From positions 5,839,257 through 5,903,256 of the forward strand of contig NZ_CP042913.1 of assembly GCF_008065115.1 (NCBI RefSeq): DNA of 64,000 bases. Direction: 5' to 3'. Shown piece after piece: positions 1-64,000 of this stretch. Each line of letters starts with the position of its first letter. Positions within the stretch are counted from its first letter, which is position 1. The notes below the pieces were generated by a model. The model was not told the origin of the DNA. It did not search any database and saw only the letters and a program-made list of their open reading frames with translations. The stretch comes from Bythopirellula goksoeyrii (lineage in GTDB: Bacteria > Planctomycetota > Planctomycetia > Pirellulales > Lacipirellulaceae). A program made the translations under genes and the position numbers.

Positions 1-66
1 GACAGCAACCTTCTGCCCCTGAGATACAAGCAGACTCGAAAGTAGAATTAGGAGGAACTTGTTCAT
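1..66 (-). CDS. N-terminus of an exported protein, cut by the window edge
   Basis: Reading leftwards from an ATG at 66 gives 22 codons to the edge: MNKFLLILLSSLLVSQGQKV and on. This is a Lys followed by a strongly hydrophobic Leu/Ile/Ser core, the shape of a Sec signal peptide; the sequence ends before any mature domain, so no function can be given. A second in-frame ATG lies at 72. AAGG sits 9 bases before the ATG at 66 but only 3 before the one at 72, so I prefer 66. It is divergent from the ferredoxin gene at 319. Confidence 0.6.
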   Translation of the reverse strand, partial: MNKFLLILLSSLLVSQGQKVAV

Positions 67-318
67 TTTCATTTACCTTGAGAAGACGGAGTCAAATAGT
101 TAATAAGCAGAATTCTGCTGAGAAATAGCCCGCTCGCAAGTACCCAAATTGGATATGCAGGCTTAAAAGCTGCTTTAAGCTACTCGAAAAACCATAGTCC
201 CGCTTGGCTATCGACCGATGGTAAGGTAAGATTGTGACAGATTTCACAATGTAATGCCCGGCGATGCAGTGCATCGCGGCTAGGACCCCAAGCTTCGCAG
301 CTAACCCTACGAATTCTC

Positions 319-714
319 ATGGCCAAACAAGGTCCCCGCAAAAAAGTCCCGAAAGAATTGGCGATCATCAACGCCGACAACTGCACAGGCTGCGAGTCCT
401 GCCTGGAGGTATGCCCCGTTGATTGTATCGAATTGAAGTCCCTCAACGGAGGCATCCTCAAAGGCAACCAGCAGTGGTGCGAGATTGATCTGGAACGATG
501 TGTGGGCTGCGAAGTGTGTGTCCACATCCCAGGCAAGAAATCGAACCCCTACGAATTGCTCGTCTGCCCCTGGGACGCCATCGAAATGGTTCCCACGGAA
601 CAGGCTGCCCAAGTCATGGCTCAAGTCGGTGGACCGCCAGAGTACATCCACGACAACTGGGATCGCTTGGTGGGCACGGCACAAAAGCTAGCCGAACTAC
701 GGGCTGCGAACTGA
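319..714 (+). CDS. 4Fe-4S dicluster ferredoxin
   Basis: A 131-residue small electron carrier. Two cysteine clusters are visible: C22-x2-C25-x2-C28-x3-C32-P, and C61-x2-C64-x2-C67 followed by a long insert to C83-P84. This is the bacterial 2[4Fe-4S] ferredoxin pattern, with an insert of about 15 residues in the second motif where compact ferredoxins have three. Additional cysteines at 36 and 54 could be structural. The basic N-terminus (AKQGPRKKV) and acidic/amphipathic C-terminus extend beyond the ferredoxin fold. No Shine-Dalgarno is seen before the ATG. No oxidoreductase is adjacent, so its redox partner is unknown. Fold assignment is firm; physiological role is not. Confidence 0.85.
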   Translation: MAKQGPRKKVPKELAIINADNCTGCESCLEVCPVDCIELKSLNGGILKGNQQWCEIDLERCVGCEVCVHIPGKKSNPYELLVCPWDAIEMVPTEQAAQVMAQVGGPPEYIHDNWDRLVGTAQKLAELRAAN

Positions 715-730
715 GGACGTTTTCTTGGCA

Positions 731-1567
731 CTAGAAACAGGCGGCCCATACCTTCTGCATGTAGTCGATACTCTGCTTGGCAATCTCTTGTGGACTGGGT
801 TCATAATTGAATACCTCCACGCTCACCCACCCTGTGTAATCGACGTCTTTGAGGGCTTCGAAAATCGGACCATATTCAACCTTGCCCATGCCAGGTCCTA
901 GCAAGTTGGGATCGTTGGCATGGAAATGGACCAGCCAATCGTTGGATTCGCGAATGACTACGTCCGGCGAGTTCGGCTCGGTGGACATAGCTTTCACATC
1001 GAGATGGAGCTTGCAACTTGGGGAGTCAACTAACTTTGCCAGATCGATTGCCGTTTCGGCCGTAAGCATGAAATCACCCTCGGCAGGTCCCAGGGGCTCT
1101 AAAGCGATGGTTACTCCCAATCCTTCACATGTTGGCATGGCGGTGCGCAGTACCTCCGCGGCATAACTTTCCGCTTCGTCGTACCCCACTCCTGGAAGCA
1201 AGTTGCGTTGCTGGGGCGAGCCTAGTACCATCACTTTCCCCCCTAAATCGGCACACAACTGGGCAAGGGCCTTGAGATACTCTGCTGTCTCCTGCTGAAC
1301 GGCTTTCTCGGGACTTGTCAGATAGAATCCCGATGTTTTGGCCAGGATCCAATGCAGCCCGATGACCTCCAACCCCGCATCGGCGGCTTGTTGTTTCACT
1401 TCCGTGCGTCTTGCAGTAGATACCTCACGAACATCGACTGACTCGCTTACTGGCAAGAGAGTGAAAGGAGCGATCTCGATCCCCGTATAACCCAGTTTGC
1501 ATGCCTCAGCCCAGACTTTTTCAAATGGCTCGTCGCCAAACATTTCGTTGCAGAATGCGTATTTCAT
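731..1567 (-). CDS. Sugar phosphate isomerase/epimerase (xylose isomerase-like TIM barrel)
   Basis: A 278-residue cytoplasmic protein of the AP-endonuclease-2/xylose-isomerase-like TIM barrel superfamily, as in D-psicose/D-tagatose 3-epimerases and hydroxypyruvate isomerase. The expected metal ligands are visible: Glu in IALEPL, Asp in LHLDVK, His in VHFHAND and Glu in WVSVEVF. The length is normal and no signal peptide is present. The ATG at 1567 has AGGA five bases upstream. The gene stands alone and converges on the ferredoxin gene. Planctomycetes carry many paralogues of this family, usually in carbohydrate catabolism, and the substrate cannot be read from the sequence. Confidence 0.85.
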   Translation of the reverse strand: MKYAFCNEMFGDEPFEKVWAEACKLGYTGIEIAPFTLLPVSESVDVREVSTARRTEVKQQAADAGLEVIGLHWILAKTSGFYLTSPEKAVQQETAEYLKALAQLCADLGGKVMVLGSPQQRNLLPGVGYDEAESYAAEVLRTAMPTCEGLGVTIALEPLGPAEGDFMLTAETAIDLAKLVDSPSCKLHLDVKAMSTEPNSPDVVIRESNDWLVHFHANDPNLLGPGMGKVEYGPIFEALKDVDYTGWVSVEVFNYEPSPQEIAKQSIDYMQKVWAACF

Positions 1568-1685
1568 AGGGATCCTATCAAGATTAATGATGCGAATTGG
1601 TTTTCTTGGAGATTGAGCATTCTACCAGAGTACGATAACATGCGCCCACCGTTGTATTGTCTCACATCTATTAGCCGATCAAGTC

Positions 1686-2624
1686 ATGACACTTAAATCA
1701 GGGAAGATACACCAGGGACATTGCATTGAGTTGATGCAGCGTATTGATGCTGGCTCGGTCGATCTGGTATTCGCCGACCCTCCATTCAATATCGGCTACG
1801 AATACGACCAGTATGACGATCGCCAGGATGACGAGAAGTATCTCGACTGGTGTCGTACGTGGATTGCTGAAGTCCATCGCGTGCTCAAGGCAACAGGCAC
1901 CTTTTGGCTGGCGATTGGAGACGAGTACGCGGCTGAATTGAAAGTAGCAGCCCAGCGAGAAATTGGCTTCACGACGCGCAGTTGGGTCATCTGGTATTAC
2001 ACCTTCGGTGTGAACTGCAAGAACAAGTTTAGCCGTTCGCATGCACATCTGTTCCACTTCGTGAAAGATGCGAAGAAGTTCACCTTCAATGCCGATGATC
2101 CTGCGATTCGTGTCCCTTCTGCCCGCGCATTAGTCTACGGTGACAAGCGAGCCAATCCCGCTGGGCGTCTTCCCGACGACACCTGGATCCTGCGGCCACA
2201 AGATTTCCAGAGTGATGCCTACGGATTTACGCCCGATCAGGACACCTGGTATTTTTCTCGAGTGGCGGGCACGTTCAAAGAGCGACAAGGCTTTCACGGT
2301 TGCCAGATGCCAGAGCAGCTTTTGGGTCGTATCATACGTGCAAGTTCCCATGAAGGTGATCTTGTACTTGATCCCTTTGCTGGTAGTGGAACGACATTGG
2401 CCGTCGCAAAGAAACTAGGCCGAGAGTTCGTTGGCTGTGAACTCTCCGAAGATTACGTCAAATACGCCACCGACCGTTTAAAGCAGATTGGCTGCGGCGA
2501 CCCTCTCGATGGCCCCGCAGACCCCGTCGCCAGCGCTCCGAGCACGAAGAATGGGACGACATTGGAGTCGCGTACTAAACGACTGGCGGGAAATAGTCGC
2601 CAGAAATCGCTGCTGAGTGAATGA
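1686..2624 (+). CDS. Orphan DNA methyltransferase, beta-class N4/N6
   Basis: A 312-residue S-adenosylmethionine-dependent amino-methyltransferase acting on DNA. The catalytic motif IV is D31-PPF-N, near the N-terminus, and the SAM-binding motif [10 protein letters not shown], lies at 229-237, followed by a Glu in [10 protein letters not shown]. Catalytic motif before SAM motif is the beta-class order. DPPF fits N6-adenine or N4-cytosine methylation; the base cannot be decided here. The last 50 residues are Ser/Thr/Lys-rich and low in complexity. No restriction endonuclease or specificity subunit is nearby, so it is either a solitary regulator or a remnant of a restriction-modification system. 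No Shine-Dalgarno precedes the ATG. Confidence 0.9.
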
Positions 2625-2661
2625 ACTCTGTGGTTCTCACGGCATCTTCCCGATGTCGTGT

Positions 2662-3294
2662 TTACGGATTTCCTGCGAACAAACTCCCGTCGGCTTCTTC
2701 ACGCGACACGTCCACTACGAATTCGCCCGCTAGATAGTTCCTGCCCAAGAGCATCGCAAAGTTCATCTTTGAACGATCGTTGAGCGATACGAGCACCTCA
2801 CGCTCCACTCCTTGATAGGACAACGATAGGGGCACGAGATAGCGCATTTCTTCCGCCTCAGAAGTGCGAACGAGATCTACTTCTGCTATCTGACGAGTGA
2901 CCCATTGAGAATCGCCTTGACGATTCACCAAGCGAAAACGAATCGTCTTGCCTACGTTAGCGGACATCTCAGCATCTGCGTCTTCGATTTCCCATTCTGC
3001 CACGTGCAATGAACAGCGACTCGCCCCCGTGTCAACGCGTGCCTTGAAAACCAGCCCGCTAACGTTCTCGGCAACTGGTGCCACCGGCCCAATCAACCGG
3101 ACCGACTTGTCACCTAGAGAGACTGTTGTCAGAGAGATGCTCTCGGGGGAAAAGTTCTTAGCAACGGAGTCGCTGGAATGATATTGATGGAGTCCGACGG
3201 CGGAACTGATAACGACCAGACACAGCAGCAAAGGCTTGGCAGATTTCACAGATTTCTCTCCGTTAGCATGGGGGAGAACAAAATTCGGCGTCAT
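2662..3294 (-). CDS. Membrane-anchored retropepsin-like (ATP-dependent zinc protease/RimB-type) protein
   Basis: From the ATG at 3294 the product is 210 residues, with a basic N-terminus and a hydrophobic segment at about 20-35 (LLLCLVVISSAVGL) that should anchor or export it. The remainder resembles the putative ATP-dependent zinc protease domain, a retropepsin-like fold: FKARVDTGASRCSLHV carries the D-T-G-A catalytic triplet, and MNFAMLLGRNYL and EFVVDVSR follow at the expected spacing. Homologues usually sit beside rimK-type ligases; none is here. An open frame continues upstream to 3504, but that extension has no clear signal sequence, so the shorter start is preferred. The Arg/Gln-rich middle has no other recognisable domain. 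Confidence 0.75.
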   Translation of the reverse strand: MTPNFVLPHANGEKSVKSAKPLLLCLVVISSAVGLHQYHSSDSVAKNFSPESISLTTVSLGDKSVRLIGPVAPVAENVSGLVFKARVDTGASRCSLHVAEWEIEDADAEMSANVGKTIRFRLVNRQGDSQWVTRQIAEVDLVRTSEAEEMRYLVPLSLSYQGVEREVLVSLNDRSKMNFAMLLGRNYLAGEFVVDVSREEADGSLFAGNP

Positions 3295-3510
3295 CCGTGC
3301 AGGTGAGGTAACGACCCCAGTGCAATTATGCGTAGTGAAATTGCAGGTGTTGCAAATTCGCAGGAAGAAATTGTGCCACGCCAACACTACCAAGAACCGC
3401 AAACCCTTTGCCTGAAAGGAGTTACACCAAATGCAGACGCCCGGAAAAATTGTGCGGTTTGTCCCGATGTCCCCATTTTGGAGGGATTTCAAGCCCTTCA
3501 CCACCTGGCG

Positions 3511-6500
3511 CTACTTCAGAGTCGTCAGATATTCGACCACATCGAGAAACTCAGCCGGAGCGATCGTACTGCCCAAGTTTTCGGGCATACTACTCTGATT
3601 TGTCTCGAAAACTTCATCGATGTCTTCATTGGTAAAGGTCTTCCTTACCCCCTCGGGAAGAGCGAGGGTGATCGAATCCTCTGTTTTCTTAAGGACAAAT
3701 CCTACCATAGGAAGTCCGTCGGCAGTGAGAATGGTTGTTGTTACATATTTAGGATCCACCTTTTTGCTTGGTTCAACTATTGATTCGATAATCTCACGGC
3801 GATCGAGACGCTTGCCGACATCGCTAAGATTCGGGCCGAACTCATAGCCGGAGCTTCCCACTTGGTGACAGTTCGCACACACTCGACCAAAAACTGCGCG
3901 GCCATTGTCGACATTGCCTGCAAGATTCACAAGTAGGTCATATGCGTGGTTGCGGGCCAGCGTGGAATTGTCTGGATCGAGTGCAACTTTGAGTGGTTCT
4001 ACAGCAGCGAGACTGGGACGCTGGCGTGCCAGATATTCGTTTAAGAATTCTCTTGAATGAGAACGCCCGACAGCGAACGTCCCTGCTTGAAATGGCTCAG
4101 TCCACACCGGCTCCAAGGCCCCGATTGTCTGCTGGATTACGTACTTCATATCGGAATCACAAGGCTTGTCCAACGCCGTGAGAACCGCTTCGACTGCTTC
4201 GAGAGTTGGATAAAAGCTAAGTCCCCGCACCGCTTCCAACCTTACCCGGGGATGCTCATCCAGTACCTGCATTTGGAGCATTGAAAATGAGTCAATTAAA
4301 TACTCACGTTCGTCAGCGACAAGATGAGTTGCCGCCGCTCGAGCCTGAAACGAATCTGACTGGAATACCTCTTGCAAGAGCACTTCATCGACGGAGTGAT
4401 GTCCCTGTAAGATCCACAGTGATTCACATCGCAGGCGGTCGTATTCAGAATCACTGGGATCGAGTTGAGCGGTCCACTTTTTGACTGAAGAGATGACCTT
4501 CGCCGTATCCCGGTCGCGCAATTCCCTGCGAGCACGGTAGCGAGTGCGAGGCTCATAGGAACGAAGTTGTTCCAGTAATTCTTGTTCACTCATGCCCGCC
4601 TGTGTAATCGGCTCAAGCAAAGGGTGATCTTTCGCAACGAGCCGATAGATTCGTCCATGGATGTGATCGCGACTGGGGTCACGCTGAGAATATTGCATGT
4701 GTCCAATCAGGGCATTGCACCAATCGCCAAACCAGAGGGCGCCATCGGGACCAATTTGCGGATCCGTGGGACGGAAGTTCTTATCAGTACTTACCAGCAA
4801 GTCATCGGGCCTTGAAGATTTCATCAGACGCTCCCCTTGGAAGCCTGAACCATCGTCACGGATCGCAAATCGCGGGAGACCATTCATGTTTATTACGCAG
4901 GCGTAGATAAACTGTCCTTGCACTTCGTCAGGTAAGTGGCGGGAGAACAGAAACTCATTGCCAACCGCGGGGCGCATTCCTTGATTGTCCAAGATCAAGT
5001 CGACGCCTCGACGTCCAGAAAACTGAGCGCCCGAAAGGAGTGTTGCCCAAGTTTGGTTGGCAGTGGTGCCGTCTCCAACGATACCCTGGCCCCACGGGTC
5101 GAAGACGAAGCACCAGGGATTGCCATAGCCTGGAGTTTGAAAATGTCGAATCTTCAAAGTTGATGGATCAAAAACATAGGAACCCGAGGTATTTTGGTGC
5201 CGAAATGGTCCCCAAGGGCTTTCGACGGCCGTATGCATTGAGACTCCTTCAAGCATGTGCAGCAGTCCGCCGTTGGACCACTCGTACGCGCCGATGGCAT
5301 GATGGGTGTCGTCGCTAGCCCAGCCATCGAGCAGATGGACAACGACATCCGCCCGATCATCTCCGTCGGTGTCTTTGAGCCACAATAGCCTCGGCTGGTC
5401 AGTCACCAAAACGCCGCCGTTCCAAAATTCGAATCCGGTGGGACAATGAAGTTTGTCGTAAAAGGTCGTGCAATTGTCAGCGCGACCATCGCTGTCTGTG
5501 TCTTCCAAGATAAGCAATTTGTCATTCGGCTTGGGATTGCCTGGCTTCCACTGAGGGTAGGTAGGCATACACGAAACCCACAGGCGGCCATGATTGTCGA
5601 AGTTGAGTTGAACCGGCTTGGTGAGTTCCGAAAAATCGCGCTCACTGGCAAATGCCTGCACCTCAAAACCTTCTGGCACTCGCATCGTGGCGATGGACTC
5701 TTCCGGAGTTAAATACTTGAGTTCTTCGGGCTCAGAGTAATCCTGCCTCGGGTTCCCAAATCGCGTTTCAGGTACATACAGCTCGCCCGTCTCACTGTCA
5801 TCCGGCGGTCCAGGCGACTTCCCTTGAGCAATGTCCCAAACACGTCGATCTCGCACTGCGGCCATTGCGCGGATTTTGGCGTATTCCAGCGGAAATGTCT
5901 CCTTGTCCCAGGTGCGCCGACCACCATAGACGTACCATCCATTGAGCATGCGGTAGTCTTGCTGGTGAACCCAGGATTTATCGTTGATCGCATCTCTCAA
6001 TTCGCCAAAAGATTGAGAACCAACTTTCACAGACGCTGGACTGCCAAACAGGGCCTGATCTAGTATGAGACCCACTTCCCTATCACCTGCTTCGTTCAAG
6101 TGACAACCATTGATCGTGTACTGCATTCCTGGCTCGGCAGCAAACAAAGTCTCGGTCGGAGTGAGCAGATCAACGAATACGAGCCTTCTCTCTGCTGCTA
6201 CCTCCTCGACGATCGCTGCATACCGTCGTAGTTGATCATTGCGCTGGTCGGCATTTGACCAGAGGGAATTGCCCGTTGGTTCCCAAGCGATGGGTGAAAC
6301 GAGCACAAAACGCGGCGCTGCACCTGATCGACGAGGGTATAGCTTCGCCATCTCGTCGAGATATTTTTCATAGGCTAAGCGAAACGCCGCCTCACCTTCA
6401 AGGCCTGCGAAGGACTCATTGAATCCGAAAAAGCAGAGATAAGTATCGGGGCTGAATACCTCCAGCGGATCGTCGATGGCATTGTAACTACTGGGTCGCT

Positions 6501-7713
6501 GGCGGTTGTCAACCGCGTCGCATGGCCAGGCAAAGTTGCGGAACACGAGTTCCTGCTGCGGAAAACGACTATGAAGAAGCGATTCGAAATGTCCGAACAG
6601 ACTCATCCGCTCAGCAAGCGAATTGCCGACTAGCGCAATCCGTTCATGCTTATGAAGCCACAAGGGCAAGGTGCCAACCTTGGACATTGCTTCTATCGCG
6701 TGATCCTGTGGCTTCACGCCACGTTGGAAACCATCGAATCCATACGCGGACGGTTGGAAATCGCCAACGATCTCCACATCCGCTTTCTCTGGGACTTCCA
6801 TTTCAAGTCCCCAAAACACCGCGTTCACGATGAGGCGCCGCAAATCTTCGCACGTCAGATCGGTCGCAGCCCCCATTGTGGTACAGAAAACACGGTTAGT
6901 GCTGCCGGCATCATTCTTCACGAGGCGTGTCCAGGCGATTGGCATCATTGGGTCGTTGACATCCTGCGACCTGCCGTCGTTGGTTCGCTTCTTGGAATAA
7001 CTAGCTGGGGGAGAGTCGCTCTTCATGCCTGAGAGAACCTGTCCTCGTAGGAGAATCTTCGCGTCCTCGGGGGGGTAGACTTCGTAGACGTCCGTATCGC
7101 CAAAAATGTCGCTCACACCGTTTATAATCGGATCGACTTTGGCGGAGGATTCGATGATCCCACGAGTTGCTTCTTTCTTATGCACACCCCAATGATTTAC
7201 CCACTCTTCTCCCAGCACTACTTCGCCAAAGCGGTTGAACTTATGATACGGACTCCCTTTTGGATACTTGAATGCGTGCGTACTCGTCCGCAGCGCGATG
7301 ATCGGCTTGCCTGCGGTAACCGCTTGTGAAAATCTCTCAATCGCCTCGGCTGGCCAGGCGCGAAACCGAAGTGCCATCACAATGGCATCTGCCGAGCCAA
7401 TTGCTTCACTCCCCGGGAGCGAAGCAACATTGTTGGGATCGATCTCGCCGGACTTTGGATTCACAGCGAACAGCACAGTGCACTTGAAGCCATGTCGATC
7501 GCTGAGGATCCTGGCTAACATCGGCAAGGCTTCCTCAGAGCGATACTCCTCATCGCCCGAGAGGAATACCAAGTGCTTCCCCTTCCCTGCACCGTCTCCA
7601 CCGGGATAAACAACCCACGCTTGGTCGTTGCCTTGAGAAAGCGAAGTTAGAATAAGGCATACAGCCAAGCTGATAGGATGAAGAGCGAGGTTCATGGTTG
7701 TAAACATTTCCAT
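3511..7713 (-). CDS. Giant exported ThuA / SGNH / PVC-dehydrogenase / HEAT / cytochrome c fusion
   Basis: About 1400 residues after a signal peptide (hydrophobic run LAVCLILTSL). Reading along: a ThuA-like domain (about 25-310; LVFLSGDEEYRSEEALPML); an SGNH/GDSL-hydrolase-like domain (about 360-590; IALVGNSLAERM, then FFGFNES, with a late NGCHLNEAG carrying the catalytic His); the PVC membrane-bound dehydrogenase beta-propeller (about 650-1030; LNFDNHGRLWVSCMP, ILEDTDSDGRAD); alpha-helical HEAT-like repeats (about 1080-1240); and a C-terminal class I cytochrome c with C-A-N-C-H and a FGPNLSDVG tail. It is probably periplasmic, oxidising a sugar or releasing acyl/sulfated groups from polysaccharide with electrons passed to haem. 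Alternative ATGs lie at 7707 and 7695; the open frame to 7812 would run into rlmN. Confidence 0.85.
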   Translation of the reverse strand: MEMFTTMNLALHPISLAVCLILTSLSQGNDQAWVVYPGGDGAGKGKHLVFLSGDEEYRSEEALPMLARILSDRHGFKCTVLFAVNPKSGEIDPNNVASLPGSEAIGSADAIVMALRFRAWPAEAIERFSQAVTAGKPIIALRTSTHAFKYPKGSPYHKFNRFGEVVLGEEWVNHWGVHKKEATRGIIESSAKVDPIINGVSDIFGDTDVYEVYPPEDAKILLRGQVLSGMKSDSPPASYSKKRTNDGRSQDVNDPMMPIAWTRLVKNDAGSTNRVFCTTMGAATDLTCEDLRRLIVNAVFWGLEMEVPEKADVEIVGDFQPSAYGFDGFQRGVKPQDHAIEAMSKVGTLPLWLHKHERIALVGNSLAERMSLFGHFESLLHSRFPQQELVFRNFAWPCDAVDNRQRPSSYNAIDDPLEVFSPDTYLCFFGFNESFAGLEGEAAFRLAYEKYLDEMAKLYPRRSGAAPRFVLVSPIAWEPTGNSLWSNADQRNDQLRRYAAIVEEVAAERRLVFVDLLTPTETLFAAEPGMQYTINGCHLNEAGDREVGLILDQALFGSPASVKVGSQSFGELRDAINDKSWVHQQDYRMLNGWYVYGGRRTWDKETFPLEYAKIRAMAAVRDRRVWDIAQGKSPGPPDDSETGELYVPETRFGNPRQDYSEPEELKYLTPEESIATMRVPEGFEVQAFASERDFSELTKPVQLNFDNHGRLWVSCMPTYPQWKPGNPKPNDKLLILEDTDSDGRADNCTTFYDKLHCPTGFEFWNGGVLVTDQPRLLWLKDTDGDDRADVVVHLLDGWASDDTHHAIGAYEWSNGGLLHMLEGVSMHTAVESPWGPFRHQNTSGSYVFDPSTLKIRHFQTPGYGNPWCFVFDPWGQGIVGDGTTANQTWATLLSGAQFSGRRGVDLILDNQGMRPAVGNEFLFSRHLPDEVQGQFIYACVINMNGLPRFAIRDDGSGFQGERLMKSSRPDDLLVSTDKNFRPTDPQIGPDGALWFGDWCNALIGHMQYSQRDPSRDHIHGRIYRLVAKDHPLLEPITQAGMSEQELLEQLRSYEPRTRYRARRELRDRDTAKVISSVKKWTAQLDPSDSEYDRLRCESLWILQGHHSVDEVLLQEVFQSDSFQARAAATHLVADEREYLIDSFSMLQMQVLDEHPRVRLEAVRGLSFYPTLEAVEAVLTALDKPCDSDMKYVIQQTIGALEPVWTEPFQAGTFAVGRSHSREFLNEYLARQRPSLAAVEPLKVALDPDNSTLARNHAYDLLVNLAGNVDNGRAVFGRVCANCHQVGSSGYEFGPNLSDVGKRLDRREIIESIVEPSKKVDPKYVTTTILTADGLPMVGFVLKKTEDSITLALPEGVRKTFTNEDIDEVFETNQSSMPENLGSTIAPAEFLDVVEYLTTLK

Positions 7714-7754
7714 CGAACTTGTGGGGTCATCGCGTGATCCTTGATTGTTTCCGA

Positions 7755-8801
7755 TTACTGCAACTGCGCCATCGCCTGAGCACGATTCTCTTTCCGAACT
7801 AATTGCCCGCAAGCGGCAGCAATATCGGCTCCCAATGAATAGCGGATCGTTGTTGGAATGCCAGCCTGCTTGAGAATTCCAGCGAAGGCTTCGCGACCTG
7901 CTCGATCTGTCCCTGCAAGATGCGGGGCGTCCTCGATCGAGTTATAGGGAATCAGATTGACATGGACATTGAGGCTAGTGAGCCAATCCACTACTGCGCA
8001 GGCATCATCATCTGAATCATTTACGCCGGAGAGCATCAGATACTCAATCATTACAGGCTTTCCCTGCAATGAGTTCACCTTCCGGAGAGTAGCCTGCAAT
8101 TGTTCGAGAGGATATTTCTTGGCAATGGGGATCAACTGCTCGCGCACTATCTGATTGACACTGTGCAAACTCAAAGCGAGGTTAACTTGGGGAAACCGGC
8201 GTACACAGCGAAGCATTGCGTCGGCAATCCCCACCGTCGAGACCAGGATCTTCGCTGGAGAGAAATGGAACATCTTCGCATCGGTCAGTATTTGGAGGGA
8301 TGAGTAAAGTTGCTCCTCGTTGTGGAATGGCTCACCCATCCCCATGAAGACGATATTGCGAAGTTTGCGGCCTTCTCTTGCTAGCAGTTGCCCCGTCTGC
8401 AATACCTGATCGCAGATTTCCTCAGCCGAAAGAACACGTGCGATTCCCATCTTGCCTGTAGCGCAGAAATCGCACGCCGCTGCACAACCAACCTGACTCG
8501 ACACACACAAAGTTGTACGACCCGTCGTGATGCGGAGAATCACGGTCTCAATGAGCATTCCACCCGCTGTACGAAACAATAATTTGGTTGCACCATCAAG
8601 TTGTGAATCATGACGTGATTCAATAGTGAGAGGATGTAAGGAAAGTCGCTCCGGGGAGGGGAAGTCGACGATCGCCATATCATCGGCTTGGAAATGTTTG
8701 AATAATGCGTTACGCAATTTACGCATGTATTGGGGATCGATTTGCAGTTCTCGCTGCAATCGTTCAAATTCAGGTGCGTCGAAGATGCTGACTTGTTTCA
8801 T
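7755..8801 (-). CDS. rlmN: 23S rRNA (adenine2503-C2)/tRNA A37 methyltransferase, RlmN family
   Basis: A 348-residue radical SAM methyltransferase that methylates C2 of A2503 in 23S rRNA and of A37 in some tRNAs. The 4Fe-4S cluster motif is C106-x3-C110-x2-C113, and the SAM-binding GMGEPFHN follows. The two further cysteines needed by the RlmN/Cfr ping-pong mechanism are present: Cys99 in TLCVSSQVG, and a C-terminal Cys near 331 in AAACGQL. The ATG overlaps the stop of epmB by four bases (ATGA), so both are translated from one message. Cfr is the alternative in this family; context with EF-P genes and the housekeeping setting favour RlmN. Confidence 0.9.
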   Translation of the reverse strand: MKQVSIFDAPEFERLQRELQIDPQYMRKLRNALFKHFQADDMAIVDFPSPERLSLHPLTIESRHDSQLDGATKLLFRTAGGMLIETVILRITTGRTTLCVSSQVGCAAACDFCATGKMGIARVLSAEEICDQVLQTGQLLAREGRKLRNIVFMGMGEPFHNEEQLYSSLQILTDAKMFHFSPAKILVSTVGIADAMLRCVRRFPQVNLALSLHSVNQIVREQLIPIAKKYPLEQLQATLRKVNSLQGKPVMIEYLMLSGVNDSDDDACAVVDWLTSLNVHVNLIPYNSIEDAPHLAGTDRAGREAFAGILKQAGIPTTIRYSLGADIAAACGQLVRKENRAQAMAQLQ

Positions 8802-9832
8802 GCGAGCACCGTCTTGTTCGTTTCGCCAGCGATCTCTTGCACGTAACGTGGCACCATGTAGCCCGGCAGTTGTCGTCGAAGTTCGCCAACTAATTGCTTC
8901 CCCTCTGCAATCGGCACTTCAAAGTGAGCCGCCCCCGCTACGCGATCCAATTGATGTAAATAGTATGGCAACACGCCAACCGCGACGAGTCGTTCGCTCA
9001 ACTCCCGCTGCGCGTCGACCGAATCATTGACCCCCCGAAGCAGGACCGCTTGATTCAAGAGCGTGATGCCAGCATCGCGAAGATTGCTGAGTGCTACTGC
9101 CACGTCATGGGCTAGTTCACGAGCATGGTTTGTATGGACAACGATCACACTTGTCAGTCGCGTATCGGTAAGAGTCTGGAGCAACTCGTCGGTGACTCGC
9201 AGAGGCACAACAATCGGTAATCTCGTATGGATCCGAAGTCGTGTAACGTGGGGCAAATCTGCTATCTTACCCACTAACATCGCTAGCCGTGAGTCCACCA
9301 ACATCAACGGATCACCTCCACTGAGTATGACTTCCGTAATCGAGGGGTCCTCCGCAATTGCAGTCAGCGCCGAATCCCAAGCCGCTTCGCTGTGGGGTAC
9401 TTCTTCGTAAGGATAGTGGCGCCGAAAGCAGTACCGACAATGTACCGCGCAGCTCCCCGTGGCAATCAGCAGCGCGCGACCCTGGTATTTTTGCAACACG
9501 CCAGGATGCAGAGCCGCTAATTCATCGCCCACTGGATCGGCTGTAAAACCATCCACGGCTTTGCCTTCTCCCCCCAGTGGCAGAACCTGTCGGAGAAGCG
9601 GATCGTGGGGGCTGTTCGGTTCTATACGAGCTAAATAGCCTGGCGGCACAAACACTGGGAATTGGGCAGCGCCTACGGCTGCATCACAGGCCAAGCTCTC
9701 AGAGAGCCCTAGCCGACGACATAACTCGGACGAGGTGCGCACTGCCTGGCGGATTTCGGCCTGCCAAGAGTCCTCCTGCGCCGGTTTTGAGGCGGGGCGG
9801 ACAGATCGATCATTACTCGTTAGAATAGCCAT
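8798..9832 (-). CDS. epmB: EF-P (R)-beta-lysylation protein / lysine 2,3-aminomutase homologue EpmB
   Basis: A 344-residue radical SAM, PLP-dependent lysine 2,3-aminomutase-family enzyme. In the EpmB family it converts L-lysine to (R)-beta-lysine, which EpmA then attaches to EF-P. The cluster motif is C128-x3-C132-x2-C135 (CAVHCRYCFRRHYPY), followed by the family's ILSGGDPL and RLRIHTRLPIV signatures. The length is that of EpmB rather than of the longer fermentative KamA. The gene diverges from efp across a gap of about 100 bases and epmA is 3.5 kb away, so the whole EF-P modification set is in this neighbourhood. rlmN follows with a four-base overlap. Confidence 0.93.
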   Translation of the reverse strand: MAILTSNDRSVRPASKPAQEDSWQAEIRQAVRTSSELCRRLGLSESLACDAAVGAAQFPVFVPPGYLARIEPNSPHDPLLRQVLPLGGEGKAVDGFTADPVGDELAALHPGVLQKYQGRALLIATGSCAVHCRYCFRRHYPYEEVPHSEAAWDSALTAIAEDPSITEVILSGGDPLMLVDSRLAMLVGKIADLPHVTRLRIHTRLPIVVPLRVTDELLQTLTDTRLTSVIVVHTNHARELAHDVAVALSNLRDAGITLLNQAVLLRGVNDSVDAQRELSERLVAVGVLPYYLHQLDRVAGAAHFEVPIAEGKQLVGELRRQLPGYMVPRYVQEIAGETNKTVLA

Positions 9833-9934
9833 TTCGCGATTTCATTGCATCCGTCAAGCAACCAGCAACACCGAGTTGCCGCTGCACCAAAGACATAACC
9901 CAAGATAACCCGAAGCTAAACAGGAAGATACACC

Positions 9935-10516
9935 GTGCCCACGTATAGTACGAACGAATTCCGCAAAGGACTAAAAATCCAGATCGATGGCATTCCTTTC
10001 CAGATGGTCGAAATGAATTTCCGCAAGCCCGGCAAGGGAAATGCCCTCTATGAGTGCAAGCTAAAGAACTTGGTACGGGGGACGGTCACCGACAAAACCT
10101 ACCGAGCTGGACAAACGGTCGAGGCGGCCGATGTGTCAGAATTCACCGCCCAATTCCTCTACAAGCAGGTGGATGGATTCGTCTTCATGAAGCTCGACGA
10201 CTACGAGCAATATGAATTGACCGCAGACCAACTCGGCGACGACGCCAAATTTCTCAAAGAAGGGATGGACTGCTCGCTGCTGGTGTTCAACGACAATCCC
10301 ATCGGCGTGACACTTCCCAACCATGTGGTCCTGAAAGTCGAGTACTGTGAACCTGCTGTCAAGGGGAACACAGCCACCAACGTCTCGAAACCGGTGACAC
10401 TTGAAACAGGTGCCGAGGTTCTTGCCCCCGCATTTATCAACATCGGTGATTGGCTCCGTGTCGACACCCGAACTCAAAGTTACATCGAACGAGCCAAGGA
10501 TCCTGAAGAAGGATAA
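9935..10516 (+). CDS. efp: Elongation factor P
   Basis: A 193-residue translation factor that enters the ribosomal E site and relieves stalling at polyproline stretches. The N-terminal KOW-like domain carries the modified loop FRKPGKGNA, with the target lysine at position 34, the same number as in E. coli. The two OB-like domains follow, ending in IGDWLRVDTRTQSYIER. The start is GTG with AGGA nine bases upstream. Lys34 together with linked epmA and epmB indicates the beta-lysyl branch, not the rhamnosyl-Arg or unmodified forms. It diverges from epmB. Confidence 0.97.
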   Translation: MPTYSTNEFRKGLKIQIDGIPFQMVEMNFRKPGKGNALYECKLKNLVRGTVTDKTYRAGQTVEAADVSEFTAQFLYKQVDGFVFMKLDDYEQYELTADQLGDDAKFLKEGMDCSLLVFNDNPIGVTLPNHVVLKVEYCEPAVKGNTATNVSKPVTLETGAEVLAPAFINIGDWLRVDTRTQSYIERAKDPEEG

Positions 10517-10523
10517 TTCTCAA

Positions 10524-10571
10524 TCCGGAGGCATCCGTCTAGGCGGACCTCCGAGAAATCGAGGATTTTTC
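10524..10571 (+). terminator. Hairpin after efp, probable terminator
   Basis: Just past the efp stop, CGGAGG (10526-10531) pairs with CCTCCG (10548-10553), and inside it TCCG pairs with CGGA around a six-base loop. The T-run (ATTTTT) comes about 12 bases after the stem, further than usual, so termination here is likely but not certain. Confidence 0.5.
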
Positions 10572-10652
10572 TAGCAAGATCACTCACTGTAAAACGAACA
10601 AAGTATAGAATTCCAATCCGCCCCCCTTTTCCGTTAACAAATGGAGACGCAC

Positions 10653-11258
10653 ATGTCCCCTTGGGTAATTCTTGCTATTATCGTTGGTATTGGTTTCTTG
10701 CTCCTGCTTTATGGAGTGGGAATTTTCAATCGCTTGGTGGCGTTACGCAATCGCTTCCAAAACGCTTTCTCTCAAATCGAAGTGCAGCTCAAGAGGCGGT
10801 ACGATCTGATTCCCAATCTGGTCGAAGTCGCTAAAGGGTACATGAGCCACGAAAAAGGAACGCTCGAAGCTGTCATCAACGCCCGTAATCAAGCTGTTGG
10901 CGGACTTCAAAAAGCCGCTGCTTCTCCTGGCGATCCCAAAGCGATGCAAGAACTTGCCGCTGCAGAAACCGCTCTCGGTGGAACGCTTGGTCGACTATTC
11001 GCCCTCTCGGAGGCCTATCCCGACCTCAAGGCGAATCAAAATATGGCCCAACTAACCGAGGAACTCACTTCGACGGAAAACCGTGTGGCATTCGCTCGTC
11101 AGGCCTACAATGACGCCGTGACTGCCTACAACACCTACCGCCAGTCGTTCCCCCCCGTGTTTTTCGCTAACATGTTCGGCCACAGCAGCGACGCCGAATT
11201 ACTAGAGTTCGAAGACAGCGCAGCCATCGCCGAAGCTCCCAAAGTGTCGTTTGAATGA
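10653..11258 (+). CDS. LemA family membrane protein
   Basis: A 201-residue protein of the LemA family. One N-terminal membrane helix (VILAIIVGIGFLLLLYGVGIF) is followed by a long alpha-helical domain with the family signatures FNRLVALRNRF and RRYDLIPNLVEVAKGYMSHE. Its cellular role is not established in general; LemA genes commonly sit beside membrane metallopeptidases, as here. The ATG at 10653 has GGAG six bases upstream; the ATG at 10641 is in frame but unsupported by a ribosome site. It lies about 90 bases before the M48 protease gene and is probably co-transcribed with it. Confidence 0.9.
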   Translation: MSPWVILAIIVGIGFLLLLYGVGIFNRLVALRNRFQNAFSQIEVQLKRRYDLIPNLVEVAKGYMSHEKGTLEAVINARNQAVGGLQKAAASPGDPKAMQELAAAETALGGTLGRLFALSEAYPDLKANQNMAQLTEELTSTENRVAFARQAYNDAVTAYNTYRQSFPPVFFANMFGHSSDAELLEFEDSAAIAEAPKVSFE

Positions 11259-11270
11259 TGGAAGCTTAGA

Positions 11271-11339
11271 GTTGAGTGTTGAGGATCGAGTGTCCAGAGA
11301 CACTCTCCCGTTTCCGTTACTCCACGATCCACTCTCAAC
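11271..11339 (+). repeat. Nested inverted repeats in the lemA-M48 spacer
   Basis: GTTGAG...GGATCG on the left (11271, 11283) is mirrored by CGATCC...CTCAAC on the right (11325, 11334). Between them GAGTGTC-CAGA-GACACTC (11288-11305) is a perfect seven-base-pair hairpin. Together they can form a cruciform or an RNA structure directly before the protease start. Confidence 0.55.
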
Positions 11340-11349
11340 CTTTCCCTCT

Positions 11350-13305
11350 ATGTCTACTAATTTCTATCAGCGCCAGACCGATGCACGCCGCACAACCAAA
11401 TGGTTGGTCGTCGTATTCATTCTGGCGGTAATCGCGATGGTCGCTACGGTGTTTCTTGCGACGATCGGCCTGATCGAAGCTTCCGGCAAGAGTCAACTCT
11501 TTGCCGATAGTGCCGCTGGCTATTCACCCAAGGCGTGGAACGTTCCCTTGGGAACAGGAGGCTTCACACTAGCCTTGATCGCAGGTGGAACCTTGTTCAA
11601 ACTCGCGCAACTTCGTGGCGGGGGAACCACCGTTGCTGAGAACTTGGGGGCCCAGCGCGTTCCACAGAATACGACTGATCCTGTGGAACGCCGCCTAGTC
11701 AACGTCGTCGAAGAAATGGCCCTTGCTTCTGGAGTACCGGTGCCACCGGTCTACATGTTGAAAGACGAGAAGGCCATCAACGCCTTCGCCGCTGGATATT
11801 CTCCTAGCGATGCTGTTGTGGCGGTCACTCAGGGGACTGCCGAACAGCTCACGCGCGATCAACTACAAGGGGTTGTTGCCCACGAGTTCAGCCATATTCT
11901 CAATGGCGACATGCGTCTTAACATCCGTATGATCGGAGTGTTGCATGGCATCTTGCTGATGGGGCTTCTGGGGCGTTTGCTTTTCAATATTGCAGCTCGA
12001 GGCGGAAATCGACGCAGTAGTAAGGGGGACCCGACCATCTACTTCTTGGCCGTTGGTCTGGCGCTGGTTGTCATCGGATATCTTGGCACCTTTTTCGGGG
12101 GCTTGATCAAAGCGGCCATCTCGCGTCAACGTGAGTACCTGGCCGATGCCTCTGCGGTGCAATTCACTCGCAATCCTGAGGGGATCGCTGGTGCATTGAA
12201 GCGAATCGGGGCTTTTGTCTCTGGCTCAAGGTTAAAGAACGTCCATGCTGCTGAGTTGAGCCACATGTATTTCGGTCAAGGTGTTTGGGAAGGTTTCACT
12301 GGTTTGATGGCGACGCATCCCCCACTAGAGAAACGCATCCTTGCCCTCGAACCCCGTTGGGATGGCAAGTTTCCGGCAGTGCCAAAGATCCCTGCCGCTT
12401 TGACCGAGTTGGGAACCGCCGCTGGATTGGTCGGACTGGCTGCTGGTGCCGACGAAGTTCCTCTGGAAGTCGTGCGCCATTCACCCGAGCAAGTTGGTAG
12501 CCCAACTGAAACCCACCGTGAGTACGCTGCTGAATTAATTGACCGCCTTCCACCAGAAATCCGCTCTGCGGTTCAGGAACCTTACGGCGGGCGAGCGGTC
12601 ATGTTTGCGCTGCTGCTGGATTCGAACCAGGAAATTCGCGAGCAGCAGTTCAACGCTCTAACAAAAACTATATCACCGGACGTTGTAGACCTCACGAGAA
12701 AACTCGATCCGGTGGTGCGCGTCGTAGATCCTCGCGCACGGCTCGCCCTCGTGGACTTGGCATTGCCTGCACTGCGAACAATGACCAAAGAGCAATACCG
12801 CCGTTTTTCACAGGCTTTTAAGAAACTTGTGGAAGCGGATAACCGCATCGCTGCGTTTGAATGGATGTTACACAGCGTATTGCTGCGACATTTGCGGCCT
12901 CAATTTGAGCCCACTCGTCCACCCCGAGTTGCCTATTATAGTCTTGCGAGACTGGAGCATGAAGTCGGCATTCTCCTTTCCACCTTGGCAAATCTCGACA
13001 ATTCGGGAAAGCGTGTGGAACATTCCTTTCGCCATGCTGCCGAAATGCTGCCTGAGATATCCGTCCCGCTGCTACCAGCTTCCGAATGCACACTACCAGC
13101 ATTGCAGAAGGCACTGGAGACGATTCGGACAGTAGCCCCCAAACATCGCCATCAAATTATCGAAGCTGCTGCGGACCTGATCTGTTACGATCGCGACGTG
13201 TCGATCAAAGAAGCAGAACTCTTCCGAGGGATGTGTGACATGCTCGACTGCCCCATGCCTCCGCTACTTCCTGGCCAACCAATCGTAGCACGGGCGTCTG
13301 CTTAG
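11350..13305 (+). CDS. M48-family membrane metalloprotease with long C-terminal extension
   Basis: A 651-residue zinc metallopeptidase of the M48/HtpX type. Two hydrophobic N-terminal segments (about 17-42 and 70-85) precede the catalytic motif HEFSH at 178-182, with further membrane segments (about 195-260) and the third ligand Glu in QREYLADA. This half matches HtpX-like proteases that degrade damaged membrane proteins. Residues from about 370 on form an extra alpha-helical, apparently soluble extension of nearly 280 residues that ordinary HtpX lacks. The ATG at 11350 is chosen because it starts the first membrane segment region; an upstream frame overlaps lemA. Partner lemA is immediately upstream. 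Confidence 0.88.
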   Translation: MSTNFYQRQTDARRTTKWLVVVFILAVIAMVATVFLATIGLIEASGKSQLFADSAAGYSPKAWNVPLGTGGFTLALIAGGTLFKLAQLRGGGTTVAENLGAQRVPQNTTDPVERRLVNVVEEMALASGVPVPPVYMLKDEKAINAFAAGYSPSDAVVAVTQGTAEQLTRDQLQGVVAHEFSHILNGDMRLNIRMIGVLHGILLMGLLGRLLFNIAARGGNRRSSKGDPTIYFLAVGLALVVIGYLGTFFGGLIKAAISRQREYLADASAVQFTRNPEGIAGALKRIGAFVSGSRLKNVHAAELSHMYFGQGVWEGFTGLMATHPPLEKRILALEPRWDGKFPAVPKIPAALTELGTAAGLVGLAAGADEVPLEVVRHSPEQVGSPTETHREYAAELIDRLPPEIRSAVQEPYGGRAVMFALLLDSNQEIREQQFNALTKTISPDVVDLTRKLDPVVRVVDPRARLALVDLALPALRTMTKEQYRRFSQAFKKLVEADNRIAAFEWMLHSVLLRHLRPQFEPTRPPRVAYYSLARLEHEVGILLSTLANLDNSGKRVEHSFRHAAEMLPEISVPLLPASECTLPALQKALETIRTVAPKHRHQIIEAAADLICYDRDVSIKEAELFRGMCDMLDCPMPPLLPGQPIVARASA

Positions 13306-13321
13306 TTAGACGGTGTACGAC

Positions 13322-14278
13322 ATGGACAAGCGACTCCAGTATCTGCAGCAACGTAGTGAACTGCTACGAAAACTGCGCAAATTCTTTTTCGATCGCGACT
13401 TCATCGAGGTGGAAACACCATTGCTCTCCAGTGAAATAATCCCTGAGCTGCATATCGAACCCATGGCCCTAAGCCGAGACGCAACGCGTCACCCTGCATT
13501 CTTACAGGCTTCTCCTGAACTGCACATGAAGCGCCTCATAGCCGAGGGTCTGTCATCCATCTTCCAAGTCACACGTTCCTTCCGCGCCGGCGAATCGGGT
13601 CAACTACACAACCCCGAGTTCACGCTGGTCGAGTGGTATCGTGCGGGGGACGATATGCAGGCCGGCATGACTTTTCTCGATGAACTCTGCCAATCACTGC
13701 TCGGTACACCACCAGCGCGACGTATCAGCTATAGCGAAGCGTTTCACTCCATGCTGAGCATTTGCCCTCATACAGCCACTAGCAAGCAACTGGCCAATTG
13801 CGCTGAACATCATGAAGTCTCGATTCCGGCAGACATGCCAACGACAGACCGCGACGAGTGGCTCAACCTGCTGCTGGCCGCACGAATCGAACCAAAGTTG
13901 GGACTCGATTCACCCACGATTCTCTACGATTATCCGGCCAGCCAGGCAGCTCTGGCAAAACTTGCCACCCGCGACGATGGCACACAAGTGGCAGAACGGT
14001 TTGAGCTTTACTTCCAAGGTGTCGAACTGGCCAACGGATATCATGAACTTACCGACTCCGCTGAACTCCGCGGTCGTCTCACGCAAGTGAATCAACATCG
14101 AGAAGCAGATAGCCGCCTTGCCCTCCCCTTACCCGAGTCGCTGCTGGCTGCGATGGAGCTGGGACTCCCTGATTCATCCGGCTGCGCCCTGGGGTTCGAC
14201 CGTCTCGTGATGCTGGCCGTTGGGGCAAAATCGATTGGGGATGTGATGGCGTACAACAAACAGAACAATGAAGGCTGA
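13322..14278 (+). CDS. epmA: EF-P lysyltransferase EpmA (GenX/PoxA)
   Basis: A 318-residue class II lysyl-tRNA synthetase paralogue that lacks the anticodon-binding domain and attaches (R)-beta-lysine to EF-P Lys34. Class II motif 2 is visible as FQVTRSFRAGESGQLHNPEFTLVEW, and motif 3 as GCALGFDRLVML near the C-terminus. A full lysyl-tRNA synthetase would be about 180 residues longer at the N-terminus, so EpmA is the right name. The start could equally be the GTG at 13313; I chose the ATG. It follows the protease by a few bases and may be read from the same message. efp and epmB are nearby. Confidence 0.93.
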   Translation: MDKRLQYLQQRSELLRKLRKFFFDRDFIEVETPLLSSEIIPELHIEPMALSRDATRHPAFLQASPELHMKRLIAEGLSSIFQVTRSFRAGESGQLHNPEFTLVEWYRAGDDMQAGMTFLDELCQSLLGTPPARRISYSEAFHSMLSICPHTATSKQLANCAEHHEVSIPADMPTTDRDEWLNLLLAARIEPKLGLDSPTILYDYPASQAALAKLATRDDGTQVAERFELYFQGVELANGYHELTDSAELRGRLTQVNQHREADSRLALPLPESLLAAMELGLPDSSGCALGFDRLVMLAVGAKSIGDVMAYNKQNNEG

Positions 14279-14863
14279 TCACAGCAGGGCTGCACACTCC
14301 TTATGCCTAAAGCAATGCACCAGATGGTCGTTCACTAGTCCTGCGGCTTGCATGTGGGCGTAAATGATCGTGCTGCCCACGAATTTGAAGCCTCGCTGTT
14401 TGAGATCGCGGCTAAGTGCATCGGACTCTTTACTGTTGGCAGGGAGTTGGCTCATTCGCTTCCATTTGTTGACTTTCGGTTTGCCTCCGACGAAACCCCA
14501 AATGTATTTGTCGAACGTGCCGAATTCTTCTTGCACCTCCAAGAAGGCGCGAGCATTGGTCACGGCAGCGTTTACTTTGAGTCGGTTGCGGACGATGCCG
14601 GGATTGAGGAGCAGCTTCTCGATTCGCTTCTCTGTGAAGCGAGCAACCTTCTCTGGATCAAACTCGGCGAACGCCTTGCGGTAGGCTTCGCGTTTGCGAT
14701 AGATCGTGATCCAACTCAACCCTGCCTGAGCGCTTTCGAGCGTGAGAAACTCGAATTGTTTGCGATCGTCGTGGACGGGGACGCCCCACTCCTGATCGTG
14801 ATACGGCACCAATTCGCCGCGGCCAGCGTACTGCCAATCGCAGGTCTTTCTCGCCTCTGCCAC
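14279..14863 (-). CDS. tag: DNA-3-methyladenine glycosylase I
   Basis: A 194-residue base-excision enzyme that removes 3-methyladenine from DNA. The family's start CDWQYAGRGELVPYHDQEWG and the aromatic LTLESAQAGLSWITIYRKRE are present. The zinc snap is formed by an early Cys and His (CDW, YHDQEW) and the C-terminal His and Cys in NDHLVHCFRHKEC. Its start abuts the folA stop, so thyA, folA and tag form one tight operon that couples thymidylate synthesis with DNA repair. It converges on epmA. Confidence 0.93.
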   Translation of the reverse strand: MAEARKTCDWQYAGRGELVPYHDQEWGVPVHDDRKQFEFLTLESAQAGLSWITIYRKREAYRKAFAEFDPEKVARFTEKRIEKLLLNPGIVRNRLKVNAAVTNARAFLEVQEEFGTFDKYIWGFVGGKPKVNKWKRMSQLPANSKESDALSRDLKQRGFKFVGSTIIYAHMQAAGLVNDHLVHCFRHKECAALL

Positions 14864-15372
14864 TACGCCCTCACTCGCTGATATACCGTGAAAGTGTGGT
14901 CAAACTGGTCGAACTCATCGGCCGTATGATGAGACTCTTCTTTCACTTCCCAGTGAGACCAGTCAACCTCGGGGAAGCTCACGTCCCCTTCCACCTCGGC
15001 ATGGACTCGCGTGAAATAGAGTCGGTCGGCTTGGGGTAACGCCAACTCGTAGATTGCTGCCCCTCCGATCACAAACGCTTGGTCTTGGTCGCAATCAGCC
15101 TGTTTCGCATAGTCCATCGCCTGTTCGAGATTGCCGGCGACTCTAACTTCAGCATGCCCCGTCTCATAGTCCGGCCGATGGGATATCACGATGGAAGTTC
15201 GCCCGGGGAGCGGCCTTCCGATTGATTCCCAAGTTTTACGTCCCATGAGGATCGCGTGTTCCATCGTGATGCGTTTGAACCGCCGCAAGTCGGCTGACAT
15301 GTGCCAGGGAAGTTGCCCCTCGCGACCGATGATGCCATTTTCCGAGACGGCTACCAGAATCGCTAGTTTCAT
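14863..15372 (-). CDS. folA: Dihydrofolate reductase
   Basis: A 169-residue enzyme that reduces dihydrofolate to tetrahydrofolate with NADPH. Family signatures seen are [22 protein letters not shown] at the N-terminus with the active-site acidic residue in the first helix, [15 protein letters not shown] for NADPH binding, and [10 protein letters not shown]. The start overlaps the thyA stop by four bases (ATGA). The substrate it regenerates is the product of the adjacent ThyA reaction. Confidence 0.96.
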
Positions 15373-16163
15373 ACAGCCACCGGTGCAGATATATGGGGAT
15401 GCGGATCGTAGTTGGTGAGTTCAAAATCCGCAAACTGAAAGGCGAATAGGTCGTCGACGGCCGGATTGATTTTCATCTGCGGCAGTGGTCGTGGTGTGCG
15501 CGACAATTGCAAGGTGGCTTGTTCCAAATGGTTATCATACAAATGGGCATCACCGAGCGTGTGGACAAAATCACCAACGCCCAAACCTGTCACCTGAGCC
15601 ACCATCATCGTCAACAGAGCGTAGGACGCGATGTTGAAAGGGACGCCGAGGAACACATCTGCACTGCGCTGATATAACTGACAGGATAGTTTTCCCTCGG
15701 CAACGTAAAACTGAAACAACAAATGACACGGCGGCAATGCCATCTGATCGATGTCAGCCACATTCCAGGCACTCACAATCAGTCGCCGTGAGTCGGGATT
15801 CGTGCGAATCGCGTCCACGACTTCACCCATCTGATCGATGCTGCGTCCATCGGGAGTCGCCCAAGATCGCCACTGCTTGCCATAGACGGGTCCGAGTTCC
15901 CCTTCGTCGTCGGCCCACTCATCCCAAATCGACACTCGGTTCTCGTTGAGATAACGTACGTTCGTCTCTCCTTGCAGAAACCATAGCAATTCATGAATGA
16001 TTGACCGCAGATGCAACTTCTTGGTTGTCACCAGAGGGAATCCCTCTTCGAGATCAAAACGCATTTGGTAACCGAAGACACTCCGTGTACCTGTCCCCGT
16101 GCGATCGCTTTTGACGACGCCGTTGTCGAGAATGTGTTTGAGGAGGGTGATGTATTGTTGCAT
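15369..16163 (-). CDS. thyA: Thymidylate synthase
   Basis: A 264-residue enzyme that methylates dUMP to dTMP using methylene-tetrahydrofolate. The length and numbering coincide with the E. coli enzyme: catalytic Cys146 in [12 protein letters not shown], and the dUMP phosphate-binding [11 protein letters not shown] loop. The folate site [19 protein letters not shown] follows. First gene of the thyA-folA-tag operon. The alternative flavin enzyme ThyX is not needed. Confidence 0.97.
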
Positions 16164-16187
16164 TTGATACTAACTTGTAGATCGATA

Positions 16188-16310
16188 GGAATTAAAGAAA
16201 CTCGCCGCGGATAAACGCGGACTGAACGGACTAGCGCAGACTTAGAAATATTCTGATCCGCGTGTATCCGCATCATCAACGTTCATCCGCGGCCTATTTC
16301 TTCTAATTTC
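16188..16310. repeat. Intergenic inverted repeat built on TATCCGCGG
   Basis: Left arm 16188-16227 (GGAATTAAAGAAACTCGCCG then CGGATAAACGCGGA) is an imperfect reverse complement of right arm 16255-16310 (GATCCGCG, GTTCATCCGCGGCC, then TTTCTTCTAATTTC). Both arms, read outward, give ATCCGCGGC followed by a T-rich TTTCTT tail. It fills the gap between thyA and the 88-residue gene and looks like a dispersed palindromic element. Confidence 0.65.
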
Positions 16311-16318
16311 TCTTTATT

Positions 16319-16585
16319 TCACTCCTCCTTAGCCATGATTTCTTCCACTACCTTGACCAGCATCGATGGGTCGTCCTTCTTACGCAACTGTTCGATCCGC
16401 TTAGCGCTGAGACCCAACTTTTCCAGGACTCCAACTACCTGATTCCATTTGGTTTGTCGACCCTTGCCTTCGGCCAAATAGAGATCGGTCACCAATTCAC
16501 TGAGTCTCTGCAGCGAAATCGCGTCCTTGTTGTCATAATAGTTCTTGATGATCTTCTGTTGATGTTTGGAATATTGTTTGCCCAT
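16319..16585 (-). CDS. Small conserved-looking helical protein of unknown function
   Basis: An 88-residue protein, highly charged and predicted alpha-helical throughout: YSKHQQKIIKNYYDNKD, then LSELVTDLYLAEGKGR, TKWNQVVGVLEKLG and LVKVVEEIMAKEE. There is no signal peptide, membrane segment or cysteine. The frame is clean with good planctomycete-like codon use, and it is bounded by the repeat on one side and the ferredoxin gene on the other. I do not recognise a named family. A DNA- or RNA-binding or adaptor role would be guesswork. Confidence 0.75.
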   Translation of the reverse strand: MGKQYSKHQQKIIKNYYDNKDAISLQRLSELVTDLYLAEGKGRQTKWNQVVGVLEKLGLSAKRIEQLRKKDDPSMLVKVVEEIMAKEE

Positions 16586-16795
16586 CGCTCAATTCTATCG
16601 GGTTATGCTAGGAAACGGGTATTTCGGTGACGAACTGCCGACAGTGAAACATGTCAAATTTATGCGGAAACCATGAGTGTTTCCACTTTTCTGACTCCTT
16701 GCGGCGCGGTAGATTATCCTACCTGCTGGTCGGCAGCAACGGTAGCCGATCCTCTCGATTTGCGTTTCCCACAAGTTCCAAAGGGTTGGTCGCCG

Positions 16796-17209
16796 ATGCC
16801 GGTCTTGAAGTTTATCAAAGAGAAAAAAGAAATCGAGGTTCCCGAGGGCGCCAATCTACGCAAAGAGGCCATGAAGGCCGGCGTGAATCCGCATCAAGGC
16901 CTCAACGGCTTCGGAGCCTCACTCAACAAGGTCGTCAATTGTCACGGCCTTGGCCAATGTGGCACTTGCCGCGTGAATATCATCAAGGGCATGGAGAATG
17001 CCAGCAAGATGGGGATCTTGGAAAAAACGCGGCTCACATGGCCGATTCCAACTCCTATCACCCCGGGCGGACTTGATCCTATTCCTGCGATGGCCTATCT
17101 GGGGCACGAAGAGACTATGCGTCTCTCCTGCCAGGTGACGATCCAAGGCGATATGGAAGTGGAAACCGGCCCAGAGCTAGATCTCTTCGGTGAGAATTTT
17201 TTCAGTTAG
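16796..17209 (+). CDS. 2Fe-2S plant-type ferredoxin domain protein
   Basis: A 137-residue ferredoxin starting at MPVLKFIKEKKEIEV. Ligands follow the C-x5-C-x2-C pattern (Cys49, 55 and 58 in NCHGLGQCGTC) with the fourth Cys near the C-terminus in MRLSCQV. That is the plant/bacterial 2Fe-2S type. A segment between third and fourth ligands (NASKMGILEKTRLTWP, PITPGGLDPIPAM) is longer than in minimal ferredoxins. A longer open frame reaches back to 16673, but that extension is unlike a ferredoxin. It precedes the PII gene by about 85 bases. Its partner enzyme is not evident. Confidence 0.8.
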   Translation: MPVLKFIKEKKEIEVPEGANLRKEAMKAGVNPHQGLNGFGASLNKVVNCHGLGQCGTCRVNIIKGMENASKMGILEKTRLTWPIPTPITPGGLDPIPAMAYLGHEETMRLSCQVTIQGDMEVETGPELDLFGENFFS

Positions 17210-17293
17210 AATAGTAGCTGTCAGCTATCAGCCGTCAGTTTTCAGAAATTCTGGTTGATGATGGCTGGTAAACAATTGCTGAAAGCTACCCCC

Positions 17294-17617
17294 ATGCGCC
17301 AAGTCATCGCTATCGTCAAGCCGTACCTCGCCGAGAAAATTCTCGAAGGGCTGCGGCTCGCTCCGTTAGAAGCAGTGCATGTGCGCGAGGTGAAAGGGAT
17401 GGGTCGGCAAAAAAGTTATCTCGACCAGTACTCTGAGAGCGAATATTCCGAGGCGTTTCTCCCCAAAGTGGAGATCACCGCCTGGGTCGAAGACGCTCGC
17501 TGCGAGGAGGTCGTTCGAAAATTAGTGGAAGTCGCCCGCACCGGTCGTATGGGGGATGGTAAGATACTCGTTCTTGCCGCCGAGACCCCGGAGACACTCA
17601 TTGCATCTAAGCACTGA
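17294..17617 (+). CDS. PII-family nitrogen signal protein
   Basis: A 107-residue trimeric PII protein. From the ATG at 17294 its numbering matches E. coli GlnB: Gln39, Tyr46, uridylylation-site Tyr51 (SESEY) and Lys58 in the T-loop (FLPK), and T83-G-R-M-G-D-G-K90 in the B-loop. Canonical C-loop arginines 101 and 103 are instead Thr and Ile (AETPETLIASKH), so ATP contacts at the C-terminus should differ. It would sense 2-oxoglutarate and ATP/ADP and signal nitrogen state. The glutamine synthetase adenylyltransferase glnE, a classical PII target, is 1.3 kb downstream in the opposite direction. An upstream frame to 17255 is spurious. Confidence 0.9.
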   Translation: MRQVIAIVKPYLAEKILEGLRLAPLEAVHVREVKGMGRQKSYLDQYSESEYSEAFLPKVEITAWVEDARCEEVVRKLVEVARTGRMGDGKILVLAAETPETLIASKH

Positions 17618-17650
17618 CCCCTGATTGTTGCCTACCGACCACTGATTACT

Positions 17651-18865
17651 ATGAAATTCTTTTCCGTTCGACAGAATCTCGTTTCTAACCCGCTCGCCGA
17701 CGTAGCGGCCGAGGTGCACGCACAACTCGATGCCCTCGGCTTAGAGCCGCCTCAGGGTCGTGTAGCAATACCGGTTGGCAGTCGTGGCATCTCACAGATT
17801 CCCACGATCGTTCGCGCCGCAGGCGATTGGCTCCGCAAGCATGGGGCAGAACCCTTCATGGTGCCAGCCATGGGTTCGCACAACGGGGCGACCGCCGAAG
17901 GGCAACAACAGATGGTTGAATCGCTCGGCATGACCGAAGAAGCAATGCAGATGCCGATTCTATCCAGCATGGAGTGTGTCAAGATTGCTTCTGTGAAGAC
18001 GGGCGACGTGTGGCTTGATCGTCACTCCTACGAGGCCGATGGCATTCTGGTCATCAATCGCGTTAAGTTGCACACCTGTTTCTCCGGCCCGGTACAGAGC
18101 GGACTGGTAAAAATGATGGTCGTCGGCATGGGGAAGATTAAGTCGGCCGAGACCTTCCACTCCAGCCCTACGCCACAGATGAAAGACATGCTGTTGGAGA
18201 TGGGCCAGGTGCTTGTCGACTCCGGCAAATTCTGGGCGGGACTGGCGATACTCGAAGATGGTTTCGATCAAACGGCCGAGGTTCACGCCCTACCTGCCGA
18301 CCAGATCCTCAAGCGCGAACCCGCACTATTGGATCGTTGCCGCGATTATTTCCCGCGCATCCCCATTGATGAACTTGACGTATTGATCGTGAACGAAATC
18401 GGCAAAACGTTCAGCGGCACTGGAATGGACACGAACGTGATCGGCTACCGTGGCGTCAAAGGATACGAAGATCTCGACCGACCCAACATCAACATCATCG
18501 CAGCACTTTCGCTGGCTGCCGCCTCACAAGGCAACGCCATCGGCGTCGGTCTGGCCGACTTCATCACTCAGCGTCTCCGCGATGCGATTGACGAACACAA
18601 GACTTTCATCAACGTCTACACCACCGGTGACATGGAGCGGGCCAAAATCCCCGCCACACTGAAAGACGACGAGACCGTCGTCGAACGCATTGTCCACCGC
18701 TACGGATCTGAGCGATGGATGTTCATTCAAAACTCATTGAACCTGGACCACCTCTTCGTGAGTGAAGACCTCCGCGATGAAATCGCGGCTTGCCCTCAGT
18801 GTACGATCGAAGGCGAGCCGATTGAACTCACGTTTCAAGACGGGCAGCATCAATTGACGTTTTGA
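17651..18865 (+). CDS. LarA-like lactate racemase-domain protein
   Basis: A 404-residue protein resembling the nickel-dependent lactate racemase LarA and DUF2088 proteins. Signatures seen are RVAIPVGSRGISQIPTIV, PAMGSHNGATAEGQQQM (the family's SHxGxT loop) and HTCFSGPVQSGLVKMMVVGMGK. The C-terminal half contains LDVLIVNEIGKTFSGTGMD and an acidic tail. Whether it racemises lactate or another hydroxy acid, or carries the pincer cofactor, is not decidable; the LarB/C/E maturation genes are not in view. It follows PII closely and meets glnE convergently. Confidence 0.75.
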   Translation: MKFFSVRQNLVSNPLADVAAEVHAQLDALGLEPPQGRVAIPVGSRGISQIPTIVRAAGDWLRKHGAEPFMVPAMGSHNGATAEGQQQMVESLGMTEEAMQMPILSSMECVKIASVKTGDVWLDRHSYEADGILVINRVKLHTCFSGPVQSGLVKMMVVGMGKIKSAETFHSSPTPQMKDMLLEMGQVLVDSGKFWAGLAILEDGFDQTAEVHALPADQILKREPALLDRCRDYFPRIPIDELDVLIVNEIGKTFSGTGMDTNVIGYRGVKGYEDLDRPNINIIAALSLAAASQGNAIGVGLADFITQRLRDAIDEHKTFINVYTTGDMERAKIPATLKDDETVVERIVHRYGSERWMFIQNSLNLDHLFVSEDLRDEIAACPQCTIEGEPIELTFQDGQHQLTF

Positions 18866-18890
18866 AATACGCCAAAGTCACTTAGTATTT
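18863..18890. terminator. Weak bidirectional hairpin between convergent genes
   Basis: GAAATAC (18863-18869) and GTATTTC (18884-18890) form a seven-base-pair stem in the gap between the LarA-like gene and glnE. There is no strong T-run, so only weak or attenuating activity is expected. Confidence 0.35.
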
Positions 18891-18905
18891 CAGCGCGTGT
18901 TCAAT

Positions 18906-21900
18906 CTAACCTTCAGCCTCCGCGAAAATCCGCAGAAACGTTTCGCGCACCTTGCGACAAGTTTCGAACACCTCCTCCGCAAGTTTCTGGGGTTCCGTCC
19001 CGTCCATCAGAAATGCTAACTTCGCGCGTTCGCGGTCCTCTTCGGGAAACTCGTGACGACCTGTAGCATCCATTAGCCGTATTCGTGCCTCCACGTTTCG
19101 AAGTAGGTTGTAAGCATCCTTTAAAAAGCGGGCATCTTCCTCAGACAGAAAACCTGCTTGCTCCAGGGAGGCTAAGGCGTTGAGGGTGTTCGTTTCGCGG
19201 ACCGCTGGGTGGGATTGGCCATATTTGAGCTGAAGCATTTGCACGATGAATTCGACATCCATCGTGCCGCCGGGGCCCCGTTTGAGGTTGCGCTCGCTGG
19301 CTGATTCTTGAAGTTTCATACGCATCCCGTGGATTTCCGTAGCATCGCTTGCTTGCCATGGCTTACAGTAGGTCGCAGCCACGACTGCTTCCATTGCCTT
19401 GTTTGCTGCCACTGGACTGCCCACAACCACACGGGCCTTACACAATGCCTGGCGTTCCCAAAGCTGACCGGCACCTTCGAGAAAATATCGCACGAATTCC
19501 TCTAGGGAAACTGATAGCGCCCCACCACGACCGGTAGGTCGCAGTCGAGGATCCACCTCGAACAGCCGCCCGTAGGGACCAAAGTCCGACATTCGTTTGA
19601 TGATTCGCTGTCCTAATTCACTGAAAAAATGATTGTTCGTCGTCGAGTCGGCCGAACCTCGGCGATCGGTGACCGTGCGGCCCTCAGCCTCATAGAGGAA
19701 TACGAGGTCGAGATCGCTGTGATAATTCGGTTCGCGCCCGCCGAGTTTTCCCATAGCCAATACTATGAATTCACAAGGTTTGCCAATCCGTTCGGGACTC
19801 GGCTCCCACTCGGCGAACTGCTTCTCTTCGCTGGAGGATGACTTGGTCTCGCTCGGCGGGTCAATCCGAGGCTCGCCCCGTTTTTCGACGAGTTTGTCGT
19901 ATTCCATCTCGACGACTTCCCTCAAACACACTTCAGCAATGTCGGAGAGTTCACCATGGGTGGCCTGGATGTCATCCTTGCCAAGTATGTCACGTACTCC
20001 AACACGCAAGTGCTGTGAGACCTTGAAGCTATGTAGAATTGGTTCTTTGTCTTCGGCCCCTCGGGTCAGTTCGGCCAGACTTGCTTCGACGGCCTCCAGA
20101 TTGGGCAGCCTTCCTAACAACAAGCTATCCAGCAGTTCGTCAATCATGCCCGGATTGCTGGTGAGGATGCCTGCCAGATAGGGGCAGGCCGCACACAATG
20201 TGACATACAGATTCAGTGTAGGACGGTTGCTGCTAAACAACTCCCACAATGCTGCCTTCCCGCCTAGTGAATCGCTCACTCGGCTCAGATTCACTAGTGT
20301 GACGTCGGGATCAGGCGTCTTGGCGATGGCCGCGAGCAAACGGGGAGCAATCGACGCCAAGAACATCCGGCAACGCCGTGTCGAGAGAAACGGAATTCGT
20401 TCTTCCGCAAGCGACATGAGATTAGCGTATGCCGCCTGGGAGTCGGCGAACGGATACTTGTCCATAACTTTGGCAATCGTCTCCGGCGAGGGATCGGGAT
20501 CGTTTACCAGATCGACTTCGGGTTCGCTCTCTGCATTATCTCCAAAGGCATCATGCAGCAAGTGATCGAGAATTTTGCGATCGATTTCAGTTCGCTGGCG
20601 AAAATCGTTGCGAAAAGACTCCAGAGCCGATACTTTTTCCGTATCATAATAACCCATCCTTCGAGCGATCTTCACCAGATCTGTTTCCGACTTGGGGAGT
20701 TGATGGGTCTGGAGATCGTACATGATTTGTAGGCGATGCTCTAGTTTTCGAAGATAGCTGTAGTTCTCCTCAAGCATCGTGCTTTCTTGATGTGTCAGCG
20801 CGCCGGCCCTGCTGAGTTTGGCGATCGCTTCGAGCGTGTTGCCAGTCCGCACTTCTTCGAGAGCCCCACCATTAAGGAGCTGTAAGAACTGAATCACAAA
20901 TTCGATATCGCGTATTCCTCCCAAACCAGCTTTTACGTCGCTGGCTGCAAACTCTCCGTTCGTGCTGCGGACTTCGATGCGGCGTTTCAGTGCTTTGATG
21001 CCAGTGATATCAGTTAGACTCAAGTAGCGTCGAAAAACCCAAGGTTCTAATCGCCCCAAGAATTCATAACCAAGTTCCAGGTCACCAGCGATTGGCCGAG
21101 CTTTTACATAAGCCTGCCGTTCCCAGGTGCGGCCTCGCATGTCGTAGTAGCCGAGTGCTTGGTCGACACTCACACACAGGGGGCCTTGCCTCCCTTCGGG
21201 CCTGAGTCGCATGTCTACGCGATAGGCGAAACTCAATTCGGTCGTTTCGGAAAGCAGATTGATCGTCTCCTGGGCAATCGAAGTCGCGATGGTCTGACTT
21301 GCATCCCCCTGCCCTGTACTCGCTGCTTGAAATAGGAACACGAGATCGATGTCACTCGAGTAATTCAGTTCCAAGCCTCCTAGTTTGCCCAAGGCTAGGG
21401 CAACAATACGTGGAGGCGAAAACTCTCGGACGTTTCCATGCTGCTTGCGTTTGCCCACTTTGCGAATTGCAAAATCCATGGCCGCTTCGACCACGGAGTC
21501 GGCCACATAGGAAATCTGCCGAGTGACCTGGGCCACGGGAACTTCGAGCACAATGTCTCCATAGGCAATCCGCAAAGTTTCGCGCCGCTTGAATCGGCGC
21601 AATGCTGCGAGCACATCTGATTCACTGTCCATCGAGTGGACTTCGCCGACGAGTTCGTTGACCAGCACCTCACGAGCGACTGGACGACCTTCCGTCATCC
21701 GAAGTAAGTCATAACTCTCAGGATCAGCACACAACTGATCACTCAAATATTGGCTAGTGTTGAGAATCAAGAGCAGATTCGGCAGGGTTGTGTGATCTCG
21801 CTCGAAAAGCGATGCCATCGCCAGCGGGTTACGGGCCGTCTGAAAAAAACGCTCCAGATTATTCAGTGCCATATCGGGGTCAGCTAATTGCGGAGCGGTT

Positions 21901-22082
21901 TCTCTGAATTGCTCGATGAGCATGCTTAAGAGATCCAGAGGAATATCCTCCGCGAGCTTTACCAGATTGGCGTGCGCCGAGCGGAGATTGGCAACTCCCA
22001 ATGACTTTAAGAGTGGCCCCGCCTCATCCCGATCATCGACGGCACGACGCACGGACTCAAGATCAATCGCAACGTTAGTCAC
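18906..22082 (-). CDS. glnE: Bifunctional glutamine synthetase adenylyltransferase/deadenylase
   Basis: A 1058-residue protein that adenylylates and deadenylylates glutamine synthetase according to PII state and glutamine. The two nucleotidyltransferase domains carry SSDIDLVFLF with Asp244 and Asp246 (N-terminal, deadenylase) and HSDLDLVFLYE (C-terminal half, adenylylase), each followed by RDIEFVIQFLQLL or MDVEFIVQMLQLK. The length is somewhat above that of the enterobacterial enzyme. It starts at a GTG at 22082. PII lies nearby but is divergent in direction. The last gene of the def-fmt-miaB-glnE strand block. Confidence 0.95.
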   Translation of the reverse strand: MTNVAIDLESVRRAVDDRDEAGPLLKSLGVANLRSAHANLVKLAEDIPLDLLSMLIEQFRETAPQLADPDMALNNLERFFQTARNPLAMASLFERDHTTLPNLLLILNTSQYLSDQLCADPESYDLLRMTEGRPVAREVLVNELVGEVHSMDSESDVLAALRRFKRRETLRIAYGDIVLEVPVAQVTRQISYVADSVVEAAMDFAIRKVGKRKQHGNVREFSPPRIVALALGKLGGLELNYSSDIDLVFLFQAASTGQGDASQTIATSIAQETINLLSETTELSFAYRVDMRLRPEGRQGPLCVSVDQALGYYDMRGRTWERQAYVKARPIAGDLELGYEFLGRLEPWVFRRYLSLTDITGIKALKRRIEVRSTNGEFAASDVKAGLGGIRDIEFVIQFLQLLNGGALEEVRTGNTLEAIAKLSRAGALTHQESTMLEENYSYLRKLEHRLQIMYDLQTHQLPKSETDLVKIARRMGYYDTEKVSALESFRNDFRQRTEIDRKILDHLLHDAFGDNAESEPEVDLVNDPDPSPETIAKVMDKYPFADSQAAYANLMSLAEERIPFLSTRRCRMFLASIAPRLLAAIAKTPDPDVTLVNLSRVSDSLGGKAALWELFSSNRPTLNLYVTLCAACPYLAGILTSNPGMIDELLDSLLLGRLPNLEAVEASLAELTRGAEDKEPILHSFKVSQHLRVGVRDILGKDDIQATHGELSDIAEVCLREVVEMEYDKLVEKRGEPRIDPPSETKSSSSEEKQFAEWEPSPERIGKPCEFIVLAMGKLGGREPNYHSDLDLVFLYEAEGRTVTDRRGSADSTTNNHFFSELGQRIIKRMSDFGPYGRLFEVDPRLRPTGRGGALSVSLEEFVRYFLEGAGQLWERQALCKARVVVGSPVAANKAMEAVVAATYCKPWQASDATEIHGMRMKLQESASERNLKRGPGGTMDVEFIVQMLQLKYGQSHPAVRETNTLNALASLEQAGFLSEEDARFLKDAYNLLRNVEARIRLMDATGRHEFPEEDRERAKLAFLMDGTEPQKLAEEVFETCRKVRETFLRIFAEAEG

Positions 22083-22181
22083 CAGGCAAGTCTCTTCTAT
22101 GCGGGGATAGGTTCGTCGGCATTATTCGCGAAGCCGATTCTATTCTCACCCCACCTCAACCATAGATCAACGGGAATGCGC

Positions 22182-23606
22182 CTAAGCACCTAAAGAAAAC
22201 AGCTCTGGTCCCACGTGCTGCGTAACGACTGCACCAAATAGCGTGTGAGCGTTGGCATCATAGATCGCAATTGGCAACGTCTGGCCTATCTGACGTCGAT
22301 TGCCGTCGAAAACCACGATGCGGTCACACATCGTCCGACCGGTTAGCTGCAACTGTTCGGAATCGGCAGTCCCCTGGCGCTCGCTTGCTTTGCTGGGTCC
22401 TTCGATCAGAACTTCCACTTGGCGGCCGATGAACGGCTGGTTGTCCACCTCGCTGATGACATTCTGCATCGCCAGAAGCTCGTTGTTGCGGCGCTTTTTC
22501 ACTTCCTCAGGCACGTCATCAGGAAATAGATCGGCCCCACGGGTTCCAGGTCTTTCGCTGTACTTGAATATAAAGCTGTTCTTAAATCGCTGCTCGTGGA
22601 CAAGCTTACAAGTGAGTTGAAAATCATCTTCTGTCTCTCCACAGAAGCCAACGATAAAATCGCTGGTCACCGCCGCATCAGGCACGATGCTGCGAATACG
22701 CTCCATCATTTCGCGATAGTCTTCAATCGAGTAGCCGCGTTTCATCCGCTCCAGCACAGAATTCGAACCACTCTGGGCTGGCACATGGAGATACTTTGCA
22801 CACTTGGGCAAGTCTCGCACGGCAGTCAGAAGATCGTCGGTCATATCCTTGGGATAGTTCGTAACAAACTTAATCCGCTCCAGTCCATCGATTTCGCTGA
22901 GAGATACCAACAAATCGCTCATGCGGGTGGTGCGGTCCCCTTCCTTATAGCGATAGCTGTTGACCGTCTGACCCAACAGGATAATTTCCTTGCAACCCTC
23001 AGATGCAAGCTTCTGTGCCTCGATGAGTATCTCACTCGGCGGACGACTCTGTTCGGGACCACGAACGCTCGGCACGATGCAGTAGGTGCAAAACTTGTCG
23101 CAGCCGATCATGATCCGCACGTAGGCCTGATAAGGTGTCGGTCGCATCGCTGCATCACGCAGGGGGTCGAAACTCTCATGGCTCCGCTCGATTTGCTGAC
23201 GGCTCCCCTCCTTGCGACCCAGGCTCACTTCCATCTGAGGGCCACCTCCAGCCTCGATGCCTGCGATGAGGTCGGGAACTTGATGCAACTGGCCTGGCCC
23301 GACGATCAAATCAACATAGGGGGCGCGTTCAAAGATCAGCCGCTGATCCTTCTGGGCCATGCAGCCCAAAACTCCGATCACTTTATGTGGGTGCGTCTGC
23401 TTGGCATTCTTGAGCCGCCCAAGGGCGCTATAGATCTTGTCCTCGGCATGCTGCCGAACACTGCATGTGTTGAATAGAATCGTGTCGGCATCAGTTGTGT
23501 TGTCGGTCAGTTCATAACCCTGCTTGCGCAGACTGGCCACGACGAGCTCGCTATCGAGCACATTCATCTGGCAACCAACCGTTTCGATATAGAGTTTCTT
23601 AGCCAT
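22182..23606 (-). CDS. miaB: tRNA-2-methylthio-N6-dimethylallyladenosine synthase
   Basis: A 474-residue radical SAM methylthiotransferase that modifies A37 of tRNAs reading UNN codons. The auxiliary cluster cysteines are Cys12, Cys48 and Cys82; the radical SAM cysteines are C169-x3-C173-x2-C176 in GCDKFCTYC. A C-terminal TRAM-like region follows (QVEVLIEGPSK, RTMCDRIVVF). The ATG at 23606 is chosen over a GTG one codon earlier. It follows a 57-residue membrane protein gene by 32 bases. Confidence 0.95.
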   Translation of the reverse strand: MAKKLYIETVGCQMNVLDSELVVASLRKQGYELTDNTTDADTILFNTCSVRQHAEDKIYSALGRLKNAKQTHPHKVIGVLGCMAQKDQRLIFERAPYVDLIVGPGQLHQVPDLIAGIEAGGGPQMEVSLGRKEGSRQQIERSHESFDPLRDAAMRPTPYQAYVRIMIGCDKFCTYCIVPSVRGPEQSRPPSEILIEAQKLASEGCKEIILLGQTVNSYRYKEGDRTTRMSDLLVSLSEIDGLERIKFVTNYPKDMTDDLLTAVRDLPKCAKYLHVPAQSGSNSVLERMKRGYSIEDYREMMERIRSIVPDAAVTSDFIVGFCGETEDDFQLTCKLVHEQRFKNSFIFKYSERPGTRGADLFPDDVPEEVKKRRNNELLAMQNVISEVDNQPFIGRQVEVLIEGPSKASERQGTADSEQLQLTGRTMCDRIVVFDGNRRQIGQTLPIAIYDANAHTLFGAVVTQHVGPELFSLGA

Positions 23607-23638
23607 CACTCAACTCTCAACTCAAATACTCTGCTTCA

Positions 23639-23812
23639 CTATGCCGCATTGCGATTCGACTTCTCTTGCTTCTTTTTTTTCTTCAGCTGCGTCGCAACTT
23701 GTTCGCGGGCATGGGCGACCAGCTCATTACGCCGGTTGGCCATCATCCGCATCAGAGCCATCACTGCTATGTAACCAGCCACACCAATTATTAGTAAGTC
23801 CCAGCGATCCAT
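23639..23812 (-). CDS. 57-residue single-pass membrane protein
   Basis: Read on the minus strand, an ATG at 23812 opens 57 codons to a TAG at 23639. The product starts MDRWDLLIIGVAGYIAVMAL, giving one membrane helix at about 5-22, then RMMANRRNELVAHAREQVAT and a run of five lysines (44-48) before QEKSNRNAA. Hydrophobic start plus basic, amphipathic, cytoplasmic tail is a coherent small membrane protein. The flanking spacing is 142 bases after fmt and 32 before miaB on the same strand, so it fits the operon. I know no family for it. Confidence 0.7.
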   Translation of the reverse strand: MDRWDLLIIGVAGYIAVMALMRMMANRRNELVAHAREQVATQLKKKKKQEKSNRNAA

Positions 23813-23954
23813 GCTTCGACTCCGGAGCTAATAACCGCAGGCCTGGTGCCAACGGCTAGGAAGGAATAAGTCTCTTCGCACCTTTGCAAGCTCCCATGAT
23901 ACACGGATTGTGGTGGTGCGTGCGAGGCGAAATCTGTGCCTGATAGCAGGAAAA

Positions 23955-24887
23955 CTAGAGCAACTCGTCTCCAACTTGCATCGGATTCCCTCGTAGAAAC
24001 TCCTCAGCTCGCATCACGCGCTTACCTGCAGGCTGAACTTCTAGCAGGCTCAAGAAGCCGTCACCGGTGGTGACGACCAGCTGCCCAGTTGTCGAAACTA
24101 CATTCCCGGGAGTACTTTCAGAGAATGTTTCATCGCAAAGCGCGACACGATGTACGATCAATCGTAGAGCTGCGTCGGCGCTACGGTGCCAATCGGTGAA
24201 TGCCCGCGGCCAGGGTTGCAGCGCTCGCACTTGATTCTTAATCTCCACCGCAGAGCGTGACCAATCGATTTCGCCATGTTCCTTGGCCAACCGGGGGGCC
24301 TTGGTGGCCTGACTTTTGTCTTGCTCCACGGGCGATTCTGTGCCGGTGGCCAATTCATCCACAACCCGCAGTACCAAAGCGGCCCCAAGTTCGGCCAAGC
24401 GAACCTCAAGTTCACCAGCGGTCTCGTCGGGATCAATCGCTACTCGTTCCACACCTAACGCAGGCCCGGCATCCAACCCCGGCGTCATCTGAATCACTGT
24501 GTTACCAGTCTCGCTGTCGCCATTGAGGACAGCCCACTGTACGGGTGCAGCACCACGGTATTTGGGGAGCAAGGATCCATGCAGATTGATTCCCCCCAAT
24601 CGTGCGATGGCGAGAGTCTCCGATTTGAGAATCTCTCCGTAGTCGCAGACGACCAGAAGATCAGCTCGCAATTCCCTCAGCCTAGCTCGTGCTTCATCGG
24701 AGTTAACCGTCTCGGGCTGCCAATCGGGAATACCCAGTGACTCGGCAGCCACCTGCACCGGAGCTGGCATGGGTTTGCGCCCCCGTGGAGGCCGACTCAC
24801 GGCCATCAAGACTTTATGCTCTGAGGCCTCGAGTGTCCGCAGCGAAGGAACAGCAAACGGTCCGGTTCCCAATAGGATGATCCGCAT
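23955..24887 (-). CDS. fmt: Methionyl-tRNA formyltransferase
   Basis: A 310-residue enzyme that formylates initiator Met-tRNA. The 10-formyl-tetrahydrofolate domain shows MRIILLGTGPFAVPSL and NLHGSLLPKYRGAAPVQWA with the catalytic His and the invariant GRGAAPI-like loop; a smaller C-terminal OB-like domain ends in GNPMQVGDELL. The ATG at 24887 has GGAG six bases upstream; a TTG at 24917 overlaps the def stop. It directly follows def, the usual def-fmt pairing. Confidence 0.96.
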   Translation of the reverse strand: MRIILLGTGPFAVPSLRTLEASEHKVLMAVSRPPRGRKPMPAPVQVAAESLGIPDWQPETVNSDEARARLRELRADLLVVCDYGEILKSETLAIARLGGINLHGSLLPKYRGAAPVQWAVLNGDSETGNTVIQMTPGLDAGPALGVERVAIDPDETAGELEVRLAELGAALVLRVVDELATGTESPVEQDKSQATKAPRLAKEHGEIDWSRSAVEIKNQVRALQPWPRAFTDWHRSADAALRLIVHRVALCDETFSESTPGNVVSTTGQLVVTTGDGFLSLLEVQPAGKRVMRAEEFLRGNPMQVGDELL

Positions 24888-24913
24888 GTTGTGCTCCGTT
24901 GAGTTAGTAAGCG

Positions 24914-25501
24914 TCAAGCTCGCATGCGTTCAAGTTCCGCAATTCTTGCTGCGATTTGCTCATCAGAGGGCATTTCGCCATGTTCCCGCTTGCTCTGAAA
25001 ATCAATCTCGAATTCTTCTAAATACCCGCCAATGTCGATTTTTTGCCCCGGCGAGAGTCGGTCAATGAATAACACTCCATCCAGATGATCGACCTCGTGC
25101 TGAGCAATGCGGGCAAACAGCCCATCCAATTCTCCGTTGAATTGTTCACCTGCAAGATTGTAGGCCTCGATGGTGATCCGCTCCTTGCGGACCACGTTTC
25201 CCTTGACTTCGGGAATACTGAGACACCCCTCCTCACCCTCGACCTGACCCTTGCCGCCACGTAAGACGGGATTGATGAATACGTGCTCAGAGTCGGTTTC
25301 TTTGGGATCCCCGGTAGGATTGGCGATGAAAAGCCGATATGGCAAATCAACCTGATTGGCCGCCAATCCCACACCCTCATGCTTGTACATCAACTCAAAC
25401 ATCTGCACAATCATCTCGCGCAGCTCACGATCAACCTTTTTGAGGGGTTTTGAGACATGCCTCAACGTGGGATGCGGATAATGAATAACTTCGAGAGTCA
25501 A
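24914..25501 (-). CDS. def: Peptide deformylase
   Basis: A 195-residue metalloenzyme that removes the formyl group from nascent N-termini. The three family motifs are present: GVGLAANQVD, EEGCLSIPE and QHEVDHLDGVLF, supplying the metal-binding Cys and two His and the catalytic Glu. Other deformylases begin near the LEVIHYPHPTLRHVSKPL segment, so I place the start at the TTG at 25501. An in-frame ATG at 25564 would add 21 residues encoded by a 27-bp palindrome. The pair def-fmt is co-directional with miaB and glnE. Confidence 0.93.
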   Translation of the reverse strand: MTLEVIHYPHPTLRHVSKPLKKVDRELREMIVQMFELMYKHEGVGLAANQVDLPYRLFIANPTGDPKETDSEHVFINPVLRGGKGQVEGEEGCLSIPEVKGNVVRKERITIEAYNLAGEQFNGELDGLFARIAQHEVDHLDGVLFIDRLSPGQKIDIGGYLEEFEIDFQSKREHGEMPSDEQIAARIAELERMRA

Positions 25502-25525
25502 GCGCAGAATACCTATACGATCAAA

Positions 25526-25552
25526 CAGAATGGCGATTAAATCGCCATTCTG
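25526..25552. repeat. 27-bp perfect palindrome in the def leader
   Basis: CAGAATGGCGATT - A - AATCGCCATTCTG: two 13-base arms mirror each other exactly around one central base. It lies 24 bases before the preferred def start. It may be an operator or a hairpin in the leader. If instead def began at 25564 it would be coding. Confidence 0.85.
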
Positions 25553-25582
25553 CCCGATTTTCATCCTGAGTAACAGGTCCCA

Positions 25583-25963
25583 CTACCGCTGAGTTGGATA
25601 CCAGGGAGCCCGCACGTGATACACACCGAATTGGTGCATGTTGCTTGGCCACACGGGTGTGTTACGGAAACCTGCTCCGAAGGGGCCTGGACCGGGATAA
25701 TTCCGGCCAAACTGGTGGTCAATCCGTGAAATGCTCATGCTTGGGGCGCCCCAGCTCCAGTTGGTTTGCAACTGAGCGGTAGGAGGCACAACCATCGCCA
25801 CCGGGTAGCCATACGCCGAATGGGCGTAGTTGGCGTGCCAATTAGTAAGTTCTGCCCGACGTAGTGGCTTCTTCAAATAGGGAGCCTCTGCCTCGACCGT
25901 CGGTGCCAGCACAGAGGATAGCAACAAGACCAAGGCAAACTTTAGGGGTGTTGTGTGAGACAC
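25583..25963 (-). CDS. Small exported protein of unknown function
   Basis: A 126-residue protein with a clear signal peptide, MSHTTPLKFALVLLLSSVLA to a likely cut after VEAEA. The mature part is rich in Tyr, Pro, Trp, Gly and Asn: NWHANYAHSAYGYPVAM, NWSWGAPSMSISRIDHQFG, FGAGFRNTPVWPSNMHQFG. It has no cysteine and no transmembrane segment. It resembles the small Tyr/Pro-rich exported proteins of planctomycetes. It has the same orientation as the next gene upstream (26570), so they might be related in function. Confidence 0.75.
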   Translation of the reverse strand: MSHTTPLKFALVLLLSSVLAPTVEAEAPYLKKPLRRAELTNWHANYAHSAYGYPVAMVVPPTAQLQTNWSWGAPSMSISRIDHQFGRNYPGPGPFGAGFRNTPVWPSNMHQFGVYHVRAPWYPTQR

Positions 25964-26024
25964 GATTCTGTTCCTCGTGACGGAATTATGTGAGTTGTAA
26001 TGTCAGAATTCGTACCAGCAACAA

Positions 26025-26570
26025 TCAATACTTGTTGCTCCAAATATGACAAATGTCTTGCAGACGCAATCCATACGTGTGGTAGCGAATCTTGGCTCGC
26101 GACCAACCCGCACCGGGAGTATGGGCGTAGTGTGATCGACAATGCTTGTACATAAACTCGTGCGGCATCAACGGCTGATAGGTCACATAGGTGTGTCCTA
26201 CATGCGCCGGCACAGGCAAAGGTGATACATACATCTGTGCAGCAGTACCACTAGGATTCGGCCCTTCATAGTAATTGTAAAACAAGTCATTCTTGTTTTG
26301 ATAACTGATACACCGCTTGTAACAGCCTTCACAATCTGCCATCGCACCGAGGCACTTCTGGCATAGTCCATCGTGATGTGCCAATGCACCGTGGCATCGT
26401 TTGCAACGGCATTGGCAGTCTGCCGAACCATCGCTGCAGTAGCACTCGCCAGATCCCGGCTCTCCGCCGCACCATTCGTATTGATCGTCGTTGGCCGACG
26501 CAATGGTGGAAATAGACAGGATCCCGACAAGGCACGCCAATGTGCCGACGGCAAGAATACGTGTAGCCAT
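26025..26570 (-). CDS. Cys-rich exported protein of unknown function
   Basis: A 181-residue protein with signal peptide MATRILAVGTLACLVGILSI, chosen because GGGAGG sits six bases before the ATG at 26570. The first mature third is cysteine-rich with CxC and CxxC pairs (EWCGG, CYCSDGSADCQCRCKRC, CQKCLG, CEGCYKRC), consistent with metal binding or disulfides. The rest is Tyr/His/Pro-rich (YVTYQPLMPHEFMYKHC, SHYAHTPGAGWSRAKI). It ends in HIWSNKY. No known family is recognised. Confidence 0.75.
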   Translation of the reverse strand: MATRILAVGTLACLVGILSISTIASANDDQYEWCGGEPGSGECYCSDGSADCQCRCKRCHGALAHHDGLCQKCLGAMADCEGCYKRCISYQNKNDLFYNYYEGPNPSGTAAQMYVSPLPVPAHVGHTYVTYQPLMPHEFMYKHCRSHYAHTPGAGWSRAKIRYHTYGLRLQDICHIWSNKY

Positions 26571-27088
26571 GAATCGCCTCCCTGCGATCGCAGACTCAAG
26601 CACGGTAGGCATGTTTCAATTCGCACGGTTCCATTGGGGGGGAACGGGAATTGTCGCTAAGGCTTCCGGCGAGAGCCTGATGGGGTTTTGGGGAGCCCCG
26701 TCGAGGTTGGTGGTCACTTCCGACCGGTGACGGGACTGTTGGGGGTGGGGATGACTCACATCTGAGATTGGATTCTGGGTCCTCAACAAGAGAGAGTCGT
26801 CCTGCAATTGGTTTCGGCCAGTTCGGGTCCTAACGATGAGAATTTGTTTTCCGCAGGTAGGGGCAAATCCTAGGATTCGTAAATTGAGGGGTTACCTGCC
26901 CTGGGTTGAGGACCAAAATATCGCTATAATCCCCAGAACCCGCAGAGTTTAACGCAAACCTTAGCCGGAGACACACCTGCCTCCGAGGTTCCCGGACCAA
27001 AGTGTTGGTCGGGCTACAGTTTTCCAGTCTTGGGACTTTGCGAACTTAAGATTGAAAGTTCTTAGAGACATTCGAGGGAGAGGGCGGT
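26571..27088 (+). other. Non-coding leader of the topoisomerase VI operon
   Basis: About 520 bases with no convincing gene. Near the end, TATAAT at 26925-26930 is a candidate -10 with no clear -35. TTAGCCGGAG at 26961 also occurs at 31170. Otherwise nothing recognisable. Confidence 0.5.
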
Positions 27089-29224
27089 TTGGCAACGGCA
27101 AAGAAGAAAACAGCAAAGAAAAAAGTACGAGCGGCAAAACCAGCGACTCGTTCGGTAAAGAAAAAAAAGGTGAAGAAAAAGGTCCGCAAGAAGGTTGCGG
27201 CTCCTGCTTCTGAGCAATCCCTCGCTGAGTCCAATGGCGTTGCCTCCCCCAAGCGACGCACCACCGCCAAAGCGATGGCCGCCACTCAGCGGGATATCTC
27301 CGTCAGCGAGTTCTTCGCTAAGAACCGCCATTTGCTCGGTTTCGACAACCCTCGCAAAGCACTGCTTACTACGGTAAAGGAAGCGGTCGACAACTCGATC
27401 GACGCCTGCGAAGAGGCAGGCATCCTCCCAGAAATCTGGGTCCATATCCAGCAGACCTCAGCCGACCACTACAAGGTCGGAATTCAGGACAACGGCCCTG
27501 GCATCTTGAAGAAGCAAATCCCATTGATCTTCGGCAAACTTCTCTACGGCTCTAAGTTCCATCGACTTCGTCAAAGCCGTGGCCAACAGGGAATCGGCAT
27601 CAGCGCCGCCGGCATGTATGGCGTACAAACTACCGGCAAGCCGGTGAAGATCATCTCGAAAGTGGGAGCAAGAAAATCGGCTCACTACTATGAGATCCAA
27701 ATCGACACCAAGAAAAACGAGCCCCGCATTCTCAACGGCAAAGGCGAGGGAGTTGACATTCCTCCTGGCGACAAAGGGAAAGAGTATATCGAAAAGCATG
27801 GCATCGAGTGGGTCGAGCAGCCTCACGGCACGCGGGTAACTATCGAGCTGGAAGCCAAGTTCGTCCGAGGCCGTGGGAGCGTCGGCGAATACTTGGAGCA
27901 GACCGCCATCGCGAATCCGCATATTACGCTCAATTACGAAGACCCTGACGATTTTGTCTACACCTACGAGCGCTCCACCAAGACGCTTCCTCCCGAGCCA
28001 AAAGAAATCAAACCCCATCCCTATGGTGTGGAAATGGGCCGACTCGCTACGATGCTTGAAGAGGCACAAGGTTCGACCCTTTCGGAGTTTCTCACCTCGC
28101 GTTTCTCCCGCGTAAGTTCGCCGATAGCTCGTCGCATCTGTCAGTCCGCTGGAGTTGGTACGCGGACGAACACTCGCAAAGTAGGCCGCAAGGAAGCAGA
28201 GTTGCTTTTTCATGCGATCCAGAAAACGAAGATCGCTGCACCTGCGACGGATTGCATATGCCCGATTGGTGAAGATCTCATCCTCAAGGGAATGCACAAA
28301 GTTGTGCCAGGTGAATTCTACGCCGCGGCGACTCGCCCTCCTTCGGTTTATCGGGGGAATCCCTTTCAGATTGAAGTGGGCCTCACCTACGGTGGCACCG
28401 CACCTACGCAAAACATCACCAAGGATCTATTGTTGGACTTGCTCGAAGAAACTGATGCTCGCACGGTGAGGCAATTCCTTGTCCATACTTTCAATGGACT
28501 TGGTGGCGAGGGGGCCGACAAGATTATTAAAACGGCCAGCCTAGGCACGCGCCAAACTCCAGGCAAGCTCAAGCCCAAGGAAATCGAAGCCCTTTTCACG
28601 GCGATGAAAAACGTCAACATCGCCGAGGGCCAATCGATGGAGGTACTCCGATACGCCAATCGTGTGCCGTTGCAGTTCCAGCAATCAGCCTGTGCCATTA
28701 CGCAGACCATTTTGAACACGAATTGGCGGAGCTACGGGCTGAGCCAATCCCGCGGCGGTTTGCCCAAAGGCCCCGTGAGCCTGATGGTCCACATCGCCAG
28801 CGTGTGGGTCCCCTTCACGAGCGAATCCAAGGAGGCGATTGCCAATTACCCGGAGATTCAAAAGGAAATCCGCCTCGGCCTGCAAGCTGTCGGTCGCAAA
28901 CTGGGCATGTTCCTACGCCGTCGTCTACGGGTGAAACAGCAATCCGATCGTCGCGAGATATTTCTCCGCTATCTGAAGGAAGTTTCCAACGCAGTGAGTG
29001 AAATCAATGGCGTTAAACAACCCGAGCTTTACGAGCAACTAGTAAATGTTGCGAAGCGGCGCACAGCCGACGCCGACATGAAACTCGACGAACGTGGCAA
29101 GAAAATCCAGGAAGACCCGACCCAGTTGGACCTCGGCGAGAACGTTTTGATTGTCGACCCCACCCAGCACGAAGCCGCCATCAACCGCGTTGAAACTGTC
29201 GAAGAAGAACCTGAACAAGATTAA
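27089..29224 (+). CDS. top6B: DNA topoisomerase VI subunit B with lysine-rich N-terminal tail
   Basis: A 711-residue ATPase subunit of the type IIB topoisomerase, which transports one duplex through another. The GHKL ATP site is [14 protein letters not shown] (Asn102), [10 protein letters not shown] and [14 protein letters not shown]; a helix-two-turn-helix segment and the transducer domain ([16 protein letters not shown] through [11 protein letters not shown]) follow. The first 65 residues are extraordinary for this subunit: repeated lysine-alanine stretches ([32 protein letters not shown]), like the bacterial histone-H1/HC1 tails. The start is TTG at 27089 after GGAGAGGGCGG. Topoisomerase VI is archaeal and plant by origin, rare in bacteria. 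Subunit A follows. Confidence 0.92.
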
Positions 29225-29236
29225 CACACATTCCCC

Positions 29237-29293
29237 CTAGCCGGGCTTGCCACGCAGTCCGGGATGAGCCTGAGGACATGATCTTCCGGCTAA
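29237..29293 (+). repeat. TAGCCGG inverted pair between top6B and top6A
   Basis: CTAGCCGG at 29237-29244 and CCGGCTAA at 29286-29293 are inverted copies. TTAGCCGGAG also occurs upstream of top6B (26961) and upstream of the exported-protein gene (31170). Confidence 0.45.
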
Positions 29294-29314
29294 TTACACC
29301 ATAGAAAAACATCC

Positions 29315-30475
29315 ATGGCCAAGAAACGCCCCCTCAAAAAGAAACCTGCCACGCCTCACGCTGGAGTGAAGCTTACTCCGCGCGACAAGAAAACGATCTC
29401 CAACCTCACGGGATTGGCCGACCGCGTCGTGAGTGCGGCCAAAACGCGCAAGGACCCGTACGTCGATATTCCTTCGCGCACCCTGTCGAATGTCCGTTTC
29501 AGCCCTCGTAAGGGGATCCTGGAAATGGGCAACAGCAAGAATCGTCGCCAGTTGTTCGACCTCTCCCAAGCAAAAGCCTACATGCGCACGATGCTCGTAG
29601 CCAGCGGTTGCAAGAGACTCATCGATCAGGGTAAATCGACAAGCCTTCGAGGTCTTTTCTACATGCTCAAACACACCATCGAAGGAGCGAAAGAGAATAC
29701 TTTTGATGTGCAAAACGAGTGCGATACAATCATTGAAGATGTCGAAGTACTCTTGAATTCCATCCGGGAGGAACTGCATCTCTACGCTGAAAATCGCGGG
29801 GCCATGGTCGGTAATATTGTAATCACGGACAAGGGCGACACAATCGACTGCGCTCGCATGGGTTCAGGCGGCTACGCGATCCCCTCAATCGTCGAACCCG
29901 AAGTGATCGAACTCGATCCCAAGAAGTGCGGTGCCAAGTTTATCCTCCATGTTGAAAAAGGCACTGTCTGGCAGCGGTTTAACGAGGACAAATTCTGGCA
30001 AAAGCACAATTGCATTCTCACCCACGGTAGCGGCCAACCCCCCCGCGGCGTGCGTCGTATGTTGCACCGTTTGCACAATGAGTTGAAACTCCCCATCTAT
30101 TGCGTGCTCGACAACGACCCCTGGGGCTATTACATCTACAGTGTCATCAAGCAAGGTTCCATCAACCTGGCCTTTGAGTCGCAGCGGATGGCCATTCCCG
30201 CGGCCAAATACCTGGGTTTGCGCAGCATCGATCTCGAGCGCTGCCAACTCTCCGATAGCGTCAAAATTTCGCTCAATGAAACCGATCGCAAGCGAGCCAA
30301 ACAGATCGCCAAGTACCCCTGGTTTGAGAAAAAGCGCCGCTGGCAGTCAGAAATTCAGCGCATGCTCAAGAACGATTTCAAACTCGAAGTCGAATCGCTC
30401 ATCTCCAAAGACATTAGCTACGTTACTGAGGTCTATGTCCCAGAGAGGCTCGCAGAACAGGATTGGCTGGATTAA
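29315..30475 (+). CDS. top6A: DNA topoisomerase VI subunit A (Spo11-like)
   Basis: A 386-residue DNA-cleaving subunit homologous to Spo11. The catalytic tyrosine is Tyr116 in SLRGLFYMLKHTI, within the winged-helix (CAP-like) domain. The Toprim domain supplies Glu214 in LHVEKGTVW and the D266-N-D268 pair in VLDNDPWGYYIYS. An N-terminal basic stretch (MAKKRPLKKKPATPH) echoes the tail of subunit B. The intergenic gap of about 90 bases contains an inverted TAGCCGG/CCGGCTA pair. With both subunits and every catalytic residue present the enzyme should be active. Confidence 0.93.
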   Translation: MAKKRPLKKKPATPHAGVKLTPRDKKTISNLTGLADRVVSAAKTRKDPYVDIPSRTLSNVRFSPRKGILEMGNSKNRRQLFDLSQAKAYMRTMLVASGCKRLIDQGKSTSLRGLFYMLKHTIEGAKENTFDVQNECDTIIEDVEVLLNSIREELHLYAENRGAMVGNIVITDKGDTIDCARMGSGGYAIPSIVEPEVIELDPKKCGAKFILHVEKGTVWQRFNEDKFWQKHNCILTHGSGQPPRGVRRMLHRLHNELKLPIYCVLDNDPWGYYIYSVIKQGSINLAFESQRMAIPAAKYLGLRSIDLERCQLSDSVKISLNETDRKRAKQIAKYPWFEKKRRWQSEIQRMLKNDFKLEVESLISKDISYVTEVYVPERLAEQDWLD

Positions 30476-30530
30476 CTGGTGAGCTTCGTGCTATAATTCA
30501 TGAGACCAGCAACTCTGCGGAGTATTTACC

Positions 30531-31160
30531 ATGGCCAGCATCTCGCCTACTTCCCATCCTGTCAGTTCTTCTCTTGGCGAACCCGCGTGGGAATTAGCTC
30601 TACTCTATCCTCCTCAGGGCCAATGGAGTATCAGCGAATATCTTGAGATCACTGAGCGAACTAATCAACTTGTCGAATTCACTTCAGGTAAAATCGAGGT
30701 CCTGGAAATGCCCACAATCGAGCACCAGAAGATTGTCGGTTTCTTGTTTATGGTATTGCAAGCTGCTGCCGAAGGCGGGCTAGTCTTGATGGCGCCGCTT
30801 CCAACGACGATCACACAGGGCAAGATTCGTGAGCCTGATATCATTTTCAAGCTTCGCAAGAATCTCCCTCGCCCTGAGGAGCAATATTTCAATGGTGCTG
30901 ACTTGATAATTGAAGTTGTCAGTCCTGACAAGAAAAGTCACGAACGCGACTACTGCATCAAGAGAGCGGACTACGCCGAGGGGGGGATACCTGAATACTG
31001 GATCGTCGATCCCCAGGAAAAACAAATCACCGTGCTTACACTTAAGGAAAAAACCTACATAGAGCACGGTGTCTTTCGCGAAGGGCAGACTGCTAACTCT
31101 AAATTGCTCGAAGGTTTCAATGTCGATGTCGCAGCGGTGTTCGCGGCGGCCAAGGCGTAA
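30531..31160 (+). CDS. Uma2 family (DUF820) restriction-endonuclease-fold protein
   Basis: A 209-residue protein of the Uma2 (DUF820) family, a PD-(D/E)XK nuclease fold that is greatly expanded in planctomycetes and cyanobacteria. Signatures are LVEFTSGKIEVLEMPT, EPDIIFKL with the active-site Asp, LIIEVVSPDKKSHERDY with the Glu, and EYWIVDPQEKQITV. Their natural substrate is unknown; they are often clustered as solitary genes. TATAAT lies at 30492, about 33 bases before the start. Confidence 0.85.
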   Translation: MASISPTSHPVSSSLGEPAWELALLYPPQGQWSISEYLEITERTNQLVEFTSGKIEVLEMPTIEHQKIVGFLFMVLQAAAEGGLVLMAPLPTTITQGKIREPDIIFKLRKNLPRPEEQYFNGADLIIEVVSPDKKSHERDYCIKRADYAEGGIPEYWIVDPQEKQITVLTLKEKTYIEHGVFREGQTANSKLLEGFNVDVAAVFAAAKA

Positions 31161-31389
31161 ACTTTCGCTTTAGCCGGAGGTACCTCTGCCACGGGGCCAA
31201 CAAAACTTTCTAGCTGGATCGCGTGACGATCCGGCCAAGCACTGTAATCCCCCTCGTTCTCAAAGCGTATATCTATGTGGAGCAGCCATCTCTCCGCAGG
31301 TGAATCGCCGTGGCGACTTGGCTGTCATACCCAATTACCCAGGCTGGAAGCCTACGCTACGGCCATCTCACTTATTCAGGAGCAATCCT

Positions 31390-32430
31390 ATGAAAACCAT
31401 TTTCTGCACACTCAGTCTGCTCACAGCTACAGTCTCACTGCCAGCACTGGCCCAAAGCGACACCAAACCAACAGTCGAAACGCTTACAGCAAGTTCTCTC
31501 TGGACGGTGCAAGCTAGCCCCGAAAGACTTTTTTCCAGCAACTTTGGACGCATCCTCGAAGACTTGATTTCGGCCAAGCACCCCGATGCTCTAGCCAAGA
31601 TGGACAGCTTTGCGGATGCCTTGGGATTTGACCCAAGAACTGCCGTGACAGATATCTTGATGCTGGGGGACAACTTCGACGGAGCACCCACGACTGCCAT
31701 CGTCCAGCTGGGTGCTACCAGTGGAAACCTGGAAGGATGGCTCCTTGCCGCCCCGGGATACCAATCCGAGGATTTGGACGAGAATACGATACTTCATTCA
31801 TTCATTCTGGAGAAAGGGGACAACCCCCGGATTTGGTGTGCGATTCCTCGCAACCCGGTGGATAAACAATACACGTTAGTGGCCACCTTCGAACGTGATC
31901 GAACGATTGAACTAACAAACAAAGTTATTGAGAAAGGAACGACCTGGCTAGCGACTCCCTCGTCAGCCAATACGTTCCTCTCGGTCTCAGTGAATGATTT
32001 CTCGAAATTGCCGATGAAGATCGATAGCGACGACCCCGGATCAGCCATCGTAAGAACGATCCGCTCGGTCAACATGCAAGCTTCCGCTGAAGACGATACC
32101 CTCACCGCACACGGCGAACTCACTGCCGGCAGCCCAGCCCGCGCTCAGCAACTGCAGCAACTGCTCACCGGTTTGAAAGCCATGGTCCAACTCGCGGCGA
32201 TGCATGAGGACAACCATGACTCAGACCGACATGATCCGTACGCTTTCGACCAGAAAAACCGCCCTCACCACGACAAGAAGGGAGCTAAGAAAGCAGCCGA
32301 ACTCTTGAATAATCTCACCGTAGACCACCAAGCCGGTAGTTCCACTCTCACGGCGAATTTCAAGATCAGCTATGATGCTCTGATGGCCTTGAAAAATGGA
32401 GTGCAAGAATTCCAGACCTACAACGAATAG
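31390..32430 (+). CDS. Exported protein of unknown function
   Basis: A 346-residue protein with a clean signal peptide (MKTIFCTLSLLTATVSLPALA-Q). The ATG at 31390 has CAGGAG seven bases upstream; an upstream in-frame ATG at 31300 is less likely. The mature chain is mixed alpha/beta with no cysteine motif: TLTASSLWTVQASPERLF, NFGRILEDLISAKHPDALAK, ILMLGDNFDGAPTTAIV. A histidine/aspartate-rich segment (about 280-315; DRHDPYAFDQKNRPHHDKK) could bind metal. It lies just ahead of an ECF sigma factor gene on the same strand. I do not recognise a family. Confidence 0.8.
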   Translation: MKTIFCTLSLLTATVSLPALAQSDTKPTVETLTASSLWTVQASPERLFSSNFGRILEDLISAKHPDALAKMDSFADALGFDPRTAVTDILMLGDNFDGAPTTAIVQLGATSGNLEGWLLAAPGYQSEDLDENTILHSFILEKGDNPRIWCAIPRNPVDKQYTLVATFERDRTIELTNKVIEKGTTWLATPSSANTFLSVSVNDFSKLPMKIDSDDPGSAIVRTIRSVNMQASAEDDTLTAHGELTAGSPARAQQLQQLLTGLKAMVQLAAMHEDNHDSDRHDPYAFDQKNRPHHDKKGAKKAAELLNNLTVDHQAGSSTLTANFKISYDALMALKNGVQEFQTYNE

Positions 32431-32551
32431 ACGAACTCATGCGAAGCCGTTGTCGGGAGAAACTCCCCCCCCATTCCGGCAGCGGCTCCATGAAAGCCGA
32501 ACCCCCGCCTCCCGGCGAGGGCTACTATGAAGGTGAGGAAATCAAGATTCA

Positions 32552-33202
32552 ATGCACGACCCTGCGGCGAACGCTGAATCGCTCTACCATTTAAGTGACG
32601 CCGAACTTGCGCGTCGTTTGCAGACGGGGTGTGAGCGGAGTTTCGCCGAGATAGATCGACGCTTTAGGCCACGACTGCTCTACGCACTTACTCGACGGCT
32701 TCCACGACGTGAAGACGCCGAAGATGTCGTACAACAGACCATGCTCCGTGTATTCCAAAAGATTCGCCTCTTTGACACTAACCAACGGCTCAGCCCCTGG
32801 GTATTTACCATTGCCATGCGGCTCTCGATTGAACATGGCCGGCGGAAGCAGCTCCCTATCTTAGCCGAGACCGCCGCACCACTGGAAATAGCCGACGCTT
32901 CGCTCTCCCCTGAGTACGTGGCCGTTCACAACGAAGAACGCGACCACCTTTGGAAGCTGGCTGATCGCGTCCTCAAGCCCGATCAGTGGACCGCCCTCTG
33001 GCTCCACTATGGCGAAGAGCTTTCGATCACCGAAGTCGCTCGTACACTAAGCAAGACCAAATCCGCTATCAGCGTCCAACTCTTCCGCGCCCGCAAAGCT
33101 CTGCTACCGCACTTACAAAACAATAAGTGTCAGGAACCTTCGCAGGAAAAGGTGTTAGACACGATTTCTCAAGAACCTGCCCTTGTGGAGGTAAACACAT
33201 GA
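32552..33202 (+). CDS. ECF-type RNA polymerase sigma factor
   Basis: A 216-residue sigma factor with region 2 (FAEIDRRFRPRLLYALTRRLPRREDAEDVVQQTMLRVFQKI; the acidic DAEDVVQQT is the core-binding signature) and region 4 helix-turn-helix (TALWLHYGEELSITEVARTLSKTKSAISVQLFRARKAL). It belongs to the group of planctomycete ECF factors usually paired with a membrane partner. Its stop overlaps the next start by four bases (ATGA), so translation is coupled. Its target promoters are unknown. Confidence 0.9.
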   Translation: MHDPAANAESLYHLSDAELARRLQTGCERSFAEIDRRFRPRLLYALTRRLPRREDAEDVVQQTMLRVFQKIRLFDTNQRLSPWVFTIAMRLSIEHGRRKQLPILAETAAPLEIADASLSPEYVAVHNEERDHLWKLADRVLKPDQWTALWLHYGEELSITEVARTLSKTKSAISVQLFRARKALLPHLQNNKCQEPSQEKVLDTISQEPALVEVNT

Positions 33203-33801
33203 TCCGCACCTTCCTGGAATACCAAATTCAACGAGCGTTGGACAAGTCGCCTGAGCTTCCTGCCTGGCTGCGCGTCGTACTGCGCCTTAGCCCTCATCTC
33301 CGTCAATTTGCGGACGACTCACGACAGCTTGATTCCCTGCTCCACTCAGGGGCCCGTGCTCGGCACGAATCTCTGTTCGAAGCGACAGGCCAATCCCCAA
33401 GAGTCGAGTTGGCACGACTCTCCGCTGCCAAGCACGATCGCGCTCTGATCGGCTGGCTCTCCGCAGCCGCCCTTGCGGCCTCCCTCGCCATCGCCTTCTT
33501 AGCACACCGTGCCACCGAGCGTCACTCCAATGCCGAGCACGCACGTTTTCTGACGCAGCAGTTCGCCGCCGTCCCCGAGGGAATGACAATGATTCTCAAT
33601 CAGGCCGTTAATAATTCCCAGTTGCCTCGCTACAACCCACTCGCTCAACTCAAGCTCCCTGAATCCAATGTATTTGCCAACGTCTCTGCCAGTACCCAGG
33701 CAAGTTTGAAAACTCAGGTCGATTCGGTTATCACTCCCTGGCAATCCCTTGGTGAGCAGTTCCTCTCCGAATGGACACCCACCGGCGAGCCGGGAACGTA
33801 A
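33199..33801 (+). CDS. Single-pass membrane protein coupled to the ECF sigma factor
   Basis: A 200-residue protein from the ATG at 33199, with GGAGG seven bases upstream. One membrane helix (about 76-97; LIGWLSAAALAASLAIAFLA) separates a cytoplasmic N-terminal stretch (FLEYQIQRALDKSP, RLSPHLRQFADD) from a C-terminal extracytoplasmic part of about 100 residues (NQAVNNSQLPRYNPLAQLK). The start overlaps the sigma stop by four bases. The position and topology are those of an anti-sigma factor, but no zinc-finger or RsgI-like motif is visible. Confidence 0.7.
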   Translation: MIRTFLEYQIQRALDKSPELPAWLRVVLRLSPHLRQFADDSRQLDSLLHSGARARHESLFEATGQSPRVELARLSAAKHDRALIGWLSAAALAASLAIAFLAHRATERHSNAEHARFLTQQFAAVPEGMTMILNQAVNNSQLPRYNPLAQLKLPESNVFANVSASTQASLKTQVDSVITPWQSLGEQFLSEWTPTGEPGT

Positions 33802-33865
33802 GTGACCGGAGCATGTCTCCGCTAACCGTGACGTGGAGTGCGGATTCTCCAAGATCACGAGAAGC

Positions 33866-34717
33866 TTACCCCAACAGCGGGAAAAACTGCCCGCAGAGAG
33901 GCTCCCCGCTTGGAATCGCTGGTACTCCCACCAGAAGCGGTTCGTCAGCCATGCTACAGACGCCATCCGCAACAAGATTCACCACGGTCACTCGTCGCGG
34001 TCGCGAACTATTGTTCGCCTGAGAACCATGCACCATTAGCGGATGGTGAAACGTCGCATAACCTTGCTTTGCGGTAACCACAGTGGGATTGGAAAGAGCT
34101 TCCCAACGTTCATCATTCAGCACCGCACGAATGCCGTCCATGTCGCCCGCAAGCTCCGTTCTCGGGAGCAGTTCCCAGCGGTGACTGCCGGGGACGTATT
34201 GAATCGAGCCATTTTCAGCGTCGCAGTCGTCAAGCGGAATCCAGCAGGTGAGATGCTGCATCGGTTCGGTACGGGTCCAGTAGGAATAGTCCTGGTGCCA
34301 AGCGACGACTCCGCCATGCTGGGCCGGTTTGCAGAAAAGTTGATCGTGCCAGAACCTGGGCGCAGCGTTCAGCAACTGCCGCGAAGTCCCCACTAAAGCC
34401 GGATTCCAAAGTAAATCATGAAACCCTGGCCTCAATCGCCAGGCACCGAGCGCGTGGAACAACGCCTTCTCGGGAGTTGTGGACTCATTCGAGTGGTACT
34501 CGTACCACAACTCCGAGCCCTCGTGCCCCGGCTGAAAGAATTCTTCAAGTTCATCACACAGCGCATCACACTGCTCCAGAGTCAAGAGCGGCACATTGGC
34601 AATAAAACCGTCTCGCTCGAAATCTGCCAACTGTTCCTGGCTCAGTTCTAGCGGTACATGCGCCCCTTGAGCAGCAAACAGATCGCATACTGGCTTGTGA
34701 ATTGTCGATAGATCCAT
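33866..34717 (-). CDS. Phytanoyl-CoA dioxygenase-like enzyme
   Basis: A 283-residue Fe(II)/2-oxoglutarate-dependent dioxygenase. The iron ligands are visible: His-x-Asp in VAWHQDYSYW, and the later His in HHPLMVHGSQANNSS with the 2-oxoglutarate-binding Arg in SSRPRRVTVV. Other family marks are LTCWIPLDDCDAENGSIQYVPGSHRW. The length is normal and no signal is present. Substrate unknown; the family covers hydroxylases of lipids, amino acids and secondary metabolites. It is 18 bases from the next gene on its strand, so may be co-expressed with the surface proteins. Confidence 0.87.
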   Translation of the reverse strand: MDLSTIHKPVCDLFAAQGAHVPLELSQEQLADFERDGFIANVPLLTLEQCDALCDELEEFFQPGHEGSELWYEYHSNESTTPEKALFHALGAWRLRPGFHDLLWNPALVGTSRQLLNAAPRFWHDQLFCKPAQHGGVVAWHQDYSYWTRTEPMQHLTCWIPLDDCDAENGSIQYVPGSHRWELLPRTELAGDMDGIRAVLNDERWEALSNPTVVTAKQGYATFHHPLMVHGSQANNSSRPRRVTVVNLVADGVCSMADEPLLVGVPAIPSGEPLCGQFFPLLG

Positions 34718-34735
34718 ATCAGATAATCCTCTATT

Positions 34736-36337
34736 TCACTGCGTCCCAGTTACCCCCTTCGCCGCATCAGGGTTGTCGATCCTCACCATCAGCCACTGCT
34801 GGGTACTGCCGTCGGCAAAGTGCACCAAGGCCTGCGTCTCGTTCATGGTGAGATTTTGCAGCCCTGTTTCCATGATCGGCGTGTTTTTGCCAGTAACAGT
34901 CCATGCCGCGCGTTGACTTTCCTTGTCGACCATGCCTTCGAGCGATTCAGTTTTTCCCGTGGTTTTATTCTGATAAGTGCCCGCGATAATTCCTTCCTTG
35001 CTCACAGCAAGTTGTAGGAACATATTCGGCAAGGCACTACTATTGTCGTCGACGGTCATCGCAAACACGCCTAACGGCATCCACTCGGTATCCGCTGGCG
35101 GCTCTTCCGGCGCGCTCGCCGCTAGCTCCTCCGCTTGTTGGCAATACTCAGGCGATGAATATGTAGCCTCGTCGGCATACATAGTGCCTGTGTCCGACGA
35201 GTATCCACTACTCCCACCGCTACCGTAATCGTAGTAGTAACCGGATCCCCAATTCCATGGCATAAAAGCCGACACCGTAGACCAGGCAGCCCAACTCCAG
35301 AAGATAGGATTCTGATGGAAGTTGACATACGCATTGGGGTGTTCGCGCCAGAAGTCTTCAAATAGGTGATTTTCGTCAAACTCGTCGCTGATCGCATCCC
35401 GGATGGAATCGGCACGATCGCCCCGCTGTTGCTGACGATCCGTGCGACGATCTCCACGACCTTCGGCCAAGCTCGCACGATAGTCGCCACGATTTTCAAC
35501 CCGCGCCGCCTGTTGGTCACCACGTCCTGACACGCGGTCTTGTCGGTTGTCCGAAGCGAAGTCACGATTCTCGCCGCGGCTGTCGCGTATGTCCGAACGA
35601 GTATCGGTGCGATCGCCGATCCGATCGGCTCGATCGCCGGCAATCGAGCCCTCCCCCGCACGATCCGCAAAAGTATTGGCACGCTCGCCTGCCTGAACAG
35701 CGCGATCAGCCAGTTGACCGGCGCGGTCTCCCGCGACGCCTTGAGCTCGATTAGAGACTTGGCCAGCGCGATTACCGGCGATCGCTCCCGTTGCCGCGCC
35801 TACCCCCGCTACAGCTGCCGCTTGACCGCCACCTTGGAAGAAGTCGACTACCGCCCTGTTCCCACCTGCCGGAAGAGTGCCTGCCGAGGGTCTCCCCGCC
35901 CCCATTCCGGGCCGCGCGCCCTGAGATGGAATATTCAGGAAGTTATTAAGCTGCCCCGCGCTGGGTCGCCCACCACCTGCGATGTTACCCGGTCCGGGCC
36001 GACCGCCGGCCCCTGTTCCCGGGCGCCCGCCGACACCTGTGCCAGGCCGCGCACCACCTTGACGGCTGCCAATTGCCCCCGTACTAGGTCTGGCCCCGGC
36101 ACTGGGTCGCGACGTGCTCGGGCGAGACATGCTCTGCCGCGGTGCTGATGGCCGGCTCATTGATGGTGAGCGACTCATCGATCCGCCGCGGTACCCGCCG
36201 CCACCGCTCATCGAGCGGCCACCACCGCCGCCTCGGCCTCCACCTCCACCCCCTCGACCACCACGGGCAAAGGCATCCAGAGGGCAAATAAGTGTCGCAC
36301 TTACCAACACGATCAACAATTGACGAAGCGCAAACAT
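34736..36337 (-). CDS. Gly/Arg/Ser-rich exported protein, downstream copy of a tandem pair
   Basis: A 533-residue exported protein: signal peptide MFALRQLLIVLVSATLICPL, then a Gly/Arg/Ser repeat region (GGRGGGGGG, RPSAGARPST, GGRPGTGAGG), an alternating NRA/GDRA region (about 180-290; RAGQVSNRAQGVAGDRAGQL) and the conserved half: NHLFEDFWREHPNAYV, FWSWAAWSTVSAFMPWNWG, then SSPEYCQQAEELAASAPEEP, ending in a 100-residue beta domain (MFLQLAVSKEGIIAGTYQ, LEGMVDKESQRAAWTVTG). The C-terminal half closely matches the neighbour at 36504. Low-complexity DNA makes it difficult to assemble. I know no named family; role likely cell-surface or matrix. Confidence 0.8.
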   Translation of the reverse strand: MFALRQLLIVLVSATLICPLDAFARGGRGGGGGGRGGGGGRSMSGGGGYRGGSMSRSPSMSRPSAPRQSMSRPSTSRPSAGARPSTGAIGSRQGGARPGTGVGGRPGTGAGGRPGPGNIAGGGRPSAGQLNNFLNIPSQGARPGMGAGRPSAGTLPAGGNRAVVDFFQGGGQAAAVAGVGAATGAIAGNRAGQVSNRAQGVAGDRAGQLADRAVQAGERANTFADRAGEGSIAGDRADRIGDRTDTRSDIRDSRGENRDFASDNRQDRVSGRGDQQAARVENRGDYRASLAEGRGDRRTDRQQQRGDRADSIRDAISDEFDENHLFEDFWREHPNAYVNFHQNPIFWSWAAWSTVSAFMPWNWGSGYYYDYGSGGSSGYSSDTGTMYADEATYSSPEYCQQAEELAASAPEEPPADTEWMPLGVFAMTVDDNSSALPNMFLQLAVSKEGIIAGTYQNKTTGKTESLEGMVDKESQRAAWTVTGKNTPIMETGLQNLTMNETQALVHFADGSTQQWLMVRIDNPDAAKGVTGTQ

Positions 36338-36503
36338 GGACTAATTCCCTATGTTAATAGCGATCATTCGATTGATCCACATGCAATCTCGACTACCATC
36401 GATACTAAAGCTAGCGGACCATGAGAGTGGGCACAGTTATAACCGCGAGCCGAGGGGTTTTGCACACCACGGCTTGCGTCAGCAATTTGTCTCAGCCGCC
36501 TCG

Positions 36504-37937
36504 CTACTGAGGTGTCGTCGATTGACCACCAGTCTGGGTATCCTCCGGTTTCGCCACCCTCACCAAGAGCCAATTCTGCGTCGTTCCATCGGCGAAGTGA
36601 ACCAGCGCTGGCGTCTCGTTCATGGTCAGGTTTTGCAGGCCCGTCTCCATGATCGGAGTATTCTTGCCGGTGACAGTCCAGGCTACCCGCTGGCTTTCCT
36701 GATCGACCATCCCCTCGAGCGATTCCGTCTGACCGGTGGTCTTGTTCTGGTAGGTTCCGGCGATGATGCCCTCCTTGCTCACGGCTAGTTGTAGAAACAT
36801 ATTGGGTATCGAGTTGCTCTTTTCGTCAGCTGCGGCGAAAACTCCCAGGGATAGCCACTCGGTATCGGCGGGCGGCTCTTCAGGCGCGCTGGACGCTAAT
36901 TGTTCTGCCTCTTCGCAGTATTCCGGCGATGAGTACGTTGCTTCATCCGCGTACACGGTTCCTGCGTCACCTGAGGAAGAGGATCCTCCACTGCTGCCGT
37001 AGTCGTAGTAATTGCCTGTTCCCCAATTCCAGGGCATGAATGCCGATACGGTCGAGAAAGCTGCCCAAGACCAGAGAGCGGGGTTCTGCTGGAAGTTCAA
37101 GTAGGCTTGAGGATTGTCACGCCAGAAGTCTTCGAACAAATGATTTTCGTCAAACTGATTGCCAAGTTCATCGCGGATGCTGTCCGCGCGCTCTCCCCTT
37201 TGCTGTTGCCGTTCGGTTTGTCGCTCGCCACGGCCCTCGGCCAAACTCGAGCGATGTTCACCACGACTTTCGACGCGTGCTGATTGGCGGTCACCGCGGT
37301 TCCCGGCACGATTACCGGAGGCAGCAGTGCGGGCGCCTTCGGCACGGACACCAGCTTGACCGGCCCGTGCTCCTGCAACGGCACCGGCACCGGCGCCAGC
37401 AACTGCTACAGCTCCACCGCCACTATGGAAGAAATCAGAGACAGCCGCATTACCACCGGCTGGTCGCGAGCCGACTGACGCGCCTGGTCGCGATCCCTGT
37501 GAAGGCACATTCAAGAAACTATTCAATTGCCCTTGAGAAGGTCTTCCGCTCCCAGCCACGTTACCTGCGCTTGGTCGGCCAGCCGCGCCCGTTGCCGGTC
37601 GTGCACCGGCACTCGCTCCAGGACGTGCTCCAGCGGCACCGCTCGGCCGACTTCCTAGAGCACCTGTGCTCGTTCGCGCTCCACCGGCACTCGGACGAGA
37701 CGAGCTGGGGCGCGATGCGGAGGGGCTGGGTCGCGACTGGCTAGGAGAAGGACGGCTCATCGAAGGGCTGCGACTCATGGATCCCCCTCCGCCTCCACTC
37801 ATTGAGCGGCCACCTCCACCCCCTCCTCGACCCCCTCCACCGCCGCCACGACCTCCACCACCGCGGGCAAAAACGTCAAGTGGACAAACAAGAATGACTA
37901 TCGTGAAGCTTACCAGCAGTATTTTAAGTTTGAACAT
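36504..37937 (-). CDS. Gly/Arg/Ser-rich exported protein, upstream copy of a tandem pair
   Basis: A 477-residue protein parallel to the one at 34736: signal peptide MFKLKILLVSFTIVILVCPL, then Gly/Arg/Ser-rich repeats (GGGRGGGGGGRGG, SRPSPSQSRPSPSAS, RPSAGGARTSTG), a shorter charged region (REHRSSLAEGRGERQTERQQ) and the same conserved half, NHLFEDFWRDNPQAYL, FSTVSAFMPWNWGTG, SSPEYCEEAEQLASSAPEEP and AWTVTGKNTPIMETGLQNL. It differs in the repeat region, which lacks the copy-one NRA/GDRA array, as expected if the repeats expand or shrink. The pair is separated by 166 bases. Confidence 0.8.
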   Translation of the reverse strand: MFKLKILLVSFTIVILVCPLDVFARGGGGRGGGGGGRGGGGGGRSMSGGGGGSMSRSPSMSRPSPSQSRPSPSASRPSSSRPSAGGARTSTGALGSRPSGAAGARPGASAGARPATGAAGRPSAGNVAGSGRPSQGQLNSFLNVPSQGSRPGASVGSRPAGGNAAVSDFFHSGGGAVAVAGAGAGAVAGARAGQAGVRAEGARTAASGNRAGNRGDRQSARVESRGEHRSSLAEGRGERQTERQQQRGERADSIRDELGNQFDENHLFEDFWRDNPQAYLNFQQNPALWSWAAFSTVSAFMPWNWGTGNYYDYGSSGGSSSSGDAGTVYADEATYSSPEYCEEAEQLASSAPEEPPADTEWLSLGVFAAADEKSNSIPNMFLQLAVSKEGIIAGTYQNKTTGQTESLEGMVDQESQRVAWTVTGKNTPIMETGLQNLTMNETPALVHFADGTTQNWLLVRVAKPEDTQTGGQSTTPQ

Positions 37938-38001
37938 AGAAATGCTCCTTAAGCGAAATTGATTCTTTGCGTGCGAGAAAGCCTTCTCCGCTAGCGAGTT
38001 G

Positions 38002-38904
38002 TTATTGTTCAGAAGCGATGCGAGTGATTTTTACTTCCGGCAGATTTGGTAGGATCTCGCCGTCGACATCACGCCCCGTGACCTGCCAGGAGAGCGTCTT
38101 GTCGTCCAATATCTTCATGATATTGATCGACGACGCCTTGCGACCATCGGGCAGTACTGCTGAGGACTCGACAATCCAACTACCGTCCTTGTTGCTCCAA
38201 GTGCCTTCGACGACACCGCCATCGGAATCGAAGGCCCAAGAGTGTATCTTGCCCAACGCGGCGTCCCAGCCGATGAACTGCACTCCCGAAAGTGGTGGCT
38301 CGTTGGCGAGGTCGATGGTGAATGACCGTGTGATGAAATTCTGGTTCTTCGACCATTGGCAGGTGGTTTCGACCCGAGCTTCATCATCCTCGTCGACCCA
38401 CGAGCCGATCAACCATTCGAGCGGCTTGAGTTGCTCGTAATGGGAAGGTGGTGATGTGACCTCCTCTTCACTCACCCGATCCAGCAGCCACTTACCTCCC
38501 TGTTTCACATGAACCGCCTGATAACGGGTAACTTCGGCTACACTCTCAGGCCCCGATACCGTGGCTAACCCATTTTCGACAGCCACATTCGGAGAAACGA
38601 AGTCGATCGATTCCACCTCGACTTCCAGCTTGACATCCTTGGCGTCAGCCAGCAGCGCATCAAACTCTTGCTTGATAGCCTCCAAACCAACGACTTGGTC
38701 ACCAGTGCGAGGATTGGTGTAAACCGCCTCTGGGGACCAATGGGAGGCCAACTCGGCTGAATCATGGGCGTTGAACGCGGCCACATAGGAAGCAATCGCT
38801 TTCTCTATCGCAGCTTTGTCCGCCACAGCGTTGCCCGCAATAGCCGTCGCTGGTCCACACGCCGCGAGGACTACTGCCACACATTTCCAAATCGTTCGCT
38901 TCAT
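38002..38904 (-). CDS. Exported SnoaL-like protein with lipocalin-like C-terminus
   Basis: A 300-residue protein. The ATG at 38904 has GGAGG eight bases upstream. After a signal peptide (MKRTIWKCVAVVLAACGPA) comes a SnoaL/NTF2-like domain (AIASYVAAFNAHDSAELASHW, with DFV... in the sheet), then a second domain (LEWLIGSWVDEDDEARVETT, FTIDLANEPPLSGVQFIGWD, GSWIVESSAVLPDGRKAS, LSWQVTGRDVDGEI) similar to DUF1579-type lipocalin folds. It lies just before the Gly/Arg/Ser-rich pair on the same strand. Catalysis is possible, but scaffold binding of a small ligand is as likely. Confidence 0.8.
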   Translation of the reverse strand: MKRTIWKCVAVVLAACGPATAIAGNAVADKAAIEKAIASYVAAFNAHDSAELASHWSPEAVYTNPRTGDQVVGLEAIKQEFDALLADAKDVKLEVEVESIDFVSPNVAVENGLATVSGPESVAEVTRYQAVHVKQGGKWLLDRVSEEEVTSPPSHYEQLKPLEWLIGSWVDEDDEARVETTCQWSKNQNFITRSFTIDLANEPPLSGVQFIGWDAALGKIHSWAFDSDGGVVEGTWSNKDGSWIVESSAVLPDGRKASSINIMKILDDKTLSWQVTGRDVDGEILPNLPEVKITRIASEQ

Positions 38905-38943
38905 ATCAAAATCCTCCAATGTTGAATTGGCATAATCTACCAC

Positions 38944-39191
38944 TAGCCGGGCGGAGAGATCCGCACCGAATCGATCCTAACCCCACAAAAGAAGTCGGTC
39001 AATCGATACAGTTTCCACATGTTACTCGCAACAAGAAACGATTGGTTGCCCCAAAGTGTGGAGCGCATCTTATCCGCACATCCCAACTGCCAAACAACCT
39101 CAGGTGTGACTCCCGCAGTCCTTCAAGTGAAATCACATTGCTGACCGCGTCAATAAACTATCCGCAGGCTACTGGCCGATTAATCGAATAG
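38944..39191. other. Gap without recognisable gene
   Basis: About 250 bases upstream of the SnoaL-like gene and downstream of the patatin gene, both on the minus strand. Nothing beyond ordinary sequence seen; it should carry the promoter for the SnoaL-like/repeat-protein block. Confidence 0.4.
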
Positions 39192-41039
39192 TCAGCCGTC
39201 GAACGCGGGAAAAAGTTCGGCATCGAGTCGGTGCAAGAGATTCTTAATCTCGGGGATCGCCTCCGTTGTGGCCTGTTCGCCGATCGCTGCTAGCTCGTCG
39301 GTGCGGGTGAACCCAGTCAGCTCGAATCCGGTTACGTCCGGCTCAATGACAAAGTCCGCCGGTTGAACGCCGATCGCATTGATGTTGGTACTTTGAACCT
39401 GAAAACTCCTTAGTATTGTTTGAATCGTTGAGGCAGATCGCATTTGAGAAGCAGGCGTATCCGGCCGGTTTCGGGCGAACTCACTTTCCATTTTCGCAGT
39501 AACACTCACCGCGATGACGAAGTTGCAACCTTTAGCAACGAGCACATCGGCAGGAATATTGTTAATCAATCCACCATCTACCAAAGCTTGGCCAGATCGA
39601 TTAATTGGCGTGGACAACACCGGTAGATTGATGCTTTCGAGAATGCCATGTACCGCATCACCTCCACTCCGTACCACGGATTTGCCTTCGATCAAATCGA
39701 GGGTAACCGTGTGCATCGGCACCGCTAATTGCTCCAAGTCTAAGTCCTTAAGATACTTTCGGAGCATGGGATCAAAGCGACCCATGCGGTATTTGTGCAA
39801 CAAGTACCACTGATCTCCACGAGGAAGTAACCGGAAGAACCAGGAGGGTCGTAGATCATTTACAAAACACTCGACAGCATAATCGGCATCGAGTCCTGCT
39901 GCGTAAACGGTGCCGGTCATCGCTCCGGCGCTAGTGCCAGCAATCATATCCACGGTAATCCCACTCTGCTCTAGCGCCTTGAGTACGCCCAGGTGTGCCA
40001 TTCCGCGTGCAGCGCCGCCCCCAAGCGCTACTCCGATCTTGACACCTCGGACCAGATGGAGGAGTCGTTCAAACCCACTAAATAGGACTTTGCCTTGGTT
40101 AGATACTGGTGAACCGAACGAGACCTTAAGATCTCTCCCGGCCAGATCGCGCAACTCCCTTGCTAATGGGGCGTCTTCTCCGGGCTCAAGTAGCCAGAGA
40201 ATGCAGATTTTGTCGCGCCATGCCGGAGCAAGGGACTCAATCTCCCGCAAAAGTTTTACCGATGCCTGCCAGTTTTGAGACGTCACACACCAGAACGCTA
40301 GGTGACATTTTTCCAAGGTATTGGAGGCAAGTGATAGATCAAAAGTTGTTTTGGTATCGGCGAAAACTTGGCCCGTTTCCAGCCATTGGGCCACTTGCTT
40401 TCGCACTTCATCAACGCTCAAGTCACGCCCGGCTCCAAACATTTGACAGCAGCGGCTCCCCTCGATGGATTCTGCATCTGACTGGTCCGTGAGGACACCA
40501 GGTGTCTCTCCCAATTCGACAAGTCGCTCAAATAGCTTTCGGCTGACAATACGGGTCTCATCAGACTGATGTACGAATGCTACAAATCTCGGACGGGTAG
40601 GGAGTCGGTCATTGAAGATCGTACGCTTAACCGAATCAGCCACCAGTCGCGTAAAATTGGTACGAAACACATCGAACTTCTTAGTTAACTCCAGGCCCCT
40701 TGCATATTCCATCCGGAGTAGTGTGGAGGGATCTTCGGCGATACATTCCATGGGTGTCGGCTCCGCGAGCACAGCAGCTAAGCCCCCGATTTGGTCGCCC
40801 GAACTATGAAATCGCTGAGTGATCACGTTGCCTTGAATGTCTACTAATTCCAGCCTTAGCCGTCCGTGAATGATCAAATACACCGAAGTCATGGGCTCAT
40901 TAGCCCGATGGATAGTATCGCCAGGCTGACAGCGCATGAGTTCTACGGCTTCAGCGATTTCTCGCAAGGCTTCATGATCCAAGCCACGGGAGCAGGGGTG
41001 CAGCTTCAGTAAGTGGATCTTTTCGTCAATCTCGTTCAT
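39192..41039 (-). CDS. Cyclic-nucleotide-binding patatin phospholipase (NTE-like)
   Basis: A 615-residue protein. Residues 15-130 form a cyclic-nucleotide-binding domain (LMRCQPGDTIHRANEPM, VYLIIHGRLRLELV, RFHSSGDQIGGLAAVLAEPT). A linker (about 140-330) has no recognised domain. The patatin lipase domain starts at VALGGGAARGMAHLG (oxyanion loop 338-350), with catalytic Ser370 in AGTSAGAM and Asp488 in ALVDGGLINN. This architecture is that of the NTE family, which hydrolyses lysophospholipids under control of a ligand-binding domain. Its ATG overlaps the stop of the Lnb-like membrane gene by four bases, so the two are coupled. Confidence 0.93.
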   Translation of the reverse strand: MNEIDEKIHLLKLHPCSRGLDHEALREIAEAVELMRCQPGDTIHRANEPMTSVYLIIHGRLRLELVDIQGNVITQRFHSSGDQIGGLAAVLAEPTPMECIAEDPSTLLRMEYARGLELTKKFDVFRTNFTRLVADSVKRTIFNDRLPTRPRFVAFVHQSDETRIVSRKLFERLVELGETPGVLTDQSDAESIEGSRCCQMFGAGRDLSVDEVRKQVAQWLETGQVFADTKTTFDLSLASNTLEKCHLAFWCVTSQNWQASVKLLREIESLAPAWRDKICILWLLEPGEDAPLARELRDLAGRDLKVSFGSPVSNQGKVLFSGFERLLHLVRGVKIGVALGGGAARGMAHLGVLKALEQSGITVDMIAGTSAGAMTGTVYAAGLDADYAVECFVNDLRPSWFFRLLPRGDQWYLLHKYRMGRFDPMLRKYLKDLDLEQLAVPMHTVTLDLIEGKSVVRSGGDAVHGILESINLPVLSTPINRSGQALVDGGLINNIPADVLVAKGCNFVIAVSVTAKMESEFARNRPDTPASQMRSASTIQTILRSFQVQSTNINAIGVQPADFVIEPDVTGFELTGFTRTDELAAIGEQATTEAIPEIKNLLHRLDAELFPAFDG

Positions 41040-42079
41040 GTTAGATACTCTTCACGTTTACCTGTTTCAGCTAATTCATGATCAACTGAAGTTCGATAGC
41101 CAGTTAACTCGCGTCGGAGGTAATCACCAAAGTTGTCGACTGGAGCAGAATTGGCAATGCCATTGATCCAACTCTGTTTCTTCAATGATTCAAACGGCAA
41201 TTCTTGGTCAAGCAGCTGACGATCGTACATAAATCGGTCCAGAGATCCATTGAATAGCATCCTCCAATCCCACTCCATCCGGCCTCGACCCTGTGCGTAG
41301 ATGCTGGTTGTGCAATTAGTCGTCAAACCATGATACCAACGCGGATTTTCTGCTAATGAATTGATGGCATTCACATACTCAAAAAAGAACTCGTGATCGG
41401 TGAGTGCATCCGAGGCAAGGCGATAGAGATACAAGTCGTGGCCTTCCAGGCATTTCGAGCGGCGCAAAATCGCGTCTCGCTCGTCACTGACCACATACAT
41501 GAGCTCTTGCTGGCGGTAGAGGCTACGAATCAAACTGTATTTTTGCCCCACCCGATAGCGGACTTCAATCGAGATACATAACCGACCACTAGACCCAAAA
41601 TCAAAGACGAACATTGGATGACACATCAGAGTAGACCCCCATTGCAATAGGATCGCATCAACCCCGATTAACTGAGAAAGACGATAGGAGCGTGTCTCGA
41701 AACGTGTATCAAAATCTCTGGCACTACGATACTCCGTATTGCGCACGTTTTCGACAGTGATCTCGTCACCCTGCAAACTCACCCGCGCCAACTGCGAAAA
41801 ATTTGGGTCCCATTCCCTGTGCTGCGATGGTTTTTGAAAAAACCACCAACGCAAGAAAAAACCACTCAGAACAAGTATCAAAACAAAGGGTTTCCAGGCA
41901 GGCTGCCAGGAAAGAAATGCAACAATAGCACACACAACCCAAATTGCAGCAAGCACTCCCCCGAACCATGTTGCTCGACCAACATCGAAGAAGATGGCTC
42001 CCGCTATCCACAGCACAAGAATGGATGCGACCAAATACATGAGGCAAGTGATCAACAACCAACCTAGATTGACATCCAT
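41036..42079 (-). CDS. Membrane protein with Lnb/DUF4105-like extracytoplasmic domain
   Basis: A 347-residue protein from the ATG at 42079. Three or four hydrophobic segments near the N-terminus (GWLLITCLMYLVASILVLWI, VLAAIWVVCAIVAFLS, FVLILVLSGFFLRWWFF) are followed by a soluble domain with the DUF4105 signatures: YRSARDFDTRFETRSYRL, FVFDFGSSGRLCISIEVR, YLYRLAS and HGLTTNCTTSIYAQGR, with the conserved NCT. DUF4105 homologues are thought to be periplasmic cysteine-protease-like domains. The upstream TTG at 42193 would add 38 residues of basic sequence with no support. The gene directly precedes and overlaps the patatin. Confidence 0.78.
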   Translation of the reverse strand: MDVNLGWLLITCLMYLVASILVLWIAGAIFFDVGRATWFGGVLAAIWVVCAIVAFLSWQPAWKPFVLILVLSGFFLRWWFFQKPSQHREWDPNFSQLARVSLQGDEITVENVRNTEYRSARDFDTRFETRSYRLSQLIGVDAILLQWGSTLMCHPMFVFDFGSSGRLCISIEVRYRVGQKYSLIRSLYRQQELMYVVSDERDAILRRSKCLEGHDLYLYRLASDALTDHEFFFEYVNAINSLAENPRWYHGLTTNCTTSIYAQGRGRMEWDWRMLFNGSLDRFMYDRQLLDQELPFESLKKQSWINGIANSAPVDNFGDYLRRELTGYRTSVDHELAETGKREEYLT

Positions 42080-42193
42080 TCTAAGTACGATGCTCCATTG
42101 CTTTCTGATCGCTAGTTTCGGCGAATGATTACGAAATGTTCGTCGAAATGAAAGAACGCATCGATCCTTCCTCTGAGTATATAAAGGGGTCAA

Positions 42194-42372
42194 TCGGTCG
42201 GCATTGTCGACCCGGCAGGCCTGCGGGCTCTTAGCCGCAACCCGAAGGGAAGCGCACGCGAGAGTGCATCCCGATCAGCCCTTAGCTTTGAGTACTGTGC
42301 AAGTGAATCATACACGCATAGACTCTAATCTATATCAGAATAAACAATTTATTGCCTGGAAAAACCAATGAG
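42194..42372 (+). other. Gap upstream of the GH9-deacetylase gene
   Basis: GC-rich stretch at about 42214-42290 (CGGCAGGCCTGCGGGCTC, AGCGCACGCGAGAG) with self-complementary bits, then A/T-rich sequence to the start. It looks like a dispersed intergenic element; I could not define its borders. No gene. Confidence 0.4.
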
Positions 42373-44949
42373 ATGAAACCCCACTCCACATTCCAATACC
42401 TCGTGTCGATCTCCCTCATGGGTCTGCTCTCACTTGCAGGCAACATCGGATCTCTCTCTGCTGAAGACTCCGTGCATCTAAGGGTCAACCAAATAGGCCA
42501 TCATCCGGAGGATGCCAAAGTCGCGATTGCTTTCTCCCACATTCCCATCGAGGGAAAGTTTTCTCTCCTTGAGGTACCTTCAGGCAAGGTCGCCTTCACC
42601 GAAACCTTCGCTCCCACACCCGCACCAGGTTGGGGAACTTTTGCCCATCACTATCAACTCGATTTCAGTAAGTTTTCTGCACCGGGTCGCTATCGGCTGA
42701 AGATTGACAACTCGGGCGAAGTATCGCGCCCATTTACCATCGGCGAAGAGGCCTATGGAGATCACGTCGAGTCCCTACTGAGGTTTATGCGGCAACAGCG
42801 CTGTGGCTACAACCCAGTGCTGGATGTGGTCTGCCACCAGCGAGATGGCAGAACCGCTTTCGGTCCACTCCCTACAGGAACGTTTGTCGACACCAGCGGA
42901 GGATGGCACGACGCGGGTGACCAACTCAAATATCTACTTACGGGCAGCAATGCCACTGCTCGAATGCTGCTGGCCTATCGTCTTGAACCTACCAAATTCG
43001 ACGACCGCACAGATCGATCGGGGCATCCTCTACCCAACCGTATACCAGACGTACTTGATGAAGCCCGCTGGGGATTGGATTGGCTATTCAAACTGCATCC
43101 AAGCCCCGACGAACTCTACCATCAAGTCGCCGACGACCGAGACCACAACGGATGGAAAATGCCTGATCAGGATTCGTCAGATTACGGTTGGGGTCCGAAT
43201 AGTTACCGCGTTGTCTACGGCGCAGATGGCAAGCCTCAAGGTTTGCGCGAATTCAAAAGCGAATCAACGGGTTTGGCAAATATCGCGGGACGTTGTGCAG
43301 TTGCCATGGCAATGGCTCACCAGATCTGGAAAGAGGACTTGCATGACTCAGTATTCGCTGACCGCTGCCTCCAAGCTGCACGAGAATTCTATGCAATGGG
43401 AAAGGCAAAAGAGGGAGTCCAACAAGGCAATTCCTATGGTGCCCCTTATCGCTACAGCGAGACGACTTGGGCAGATGACATGGAATGGGCCGCCACCGAA
43501 CTCTTTACCGCCACAGGTGATGAGTCATTTCTAGACGAAGCGATCTACTATGCCCACTTGGCCGCCGACACCACTTGGATGCCGCACGAAACTGCAGGCC
43601 ATTATCAATACTATCCCTTCCTGAACGTTGGCCACTTTGCGTTGTACCCCCATGTCGACATCGAGCAGCAGACTAAGTTAGCTGAGTATTATCGCTCAGG
43701 CATCGAAGCTACGCTTGCCCGAGCCAATAATAATGCGTTCGGCGTGGGAGTACCTTTTATTTGGTGTTCCAACAATCTGACCTCGGCGCTCATCACTCAG
43801 ATCTTGCTCTACGAGCGGATGACCGGCGACCTGCAATACCACAGCCACATGCTGACCCACCGAGACTGGCTCTTTGGTCGCAACCCGTGGGGCACTACCA
43901 TGTTTACCGGGATTCCACACGATGGCGAGTTTCCCGATGACGTGCACACGGCGATCTGGAAATTGACTCGCCGGGCCGTGCCAGGCGGCCTAATCGATGG
44001 CCCCGTTTACGCCAAAGTCTACGAGAGCCTCTTGGGTTTGCACCTGGAAAACGAGGATGAATTCGCCGAATTTCAGAACTCGCATGTCGTTTATCATGAT
44101 GACATTGGCGACTACTCTACCAACGAACCCACAATGGATGGGACTGCGGATGCCATCTTCATGATGGCACATTTCGGTGTCGCTCCAGACACAGCACGGC
44201 AGGCTGCCGCGAGTCGAGTACCAAGCCCTGCAGCCGATCTTCAACTCGATGCGGGCGCGATCCGAAGAGGTTCTACTAAGGAAAAGAAGTTGGCTCTCTT
44301 ATTTACGGCCGACAAACATGTCGAAGGAGCAGAATCGGTTATCAATACTTTAGCCGAATACAACCTCCCAGCCACGTTTTTTCTAACCGGCAAAGCTCTC
44401 GATGCACCGTCGATGCGCGATTGGACACGGCGTGCCCTGGAAGATGGCCACTATGTCGGACCCCATTCCGACGGGCATCTGCTCTACGCCCCGTGGAAGG
44501 ATCGCCAGAAATCTCTCGTTTCTAAAGAACGATTTCAGGCTGACTTGTATCGAAACTTGGCCGAAATTGGCGAACTGGGGGCTGACCAGAGTGAGCCAAT
44601 CTACTTTGTGCCCCCTTTCGAGTGGCACAACTCGCAGCACTCAACTTGGGCCAAAGAATTGGGATGCCAGATGATCAACTTTACCCTTGGTAGTGGTTCG
44701 CATCGCGACTTTGCCCCCGAAGACCACCAGGCCTACCGCACTTCAGACCAACTCCTGCAAGAGATTCTCGCTTACGAAAACACCGAAGCAACCGGTCTCA
44801 ATGGCCACCTGCTATTGCTCCACCTGGGAACGACTCGCAAAGACAAGATGTACGACAAGCTAGATGAATTGATAGAAGGGCTCCAACAACGGGGCTACGA
44901 ATTCGTCCGCATCGACAAACTGCTCAGCCCGACGCTGCTAGAAGAATAG
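42373..44949 (+). CDS. GH9 glycoside hydrolase fused to polysaccharide-deacetylase-like domain
   Basis: An 858-residue exported protein (signal peptide to about LSAEDS). After a cellulase N-terminal Ig-like domain (LRVNQIGHHPEDAKVA) comes a GH9 endoglucanase barrel (about 110-600): GGWHDAGDQLKYLL, HRDWLFGRNPWGTTMFTG, and a late NEPTMDGTADAIF carrying the acid Glu. The last 220 residues form a NodB-like deacetylase domain (ALLFTADKHVEGAESVINTL; ATFFLTGKAL; HYVGPHSDGHLLY). Motif 1 is FTADKH in place of TFDDG, so the catalytic base Asp is not at its usual place. It likely hydrolyses a polysaccharide outside the cell; deacetylation by the C-terminus is not assured. Start ATG 42373 preferred over a TTG at 42352. 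Confidence 0.87.
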   Translation: MKPHSTFQYLVSISLMGLLSLAGNIGSLSAEDSVHLRVNQIGHHPEDAKVAIAFSHIPIEGKFSLLEVPSGKVAFTETFAPTPAPGWGTFAHHYQLDFSKFSAPGRYRLKIDNSGEVSRPFTIGEEAYGDHVESLLRFMRQQRCGYNPVLDVVCHQRDGRTAFGPLPTGTFVDTSGGWHDAGDQLKYLLTGSNATARMLLAYRLEPTKFDDRTDRSGHPLPNRIPDVLDEARWGLDWLFKLHPSPDELYHQVADDRDHNGWKMPDQDSSDYGWGPNSYRVVYGADGKPQGLREFKSESTGLANIAGRCAVAMAMAHQIWKEDLHDSVFADRCLQAAREFYAMGKAKEGVQQGNSYGAPYRYSETTWADDMEWAATELFTATGDESFLDEAIYYAHLAADTTWMPHETAGHYQYYPFLNVGHFALYPHVDIEQQTKLAEYYRSGIEATLARANNNAFGVGVPFIWCSNNLTSALITQILLYERMTGDLQYHSHMLTHRDWLFGRNPWGTTMFTGIPHDGEFPDDVHTAIWKLTRRAVPGGLIDGPVYAKVYESLLGLHLENEDEFAEFQNSHVVYHDDIGDYSTNEPTMDGTADAIFMMAHFGVAPDTARQAAASRVPSPAADLQLDAGAIRRGSTKEKKLALLFTADKHVEGAESVINTLAEYNLPATFFLTGKALDAPSMRDWTRRALEDGHYVGPHSDGHLLYAPWKDRQKSLVSKERFQADLYRNLAEIGELGADQSEPIYFVPPFEWHNSQHSTWAKELGCQMINFTLGSGSHRDFAPEDHQAYRTSDQLLQEILAYENTEATGLNGHLLLLHLGTTRKDKMYDKLDELIEGLQQRGYEFVRIDKLLSPTLLEE

Positions 44950-45045
44950 TAGTTTCAGTAGTTCCAAATAGGCGGTAATTGACTCACTGGAGCTGAGTCC
45001 TTCAACACACACCTTGAGGTCCATGCCCGCAAACCTCCATTCATG

Positions 45046-45093
45046 AAAAAAGCCAGTCGCCTTGGTTGTGCATCCCTGCACAGGCGACTGGCT
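45046..45093 (-). terminator. Rho-independent terminator of the Cys-rich lipoprotein gene
   Basis: Twelve-base-pair stem AGCCAGTCGCCT (45051-45062) with AGGCGACTGGCT (45082-45093), holding an inner TGTGCA/TGCACA stem; read leftwards it is followed by a T-run (AAAAAA on the plus strand at 45046-45050). This ends transcription of the minus-strand gene at 45138-45776, and could also stop read-through from the GH9 gene. Confidence 0.85.
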
Positions 45094-45137
45094 AAGAGTG
45101 CGTGTTTCCCTCCACGCTCTGTTCGATCAACGATATC

Positions 45138-45776
45138 TCAATAGGGCCCAATCGAGGGCGGGTTGTTTTGCAGGAAATCGCGTGGACCGCGAACCGTATA
45201 GTACGGATAGGCAGTCTGTCCCACGGGAGGTCCAGGGTTGAAGTTGGGCTGCTCGGGATAGCCTCCGGCATGAGGGCAGAATCCACTGGCGATGGCGCCC
45301 ACAATTCCGCAGCCGCCACAGGCTCCGCATCCTCGTCCACCACAGGCACCACACATGCGACCACCGGCCCCACCGTTGCACATGCCGCCATTGCACATAC
45401 CTCCGTTGCCGATGCCACACCGACCACCTCCTAGCTGACAGCCGCCACCATTGCAGCAACCGTTGCCGTAGGGATCACAGCCGCTGCATGAAGGCTCACA
45501 ACAGGTATCGCAACCGCATGCTGGATCGCAACAGACGTCGCAACCACACGCGGGATCACAGCAAACGTCGCTGCATCCGCAACCAGCATCACAGCACCCG
45601 TCATATGAGCATTGCTGAGCACCATAGAGATTGCTGCGGACTTGAGGCCGTGGAGCATTTTGCGAAGTCGAGACGTTGCATGGTTGACCACAACAACCTC
45701 CCCCGAGCATACGATTTCCGGCACAACCGGTGGTTGCCAAAGTGAGCATGGCAACGCAGACCAAGATATTTTTCAT
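45138..45776 (-). CDS. Cysteine-rich repeat lipoprotein
   Basis: A 212-residue protein. The ATG at 45776 has GGGGGG upstream. Lipobox-type start MKNILVCVAMLTLATTGC-A: lipid attachment at Cys18. After that about 40 percent Gly/Cys, with repeated units CCDPACGCDVCCDPACGCD and later GGRGCGACGGCG and CGIGNGGMCNGGMCNGG. Cysteines come in CC and CxC pairs, which could chelate metals or form disulfides. The C-terminal 40 residues are Pro/Tyr-rich (FNPGPPVGQTAYPYYTVRGP). The repeats are the commonest type in this window to be miscounted. I know no named family. It has its own terminator. Confidence 0.78.
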   Translation of the reverse strand: MKNILVCVAMLTLATTGCAGNRMLGGGCCGQPCNVSTSQNAPRPQVRSNLYGAQQCSYDGCCDAGCGCSDVCCDPACGCDVCCDPACGCDTCCEPSCSGCDPYGNGCCNGGGCQLGGGRCGIGNGGMCNGGMCNGGAGGRMCGACGGRGCGACGGCGIVGAIASGFCPHAGGYPEQPNFNPGPPVGQTAYPYYTVRGPRDFLQNNPPSIGPY

Positions 45777-46052
45777 CAGAATCCCCCCTGATTTCAAGAT
45801 CGAAGATGCTCGAATTTCGATTAATTGCGGGCGAATCCAATCCTTCGCACCGCTGCGGGTGGCGCGCTTCGGGCGTGCCATGCAGAGCAATCTCGTAAAA
45901 TTGATATCGGCGGTAGAATCGGCAGAATCCAACAATTCGGATTAGTTGCCTGAAGCGGGGGTGCTAGCACGGAGCGATATTGGTCACCACTGGCGAATCT
46001 GGTAAAAATTGCCTGCCGCGCCTCGCGGCTCCCCTGCAATCAAGGATGATTC

Positions 46053-48041
46053 ATGAACAACTTTGCGCGCGTGGCCCGAATTGCCCTGCGATACCGATTG
46101 ACGGTGCTTGCATCGGTCGTTTGCTCAGTGGGCATCGCATTCTTGTGGGCCGCCAATTTCTCGGCGTTCATGCCGGTGGTCGATGGCGTCATGCACGGCA
46201 AAGCCGTTCCTGGCATGATCGAAGATTGGATCGAGAAAACCCATTCACAGCTGGCAACACTCGACACGGAAATCGCAGCTTGCCGGGAACATCTGGCGGC
46301 GGCAGATTCGCCGGCTACCCGCGCCCAGCTAGCAACCTTGCTCAGTGACCAAGCCAATAGCCAAAAGTGGTTAGCCACTTGTGAATGGGCACTACCAATC
46401 GCTCGGAAGTGGCTTCCCAGCACCCCCTTTGGGACGCTCATGGCGATCTGCCTGTTGATCGTTGCCAGCACGCTCATCAAGGGCTGGCTGCGGATCATCA
46501 ATAGCCTGTTGGTTGCCAAGCTAAGTCACCTCACTTTGCTGGAATTGCGCAGGCAGTTTTATCGGCGGACCTTGCGGCTTGACCTGGGTACATTGCGCCA
46601 AACTTCCAATGGCGATTTGATGACCCGCTTCACGACCGACATGGAATGGGTTTGCCTGGGAACGCAAGCATTGTATGGCATGGCGATTCGTGAACCGCTG
46701 AAGATGATCGCCTGTCTGATCGGCGCGGCGATGATTAGCTGGCAGTTGTTGTTGATTACCGCGGTCTGTGCTCCCCCTTCGATTTTCGCCATTCGCTGGC
46801 TGGCCAAGTCGTTAAAACGAGCGAATCGTCGCGCTATGAAGGAACTCTCGAGCGTTTACGAACACTTGGAGGAAACCTTCGATGGCATCAAAGTGATCAA
46901 GGCCTTTACGATGGAATCGCACGAGCGGAGCCGCTTCCATCGGATCTCCCGGCAATACTATCGCCGGTCGATGAGGATCGCATTCTACGATGCCCTGGTG
47001 AGCCCCACTACGGAGCTGATTGGCCTGGTGATAATCGTGGGCGTGGTCGCGGCGGGAGGCTATATGGTGCTCAATCAAGAGACCCATCTGTTTGGAATCC
47101 GCATTAGCTCGCATCCCCTCTCGAATGGAACGCTGACCATGTTCTATGCCATGCTGGCGGGGATCATTGATCCTGCCAGGCGGCTCTCCGGCATCTTCAA
47201 CTACCTCCAGCGAGGCTCTGCAGCTAGCGATCGCATCTTTGAATTCATGGACCGAGAAACCAAACTCCAGATCACTTCGAATCCGAAAACCCTTCCCGCT
47301 CGCTTGGGTCCGATTCAGTTCAACGAAGTTGCTTTTTCCTATCAGCCCAGCGAACTAGTACTCGACAACGTCAGCCTGGAAGTGAAACCCGGGGAAACAA
47401 TCGCCATTGTCGGACCCAACGGCTGTGGGAAATCAACGCTTATGAACCTCCTGCCACGGTTCTATGATCCGACGTCGGGTAGTGTGACCATAGGTGGCAT
47501 CAATCTGCGTGACATGCGAGTGGCCGACCTGCGAGAGCGGATCGGCATCGTCACCCAGGAGACCCTGCTGTTCGACGATACCGTGGCGAACAACATTCGC
47601 TACGGTTCGCCGGGTGCAACCGAGAACCAAGTGATCGCGGCGGCTGAACAAGCCCATGCCCATCGATTTATTACCAATATCCTCGCGGAAGGCTACCAAA
47701 CGCTCTGCGGCCCGAGTGGCAATCGGCTGTCCGGTGGACAGCGACAGCGACTGGCGTTAGCCCGAGCCATTCTGAGGGATCCGGAGATCCTCATTCTCGA
47801 CGAGGCTACCAGTCAAATCGACGTCGAGAGCGAACAGTTGATTCATGAAGTTTTGGAGCGGTTCGTGCAAGGTCGCACTGCGTTCATGATCACTCATCGG
47901 CCCAACACGCTCACCCTGGCCGACCGAATCGTGGTCATGGACAGCGGGAAGATTGTTGATGTTGGAAAATTCGACGAACTGGCCCAGCGCTGCGACCTCT
48001 TCCGCCGCCTGGCCCATCTCAACGTGCGGGCAACTGCTTGA
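46053..48041 (+). CDS. ABC-type exporter, permease-ATPase half transporter
   Basis: A 662-residue MsbA/lipid-type half transporter. Six transmembrane helices: the first (TVLASVVCSVGIAFLWAA) is separated from the second (TLMAICLLIVASTLIKGW) by an extracytoplasmic loop of about 90 residues with helical coiled-coil tendency (LATLDTEIAACREHLAAAD, ATRAQLATLLSDQANSQK). The ATPase domain has Walker A GPNGCGKST, Q-loop TQETLLF, signature LSGGQRQR and Walker B ILILDEATS, then H-loop MITHRPNT. All ATPase motifs are intact. AAGGA lies six bases before the ATG. Likely exports a lipid or lipid-linked glycan; substrate cannot be read. Confidence 0.9.
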   Translation: MNNFARVARIALRYRLTVLASVVCSVGIAFLWAANFSAFMPVVDGVMHGKAVPGMIEDWIEKTHSQLATLDTEIAACREHLAAADSPATRAQLATLLSDQANSQKWLATCEWALPIARKWLPSTPFGTLMAICLLIVASTLIKGWLRIINSLLVAKLSHLTLLELRRQFYRRTLRLDLGTLRQTSNGDLMTRFTTDMEWVCLGTQALYGMAIREPLKMIACLIGAAMISWQLLLITAVCAPPSIFAIRWLAKSLKRANRRAMKELSSVYEHLEETFDGIKVIKAFTMESHERSRFHRISRQYYRRSMRIAFYDALVSPTTELIGLVIIVGVVAAGGYMVLNQETHLFGIRISSHPLSNGTLTMFYAMLAGIIDPARRLSGIFNYLQRGSAASDRIFEFMDRETKLQITSNPKTLPARLGPIQFNEVAFSYQPSELVLDNVSLEVKPGETIAIVGPNGCGKSTLMNLLPRFYDPTSGSVTIGGINLRDMRVADLRERIGIVTQETLLFDDTVANNIRYGSPGATENQVIAAAEQAHAHRFITNILAEGYQTLCGPSGNRLSGGQRQRLALARAILRDPEILILDEATSQIDVESEQLIHEVLERFVQGRTAFMITHRPNTLTLADRIVVMDSGKIVDVGKFDELAQRCDLFRRLAHLNVRATA

Positions 48042-48550
48042 GGCTCTGCACAGGATGGCGCAGAACTGCTGTCCGATCAGTGCAACTCACTCGACAATCC
48101 TCGATAGTTTTTGATCCCGAGCGATTCAATATTGCACGTCATAGCGGGGGCCCCTATTGACGGTGCACAATTCACATGAATTTGCTCGTCCCATGCTCGG
48201 CAAAGCACTGGAAAACAAGCGCCAAGCCGCAAGCGGTAGGCGCACAATGGGAAGAGTTTACTCTTCTAGATGCCAGAGAGCTTCGCGGGCAATTCAAATT
48301 GTCAAGGAACTTGCCTAGTGAGTGGCAAGCTCCATTATCTGGAATTGCGTGGGGGCGTTCACCTAGAATTTTGGGGCCAAGAATCGGTTCGAGTGGAGCA
48401 TTGCGAGCGGAAAGTCACGGGCTAGAGAATCGTTGGATTGAACGCGCTCTGCTTCGCTGGCGCTGTGCAGCGCGGCTTACGAAGACTGGTTGGTGGTGGA
48501 CAGAATGACCGGGTAGGCGTAGCATTCTCCGGGAGGATTCGCCGGGCATT
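48042..48550. other. Gap without a convincing gene
   Basis: Over 500 bases. A 110-codon open frame at 48176-48508 has unusual composition (Trp- and Arg-rich, no domain), so I do not call it. Read on the other strand nothing better is seen. Confidence 0.4.
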
Positions 48551-48577
48551 GCGCATCTGAGAGAAATAATTACGCAG
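48551..48577 (+). promoter_or_regulatory. TGCGCA dyad, upstream of the 48.7-kb PEP-CTERM gene
   Basis: TGCGCA at 48551-48556 and TACGCA at 48572-48577, starts 21 bp apart. A candidate -10 TATGAT follows at 48609-48614, 37 bases from the second core. The same 21-bp pair is found at 50124, 53045 and 59441-59467. Confidence 0.6.
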
Positions 48578-48739
48578 AATGGATAATGGTTTTTTGTTCT
48601 CCTACGTTATGATGGGATAAGGAAGGCCGAACCTCTTTTCGTACTTGGATAGCCACCAACGCCCCATGGAGCTAGGTGCCCTTCGATTTATTAACGTTCA
48701 AGAACGGTATGATCACCCTTTGATGCTGAGGACTCTCTT

Positions 48740-49951
48740 ATGTTTCGACGAATCGCTTTGAGCGCGGTACTGTGTGCCACCACGACGACCGTGGCACTTG
48801 CGGACACGGACATCATCGTAGACGATTTCGAGTCTTACACGACCTCCGCTGATGTTTTGGCAGCATGGCCCGTCCAAGTAGCGGCCACCGAACCACCGAG
48901 AGCGGACAATGGCACGGTGTTGGTGCCAGGAGATACTGCCCCATTTTATGGCGGCACCAATTTGACGAACTTTGCTCAGTTCTGTGGCTCGGTGGGAAGT
49001 GCTGCTGGTATCGCTAATTGTGATCTTGCTGGCTCTTCCGGAGTCTACGGTGGTGGACCTGAAACTGGTGCGTTTAACTCTGGTACTGTGAATGAAAGAA
49101 CTTTCCCCACGATTGCTCCTTCAGCAACACAGAATGTCGAGCTATCTTACGATCTTGGCGATGATGCACTCTCTGCCAATATGAGAATGACAATTGGACT
49201 TCGTGGTGTCTCGGGTGCAACAACTGAGAACATCATTGAGATGGGTTTATATAATGATGTCGCCGCCAATGGTTTTGTTTATCGAGCAGTACTATTTCCT
49301 GGACCAGCTGGCTCAAATCCGAACTGGGTCAGCTTTGCAGACACCACTAATATCGATGTGCCTTTGCTGGATACACTCAATTCCCAATCTGAAGTAGGCG
49401 CAGGATTCCACACTTACAAGGCCGTGATCAGTGTCGATCAGATTGTTTTTTCACTCGATCTCTACGGTGATGGCCTGACCAATACGAGCAACACACCTGG
49501 CGTTGGTACTCCTGGCGTGGACGCAATGGACACTGTGGCTGTCACGACTTCTGCATTAGGATTTACCAATCTTCGTTTTGGGCTTCCCTCGAATCTAAAG
49601 TCCTCGGGTGGTGACAACATCGACGCTGCTTTCGCTGGATTTGACAACATCTCTCTCCGCTTAGTCGACATTGTAGCTCCCACGGGGGACGCAGACTTCG
49701 ATGGCGATGGGAATGTGGACGGCAAAGACTTCCTCACCTGGCAACGTAACTCTGGCCTGATAGGTGGCGCGACCCTGGCGGATGGCGATGCCAACAATGA
49801 CCAGAATGTCGATGGAATCGACCTAGGCATCTGGCAGGGTCAATATGGAAACACGTCGCCGCTAGTATCAGCGACTGCCGTGCCGGAACCCGCCTCAGCA
49901 GTGCTAATGCTCCTGACGATGGCAGGTTTGTTGGGCAGAAACCGCCGCTAA
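48740..49951 (+). CDS. PEP-CTERM anchored protein with dockerin-like repeats
   Basis: A 403-residue exported protein: signal peptide MFRRIALSAVLCATTTTVALA, then a beta-rich domain of about 300 residues (DDFESYTTSADVLAAWPVQ; GVYGGGPETGAFNSGTVNE; TFPTIAPSATQNVELSYDLG), two calcium-binding dockerin-like repeats (DFDGDGNVDGKDFLTWQRNS, DGDANNDQNVDGIDLGIWQG) and a PEP-CTERM tail (VPEPASAVLMLLTMAGLLGRNRR). The tail should be cut by an exosortase, which is not in this window. The dockerin-like pair suggests protein-protein docking. The function of the main domain is unknown. Confidence 0.85.
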   Translation: MFRRIALSAVLCATTTTVALADTDIIVDDFESYTTSADVLAAWPVQVAATEPPRADNGTVLVPGDTAPFYGGTNLTNFAQFCGSVGSAAGIANCDLAGSSGVYGGGPETGAFNSGTVNERTFPTIAPSATQNVELSYDLGDDALSANMRMTIGLRGVSGATTENIIEMGLYNDVAANGFVYRAVLFPGPAGSNPNWVSFADTTNIDVPLLDTLNSQSEVGAGFHTYKAVISVDQIVFSLDLYGDGLTNTSNTPGVGTPGVDAMDTVAVTTSALGFTNLRFGLPSNLKSSGGDNIDAAFAGFDNISLRLVDIVAPTGDADFDGDGNVDGKDFLTWQRNSGLIGGATLADGDANNDQNVDGIDLGIWQGQYGNTSPLVSATAVPEPASAVLMLLTMAGLLGRNRR

Positions 49952-49976
49952 GACGAATGACGTTTATCCATTAATA

Positions 49977-50016
49977 ACCCGCGTCATGGTGCTGGGGCAG
50001 CCCATGACGCGGTTTT
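49977..50016 (+). terminator. Rho-independent terminator after the dockerin PEP-CTERM gene
   Basis: CCGCGTCATGG (49979-49989) pairs with CCATGACGCGG (50002-50012) around a 12-base loop and is followed by TTTT. Strong stem of 11 pairs; it cleanly separates the PEP-CTERM gene from the pseudopilin operon. Confidence 0.88.
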
Positions 50017-50123
50017 CGTCTGGATACAAGTCAAGCACAGCACCTGAGGTTGGGAATATCCCGTCGAAGTGTCCAGTCCCACGCACTGGAGAGCGCCCTA
50101 TCGCATGAATATCGCTTAGCTCA

Positions 50124-50150
50124 TGCGCAACGGCAAGAAATTATTGCGCT
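50124..50150 (+). promoter_or_regulatory. TGCGCA dyad upstream of the pseudopilin operon
   Basis: TGCGCA at 50124-50129 and TGCGCT at 50145-50150, 21 bp apart by start position. A candidate -10 TAAAAT lies at 50182-50187, 37 bases from the second core. Start codon of the first gene is at 50271. Confidence 0.6.
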
Positions 50151-50270
50151 TTATCAACTTCTGATTTTCTCCGGCAAGGAGTAAAATGTGAGAAGTTCCA
50201 GCAAGGTTTTCAACGTGAAAGCACGATATGGAACTCGTTGGGCCTATTACCTCAAACTGAGGATTTGATT

Positions 50271-51338
50271 ATGTCTTTTGGCACCTCTTCAGAAAAAGTT
50301 TGCTTTCGAGCAAGACGCGGCTTTACCCTGGTAGAACTCCTGGTGGTGATTGCAATCATCGGAGTCCTAGTGGCACTGCTGTTGCCAGCGATTCAAGCGG
50401 CGCGCGAATCTGCCCGGCGGATGACATGCACAAATCATCTCAAGCAAATGGGTCTGGCCAATCTGAATTACGAGTCAAGCAACAAGAAGCTTCCCCCAGG
50501 ATCGACTGCGGGAACCAGCAATAAGAATGGCTTTTCTTGGCACGTAGAGATTCTTCCCTTTGCCGAGTTTAGTTCGCTGAACAACCAGATTCAGCAGCAG
50601 ATTGAAGCCAAGACGGTTACCAGAACCACGCGTGCCGGGACTATTGAGGATCTACCGGAGCCGTATCAGTTGGAAGATGTCGACGAAATAAAAATCGATG
50701 TCTATCGTTGCCCCAGCGATTCCCTCCGTTATGACGACTTGGCAAGAATTACTTGGGGACGCTACTTGGAAAGCACTAACTATTATGGAGTAGCTGGTTC
50801 GGCTTATTCTCGCTCCGTTCAAAACCCACAATTGGGAGGGATCGATCCCCTCGATTTCAGAACCGGTAGCCTTGAAGGGTCAACCAATTTCGATGGCCCC
50901 TTGTTCTACGACAGCGAAGTCAAGTTCAGTGAAATCACGGACGGCACAAGCAATACATTCATGATTGGGGAACGTTGGTATCAAGTTCGCTCATGGCTGA
51001 TTGGTGGACGTGAAGCTAGCTCAGGGAATCCGAGCAACAATGTTGCACCCAGTCATTTGATGTACTCTGTGAAGAACATCGATAGCCGCTATTTACCTAA
51101 CTCCGAATTTGGACCTGGCTATTATGTACTCCACGACAACTATAGCGAAGAGAAAATCCCCCCCGGTGGCCAGGCGGTTGTGGGGCTTAACGACTTATAC
51201 TGGGGTAGCTTCCATAGCGGAGGAGTCAACTTCGCATACGTCGATGGCAGTGTGCATTTCATCTCCGACGATATTGACCCACTCACCTGGCTTGCCATGG
51301 GCTCACGCAACGGAGGTGAAGTTGTCGGTCAACCCTAA
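50271..51338 (+). CDS. DUF1559 pseudopilin-like protein
   Basis: A 355-residue protein starting at ATG 50271, with GAGG eight bases upstream. It has a prepilin N-terminus (RRGFTLVELLVVIAIIGVLV, with the processing Gly-Phe site and Glu+5) and then the DUF1559 domain (LPAIQAARESARRMTC; H-X9-DG box in FHSGGVNFAYVDGSVHF). DUF1559 proteins belong to a pseudopilin family vastly expanded in planctomycetes, believed to be part of a type II/IV-like secretion or fibre system. It heads a three-gene cluster. Confidence 0.93.
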   Translation: MSFGTSSEKVCFRARRGFTLVELLVVIAIIGVLVALLLPAIQAARESARRMTCTNHLKQMGLANLNYESSNKKLPPGSTAGTSNKNGFSWHVEILPFAEFSSLNNQIQQQIEAKTVTRTTRAGTIEDLPEPYQLEDVDEIKIDVYRCPSDSLRYDDLARITWGRYLESTNYYGVAGSAYSRSVQNPQLGGIDPLDFRTGSLEGSTNFDGPLFYDSEVKFSEITDGTSNTFMIGERWYQVRSWLIGGREASSGNPSNNVAPSHLMYSVKNIDSRYLPNSEFGPGYYVLHDNYSEEKIPPGGQAVVGLNDLYWGSFHSGGVNFAYVDGSVHFISDDIDPLTWLAMGSRNGGEVVGQP

Positions 51339-51369
51339 TGGCAGAGAACCTCACTTGCGGTCTGCCAGA

Positions 51370-51765
51370 ATGCTGAGGCACCATCTCTTTCTAGGCTTAA
51401 CTGTGTTACTATTGGCGGTTGGGTGCGCTGAGGCGGATCCAACTCGGCAAGTGGAGGGCAAAGTAACCTACCAGGGAAAGCTACTAGAACACGGCCTGCT
51501 CAGCTTCTTTCCTGATGGCGCCCGACCGGTCAACGCATCCATTTCGACTTCCGGTACATACCAAGTTCAGCTTTTGCCGGGTGATTATCAGGTGATTGTA
51601 AATGCCCCCCCCAAGCTGCCTGATGACTTCAAAGAGGGGGACCCACTACCACCGCCTGATCCCAATGCTTTGCCTGTGAAGTACAGTCGTCAGCAGAGTT
51701 CCGGGCTCACTGCTACCGTTCAAATGCAAGAAGGACCGCAGACATTAGATTTCGAACTCAAATAG
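51370..51765 (+). CDS. Small lipoprotein with carboxypeptidase-regulatory-like domain
   Basis: A 131-residue lipoprotein (MLRHHLFLGLTVLLLAVGC-A, lipobox LAVGC). The mature domain (RQVEGKVTYQGKLLEHGLLSF, VNASISTSGTYQVQLLPGD, YQVIVNAPPKLP) resembles the beta-sandwich, carboxypeptidase regulatory-like domain that typically follows DUF1559 genes. An acidic, proline-rich stretch (KEGDPLPPPDPNALP) precedes the C-terminus. It sits between two DUF1559 genes and may interact with the pilin-like complex. The start is uncertain; a longer frame overlaps the upstream gene. Confidence 0.78.
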   Translation: MLRHHLFLGLTVLLLAVGCAEADPTRQVEGKVTYQGKLLEHGLLSFFPDGARPVNASISTSGTYQVQLLPGDYQVIVNAPPKLPDDFKEGDPLPPPDPNALPVKYSRQQSSGLTATVQMQEGPQTLDFELK

Positions 51766-51801
51766 CCGATACGTCGGCACAATCTTCGGGAGGATTCAGC
51801 C

Positions 51802-52914
51802 GTGCATCCAGACCGCTCTTCTCAAAAAATGGCTTCTGGCCGTAAGGCTGGTTTCACCCTCGTGGAACTCTTGGTGGTGATCGCGATCATTGGAGTCTTG
51901 GTCGCGTTACTTCTGCCGGCAATACAATCCGCACGTGAATCTGCCCGACGCTCAACTTGTACGAACAATCTCAAGAATATTGGATTGTCGTGCCTGAACT
52001 ACGAGTCTTCCCAAGGTGCTTTGCCTCCCTCCTCATTGAATTCCAAACAGCAACAAGCCAGCGGCCTCGGCTGGCCGGTTCTAATCCTACCCTACGTGGA
52101 ACAAGCCGCTGTGAGCCAGAACGCCATTGCCAGGTATACCGATCCTAGCGACGACAAATCGGATAACGCCTACGATAGGCACTTCGATGACTTGAATGAG
52201 TTACTTCTGCCAATGTATTTGTGTCCCAGCGATCCTGAATTAAGGGAACAAGAGGAAAAATTTTATGATACATCGACAGGTGCTGGAAGATTTCGCAAGG
52301 CAATGAGTTATGCCGGAGTGGCCGGTTCCTACTTCAGTAGAACAGGAAACTGCCCGAGCGATCGTGATGGACAAGATTTTTGCATTAGTGGCAGCGTATC
52401 GGGTTTATTCGGTCCGAACAATTTCGACGGCCTTTTGATCCAAGGATGGCCTGTTGAATTGCGAGAAGTCACAGACGGGTTGAGCAACACCTTGCTGATG
52501 GGAGAGCGGACCTACCAGATTCGGGCTTGGATGATTGGGGCCTACTGGACTGGTTCTGCGATTCCTTACGAACCCCCCGTCCGTGGCGGATCCAGGAAGA
52601 CCCGGCCGGAGGGTCCCCAAGCCCAGACCGCCCATTTTGCGAGTAAGAATATCACGGCGAGCTTCGCTCTGAACCACGATCCGTACAATGGTTGTTATCA
52701 AGCCCACAACAACGACTTGGGAGACCGTCCAAAAGTGCCTGACAGTACTCCGCGAGTTATCTCGGTGAACGACCTCCCCTTCGGAAGTCGCCATCCGGGA
52801 GGAGTTAACTTTGCACGAGGGGATGCTAGTGTAAGCTTCCAACAGGAATCCATGGATCCGATGGTCCTCTTGGCATTGGGTTCACGCAACGGCGGCGAAG
52901 TGGTCAGCGAATGA
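51802..52914 (+). CDS. DUF1559 pseudopilin-like protein, second copy
   Basis: A 370-residue protein. It starts at GTG 51802, with GGGAGG eight bases upstream. The prepilin segment (RKAGFTLVELLVVIAIIGVL) and DUF1559 domain follow. The H-X9-DG box is altered to H-X9-DA (RHPGGVNFARGDASVSF). It closely resembles the first copy (LPAIQSARESARRSTC versus LPAIQAARESARRMTC; NFDG, NTLLMGERTYQIRAW), so they are recent paralogues. Same operon; its function is probably in the surface apparatus. Confidence 0.92.
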   Translation: MHPDRSSQKMASGRKAGFTLVELLVVIAIIGVLVALLLPAIQSARESARRSTCTNNLKNIGLSCLNYESSQGALPPSSLNSKQQQASGLGWPVLILPYVEQAAVSQNAIARYTDPSDDKSDNAYDRHFDDLNELLLPMYLCPSDPELREQEEKFYDTSTGAGRFRKAMSYAGVAGSYFSRTGNCPSDRDGQDFCISGSVSGLFGPNNFDGLLIQGWPVELREVTDGLSNTLLMGERTYQIRAWMIGAYWTGSAIPYEPPVRGGSRKTRPEGPQAQTAHFASKNITASFALNHDPYNGCYQAHNNDLGDRPKVPDSTPRVISVNDLPFGSRHPGGVNFARGDASVSFQQESMDPMVLLALGSRNGGEVVSE

Positions 52915-53044
52915 ATGGATCGGGAGCGAGTCCCAGGTTAAAGCTCGCGCTACATCTTTTCAGGACTCCTCACCGACGCGGCCCCCAAGAGGAGCCTCAG
53001 ATGGTCGATTTTGAGCTGAAACAACGACCTTCCCTCTGGTTTTA
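52915..53044 (+). other. Gap before the second PEP-CTERM gene
   Basis: About 130 bases with no gene and no clear terminator for the pseudopilin operon. The TGCGCA dyad begins right after it. Confidence 0.4.
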
Positions 53045-53071
53045 TGCGCAAATGCGATAGAGTATTGCGCA
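53045..53071 (+). promoter_or_regulatory. TGCGCA dyad upstream of the small PEP-CTERM gene
   Basis: TGCGCA at 53045-53050 and TGCGCA at 53066-53071, both perfect, 21 bp apart. The second core is followed by GAAAACC. A weak -10-like TAGAAT lies at 53113-53118, 47 bases from the second core. The start codon is at 53222. Confidence 0.6.
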
Positions 53072-53221
53072 GAAAACCTTGTTGTTTTGGGTGATTTTGA
53101 TTACTCTGAGGATAGAATTTTGGCCGGGATCCGTTCCCCCGGCATGGTTTACGTAACCACTTTTCATGGTCCTAGTTTTCTGTTTTTTTTCGTCGCCGAG
53201 ATCGACGAGGGGAGTAGTGTA

Positions 53222-53980
53222 ATGAAGAAAACGAAGTTGTTTATCTTTCTCGTGGCCTGCAGCCTGATGTGTGCCAACTCAGTGGAAGCTGCGGGCTTCA
53301 AGATCTCGCTTGGTATTCGCGAGACTGGCAGCACAATGCCGATCTTTGGCAACGGTGGCTCCAGTGGTGGCATCGAATGGGTCGACAAAGATGCTCAGAC
53401 TCTTACAGCGGACGGTACTTGGCAGCTATTTACTTTCACACCGAATGCTGCTGGAGCTTTGTCGGCTTTCGCCGGTGGTACCGCCGATAGTTTACTTTCC
53501 ACCGATACGGGTACGATCGAGCACATTCGCTTGCTGAACGACGAAGGCATCACGGCACCCTTTCGCGTTTGGATAGATGATGTGACTAATACGGTGGCCA
53601 GCGGCCCTGTGGTGGAGAATTTCGACTCAGCCGCACTTGCAAGTGAAGTGATGTTTAACGAGCCTGATTTCTCTGGTTCAACCGCCGGAAATCTAGTGGC
53701 TGGTGGCACGACTGCTGTTACCGATGCAATGGCTTTTTCTGGTTCACAGTCTTTGGAAGTAGCCACGCAATTTAATTCCAACAATCCAGCAGGCTGGTTG
53801 CGTCTCACTACTTTCAATGCGGCAAATCTGCCTAATCCCACGGTGATCTTTCGGGAACCTGGTGCTCCGAATCCTACGATCAGCTTTTATGCCAAAGCAA
53901 CCGTCATCCCCGAACCCGCCAGCGTATTGCTGATGGGTATTTCAGTGATTGGCCTTGGTTTCGTGCGAAATCGTAGCTAA
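53222..53980 (+). CDS. PEP-CTERM anchored exported protein
   Basis: A 252-residue protein starting at ATG 53222: signal peptide MKKTKLFIFLVACSLMCANSVEA-A, then a beta-rich domain (GFKISLGIRETGSTMPIFG; TLTADGTWQLFTFTPN; PFRVWIDDVTNTVASGPVVE; LEVATQFNSNNPAGWLRLTT), likely a carbohydrate-binding-like jelly roll, and a PEP-CTERM tail (VIPEPASVLLMGISVIGLGFVRNRS). No enzyme motif is seen. It is followed by a strong terminator. Confidence 0.85.
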   Translation: MKKTKLFIFLVACSLMCANSVEAAGFKISLGIRETGSTMPIFGNGGSSGGIEWVDKDAQTLTADGTWQLFTFTPNAAGALSAFAGGTADSLLSTDTGTIEHIRLLNDEGITAPFRVWIDDVTNTVASGPVVENFDSAALASEVMFNEPDFSGSTAGNLVAGGTTAVTDAMAFSGSQSLEVATQFNSNNPAGWLRLTTFNAANLPNPTVIFREPGAPNPTISFYAKATVIPEPASVLLMGISVIGLGFVRNRS

Positions 53981-54009
53981 CGTTTGTTTGAACTTTCTTT
54001 GATTACAGC

Positions 54010-54046
54010 AACCGCTCCGAGCCAACAGGTTCGGAGCGGTTTTTTT
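54010..54046 (+). terminator. Rho-independent terminator after the small PEP-CTERM gene
   Basis: ACCGCTCCGA (54011-54020) pairs with TCGGAGCGGT (54031-54040), the loop region GCCAACAGGT extending the stem, then a run of six T. A textbook stem plus U-run. Confidence 0.92.
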
Positions 54047-54076
54047 GCTCACAATTTTTGGGCCGGCATCGATACA

Positions 54077-54335
54077 AGCGCGCTCTTTCAGAGCTAGGAT
54101 CATGATGCGCGCCTGGCACCCCAGGGCGGCGTTCCCATCTCGCTGTCGCTCGGGGGGAACTTGCCCTGGGCTATCACAGCGCGCTCCTACGGAGCTAGGA
54201 TCGGGGGTGATCGGAGTCCCAGGGGCGGCTCTTGCCGTCGGAACTCTTCAGGCCGGTACGGCCGCGCTGCGATAGCCCAGGACAAAGTCCTGGGTCCAAG
54301 AGACCATAGACACAGTAGCCCTGAAAGGGCGCGCT
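54077..54335. repeat. REP-like hairpin cluster, left of the transposase gene
   Basis: Three hairpin units: AGCGCGCTCTTTCAGAGCTA (54077), AGCGCGCTCCTACGGAGCTA (54178) and AGCCCTGAAAGGGCGCGCT (54317, inverted orientation). Each is a short stem (GCTC/GAGC or GCCC/GGGC) with an AGCGCGC head. Between the first two is a stretch of about 60 bases (from 54119, CCAGGGCGGCGTTCCCATCT) copied on the right side. Confidence 0.8.
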
Positions 54336-54340
54336 GAACT

Positions 54341-54793
54341 TCAATCCCAAACATACCGTTCATCGATTGGCACTAAATATTTTTCGCAAATACATCGAAA
54401 CTCCTCTTGAAACGTCTGGCGACGATGATGTTCGCGCTGGTTGTTCACATAATTGCGCAAGTCTGGGAGTTGTGATTGGCCGATAGAGAACGCTCCGTAG
54501 CCATTCTGCCAACTGAACTCGCGATATTGGGCTCCTTTTGCTTTGATCCATTTAGAAGAGTCTTGTTTCAGCTCTTGGATTAGGTCGCTAACGGAAATTG
54601 TCCGTGCAAGCGAACATGCAATGTGAATATGGTCGTCGAAGCAGCCGATGGCATGAGAAGGGCACTTCAAGGTCTGGCATGTAGTTGCGAGATAAGGTGC
54701 GAGTTCGGATTCGATTTCTGTATTGATCCAGGGTTTGCGATGCTTTGTGCTAAAGACAAGGTGCAAGAGGATGTTTGAGAGGGACTGGGCCAT
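54341..54793 (-). CDS. REP-associated tyrosine transposase (RAYT, IS200-like)
   Basis: A 150-residue single-strand-specific HUH nuclease of the IS200/IS605 group. The HUH motif is His55-Ile-His57 in CFDDHIHIAC, and the catalytic Tyr115 sits in LRNYVNNQREHHRRQTFQEEF. A basic SPTKHRKPW stretch is near the N-terminus. AGGGGA lies six bases before the ATG. It is flanked on both sides by REP-like hairpins and has no tnpB partner and no obvious direct repeats at its ends, so it is a domesticated RAYT rather than a free insertion sequence. These proteins cut and move REP elements. Confidence 0.9.
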   Translation of the reverse strand: MAQSLSNILLHLVFSTKHRKPWINTEIESELAPYLATTCQTLKCPSHAIGCFDDHIHIACSLARTISVSDLIQELKQDSSKWIKAKGAQYREFSWQNGYGAFSIGQSQLPDLRNYVNNQREHHRRQTFQEEFRCICEKYLVPIDERYVWD

Positions 54794-54919
54794 ATGGGTT
54801 CCCCTGGAGTTTAGATGAGTTCAGGCGTCGCGCCGACAATTTTGAAAAGACGCATGACCGATGGCAAACATTGTAACATCGAGCTTGCGGAATGCCGAAT
54901 CGTTGGCACTCTTTAACCA

Positions 54920-55297
54920 AGCGCGCCCTTTCAGGGCTAAGATCGTGGTACATGCGTCTGGCAACCCAGGGCGGCGTTCCCATCTCGCTGTTGCTCGGGG
55001 GGAACTTGCCCTGGGCTACCACAGCGCGCTCCTACGGAGCTAAGATCGAGGGGATCGGTGTCCCGGGGGCAGCATCTCCGCATCGTGCCTTCGGCACTCT
55101 TCAGGCCGGAACGACCGCGCTGAGCTATCACAGCGCGCTCCTGCGGAGCTAGGATCGGGGGTGATCGGTGCCCCAGGGGCGACATCCCCGCATGGTGCCT
55201 TCGGCACTCTTCAGGTCGGAACGACCGCGCTGTGAAAGCCCAGGGCGCAGCCCTGGGGCCAAAGGCAACACATCCATTAGCCCTGAAAGGGCGCGCT
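54920..55297. repeat. REP-like hairpin cluster, right of the transposase gene
   Basis: Four hairpins: AGCGCGCCCTTTCAGGGCTA (54920), AGCGCGCTCCTACGGAGCTA (55023), AGCGCGCTCCTGCGGAGCTA (55132) and, inverted, AGCCCTGAAAGGGCGCGCT (55279). The last one contains the stop codon of the GHL10 gene. The long interval from 54966 duplicates that at 54119, one base different near its centre. Confidence 0.8.
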
Positions 55298-57086
55298 AAA
55301 CCCGTCGCACGACACCAACAAGCGCCAATGCAAACCCGATCAAACATACCGTACCTGGCTCGGGCACGGCCAGATTGCTGATCAGTCCATCGGGGTTGTG
55401 GGTGACCGAGTCGAGATAAATCGTGGCATCGCCATCGCCCTGAAAGAGAATAGAGTCGATAGTCACGTTGGGGCCGTCAATGTCACCATCACCCCCCGCC
55501 CAACCATCCCATTGGCGTTCGTCTTCGAGATTCCATTGATAGAGATGCCACTGGTCGTCGGCCCTGATCTCCTGCAAGAAACCGAGTTCCCCCGTACCGG
55601 GATCGTCGATCGAGATTTGCACCGTCATGCCGGGATCTGTCGTCTTGAGCCAGAACCCGACATAACCTGTTGCTGGTAGGGAAACATTGCTGCCGGCGTC
55701 TGCGGCTGTACCGATGCCTGAATTGTGGCGTAGCTGCCACGTTCCTGCCCCGCTGTCGACTAGGCTCAATTCCTGCGATCCAGTGCCGGCTTGCGACACC
55801 GTGGTTACTTGCTCAATGGTTGTCGCGGGGGAGAGCCCAAAAGTCTGTGAAGTTGGCGAATGGTTATACGGCCAAGAAAAATGACCTTCGTCGACTTCGA
55901 AGTCGTCAATCAGATTCCCCTGTGTAGCATTGGCGATCTGCTCAAAATAGTCGAGCACCGCCGCTCTGCGCTGCGTAGAAAGTCCTTCATTGAACATGGC
56001 TGTGTAGCCGTAGAAGCTGATTCCATCCGTGCCGGCAAGGTGGGCACGGTCGAGTTGGCTCTTGGTCAATTCGACTCCTCCTCCACTGGAGCTATGCAAG
56101 TAGACGCCCAGGGTGGGTGCAACACGGCTATTCGTGGGGACTTGCAAAGTGTTGAGTAGATTAGGATTGAATAGGGCGCCGTCATTTGAGTCACTAAGAT
56201 AGATCATGGGCATTGCTACGTCGAGCAAGTCCTGTTCTAGCCAGGTTCGGTAGTCTTGCATGTAGTCGTTTGAGCCCACGTCGGGATCACGCCACACCGA
56301 GGCGGTCAATTCAACGTTGCGTCCCGTAGTTACTTCCGAAGCATCTACGGTCTGTTTGACTGAAGCGACGAGATCCGTAATACGATTCTTGACGAAGCTG
56401 CGATAGGCCGCAGCATTGCCCACATTCGAGCCATCCAAGCCTGTCTCATCAAAGAATAATTGGTGTGACAAGGCATCATGGGGCAGTCTCGAAAAGCTAG
56501 GCCCTGGGATGTAGCGAATATAGTCGAGGTGGATCCCGTCCACGGCGTAATTCGTGGAGATGTCATTGACCACGTTGTTAATGTGGGTATGCACCTCAGG
56601 CAGCACGGGATTCACACTGGAATAGTTACTCCAGCCCTCCTGCGGTTCGACATTGCCATTGATATCGGTGAGACGAAAACTAGGGTTGGTGTTGTGGAAT
56701 ACATGCGCTATCGGAGATGTAGGAGGATCGATTGCCGTGGTGTTCCACATGGGGGTGGCATTGAGCCAAGCGTGGAGTTTGATGCCTCTTGAGTGAGCGG
56801 CGTCGATAGCCGTTTGCAACGGATCAAACAAAGACGATAACCCATTTGCGCGCGGTTCAAAATTGCTGTCATAGAACGCATCGGCGCGGCCCCGCACCTG
56901 GAACATCACGTCCGTGATTCCCAAGTCTGCCGCATTTTGAAATATGGAATTAATGCTGGCGGAGCTGTAGCTGTATTCAAAACGGTTGACGAACAAAGCC
57001 CGGTAATCGCCAAACTCGGCAACGGCCTGACGCGTAGTGACAACAAGGCTCATCGAGAATACTAGAAAAGCAACACAACGAATCAT
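55296..57086 (-). CDS. GHL10-like glycoside hydrolase with PEP-CTERM anchor
   Basis: A 596-residue exported protein: signal peptide MIRCVAFLVFSMSLVVTTRQ. The catalytic domain (about 30-400) is the glycosyl-hydrolase-like-10 fold (DUF187): RALFVNRFEYSYSSASINSI; GRADAFYDSNFEPRANGLS; LQTAIDAAHSRGIKLHAWLN; NYAVDGIHLDYIRYIPGP. A beta-sandwich region (about 400-560; FEVDEGHFSWPYNHSPTSQ) follows, then a PEP-CTERM tail (LAVPEPGTVCLIGFALALVG). GAGG lies six bases before the ATG. The stop codon is at 55296-55298, inside a REP hairpin. It is read with the gene at 57147. Confidence 0.87.
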   Translation of the reverse strand: MIRCVAFLVFSMSLVVTTRQAVAEFGDYRALFVNRFEYSYSSASINSIFQNAADLGITDVMFQVRGRADAFYDSNFEPRANGLSSLFDPLQTAIDAAHSRGIKLHAWLNATPMWNTTAIDPPTSPIAHVFHNTNPSFRLTDINGNVEPQEGWSNYSSVNPVLPEVHTHINNVVNDISTNYAVDGIHLDYIRYIPGPSFSRLPHDALSHQLFFDETGLDGSNVGNAAAYRSFVKNRITDLVASVKQTVDASEVTTGRNVELTASVWRDPDVGSNDYMQDYRTWLEQDLLDVAMPMIYLSDSNDGALFNPNLLNTLQVPTNSRVAPTLGVYLHSSSGGGVELTKSQLDRAHLAGTDGISFYGYTAMFNEGLSTQRRAAVLDYFEQIANATQGNLIDDFEVDEGHFSWPYNHSPTSQTFGLSPATTIEQVTTVSQAGTGSQELSLVDSGAGTWQLRHNSGIGTAADAGSNVSLPATGYVGFWLKTTDPGMTVQISIDDPGTGELGFLQEIRADDQWHLYQWNLEDERQWDGWAGGDGDIDGPNVTIDSILFQGDGDATIYLDSVTHNPDGLISNLAVPEPGTVCLIGFALALVGVVRRV

Positions 57087-57146
57087 ATTCTGCCTCGTAA
57101 GTTGAAGAGTGCGACTTGATTGGTCCCATGACGATAAACATGCTAC

Positions 57147-59273
57147 TCAGATGCAAGCCAAAGTGCCGGTTCCCCTCGCCATCACAACAGTTATCAAAGC
57201 AACTAGGAGTAAGGTGATGGATCCTGGCTCCGGGACTGCCGTGGCAGTGGTTAGTGGATTGGATCCCGTGTAGTTGCGTTGCCAGACGAGAAAGTCCTGG
57301 CCATCGCTGTCGCCATCTTGGTCTGCGTCGGCTCCCGCTCCGTTTCCGTAGGCAGTCTGCCAAGTCGTAAGATCATCGCCATCAACGTCATTGTCGCCAT
57401 CGAAGTCGCCAGGAATGTTGGTACTCGTCACTTGCAGCATTCCGGCACCGGTGATGGAGGGGGTGGTGAATTGGGCTCCTGAGCCGACGGCTCCCCAGAT
57501 GCCAACGGCCAGCGAAGAACCGTCGATCGAGAATTTGCCGATCACATCCGGGGTTCCAGAGAAATCGAGATCAAGAATTCCACCCGTTGCGAGGGAGACA
57601 TCGGAATCGTCGGGAAGCATCGCTTGGCTTAGGCTCAACACGCCGTCTTCGACCACAGCATCGCCGGTAAAACTATTATTGCCATAGAGGGCGAGCGTTC
57701 CAGGGCCTGATTTTGTCAGCGAACCATTGATTACCGGAACATCAATTGCCAAGTCGATGCTGGCAGCTCCATCCGCGATATTGAAGACTCGATTCGCTCC
57801 CCCGAGGTCGACGTGGCCCGAGTTGCCGGTTCCTGTGCCATTGGCAATGGTGGCAGTGCCGCTGCCAAGGAGTGTGAAATTGAGATCCCCTGCCATCAGG
57901 ATTTTCGCCGATTCGGAGCTATGCGGCATAAGATTGATCGTGTCGAACGTAAGTGTGGCCCCATCAATGGTGAGGCTTTGAAATGCGTCGACCTGGAGCG
58001 TGTGGACACGGAGTCTGGCGGAACCAGTCAGTGATACCGGGGCAGAAAACTGGGCAGAGATTGGAGTGGAATCAGATGTCGGAACATAGATGACATTCAG
58101 AACACCTCCTGTCACACTCAGTTGTTCCCGAACATACAGCTTGCGAATGTTTTGAATTCCAGCACTCAAAGTGACATTGATGTTGGCACCGGGACGATCG
58201 AGGACAACCGTGTCGTCGACCCCTGGTAAACGGACTGCGGGAAGCGTCAAGGGCCCAACCCGGGAGACTTGCCCTGGACCCTGTTCCGGAGCGACAGGAG
58301 TCTGGCCACTATTCCAGTTGGCGAGCGTTGTCCATTGGCCATCGGAGTCGTTTGTCCAGAGGGCGGGGACGAGCTGGTCTTTCAGAAATTCGGTCCCCCC
58401 CTGAGCCACATTGAAGTCAAGATTGCTCCCACCATTGTTGAAGCTGTTGAGCCGACCGGTGCTGGCATACTGCCAGAATTTCCAAGGTTGCGGATCGCCA
58501 AAGTTATCCCAAGGACCGTAGAGCCAAGACAGAGAATCATTAGGGTTGGCGGTCTGTACCGGGATAGAATTCGGACTGCCCTGATTTGGCCACCGGGCAA
58601 TCCAGAGGTCGGGATAAGCATTCACAATCGAGGACTGCACTTGGCTAGCATAATTTCCATTGGTATAGATGGCGGGACGGATACCCATCACATCGTAAAT
58701 GCGATCGGAGAAATCGATTGAAAACTGGGTGAGTTCCGCATCGGACCGTTGCGTTTCTCCAGACTCCAGGTCAAAGACGGGCAACAAATAGCCTGGCCGC
58801 ATCCAGGCACCTGCCATCTGGAGGAAATGATTGGCCTCGTCGGTGCCCGTGTTGGCTATTCCGCCAGCGTACGGCGTGCTTGCCACGATATCCAACCGCC
58901 CAAAATGATAGGCACCTGCAAGCAAACCTGCATTCGTGGCGCGCGTGATGTTCTGTACAAAGTAGGGATCGTCGTAACGCTGGGAAAGTGTGTTCTGGCC
59001 GGGAGGATTTGTGTTGCTGGGATTACTCTGGTTGTAGAATCCCGTGGTCCCTCCCCGACTGGAACGCAGGAAGACGAACTCTCGGTTCTCCACGTTCAAG
59101 AAGTTGCTCCAAGTCGTCGAAGAAATGTTCCCCTGCCAGGCAGAAATATCCAGGCCCAGCGAGCGCTGCTGTGCGCTCACCAGTGAGCTCGATAGCGATA
59201 GCTGGACCAATACGATTGCTAAGCAAGCAGTGTCGATGAAGTTGTAAATACGAAGGCGAATCAACTGAAACAC
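57147..59273 (-). CDS. GH25-like lysozyme with beta-repeat, dockerin-like and PEP-CTERM segments
   Basis: A 708-residue exported protein: signal peptide LVQLSLSSSLVSA-Q. The N-terminal domain (about 38-310) is GH25-like (LGLDISAWQGNISSTTW; NAGLLAGAYHFGRLDI; LPVFDLESGE carrying the D-x-E pair), a muramidase fold. Then a beta-repeat region (about 330-620) with autotransporter-style units (GSLTKSGPGTLALYGNNSF, EDGVLSLSQAML), a dockerin-like pair (DFDGDNDVDGDDLTTWQT; DADQDGDSDGQDFLVWQR) and a PEP-CTERM tail (VPEPGSITLLLVALITVVMA). The start is GTG at 59273. The GHL10 gene follows 60 bases downstream, likely co-transcribed. Confidence 0.87.
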   Translation of the reverse strand: MFQLIRLRIYNFIDTACLAIVLVQLSLSSSLVSAQQRSLGLDISAWQGNISSTTWSNFLNVENREFVFLRSSRGGTTGFYNQSNPSNTNPPGQNTLSQRYDDPYFVQNITRATNAGLLAGAYHFGRLDIVASTPYAGGIANTGTDEANHFLQMAGAWMRPGYLLPVFDLESGETQRSDAELTQFSIDFSDRIYDVMGIRPAIYTNGNYASQVQSSIVNAYPDLWIARWPNQGSPNSIPVQTANPNDSLSWLYGPWDNFGDPQPWKFWQYASTGRLNSFNNGGSNLDFNVAQGGTEFLKDQLVPALWTNDSDGQWTTLANWNSGQTPVAPEQGPGQVSRVGPLTLPAVRLPGVDDTVVLDRPGANINVTLSAGIQNIRKLYVREQLSVTGGVLNVIYVPTSDSTPISAQFSAPVSLTGSARLRVHTLQVDAFQSLTIDGATLTFDTINLMPHSSESAKILMAGDLNFTLLGSGTATIANGTGTGNSGHVDLGGANRVFNIADGAASIDLAIDVPVINGSLTKSGPGTLALYGNNSFTGDAVVEDGVLSLSQAMLPDDSDVSLATGGILDLDFSGTPDVIGKFSIDGSSLAVGIWGAVGSGAQFTTPSITGAGMLQVTSTNIPGDFDGDNDVDGDDLTTWQTAYGNGAGADADQDGDSDGQDFLVWQRNYTGSNPLTTATAVPEPGSITLLLVALITVVMARGTGTLACI

Positions 59274-59440
59274 TTAAACCAAGCCTCACGAAGGTTTCTA
59301 TGAAGAATTCCTGTTTGCAATGAATCCTGCAAACGGAATGGAGTGTTCAACTCCGGAGATTTATTCCTGTGTTTATTATAGATGAGGTTTGCTTTTGGAC
59401 CACTTCGACGAAGTGAAATGCGGGGTGTTTCTGTGGGTTT
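59274..59440 (-). promoter_or_regulatory. Leader of the GH25-GHL10 operon
   Basis: About 170 bases without a gene. Read leftwards, TATAAT at 59375-59380 is a candidate -10, leaving a leader of about 100 bases before the GTG. The TGCGCA pair lies upstream of it. Confidence 0.45.
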
Positions 59441-59486
59441 TTCGCAAAATCGAGGTGCCTGTGCGCAAAACGAATTGAATTGCGCA
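59441..59486 (-). promoter_or_regulatory. TGCGCA triplet upstream of the GH25-GHL10 operon
   Basis: On the minus strand: TGCGCA (59486-59481), TGCGCA (59467-59462) and TGCGAA (59446-59441). The last two cores are 21 bp apart; the first two 19. The last core is followed by AAAACC, as after the second core at 53066. Confidence 0.55.
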
Positions 59487-59603
59487 GATGAAGTTCTGGA
59501 AGAGGGTGAACCGCTTCGCCTGGAGCAGCTCAAGATTTGATTCATCAGGCAATGAAGTCCCTGAAGTACCGCAAAAGGATTGTTCCGTAGCGGGTGCACT
59601 GAG

Positions 59604-60098
59604 TCAGTTCTCGCGCGCCGCGAGCTGGACAGTGATTCCGTCGGGGTCGGGGAAATAGACGCGGTTGCCTCCGCGGCGGAGGGCAAGGCGGGCGGCTATG
59701 AGCTTTTCGACGACCTCTTCGGCATCGTAATCGTCGATCCCATAACAATAATGATTCATGCCTGGTTGCTCCGACTGAAAGAGTGCCAGAATGAAATCGC
59801 TGTCAGCGGGAGCCATGAAGCAATTGTTTTCACCTTGCCTGCGTGCTTCGAGGCCCAGATGCTGGGCATAGAAATCGCGAGACCGAGGTACGTCAGTCAC
59901 GTTGAGCGCAATATGGTCCAGGCCTTTGGCTTGGATGGTTGCTGATTCGGTCTCGGCGCTTGAAGCGGTCTGCGCAGCCGCGTTATCTACCACCGCCATG
60001 GCAGCCCCTAGTCCGATCAACTGGGCCGCGAGTTCACGACGCGAGAGTTGGCCTTTTTCGAAATCGTCGACGAGTTTCATCGATAGTTGTGGCAGCAT
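59604..60098 (-). CDS. Exported VOC-superfamily (glyoxalase-like) protein
   Basis: A 164-residue protein. Residues 15-45 form a signal, with a twin-arginine-like LSRRELAAQLIGLGAAMAV and a likely cut after AAAQ. The VOC domain follows: GLDHIALNVTDVPRSRDFYA, with the His ligand, and GMNHYCYGIDDYDAE and VYFPDPDGITVQLAA supplying the other His/Glu. One domain of about 115 residues would dimerise. GGAGG lies seven bases before the ATG. A Tat-exported VOC protein is unusual but seen. Substrate unknown. Confidence 0.8.
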   Translation of the reverse strand: MLPQLSMKLVDDFEKGQLSRRELAAQLIGLGAAMAVVDNAAAQTASSAETESATIQAKGLDHIALNVTDVPRSRDFYAQHLGLEARRQGENNCFMAPADSDFILALFQSEQPGMNHYCYGIDDYDAEEVVEKLIAARLALRRGGNRVYFPDPDGITVQLAAREN

Positions 60099-60258
60099 GA
60101 CAGGTCCTCCAAGAGTTGGTGCATAGTGGATGAGAGAGACCTATTATAAGGCTTCTCGCACTTTTTGCACTGTAGGGAGAAGACGCTCGCAGGAAAGGCT
60201 CGGCCATGTGTTGTATGGCGGCTATTGGGAATTGTGTGAGAATAAATTTCGACTTTGC

Positions 60259-61866
60259 TCACTGCTGAGGCGCGAGTGCTTGGGGAAGTTCTGGTAGGTC
60301 GTCGGGGGGTGGCAGCAATTCCAGTAGAGGTTCGGGTTCAACCATGTCGTCTGGCTCGATGTCTGGTTGGAACTCGAGAATTGCCTCGCCCAGGAAGGGT
60401 GAAGGCCAACCGCCGCCGAGGGCACGGTAGATGGCGATCATGCTTTGGGCGACATCGCCCTTGGCCACGGCAGCAGCGCTTTCCTGCTGCGTTTTGAAAT
60501 TCTGAACATTAAAAACTCGGTTGAAGTCTGCCTCGCCTTCATCAAGCTGAAGGGTGATCAAGTCGTTCGTCTTGTCGGCGGCCTCGGCGGCTTCGAGTTG
60601 CCACTTGAGCTGCTCTTGTGATTTGAGAAAATCGATGATGGCGTTTTCAGCTTCGAGATTTGCCACCAGCACCGATTGCCTATAGCGGGAGAGCAACTGG
60701 CGGAAGCGGGCCTCTTGGACGCGGACGTTTCCTAAGATGCGACCATAGTTGAGGACGTTCCAGCGGAAGGAAGGTCCAACGGAGCCGAACGACGAACCGT
60801 TTTCAAACAGTTCATTGAATTGGTTTGCGGTTACGCCCACGTTGCCAGTGATATTGATGTGGGGATAGAGGTCCGACTCGGCGATGCCAATGAGCGCACT
60901 TTGGGCCGCTAACTCTCGTTCGGCACGGCGGACGTCTGGCCTGCGGATCAATAACTCGGCGGGAATGCCGAGTGCAATGTCTTTTTCTACTTCGGGTATC
61001 TTCCCTTCACCAAGCCGTTCTGCGATATCTTCTGGTGGCATGCCTAGCAAGACACAAAGCTGGTTCTGGGCCTGCCGAATGGCGACTTCTAGCTGGGGCA
61101 CGAAACCTTCGGTTTGGGCCAAGCTTGACTTGACCTGCTGCACGTCGATCTCACTGGTCGCACCTTCTCGGAAACGGGTCTCGGTGAGTTCGTAGGTATC
61201 GCGCTGGATTTCGACGTTTCGTTTCGTAAGTTCCAAACGGGCTTGCAGGGTGCGAATTTCAACATAGGTAGCAGCGACGTCGGCGACCAATGTTACGACG
61301 ACGTCGCCATAATCAAAGACGCTCGCTTCGAGATTCGCGTCAGCCGCTTCGACAGCGCGACGGAATCGGCCCCAGAAATCAATTTCCCAGGCCAGATTGA
61401 ATTGTCCATTCCAAACACTGAAGTGGCGGTCGAAGCCGGTGCCGTTTGACAGATTGTGAGAATAGCGCCCCGAAACGTCCTGTTGTTGTGGAAAGACGGT
61501 CCCGATGGCAATGGCTCGCAGGGCACGTGCCTCCATGATCCGTGCTCCCGCTTCCCTGAGAGTCAGATTTTGCCGATAGGCTTCAGCCACCAATTGATTC
61601 AAGACGGGATCGTTAAACGTGGCCCACCACGCCGCGTGATCTACAGGATCATGTAAGACGCGTTTGTCGTCGGCGTCGATCCAATCTCGGGAAATATTCG
61701 CGTTCGGGGTGCAATATTCTGGTCCCACCTTGAAGCCGTTGGCAATCCAGTCTCGGGTGCTGGTGCAGCCAGCGAGCAACAACACTATACACGCAACCGA
61801 CCAATTGATGCCGGGACGTCCAGGGGAGTTGCTTTTTGACGTTAAATTGACTTTGTCGTTTTGCAT
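60259..61866 (-). CDS. Outer membrane efflux lipoprotein (TolC/NodT family)
   Basis: A 535-residue outer-membrane channel: lipobox IVLLLAGCTST; the NodT-like helices follow in two repeats (LVAEAYRQNLTLREAGARI; NLEASVFDYGDVVVTLVADV; RYDTYEL..., then ELAAQSALIGIAESDLYPH; NAIIDFLKSQEQLKWQL). RPDVRRAERELAAQ is a clear family mark. The C-terminal 60 residues (Glu/Pro-rich, PDIEPDDMVEPEPLLELLPP) are an unusual acidic tail. It is divergent from the RND adaptor/permease genes, completing a tripartite pump. Confidence 0.9.
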   Translation of the reverse strand: MQNDKVNLTSKSNSPGRPGINWSVACIVLLLAGCTSTRDWIANGFKVGPEYCTPNANISRDWIDADDKRVLHDPVDHAAWWATFNDPVLNQLVAEAYRQNLTLREAGARIMEARALRAIAIGTVFPQQQDVSGRYSHNLSNGTGFDRHFSVWNGQFNLAWEIDFWGRFRRAVEAADANLEASVFDYGDVVVTLVADVAATYVEIRTLQARLELTKRNVEIQRDTYELTETRFREGATSEIDVQQVKSSLAQTEGFVPQLEVAIRQAQNQLCVLLGMPPEDIAERLGEGKIPEVEKDIALGIPAELLIRRPDVRRAERELAAQSALIGIAESDLYPHINITGNVGVTANQFNELFENGSSFGSVGPSFRWNVLNYGRILGNVRVQEARFRQLLSRYRQSVLVANLEAENAIIDFLKSQEQLKWQLEAAEAADKTNDLITLQLDEGEADFNRVFNVQNFKTQQESAAAVAKGDVAQSMIAIYRALGGGWPSPFLGEAILEFQPDIEPDDMVEPEPLLELLPPPDDLPELPQALAPQQ

Positions 61867-62318
61867 TTGCTCATGCGCGCCGACGCACGCTGCCCTTTAA
61901 AATCAGAATACTCCGCATCACCAGATTCTTCGTTAGTTTCTGCATTGCCGGAACAGATTGATTGACGGGGGCGGAAAAGCTTAACGCCGAAGGGAAATCG
62001 GCAGTCTAAATGCCGACATAATTGTTAAAGTCACCCAGATTCGCCAGTAAGATAGCATCGTATTGGCATGCCGAGCGTAGGGCGGGCACTCGGGCAAACG
62101 GCCAGGAGGTGGCCGTTCTATGGGAAAAATGGTCCATGTCACCCGCGTTGAGTAACGATTTACCGGTCAATTTGCCACCTTTGTCTCACAAATAGTCTCC
62201 GACATGGGCAGCGGAGTAGAGCAAAAGTGGCTATAATCGAAGGTCCGCGGTCTTTTGACCGCGGCTGGCTTACCTGAGCATCCCCTCCTGGCTCGATCGA
62301 TTCATTCATAATTTTCTT
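61867..62318. promoter_or_regulatory. Divergent promoter region of the efflux system
   Basis: 450 bases without genes between the two transcripts. A palindrome CCGCGGTC-TTTT-GACCGCGG lies at 62245-62264; TATAAT at 62232-62237 overlaps just before it. The palindrome lies just downstream of the -10, where a repressor or RNA hairpin would act. No regulator gene is in view. Confidence 0.5.
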
Positions 62319-63563
62319 ATGGCGACATCCAGCGGAACAATGCGGCAATCTGGCGGTCTGCTCGTGCGCGCGGTATTGCCTTGCACAATTCTTCTTGCTG
62401 GCTGGATTGGATACTCGAAACTCGCTGAGCAAGTCGAAGAAAAACCAACCCCAGCAGCAGAGGAGCGAACTCTCCGTACCAAAGTAGAGAAACTCGAGGT
62501 GATCGACTATCCGGTCGTCATCAAGACCCACGGCGTCGTGCAGGCGCACAATCGGGTCACCTTAGCTGCAGAAATCGCTGGTGCAGTGACGAAGGTGAGC
62601 CCGTCGTTCGAGGCGGGAGCTTATTTCTCCAAAGGAGAAGTCCTGCTTGAAATTGACGAACAAAACTACAAGACCGCGCTTGCTATTGCCGAGTCGCGTC
62701 TGTTGGCTGCCAAGTCGGCGTTGAAGTTAGCCAACTTGAATGAAGAGCGCAAACTTCGACTCATCAAATCGAATGCCGTCTCTCAAGCGGAAGTTGAGGT
62801 CGCGTCGGCTACGCGAGAACAAGCCGAGGCAGATGCCGATCTGGCTGCAACAGAAGTTGAACGAGCGAAGCTCGATCTCAAGCGAACCAAGGTGTTGGCA
62901 CCGTTTGACGGTCGTGTGCAAACGAAGTCCATCGGTTTGGGACAAATGACGAGCCCCAACTCACCTTTGGGTGAAATCTTTGCGGTAGACTTTGCCGAAG
63001 TTCGGCTGCCTATTTCTGCTCGGCAGCGAGAGTATCTTGAACTACCCGAGTTTGCCGACGATGCGCCAGTCGAAGTGGTGTTGCAGGATGCCATTAACGA
63101 AGATTCAGACGCTTCCTGGCGAGCAAGGATCGTCCGCACTGAGGGAGTTCTCGACGAAAACTCGCGTGAGCTGTTTGCTATTGCTCGTATCGATGATCCC
63201 TTCGGAAGGAATTCAGACAATCCGCCATTGCGTATTGGGCAACCCGTTGTCGCTTCGATCGAAGGTGTCGTCTTGAGAGACGTGATTGCCTTGCCGCGGG
63301 CGGCGGTTCGCCAGTTGGACAAGATCGTCCTGGTGGATAGCTCCGAGAAAACACTGTTACCGCTCTCCATCGATTCGATTTGGTCGGATGCAGAACATGT
63401 GATCGTCTCTAGTTCTGAGATACCCACAGGAAAATGGTTGGCAACGACTGCCATGGTCTTCACACCCGAGGGTGCGAAGGTCGACATCATTCCGGACGCC
63501 TCTCCGCCCGAGTCGCTTGCCAAATGTACTTCGGCGAACGATTCGGAAAGCGCCGCTAATTAG
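62319..63563 (+). CDS. RND efflux periplasmic adaptor (HlyD/AcrA family)
   Basis: A 414-residue membrane-fusion protein: an N-terminal hydrophobic anchor (LLVRAVLPCTILLAGWIGY), the lipoyl-type halves (VVQAHNRVTLAAEIAGAVTK; FDGRVQTKSIGLGQMTSPN), a central alpha-hairpin (RLLAAKSALKLANLNEERK; SAVSQAEVEVASATREQAEADAD) and a beta-barrel plus membrane-proximal domain (ARIVRTEGVLDENSRELFAI). All parts present. It is followed by the permease 9 bases later. Confidence 0.9.
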   Translation: MATSSGTMRQSGGLLVRAVLPCTILLAGWIGYSKLAEQVEEKPTPAAEERTLRTKVEKLEVIDYPVVIKTHGVVQAHNRVTLAAEIAGAVTKVSPSFEAGAYFSKGEVLLEIDEQNYKTALAIAESRLLAAKSALKLANLNEERKLRLIKSNAVSQAEVEVASATREQAEADADLAATEVERAKLDLKRTKVLAPFDGRVQTKSIGLGQMTSPNSPLGEIFAVDFAEVRLPISARQREYLELPEFADDAPVEVVLQDAINEDSDASWRARIVRTEGVLDENSRELFAIARIDDPFGRNSDNPPLRIGQPVVASIEGVVLRDVIALPRAAVRQLDKIVLVDSSEKTLLPLSIDSIWSDAEHVIVSSSEIPTGKWLATTAMVFTPEGAKVDIIPDASPPESLAKCTSANDSESAAN

Positions 63564-63572
63564 TGTTGCATC

Positions 63573-64000
63573 ATGATTCGCTGGTTCACAATCAATGGCA
63601 TTGCTGCGAATTTCTTAATGCTCGCGATACTCATCGCTGGCATTTATACGGCCATGTTTCGCATTCCGCTGGAAGTTTCGCCTGAGCGCAGCTTCGAGAT
63701 GATCATGGTCGAAATGACCTATCGCGGGGCCACTGCCAAAGATGTCGAGCAAGCGATATTGATCCCCATCGAAGAGGCACTTGAAGGGGTTCAGGGAATC
63801 GAAACACTCAACAGCCAAGCGGGGCGTGGTGAAGCACGGTTTTTCCTAGAGGCGGAGCCAGGAACCGACTTGCGTGTCTTGATGGACGACGTGACAGCTC
63901 GGATCGATACCATCACCACATTCCCTGACGAGACTGAGCGACCTCGCATATCGATCCCCGACTCTTCGAACTGGTGGGAAGTATTGAGTATCGCTGTAAC
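63573..64000 (+). CDS. RND efflux permease, 5' part, cut by the window edge
   Basis: At least 142 residues from ATG 63573 to the window end. It starts MIRWFTINGIAANFLMLAIL, the first RND membrane helix, then the periplasmic porter domain (RIPLEVSPERSFEMIMVEMTY; GATAKDVEQAILIPIEEAL; GVQGIETLNSQAGRGEARFF; DVTARIDTITTFPDETERP). It matches the HAE1 family (AcrB-like) in its N-terminal signature. It begins nine bases after the adaptor stop. With the outer-membrane lipoprotein at 60259 it makes a full tripartite pump. Confidence 0.92.
   Translation, partial: MIRWFTINGIAANFLMLAILIAGIYTAMFRIPLEVSPERSFEMIMVEMTYRGATAKDVEQAILIPIEEALEGVQGIETLNSQAGRGEARFFLEAEPGTDLRVLMDDVTARIDTITTFPDETERPRISIPDSSNWWEVLSIAV

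Follow-up and report, generated by a model that had tools for sequence, protein, structure and literature searches.

Topoisomerase VI (Topo VI) is a type IIB topoisomerase that acts as a preferential decatenase (PMC8837201). The solved archaeal enzymes of M. mazei (2Q2E/9O0G) and S. shibatae (2ZBK) share the GHKL ATPase, the first H2TH domain, the transducer and the catalytic residues with the bacterial enzyme described here, but their B subunits (TopVI-B) have neither a tail nor an insertion in the transducer, and start about 5-9 residues from the conserved core. On closure of the ATP gate, the subunits exchange their N-terminal straps (PMC13040014). The M. mazei enzyme is distributive, and the authors of that study suggest that a factor raising its processivity may be missing (PMC5922973). 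In another class of topoisomerase, the type IA enzyme TopA of actinobacteria (Streptomyces, Mycobacterium), H1-like Lys/Ala repeats at the C-terminus have been shown to stabilise the complex with DNA and to confer greater processivity (PMC7398561). According to the relevant passages of PMC11302465, bacteria that have topo VI but do not belong to Pseudomonadota or Terrabacteria are without topo IV. In the same publication, Allen and Maxwell 2024 describe, in the passage on the TopVI-B model of Pirellula staleyi, a unique alpha-helical bundle that is located at the transducer and extends into the central cavity. Pirellula staleyi belongs to the Pirellulales, the order of the organism analysed here.

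The DNA analysed here is a window of 64,000 nucleotides that forms part of a single 6.47 Mb contig of Bythopirellula goksoeyrii. The TopVI-B gene (27089..29224, + strand) begins with TTG and encodes 711 amino acids comprising a GHKL ATPase, a canonical H2TH domain (H2TH1; residues 314-385; 28028..28243, + strand) and a transducer with a predicted second H2TH domain (H2TH2) inserted in it. The product matches PF09239 (180.7 bits), PF02518 (43.6 bits) and NF003218 (687 bits) above their curated cut-offs as well as TIGR01052 (NCBIfam), and carries both the GHKL and the Topo-VIb transducer domains by which subunit B of Topo VI is recognised. It is about 40% identical to its M. mazei counterpart, and the closest named relative found, the TopVI-B of B. 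polymerisocia Pla144, is 96% identical in the core. TopVI-B is encoded in all 43 Lacipirellulaceae genomes searched. The adjoining gene encodes the partner subunit, TopVI-A (29315..30475, + strand; 386 amino acids), with the N-terminus MAKKRPLKKKP. An initial annotation, made from the sequence of the window, had stated that the catalytic residues of both subunits are intact, which comparison with M. mazei bears out. E98 of TopVI-B aligns with the general-base Glu of M. mazei (E44), the KGRR-type loop is found as KFVRGRGS at 257 with R260 and R262 conserved, and the WKxY motif is found as NWRSYG at 545 with Arg in place of Lys. In TopVI-A, the active-site Tyr and the TOPRIM acids are present, and comparison of motifs identifies R112, Y116, E214, D266 and D268 with M. 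mazei R102, Y106, E202, D254 and D256.

The N-terminal tail of TopVI-B (residues 1-62; 27089..27274, + strand) contains 18 K, 5 R, 13 A and 2 E with no D, or 23 basic against 2 acidic residues, giving a net charge of +21, in keeping with the Lys/Ala-rich, H1-like tail that the initial annotation had reported and had described as missing from archaeal TopVI-B, as the solved structures confirm. It holds the most basic 35-residue stretch (+19) among the 45 ORFs of the window, where the runner-up reaches +9; the basic start of TopVI-A, MAKKRPLKKKPATPHAG (29315-29370), is also at +9 in 35 residues, and was rightly described as milder. MAKK-type starts of TopVI-A are found in the majority of the few relatives that can be read, the anchor pattern being narrow. 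AlphaFold gives the tail a pLDDT of about 36-48, consistent with disorder, and the tail is accordingly described here as predicted to be disordered and as H1-like in composition. A short basic cluster, RRTTAKA-M (27254..27277, + strand), joins it to the core; the consensus of the order is RRRATAxS-M, with R57 invariant and R56 nearly so. Residues 1-62 match no Pfam family. Bacterial Hc1 proteins are similarly rich in Lys and Ala, but no match to Hc1 (PF07432) is found in the genome at E<=1, and membership of the tail in the Hc1/H1 family was rejected for lack of a model match; the likeness is one of composition. When the genome was searched for tail-like paralogues, the tail itself was the only match, and the same search missed a tail on TopA that is described below; thus, further tail-like proteins are not excluded by such low-complexity searches.

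The TTG codon is preceded at 8 nt by a Shine-Dalgarno element, GGAG (27077..27080, + strand), and both the element and its spacing are the same in most relatives. Most TopVI-B genes of Pirellulales retain this rare start codon, which may hold expression low. The initial annotation had named an upstream-start artefact as the finding that would undo the tail, namely true initiation at an internal Met, Met63, with no tail produced. Such a start could appeal to the weakness of TTG and to the nearly invariant ATG at Met63, but this ATG has no Shine-Dalgarno element in the window, and most relatives have no suitably spaced one there. TTG with GGAG at 8 nt is found at 75-77 of the 92 chosen TopVI-B starts in Pirellulales, a count that is not independent since the Shine-Dalgarno element was itself among the selection criteria; an unselected list of relatives' TopVI-B starts has the same regularity. 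Furthermore, comparison of codons 1-35 with B. polymerisocia shows 16 synonymous substitutions and a single non-synonymous one (dN 0.013, dS 1.57; dN/dS near 0.01). The tail is thus constrained to the same degree as the core (dN 0.028, dS 1.90), whereas the 60 bases that precede the TTG have no conservation in the same comparison. The pattern of substitutions indicates purifying selection on codons 1-35, and the TTG start is judged real and the tail made; an artefact of initiation at Met63 is excluded on these comparisons, its probability being very small.

Beyond this gene, H1-like tails are found in distant planctomycete lineages (L116, L126, L133, L134, L140-L145), as in the RKKPAT repeats of L134 and the tail SAKKKSAKKSTKK of L140; these loci outside Pirellulales are the best-scoring ones and constitute a non-random sample. 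Among 92 distinct Pirellulales-type sequences, the net charge of the tail ranges from -4 to +26. Some tails have only about 12-14 residues, such as those of L025 and L030, whose net charge is +3 to +4, and many Pirellulales with the same enzyme have a tail that is acidic or nearly absent. The constant part of the tail in the order is the short cluster with the consensus RRRATAxS. A basic tail, defined as a net charge of at least +10 with at least 22% K+R, is present in 42 of 132 sequences, and at least 19 changes of state are needed on their tree, which is a quick tree with some long branches and perhaps a few mis-chosen starts. In the comparison among orthologues that the initial annotation had proposed, H1-like tails thus recur in the phylum, but in Pirellulales their charge is so variable that a basic tail, as read from these sequences, is no fixed trait of the order. 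This variability implies that the tail is not needed for the core reaction everywhere.

A single GyrA-type protein, which has a GyrA box, and a single GyrB-type protein are encoded in the genome; a second copy of GyrA or GyrB was not found in it, nor was topo IV. The check for gyrase and topo IV suggested in the initial annotation thus gives one gyrase and no topo IV, which agrees with the pattern for topo VI bearers in the passages of PMC11302465 cited above. With gyrase as the only other type II enzyme, Topo VI is likely to be the decatenase, and we infer that TopVI-A/B is most likely the chromosome decatenase of this genome. The genome's own TopA (L161, G000:C1:2696500-2700200) has an H1-like Lys/Ala tail at its C-terminus, about 48 residues long. 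TopA proteins from 30 other Lacipirellulaceae genomes (L162-L191) have similar H1-like ends, the net charge of their last 70 residues being +9 to +28. No such tail is present at either end of GyrA, or at the N-terminus of GyrB, the end that was read. The tail charges of TopA and TopVI-B are correlated among 19 genomes of the family (rho 0.57, p 0.011), a value uncorrected for kinship and including one TopVI-B start, L029, that is probably mis-chosen. The N-terminus of TopVI-B and the C-terminus of the genome's own TopA therefore carry Lys/Ala-rich repeats like those of actinobacterial TopA. The tail of TopVI-B differs from the actinobacterial repeats in that it is N-terminal, lies beside the strap of the ATP gate and belongs to a type IIB enzyme, and in that it is known from sequence whereas the effect of the actinobacterial repeats on DNA binding and processivity has been demonstrated. 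The variation of the tail within the order, the TopA tail and the second H2TH domain are points that the initial annotation did not contain.

That relatives differ so widely in the length and charge of the tail is what a nearly neutral, composition-driven disordered extension would produce, with the RRRATAxS cluster by the strap as the only part that matters. Consistent with such drift, tail charge within Pirellulales falls as the GC content of the locus rises (rho -0.50), so that base composition accounts for part of the variation, and R57 and its neighbours are the only constant residues of the tail. In the close pair, however, the Lys part is under constraint as strong as that on the core, with 1 non-synonymous change among 17 differences, Lys-rich tails recur in distant lineages and the same kind of tail is found on TopA, all of which make a neutral extension unlikely. 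The initial annotation had further connected the tail with condensed nucleoids. This link is unsupported because the tail is acidic or nearly lost in many Pirellulales, no Hc1 is found in the genome and a TopVI match is absent from all 19 listed genomes of the same class outside Pirellulales in a phylum-wide sample. A general role in tethering to DNA, in parallel with the lysine tail of TopA, is plausible and would fit better than condensed chromatin.

We therefore favour, at a probability of about 0.55, the reading that the TopVI-B tail acts as a non-specific electrostatic tether to DNA and raises the processivity of the Topo VI decatenase. The polycationic, disordered tail would sit just before the N-terminal strap, and since the strap is swapped at the ATP gate, a tail ahead of it would emerge at the gate. 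From there it could hold the enzyme close to DNA each time a strand has been passed, and an enzyme that is distributive in archaea would become more processive, as TopA does in actinobacteria by virtue of its lysine repeats. The tether in cis is proposed on the combined grounds of the TopA tail, the actinobacterial lysine repeats, the distributivity of the M. mazei enzyme and the position of the strap, and it is on these that we infer DNA binding and processivity of the tailed Topo VI.

The tail might instead be mainly a docking platform, whether for the sliding clamp, for another partner or for lysine acetylation, with contact to DNA secondary. The pattern Qxx[LM]F or QxxLPF, which resembles the motifs by which bacterial proteins bind the sliding clamp (for example QADMF in the replicative polymerase), occurs in 9 of 38 TopVI-B tails of planctomycetes outside the order (L128, L129, L135, L139, L140-L142, L144, L145), compared with 0.02 expected in shuffled tails. 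Examples include QADLF in L140, QTTLF in L128, QRSLF in L139 and QGGLF in L142, as well as QANLPF. Since the pattern was chosen after the sequences had been seen and the nine tails represent about three lineages, the clamp-like motif is only a lead, suggesting that the tails may be tethering platforms whose target differs by lineage. Acetylation of the lysine repeats is suspected for Streptomyces TopA (PMC7398561). On the other hand, the clamp-like pattern is found in none of the 94 Pirellulales-type tails, including that of the window, and these tails have no conserved short motif, the mean frequency of the top residue being 0.35. For the enzyme of the window, a role mainly in docking is rated as improbable, somewhat more so than a neutral extension, and the electrostatic tether is retained.

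The second departure from the archaeal enzymes lies in the transducer, where residues 441-511 interrupt the alignment with archaeal TopVI-B as an insertion of ~70 residues. Profile comparison and structure prediction identify this insertion as a second H2TH domain (H2TH2; residues 445-514; 28421..28630, + strand), located between the strands at 424-434 and 518-523. With hhalign, the profile of the insertion matches H2TH1 of the same protein over 71 columns (32% identity, probability 98.6, E 9e-16), whereas seven control windows elsewhere in TopVI-B give probabilities <1; the archaeal H2TH domains of M. mazei and S. shibatae are matched with probabilities of 96.5 and 97.3. Used as a single query sequence, the insertion likewise retrieves, from many genomes, the H2TH1 domains of those same proteins, with E values as low as 5e-9. 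As in the four-helix H2TH fold, the four predicted helices of H2TH2 (445-454, 460-467, 473-483 and 496-508) pair one by one with those of H2TH1 (316-325, 331-338, 344-354 and 367-379), in the same order and with matching lengths. When H2TH2 is folded alone, its best match in the PDB is M. mazei Top6B 233-313 (Z 12.7 over 78 residues), followed by other H2TH proteins, MutM (Z 8.3) and S13; a Z near 13 can occur by chance in helical bundles, and the sequence evidence for H2TH2 is independent of it. The helical bundle of the P. staleyi model is located at the transducer, as here, and the passage of PMC11302465 describing it does not recognise it as another H2TH domain; lysine tails, according to a term search, are not mentioned in that publication.

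H2TH2 is present in all 92 orthologues on direct reading, including L088 and L104, and a search of the order gives a match in 135 of 147 genomes (2 of them weak) and none in 12. In a tree of this short domain, the H2TH2 sequences cluster together, separately from H2TH1. At the corresponding site, the TopVI-B of other planctomycetes has either a loop of 19-20 residues or unrelated low-complexity inserts. A charged low-complexity insertion occurs at the same position of the transducer in one other planctomycete family (L146-L148); these stretches were rejected as H2TH candidates, not being H2TH-like by eye, and their presence implies that the transducer loop tolerates insertions repeatedly. At the positions of the M. 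mazei DNA contacts R263, K268 and K308, H2TH2 has I/V465, an invariant G470 and N510, while H2TH1 keeps K/R at 2 of the 3, and the mean net charge is -0.3 for H2TH2 versus +5.5 for H2TH1. Because the three contact residues and the charge are lost, H2TH2 is not called a DNA clamp of the known type. It does retain three invariant arginines, R458, R461 and R488, and in 98% of the sequences K/R478. A role as a gate, as a spacer or in sensing the T-segment is possible.

A broader and more tentative reading, which we consider possible though doubtful, is that the Pirellulales Topo VI has been re-engineered: H2TH2, acquired once in the ancestor of the order and devoid of the usual DNA-contact residues, would reach from the transducer into the T-segment cavity and act as a new gate or as a T-segment sensor, and lineage-specific disordered tails, H1-like and in some lineages with a clamp-binding motif, would anchor the enzyme on DNA or the replisome, supplying the processivity that archaeal Topo VI lacks. 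On the sequence comparisons, what is new is the duplication of a domain, H2TH2, in the TopVI-B of Pirellulales, while the lysine tail is a known add-on in a new class of topoisomerase. Naming the published helical bundle as H2TH2 accounts for a structural peculiarity of this bacterial order, and it provides a defined piece for deletion or mutation in studies of T-segment capture. As for the tail, archaeal Topo VI looks too slow and too distributive for its cellular job, and the question whether it lacks a processivity factor has been raised (PMC5922973). With an H1-like tail built into its Topo VI and no topo IV found in its genome, this bacterium provides a natural test in cis of such a factor, for which the short-tailed enzymes of L025 and L030 can serve as controls.
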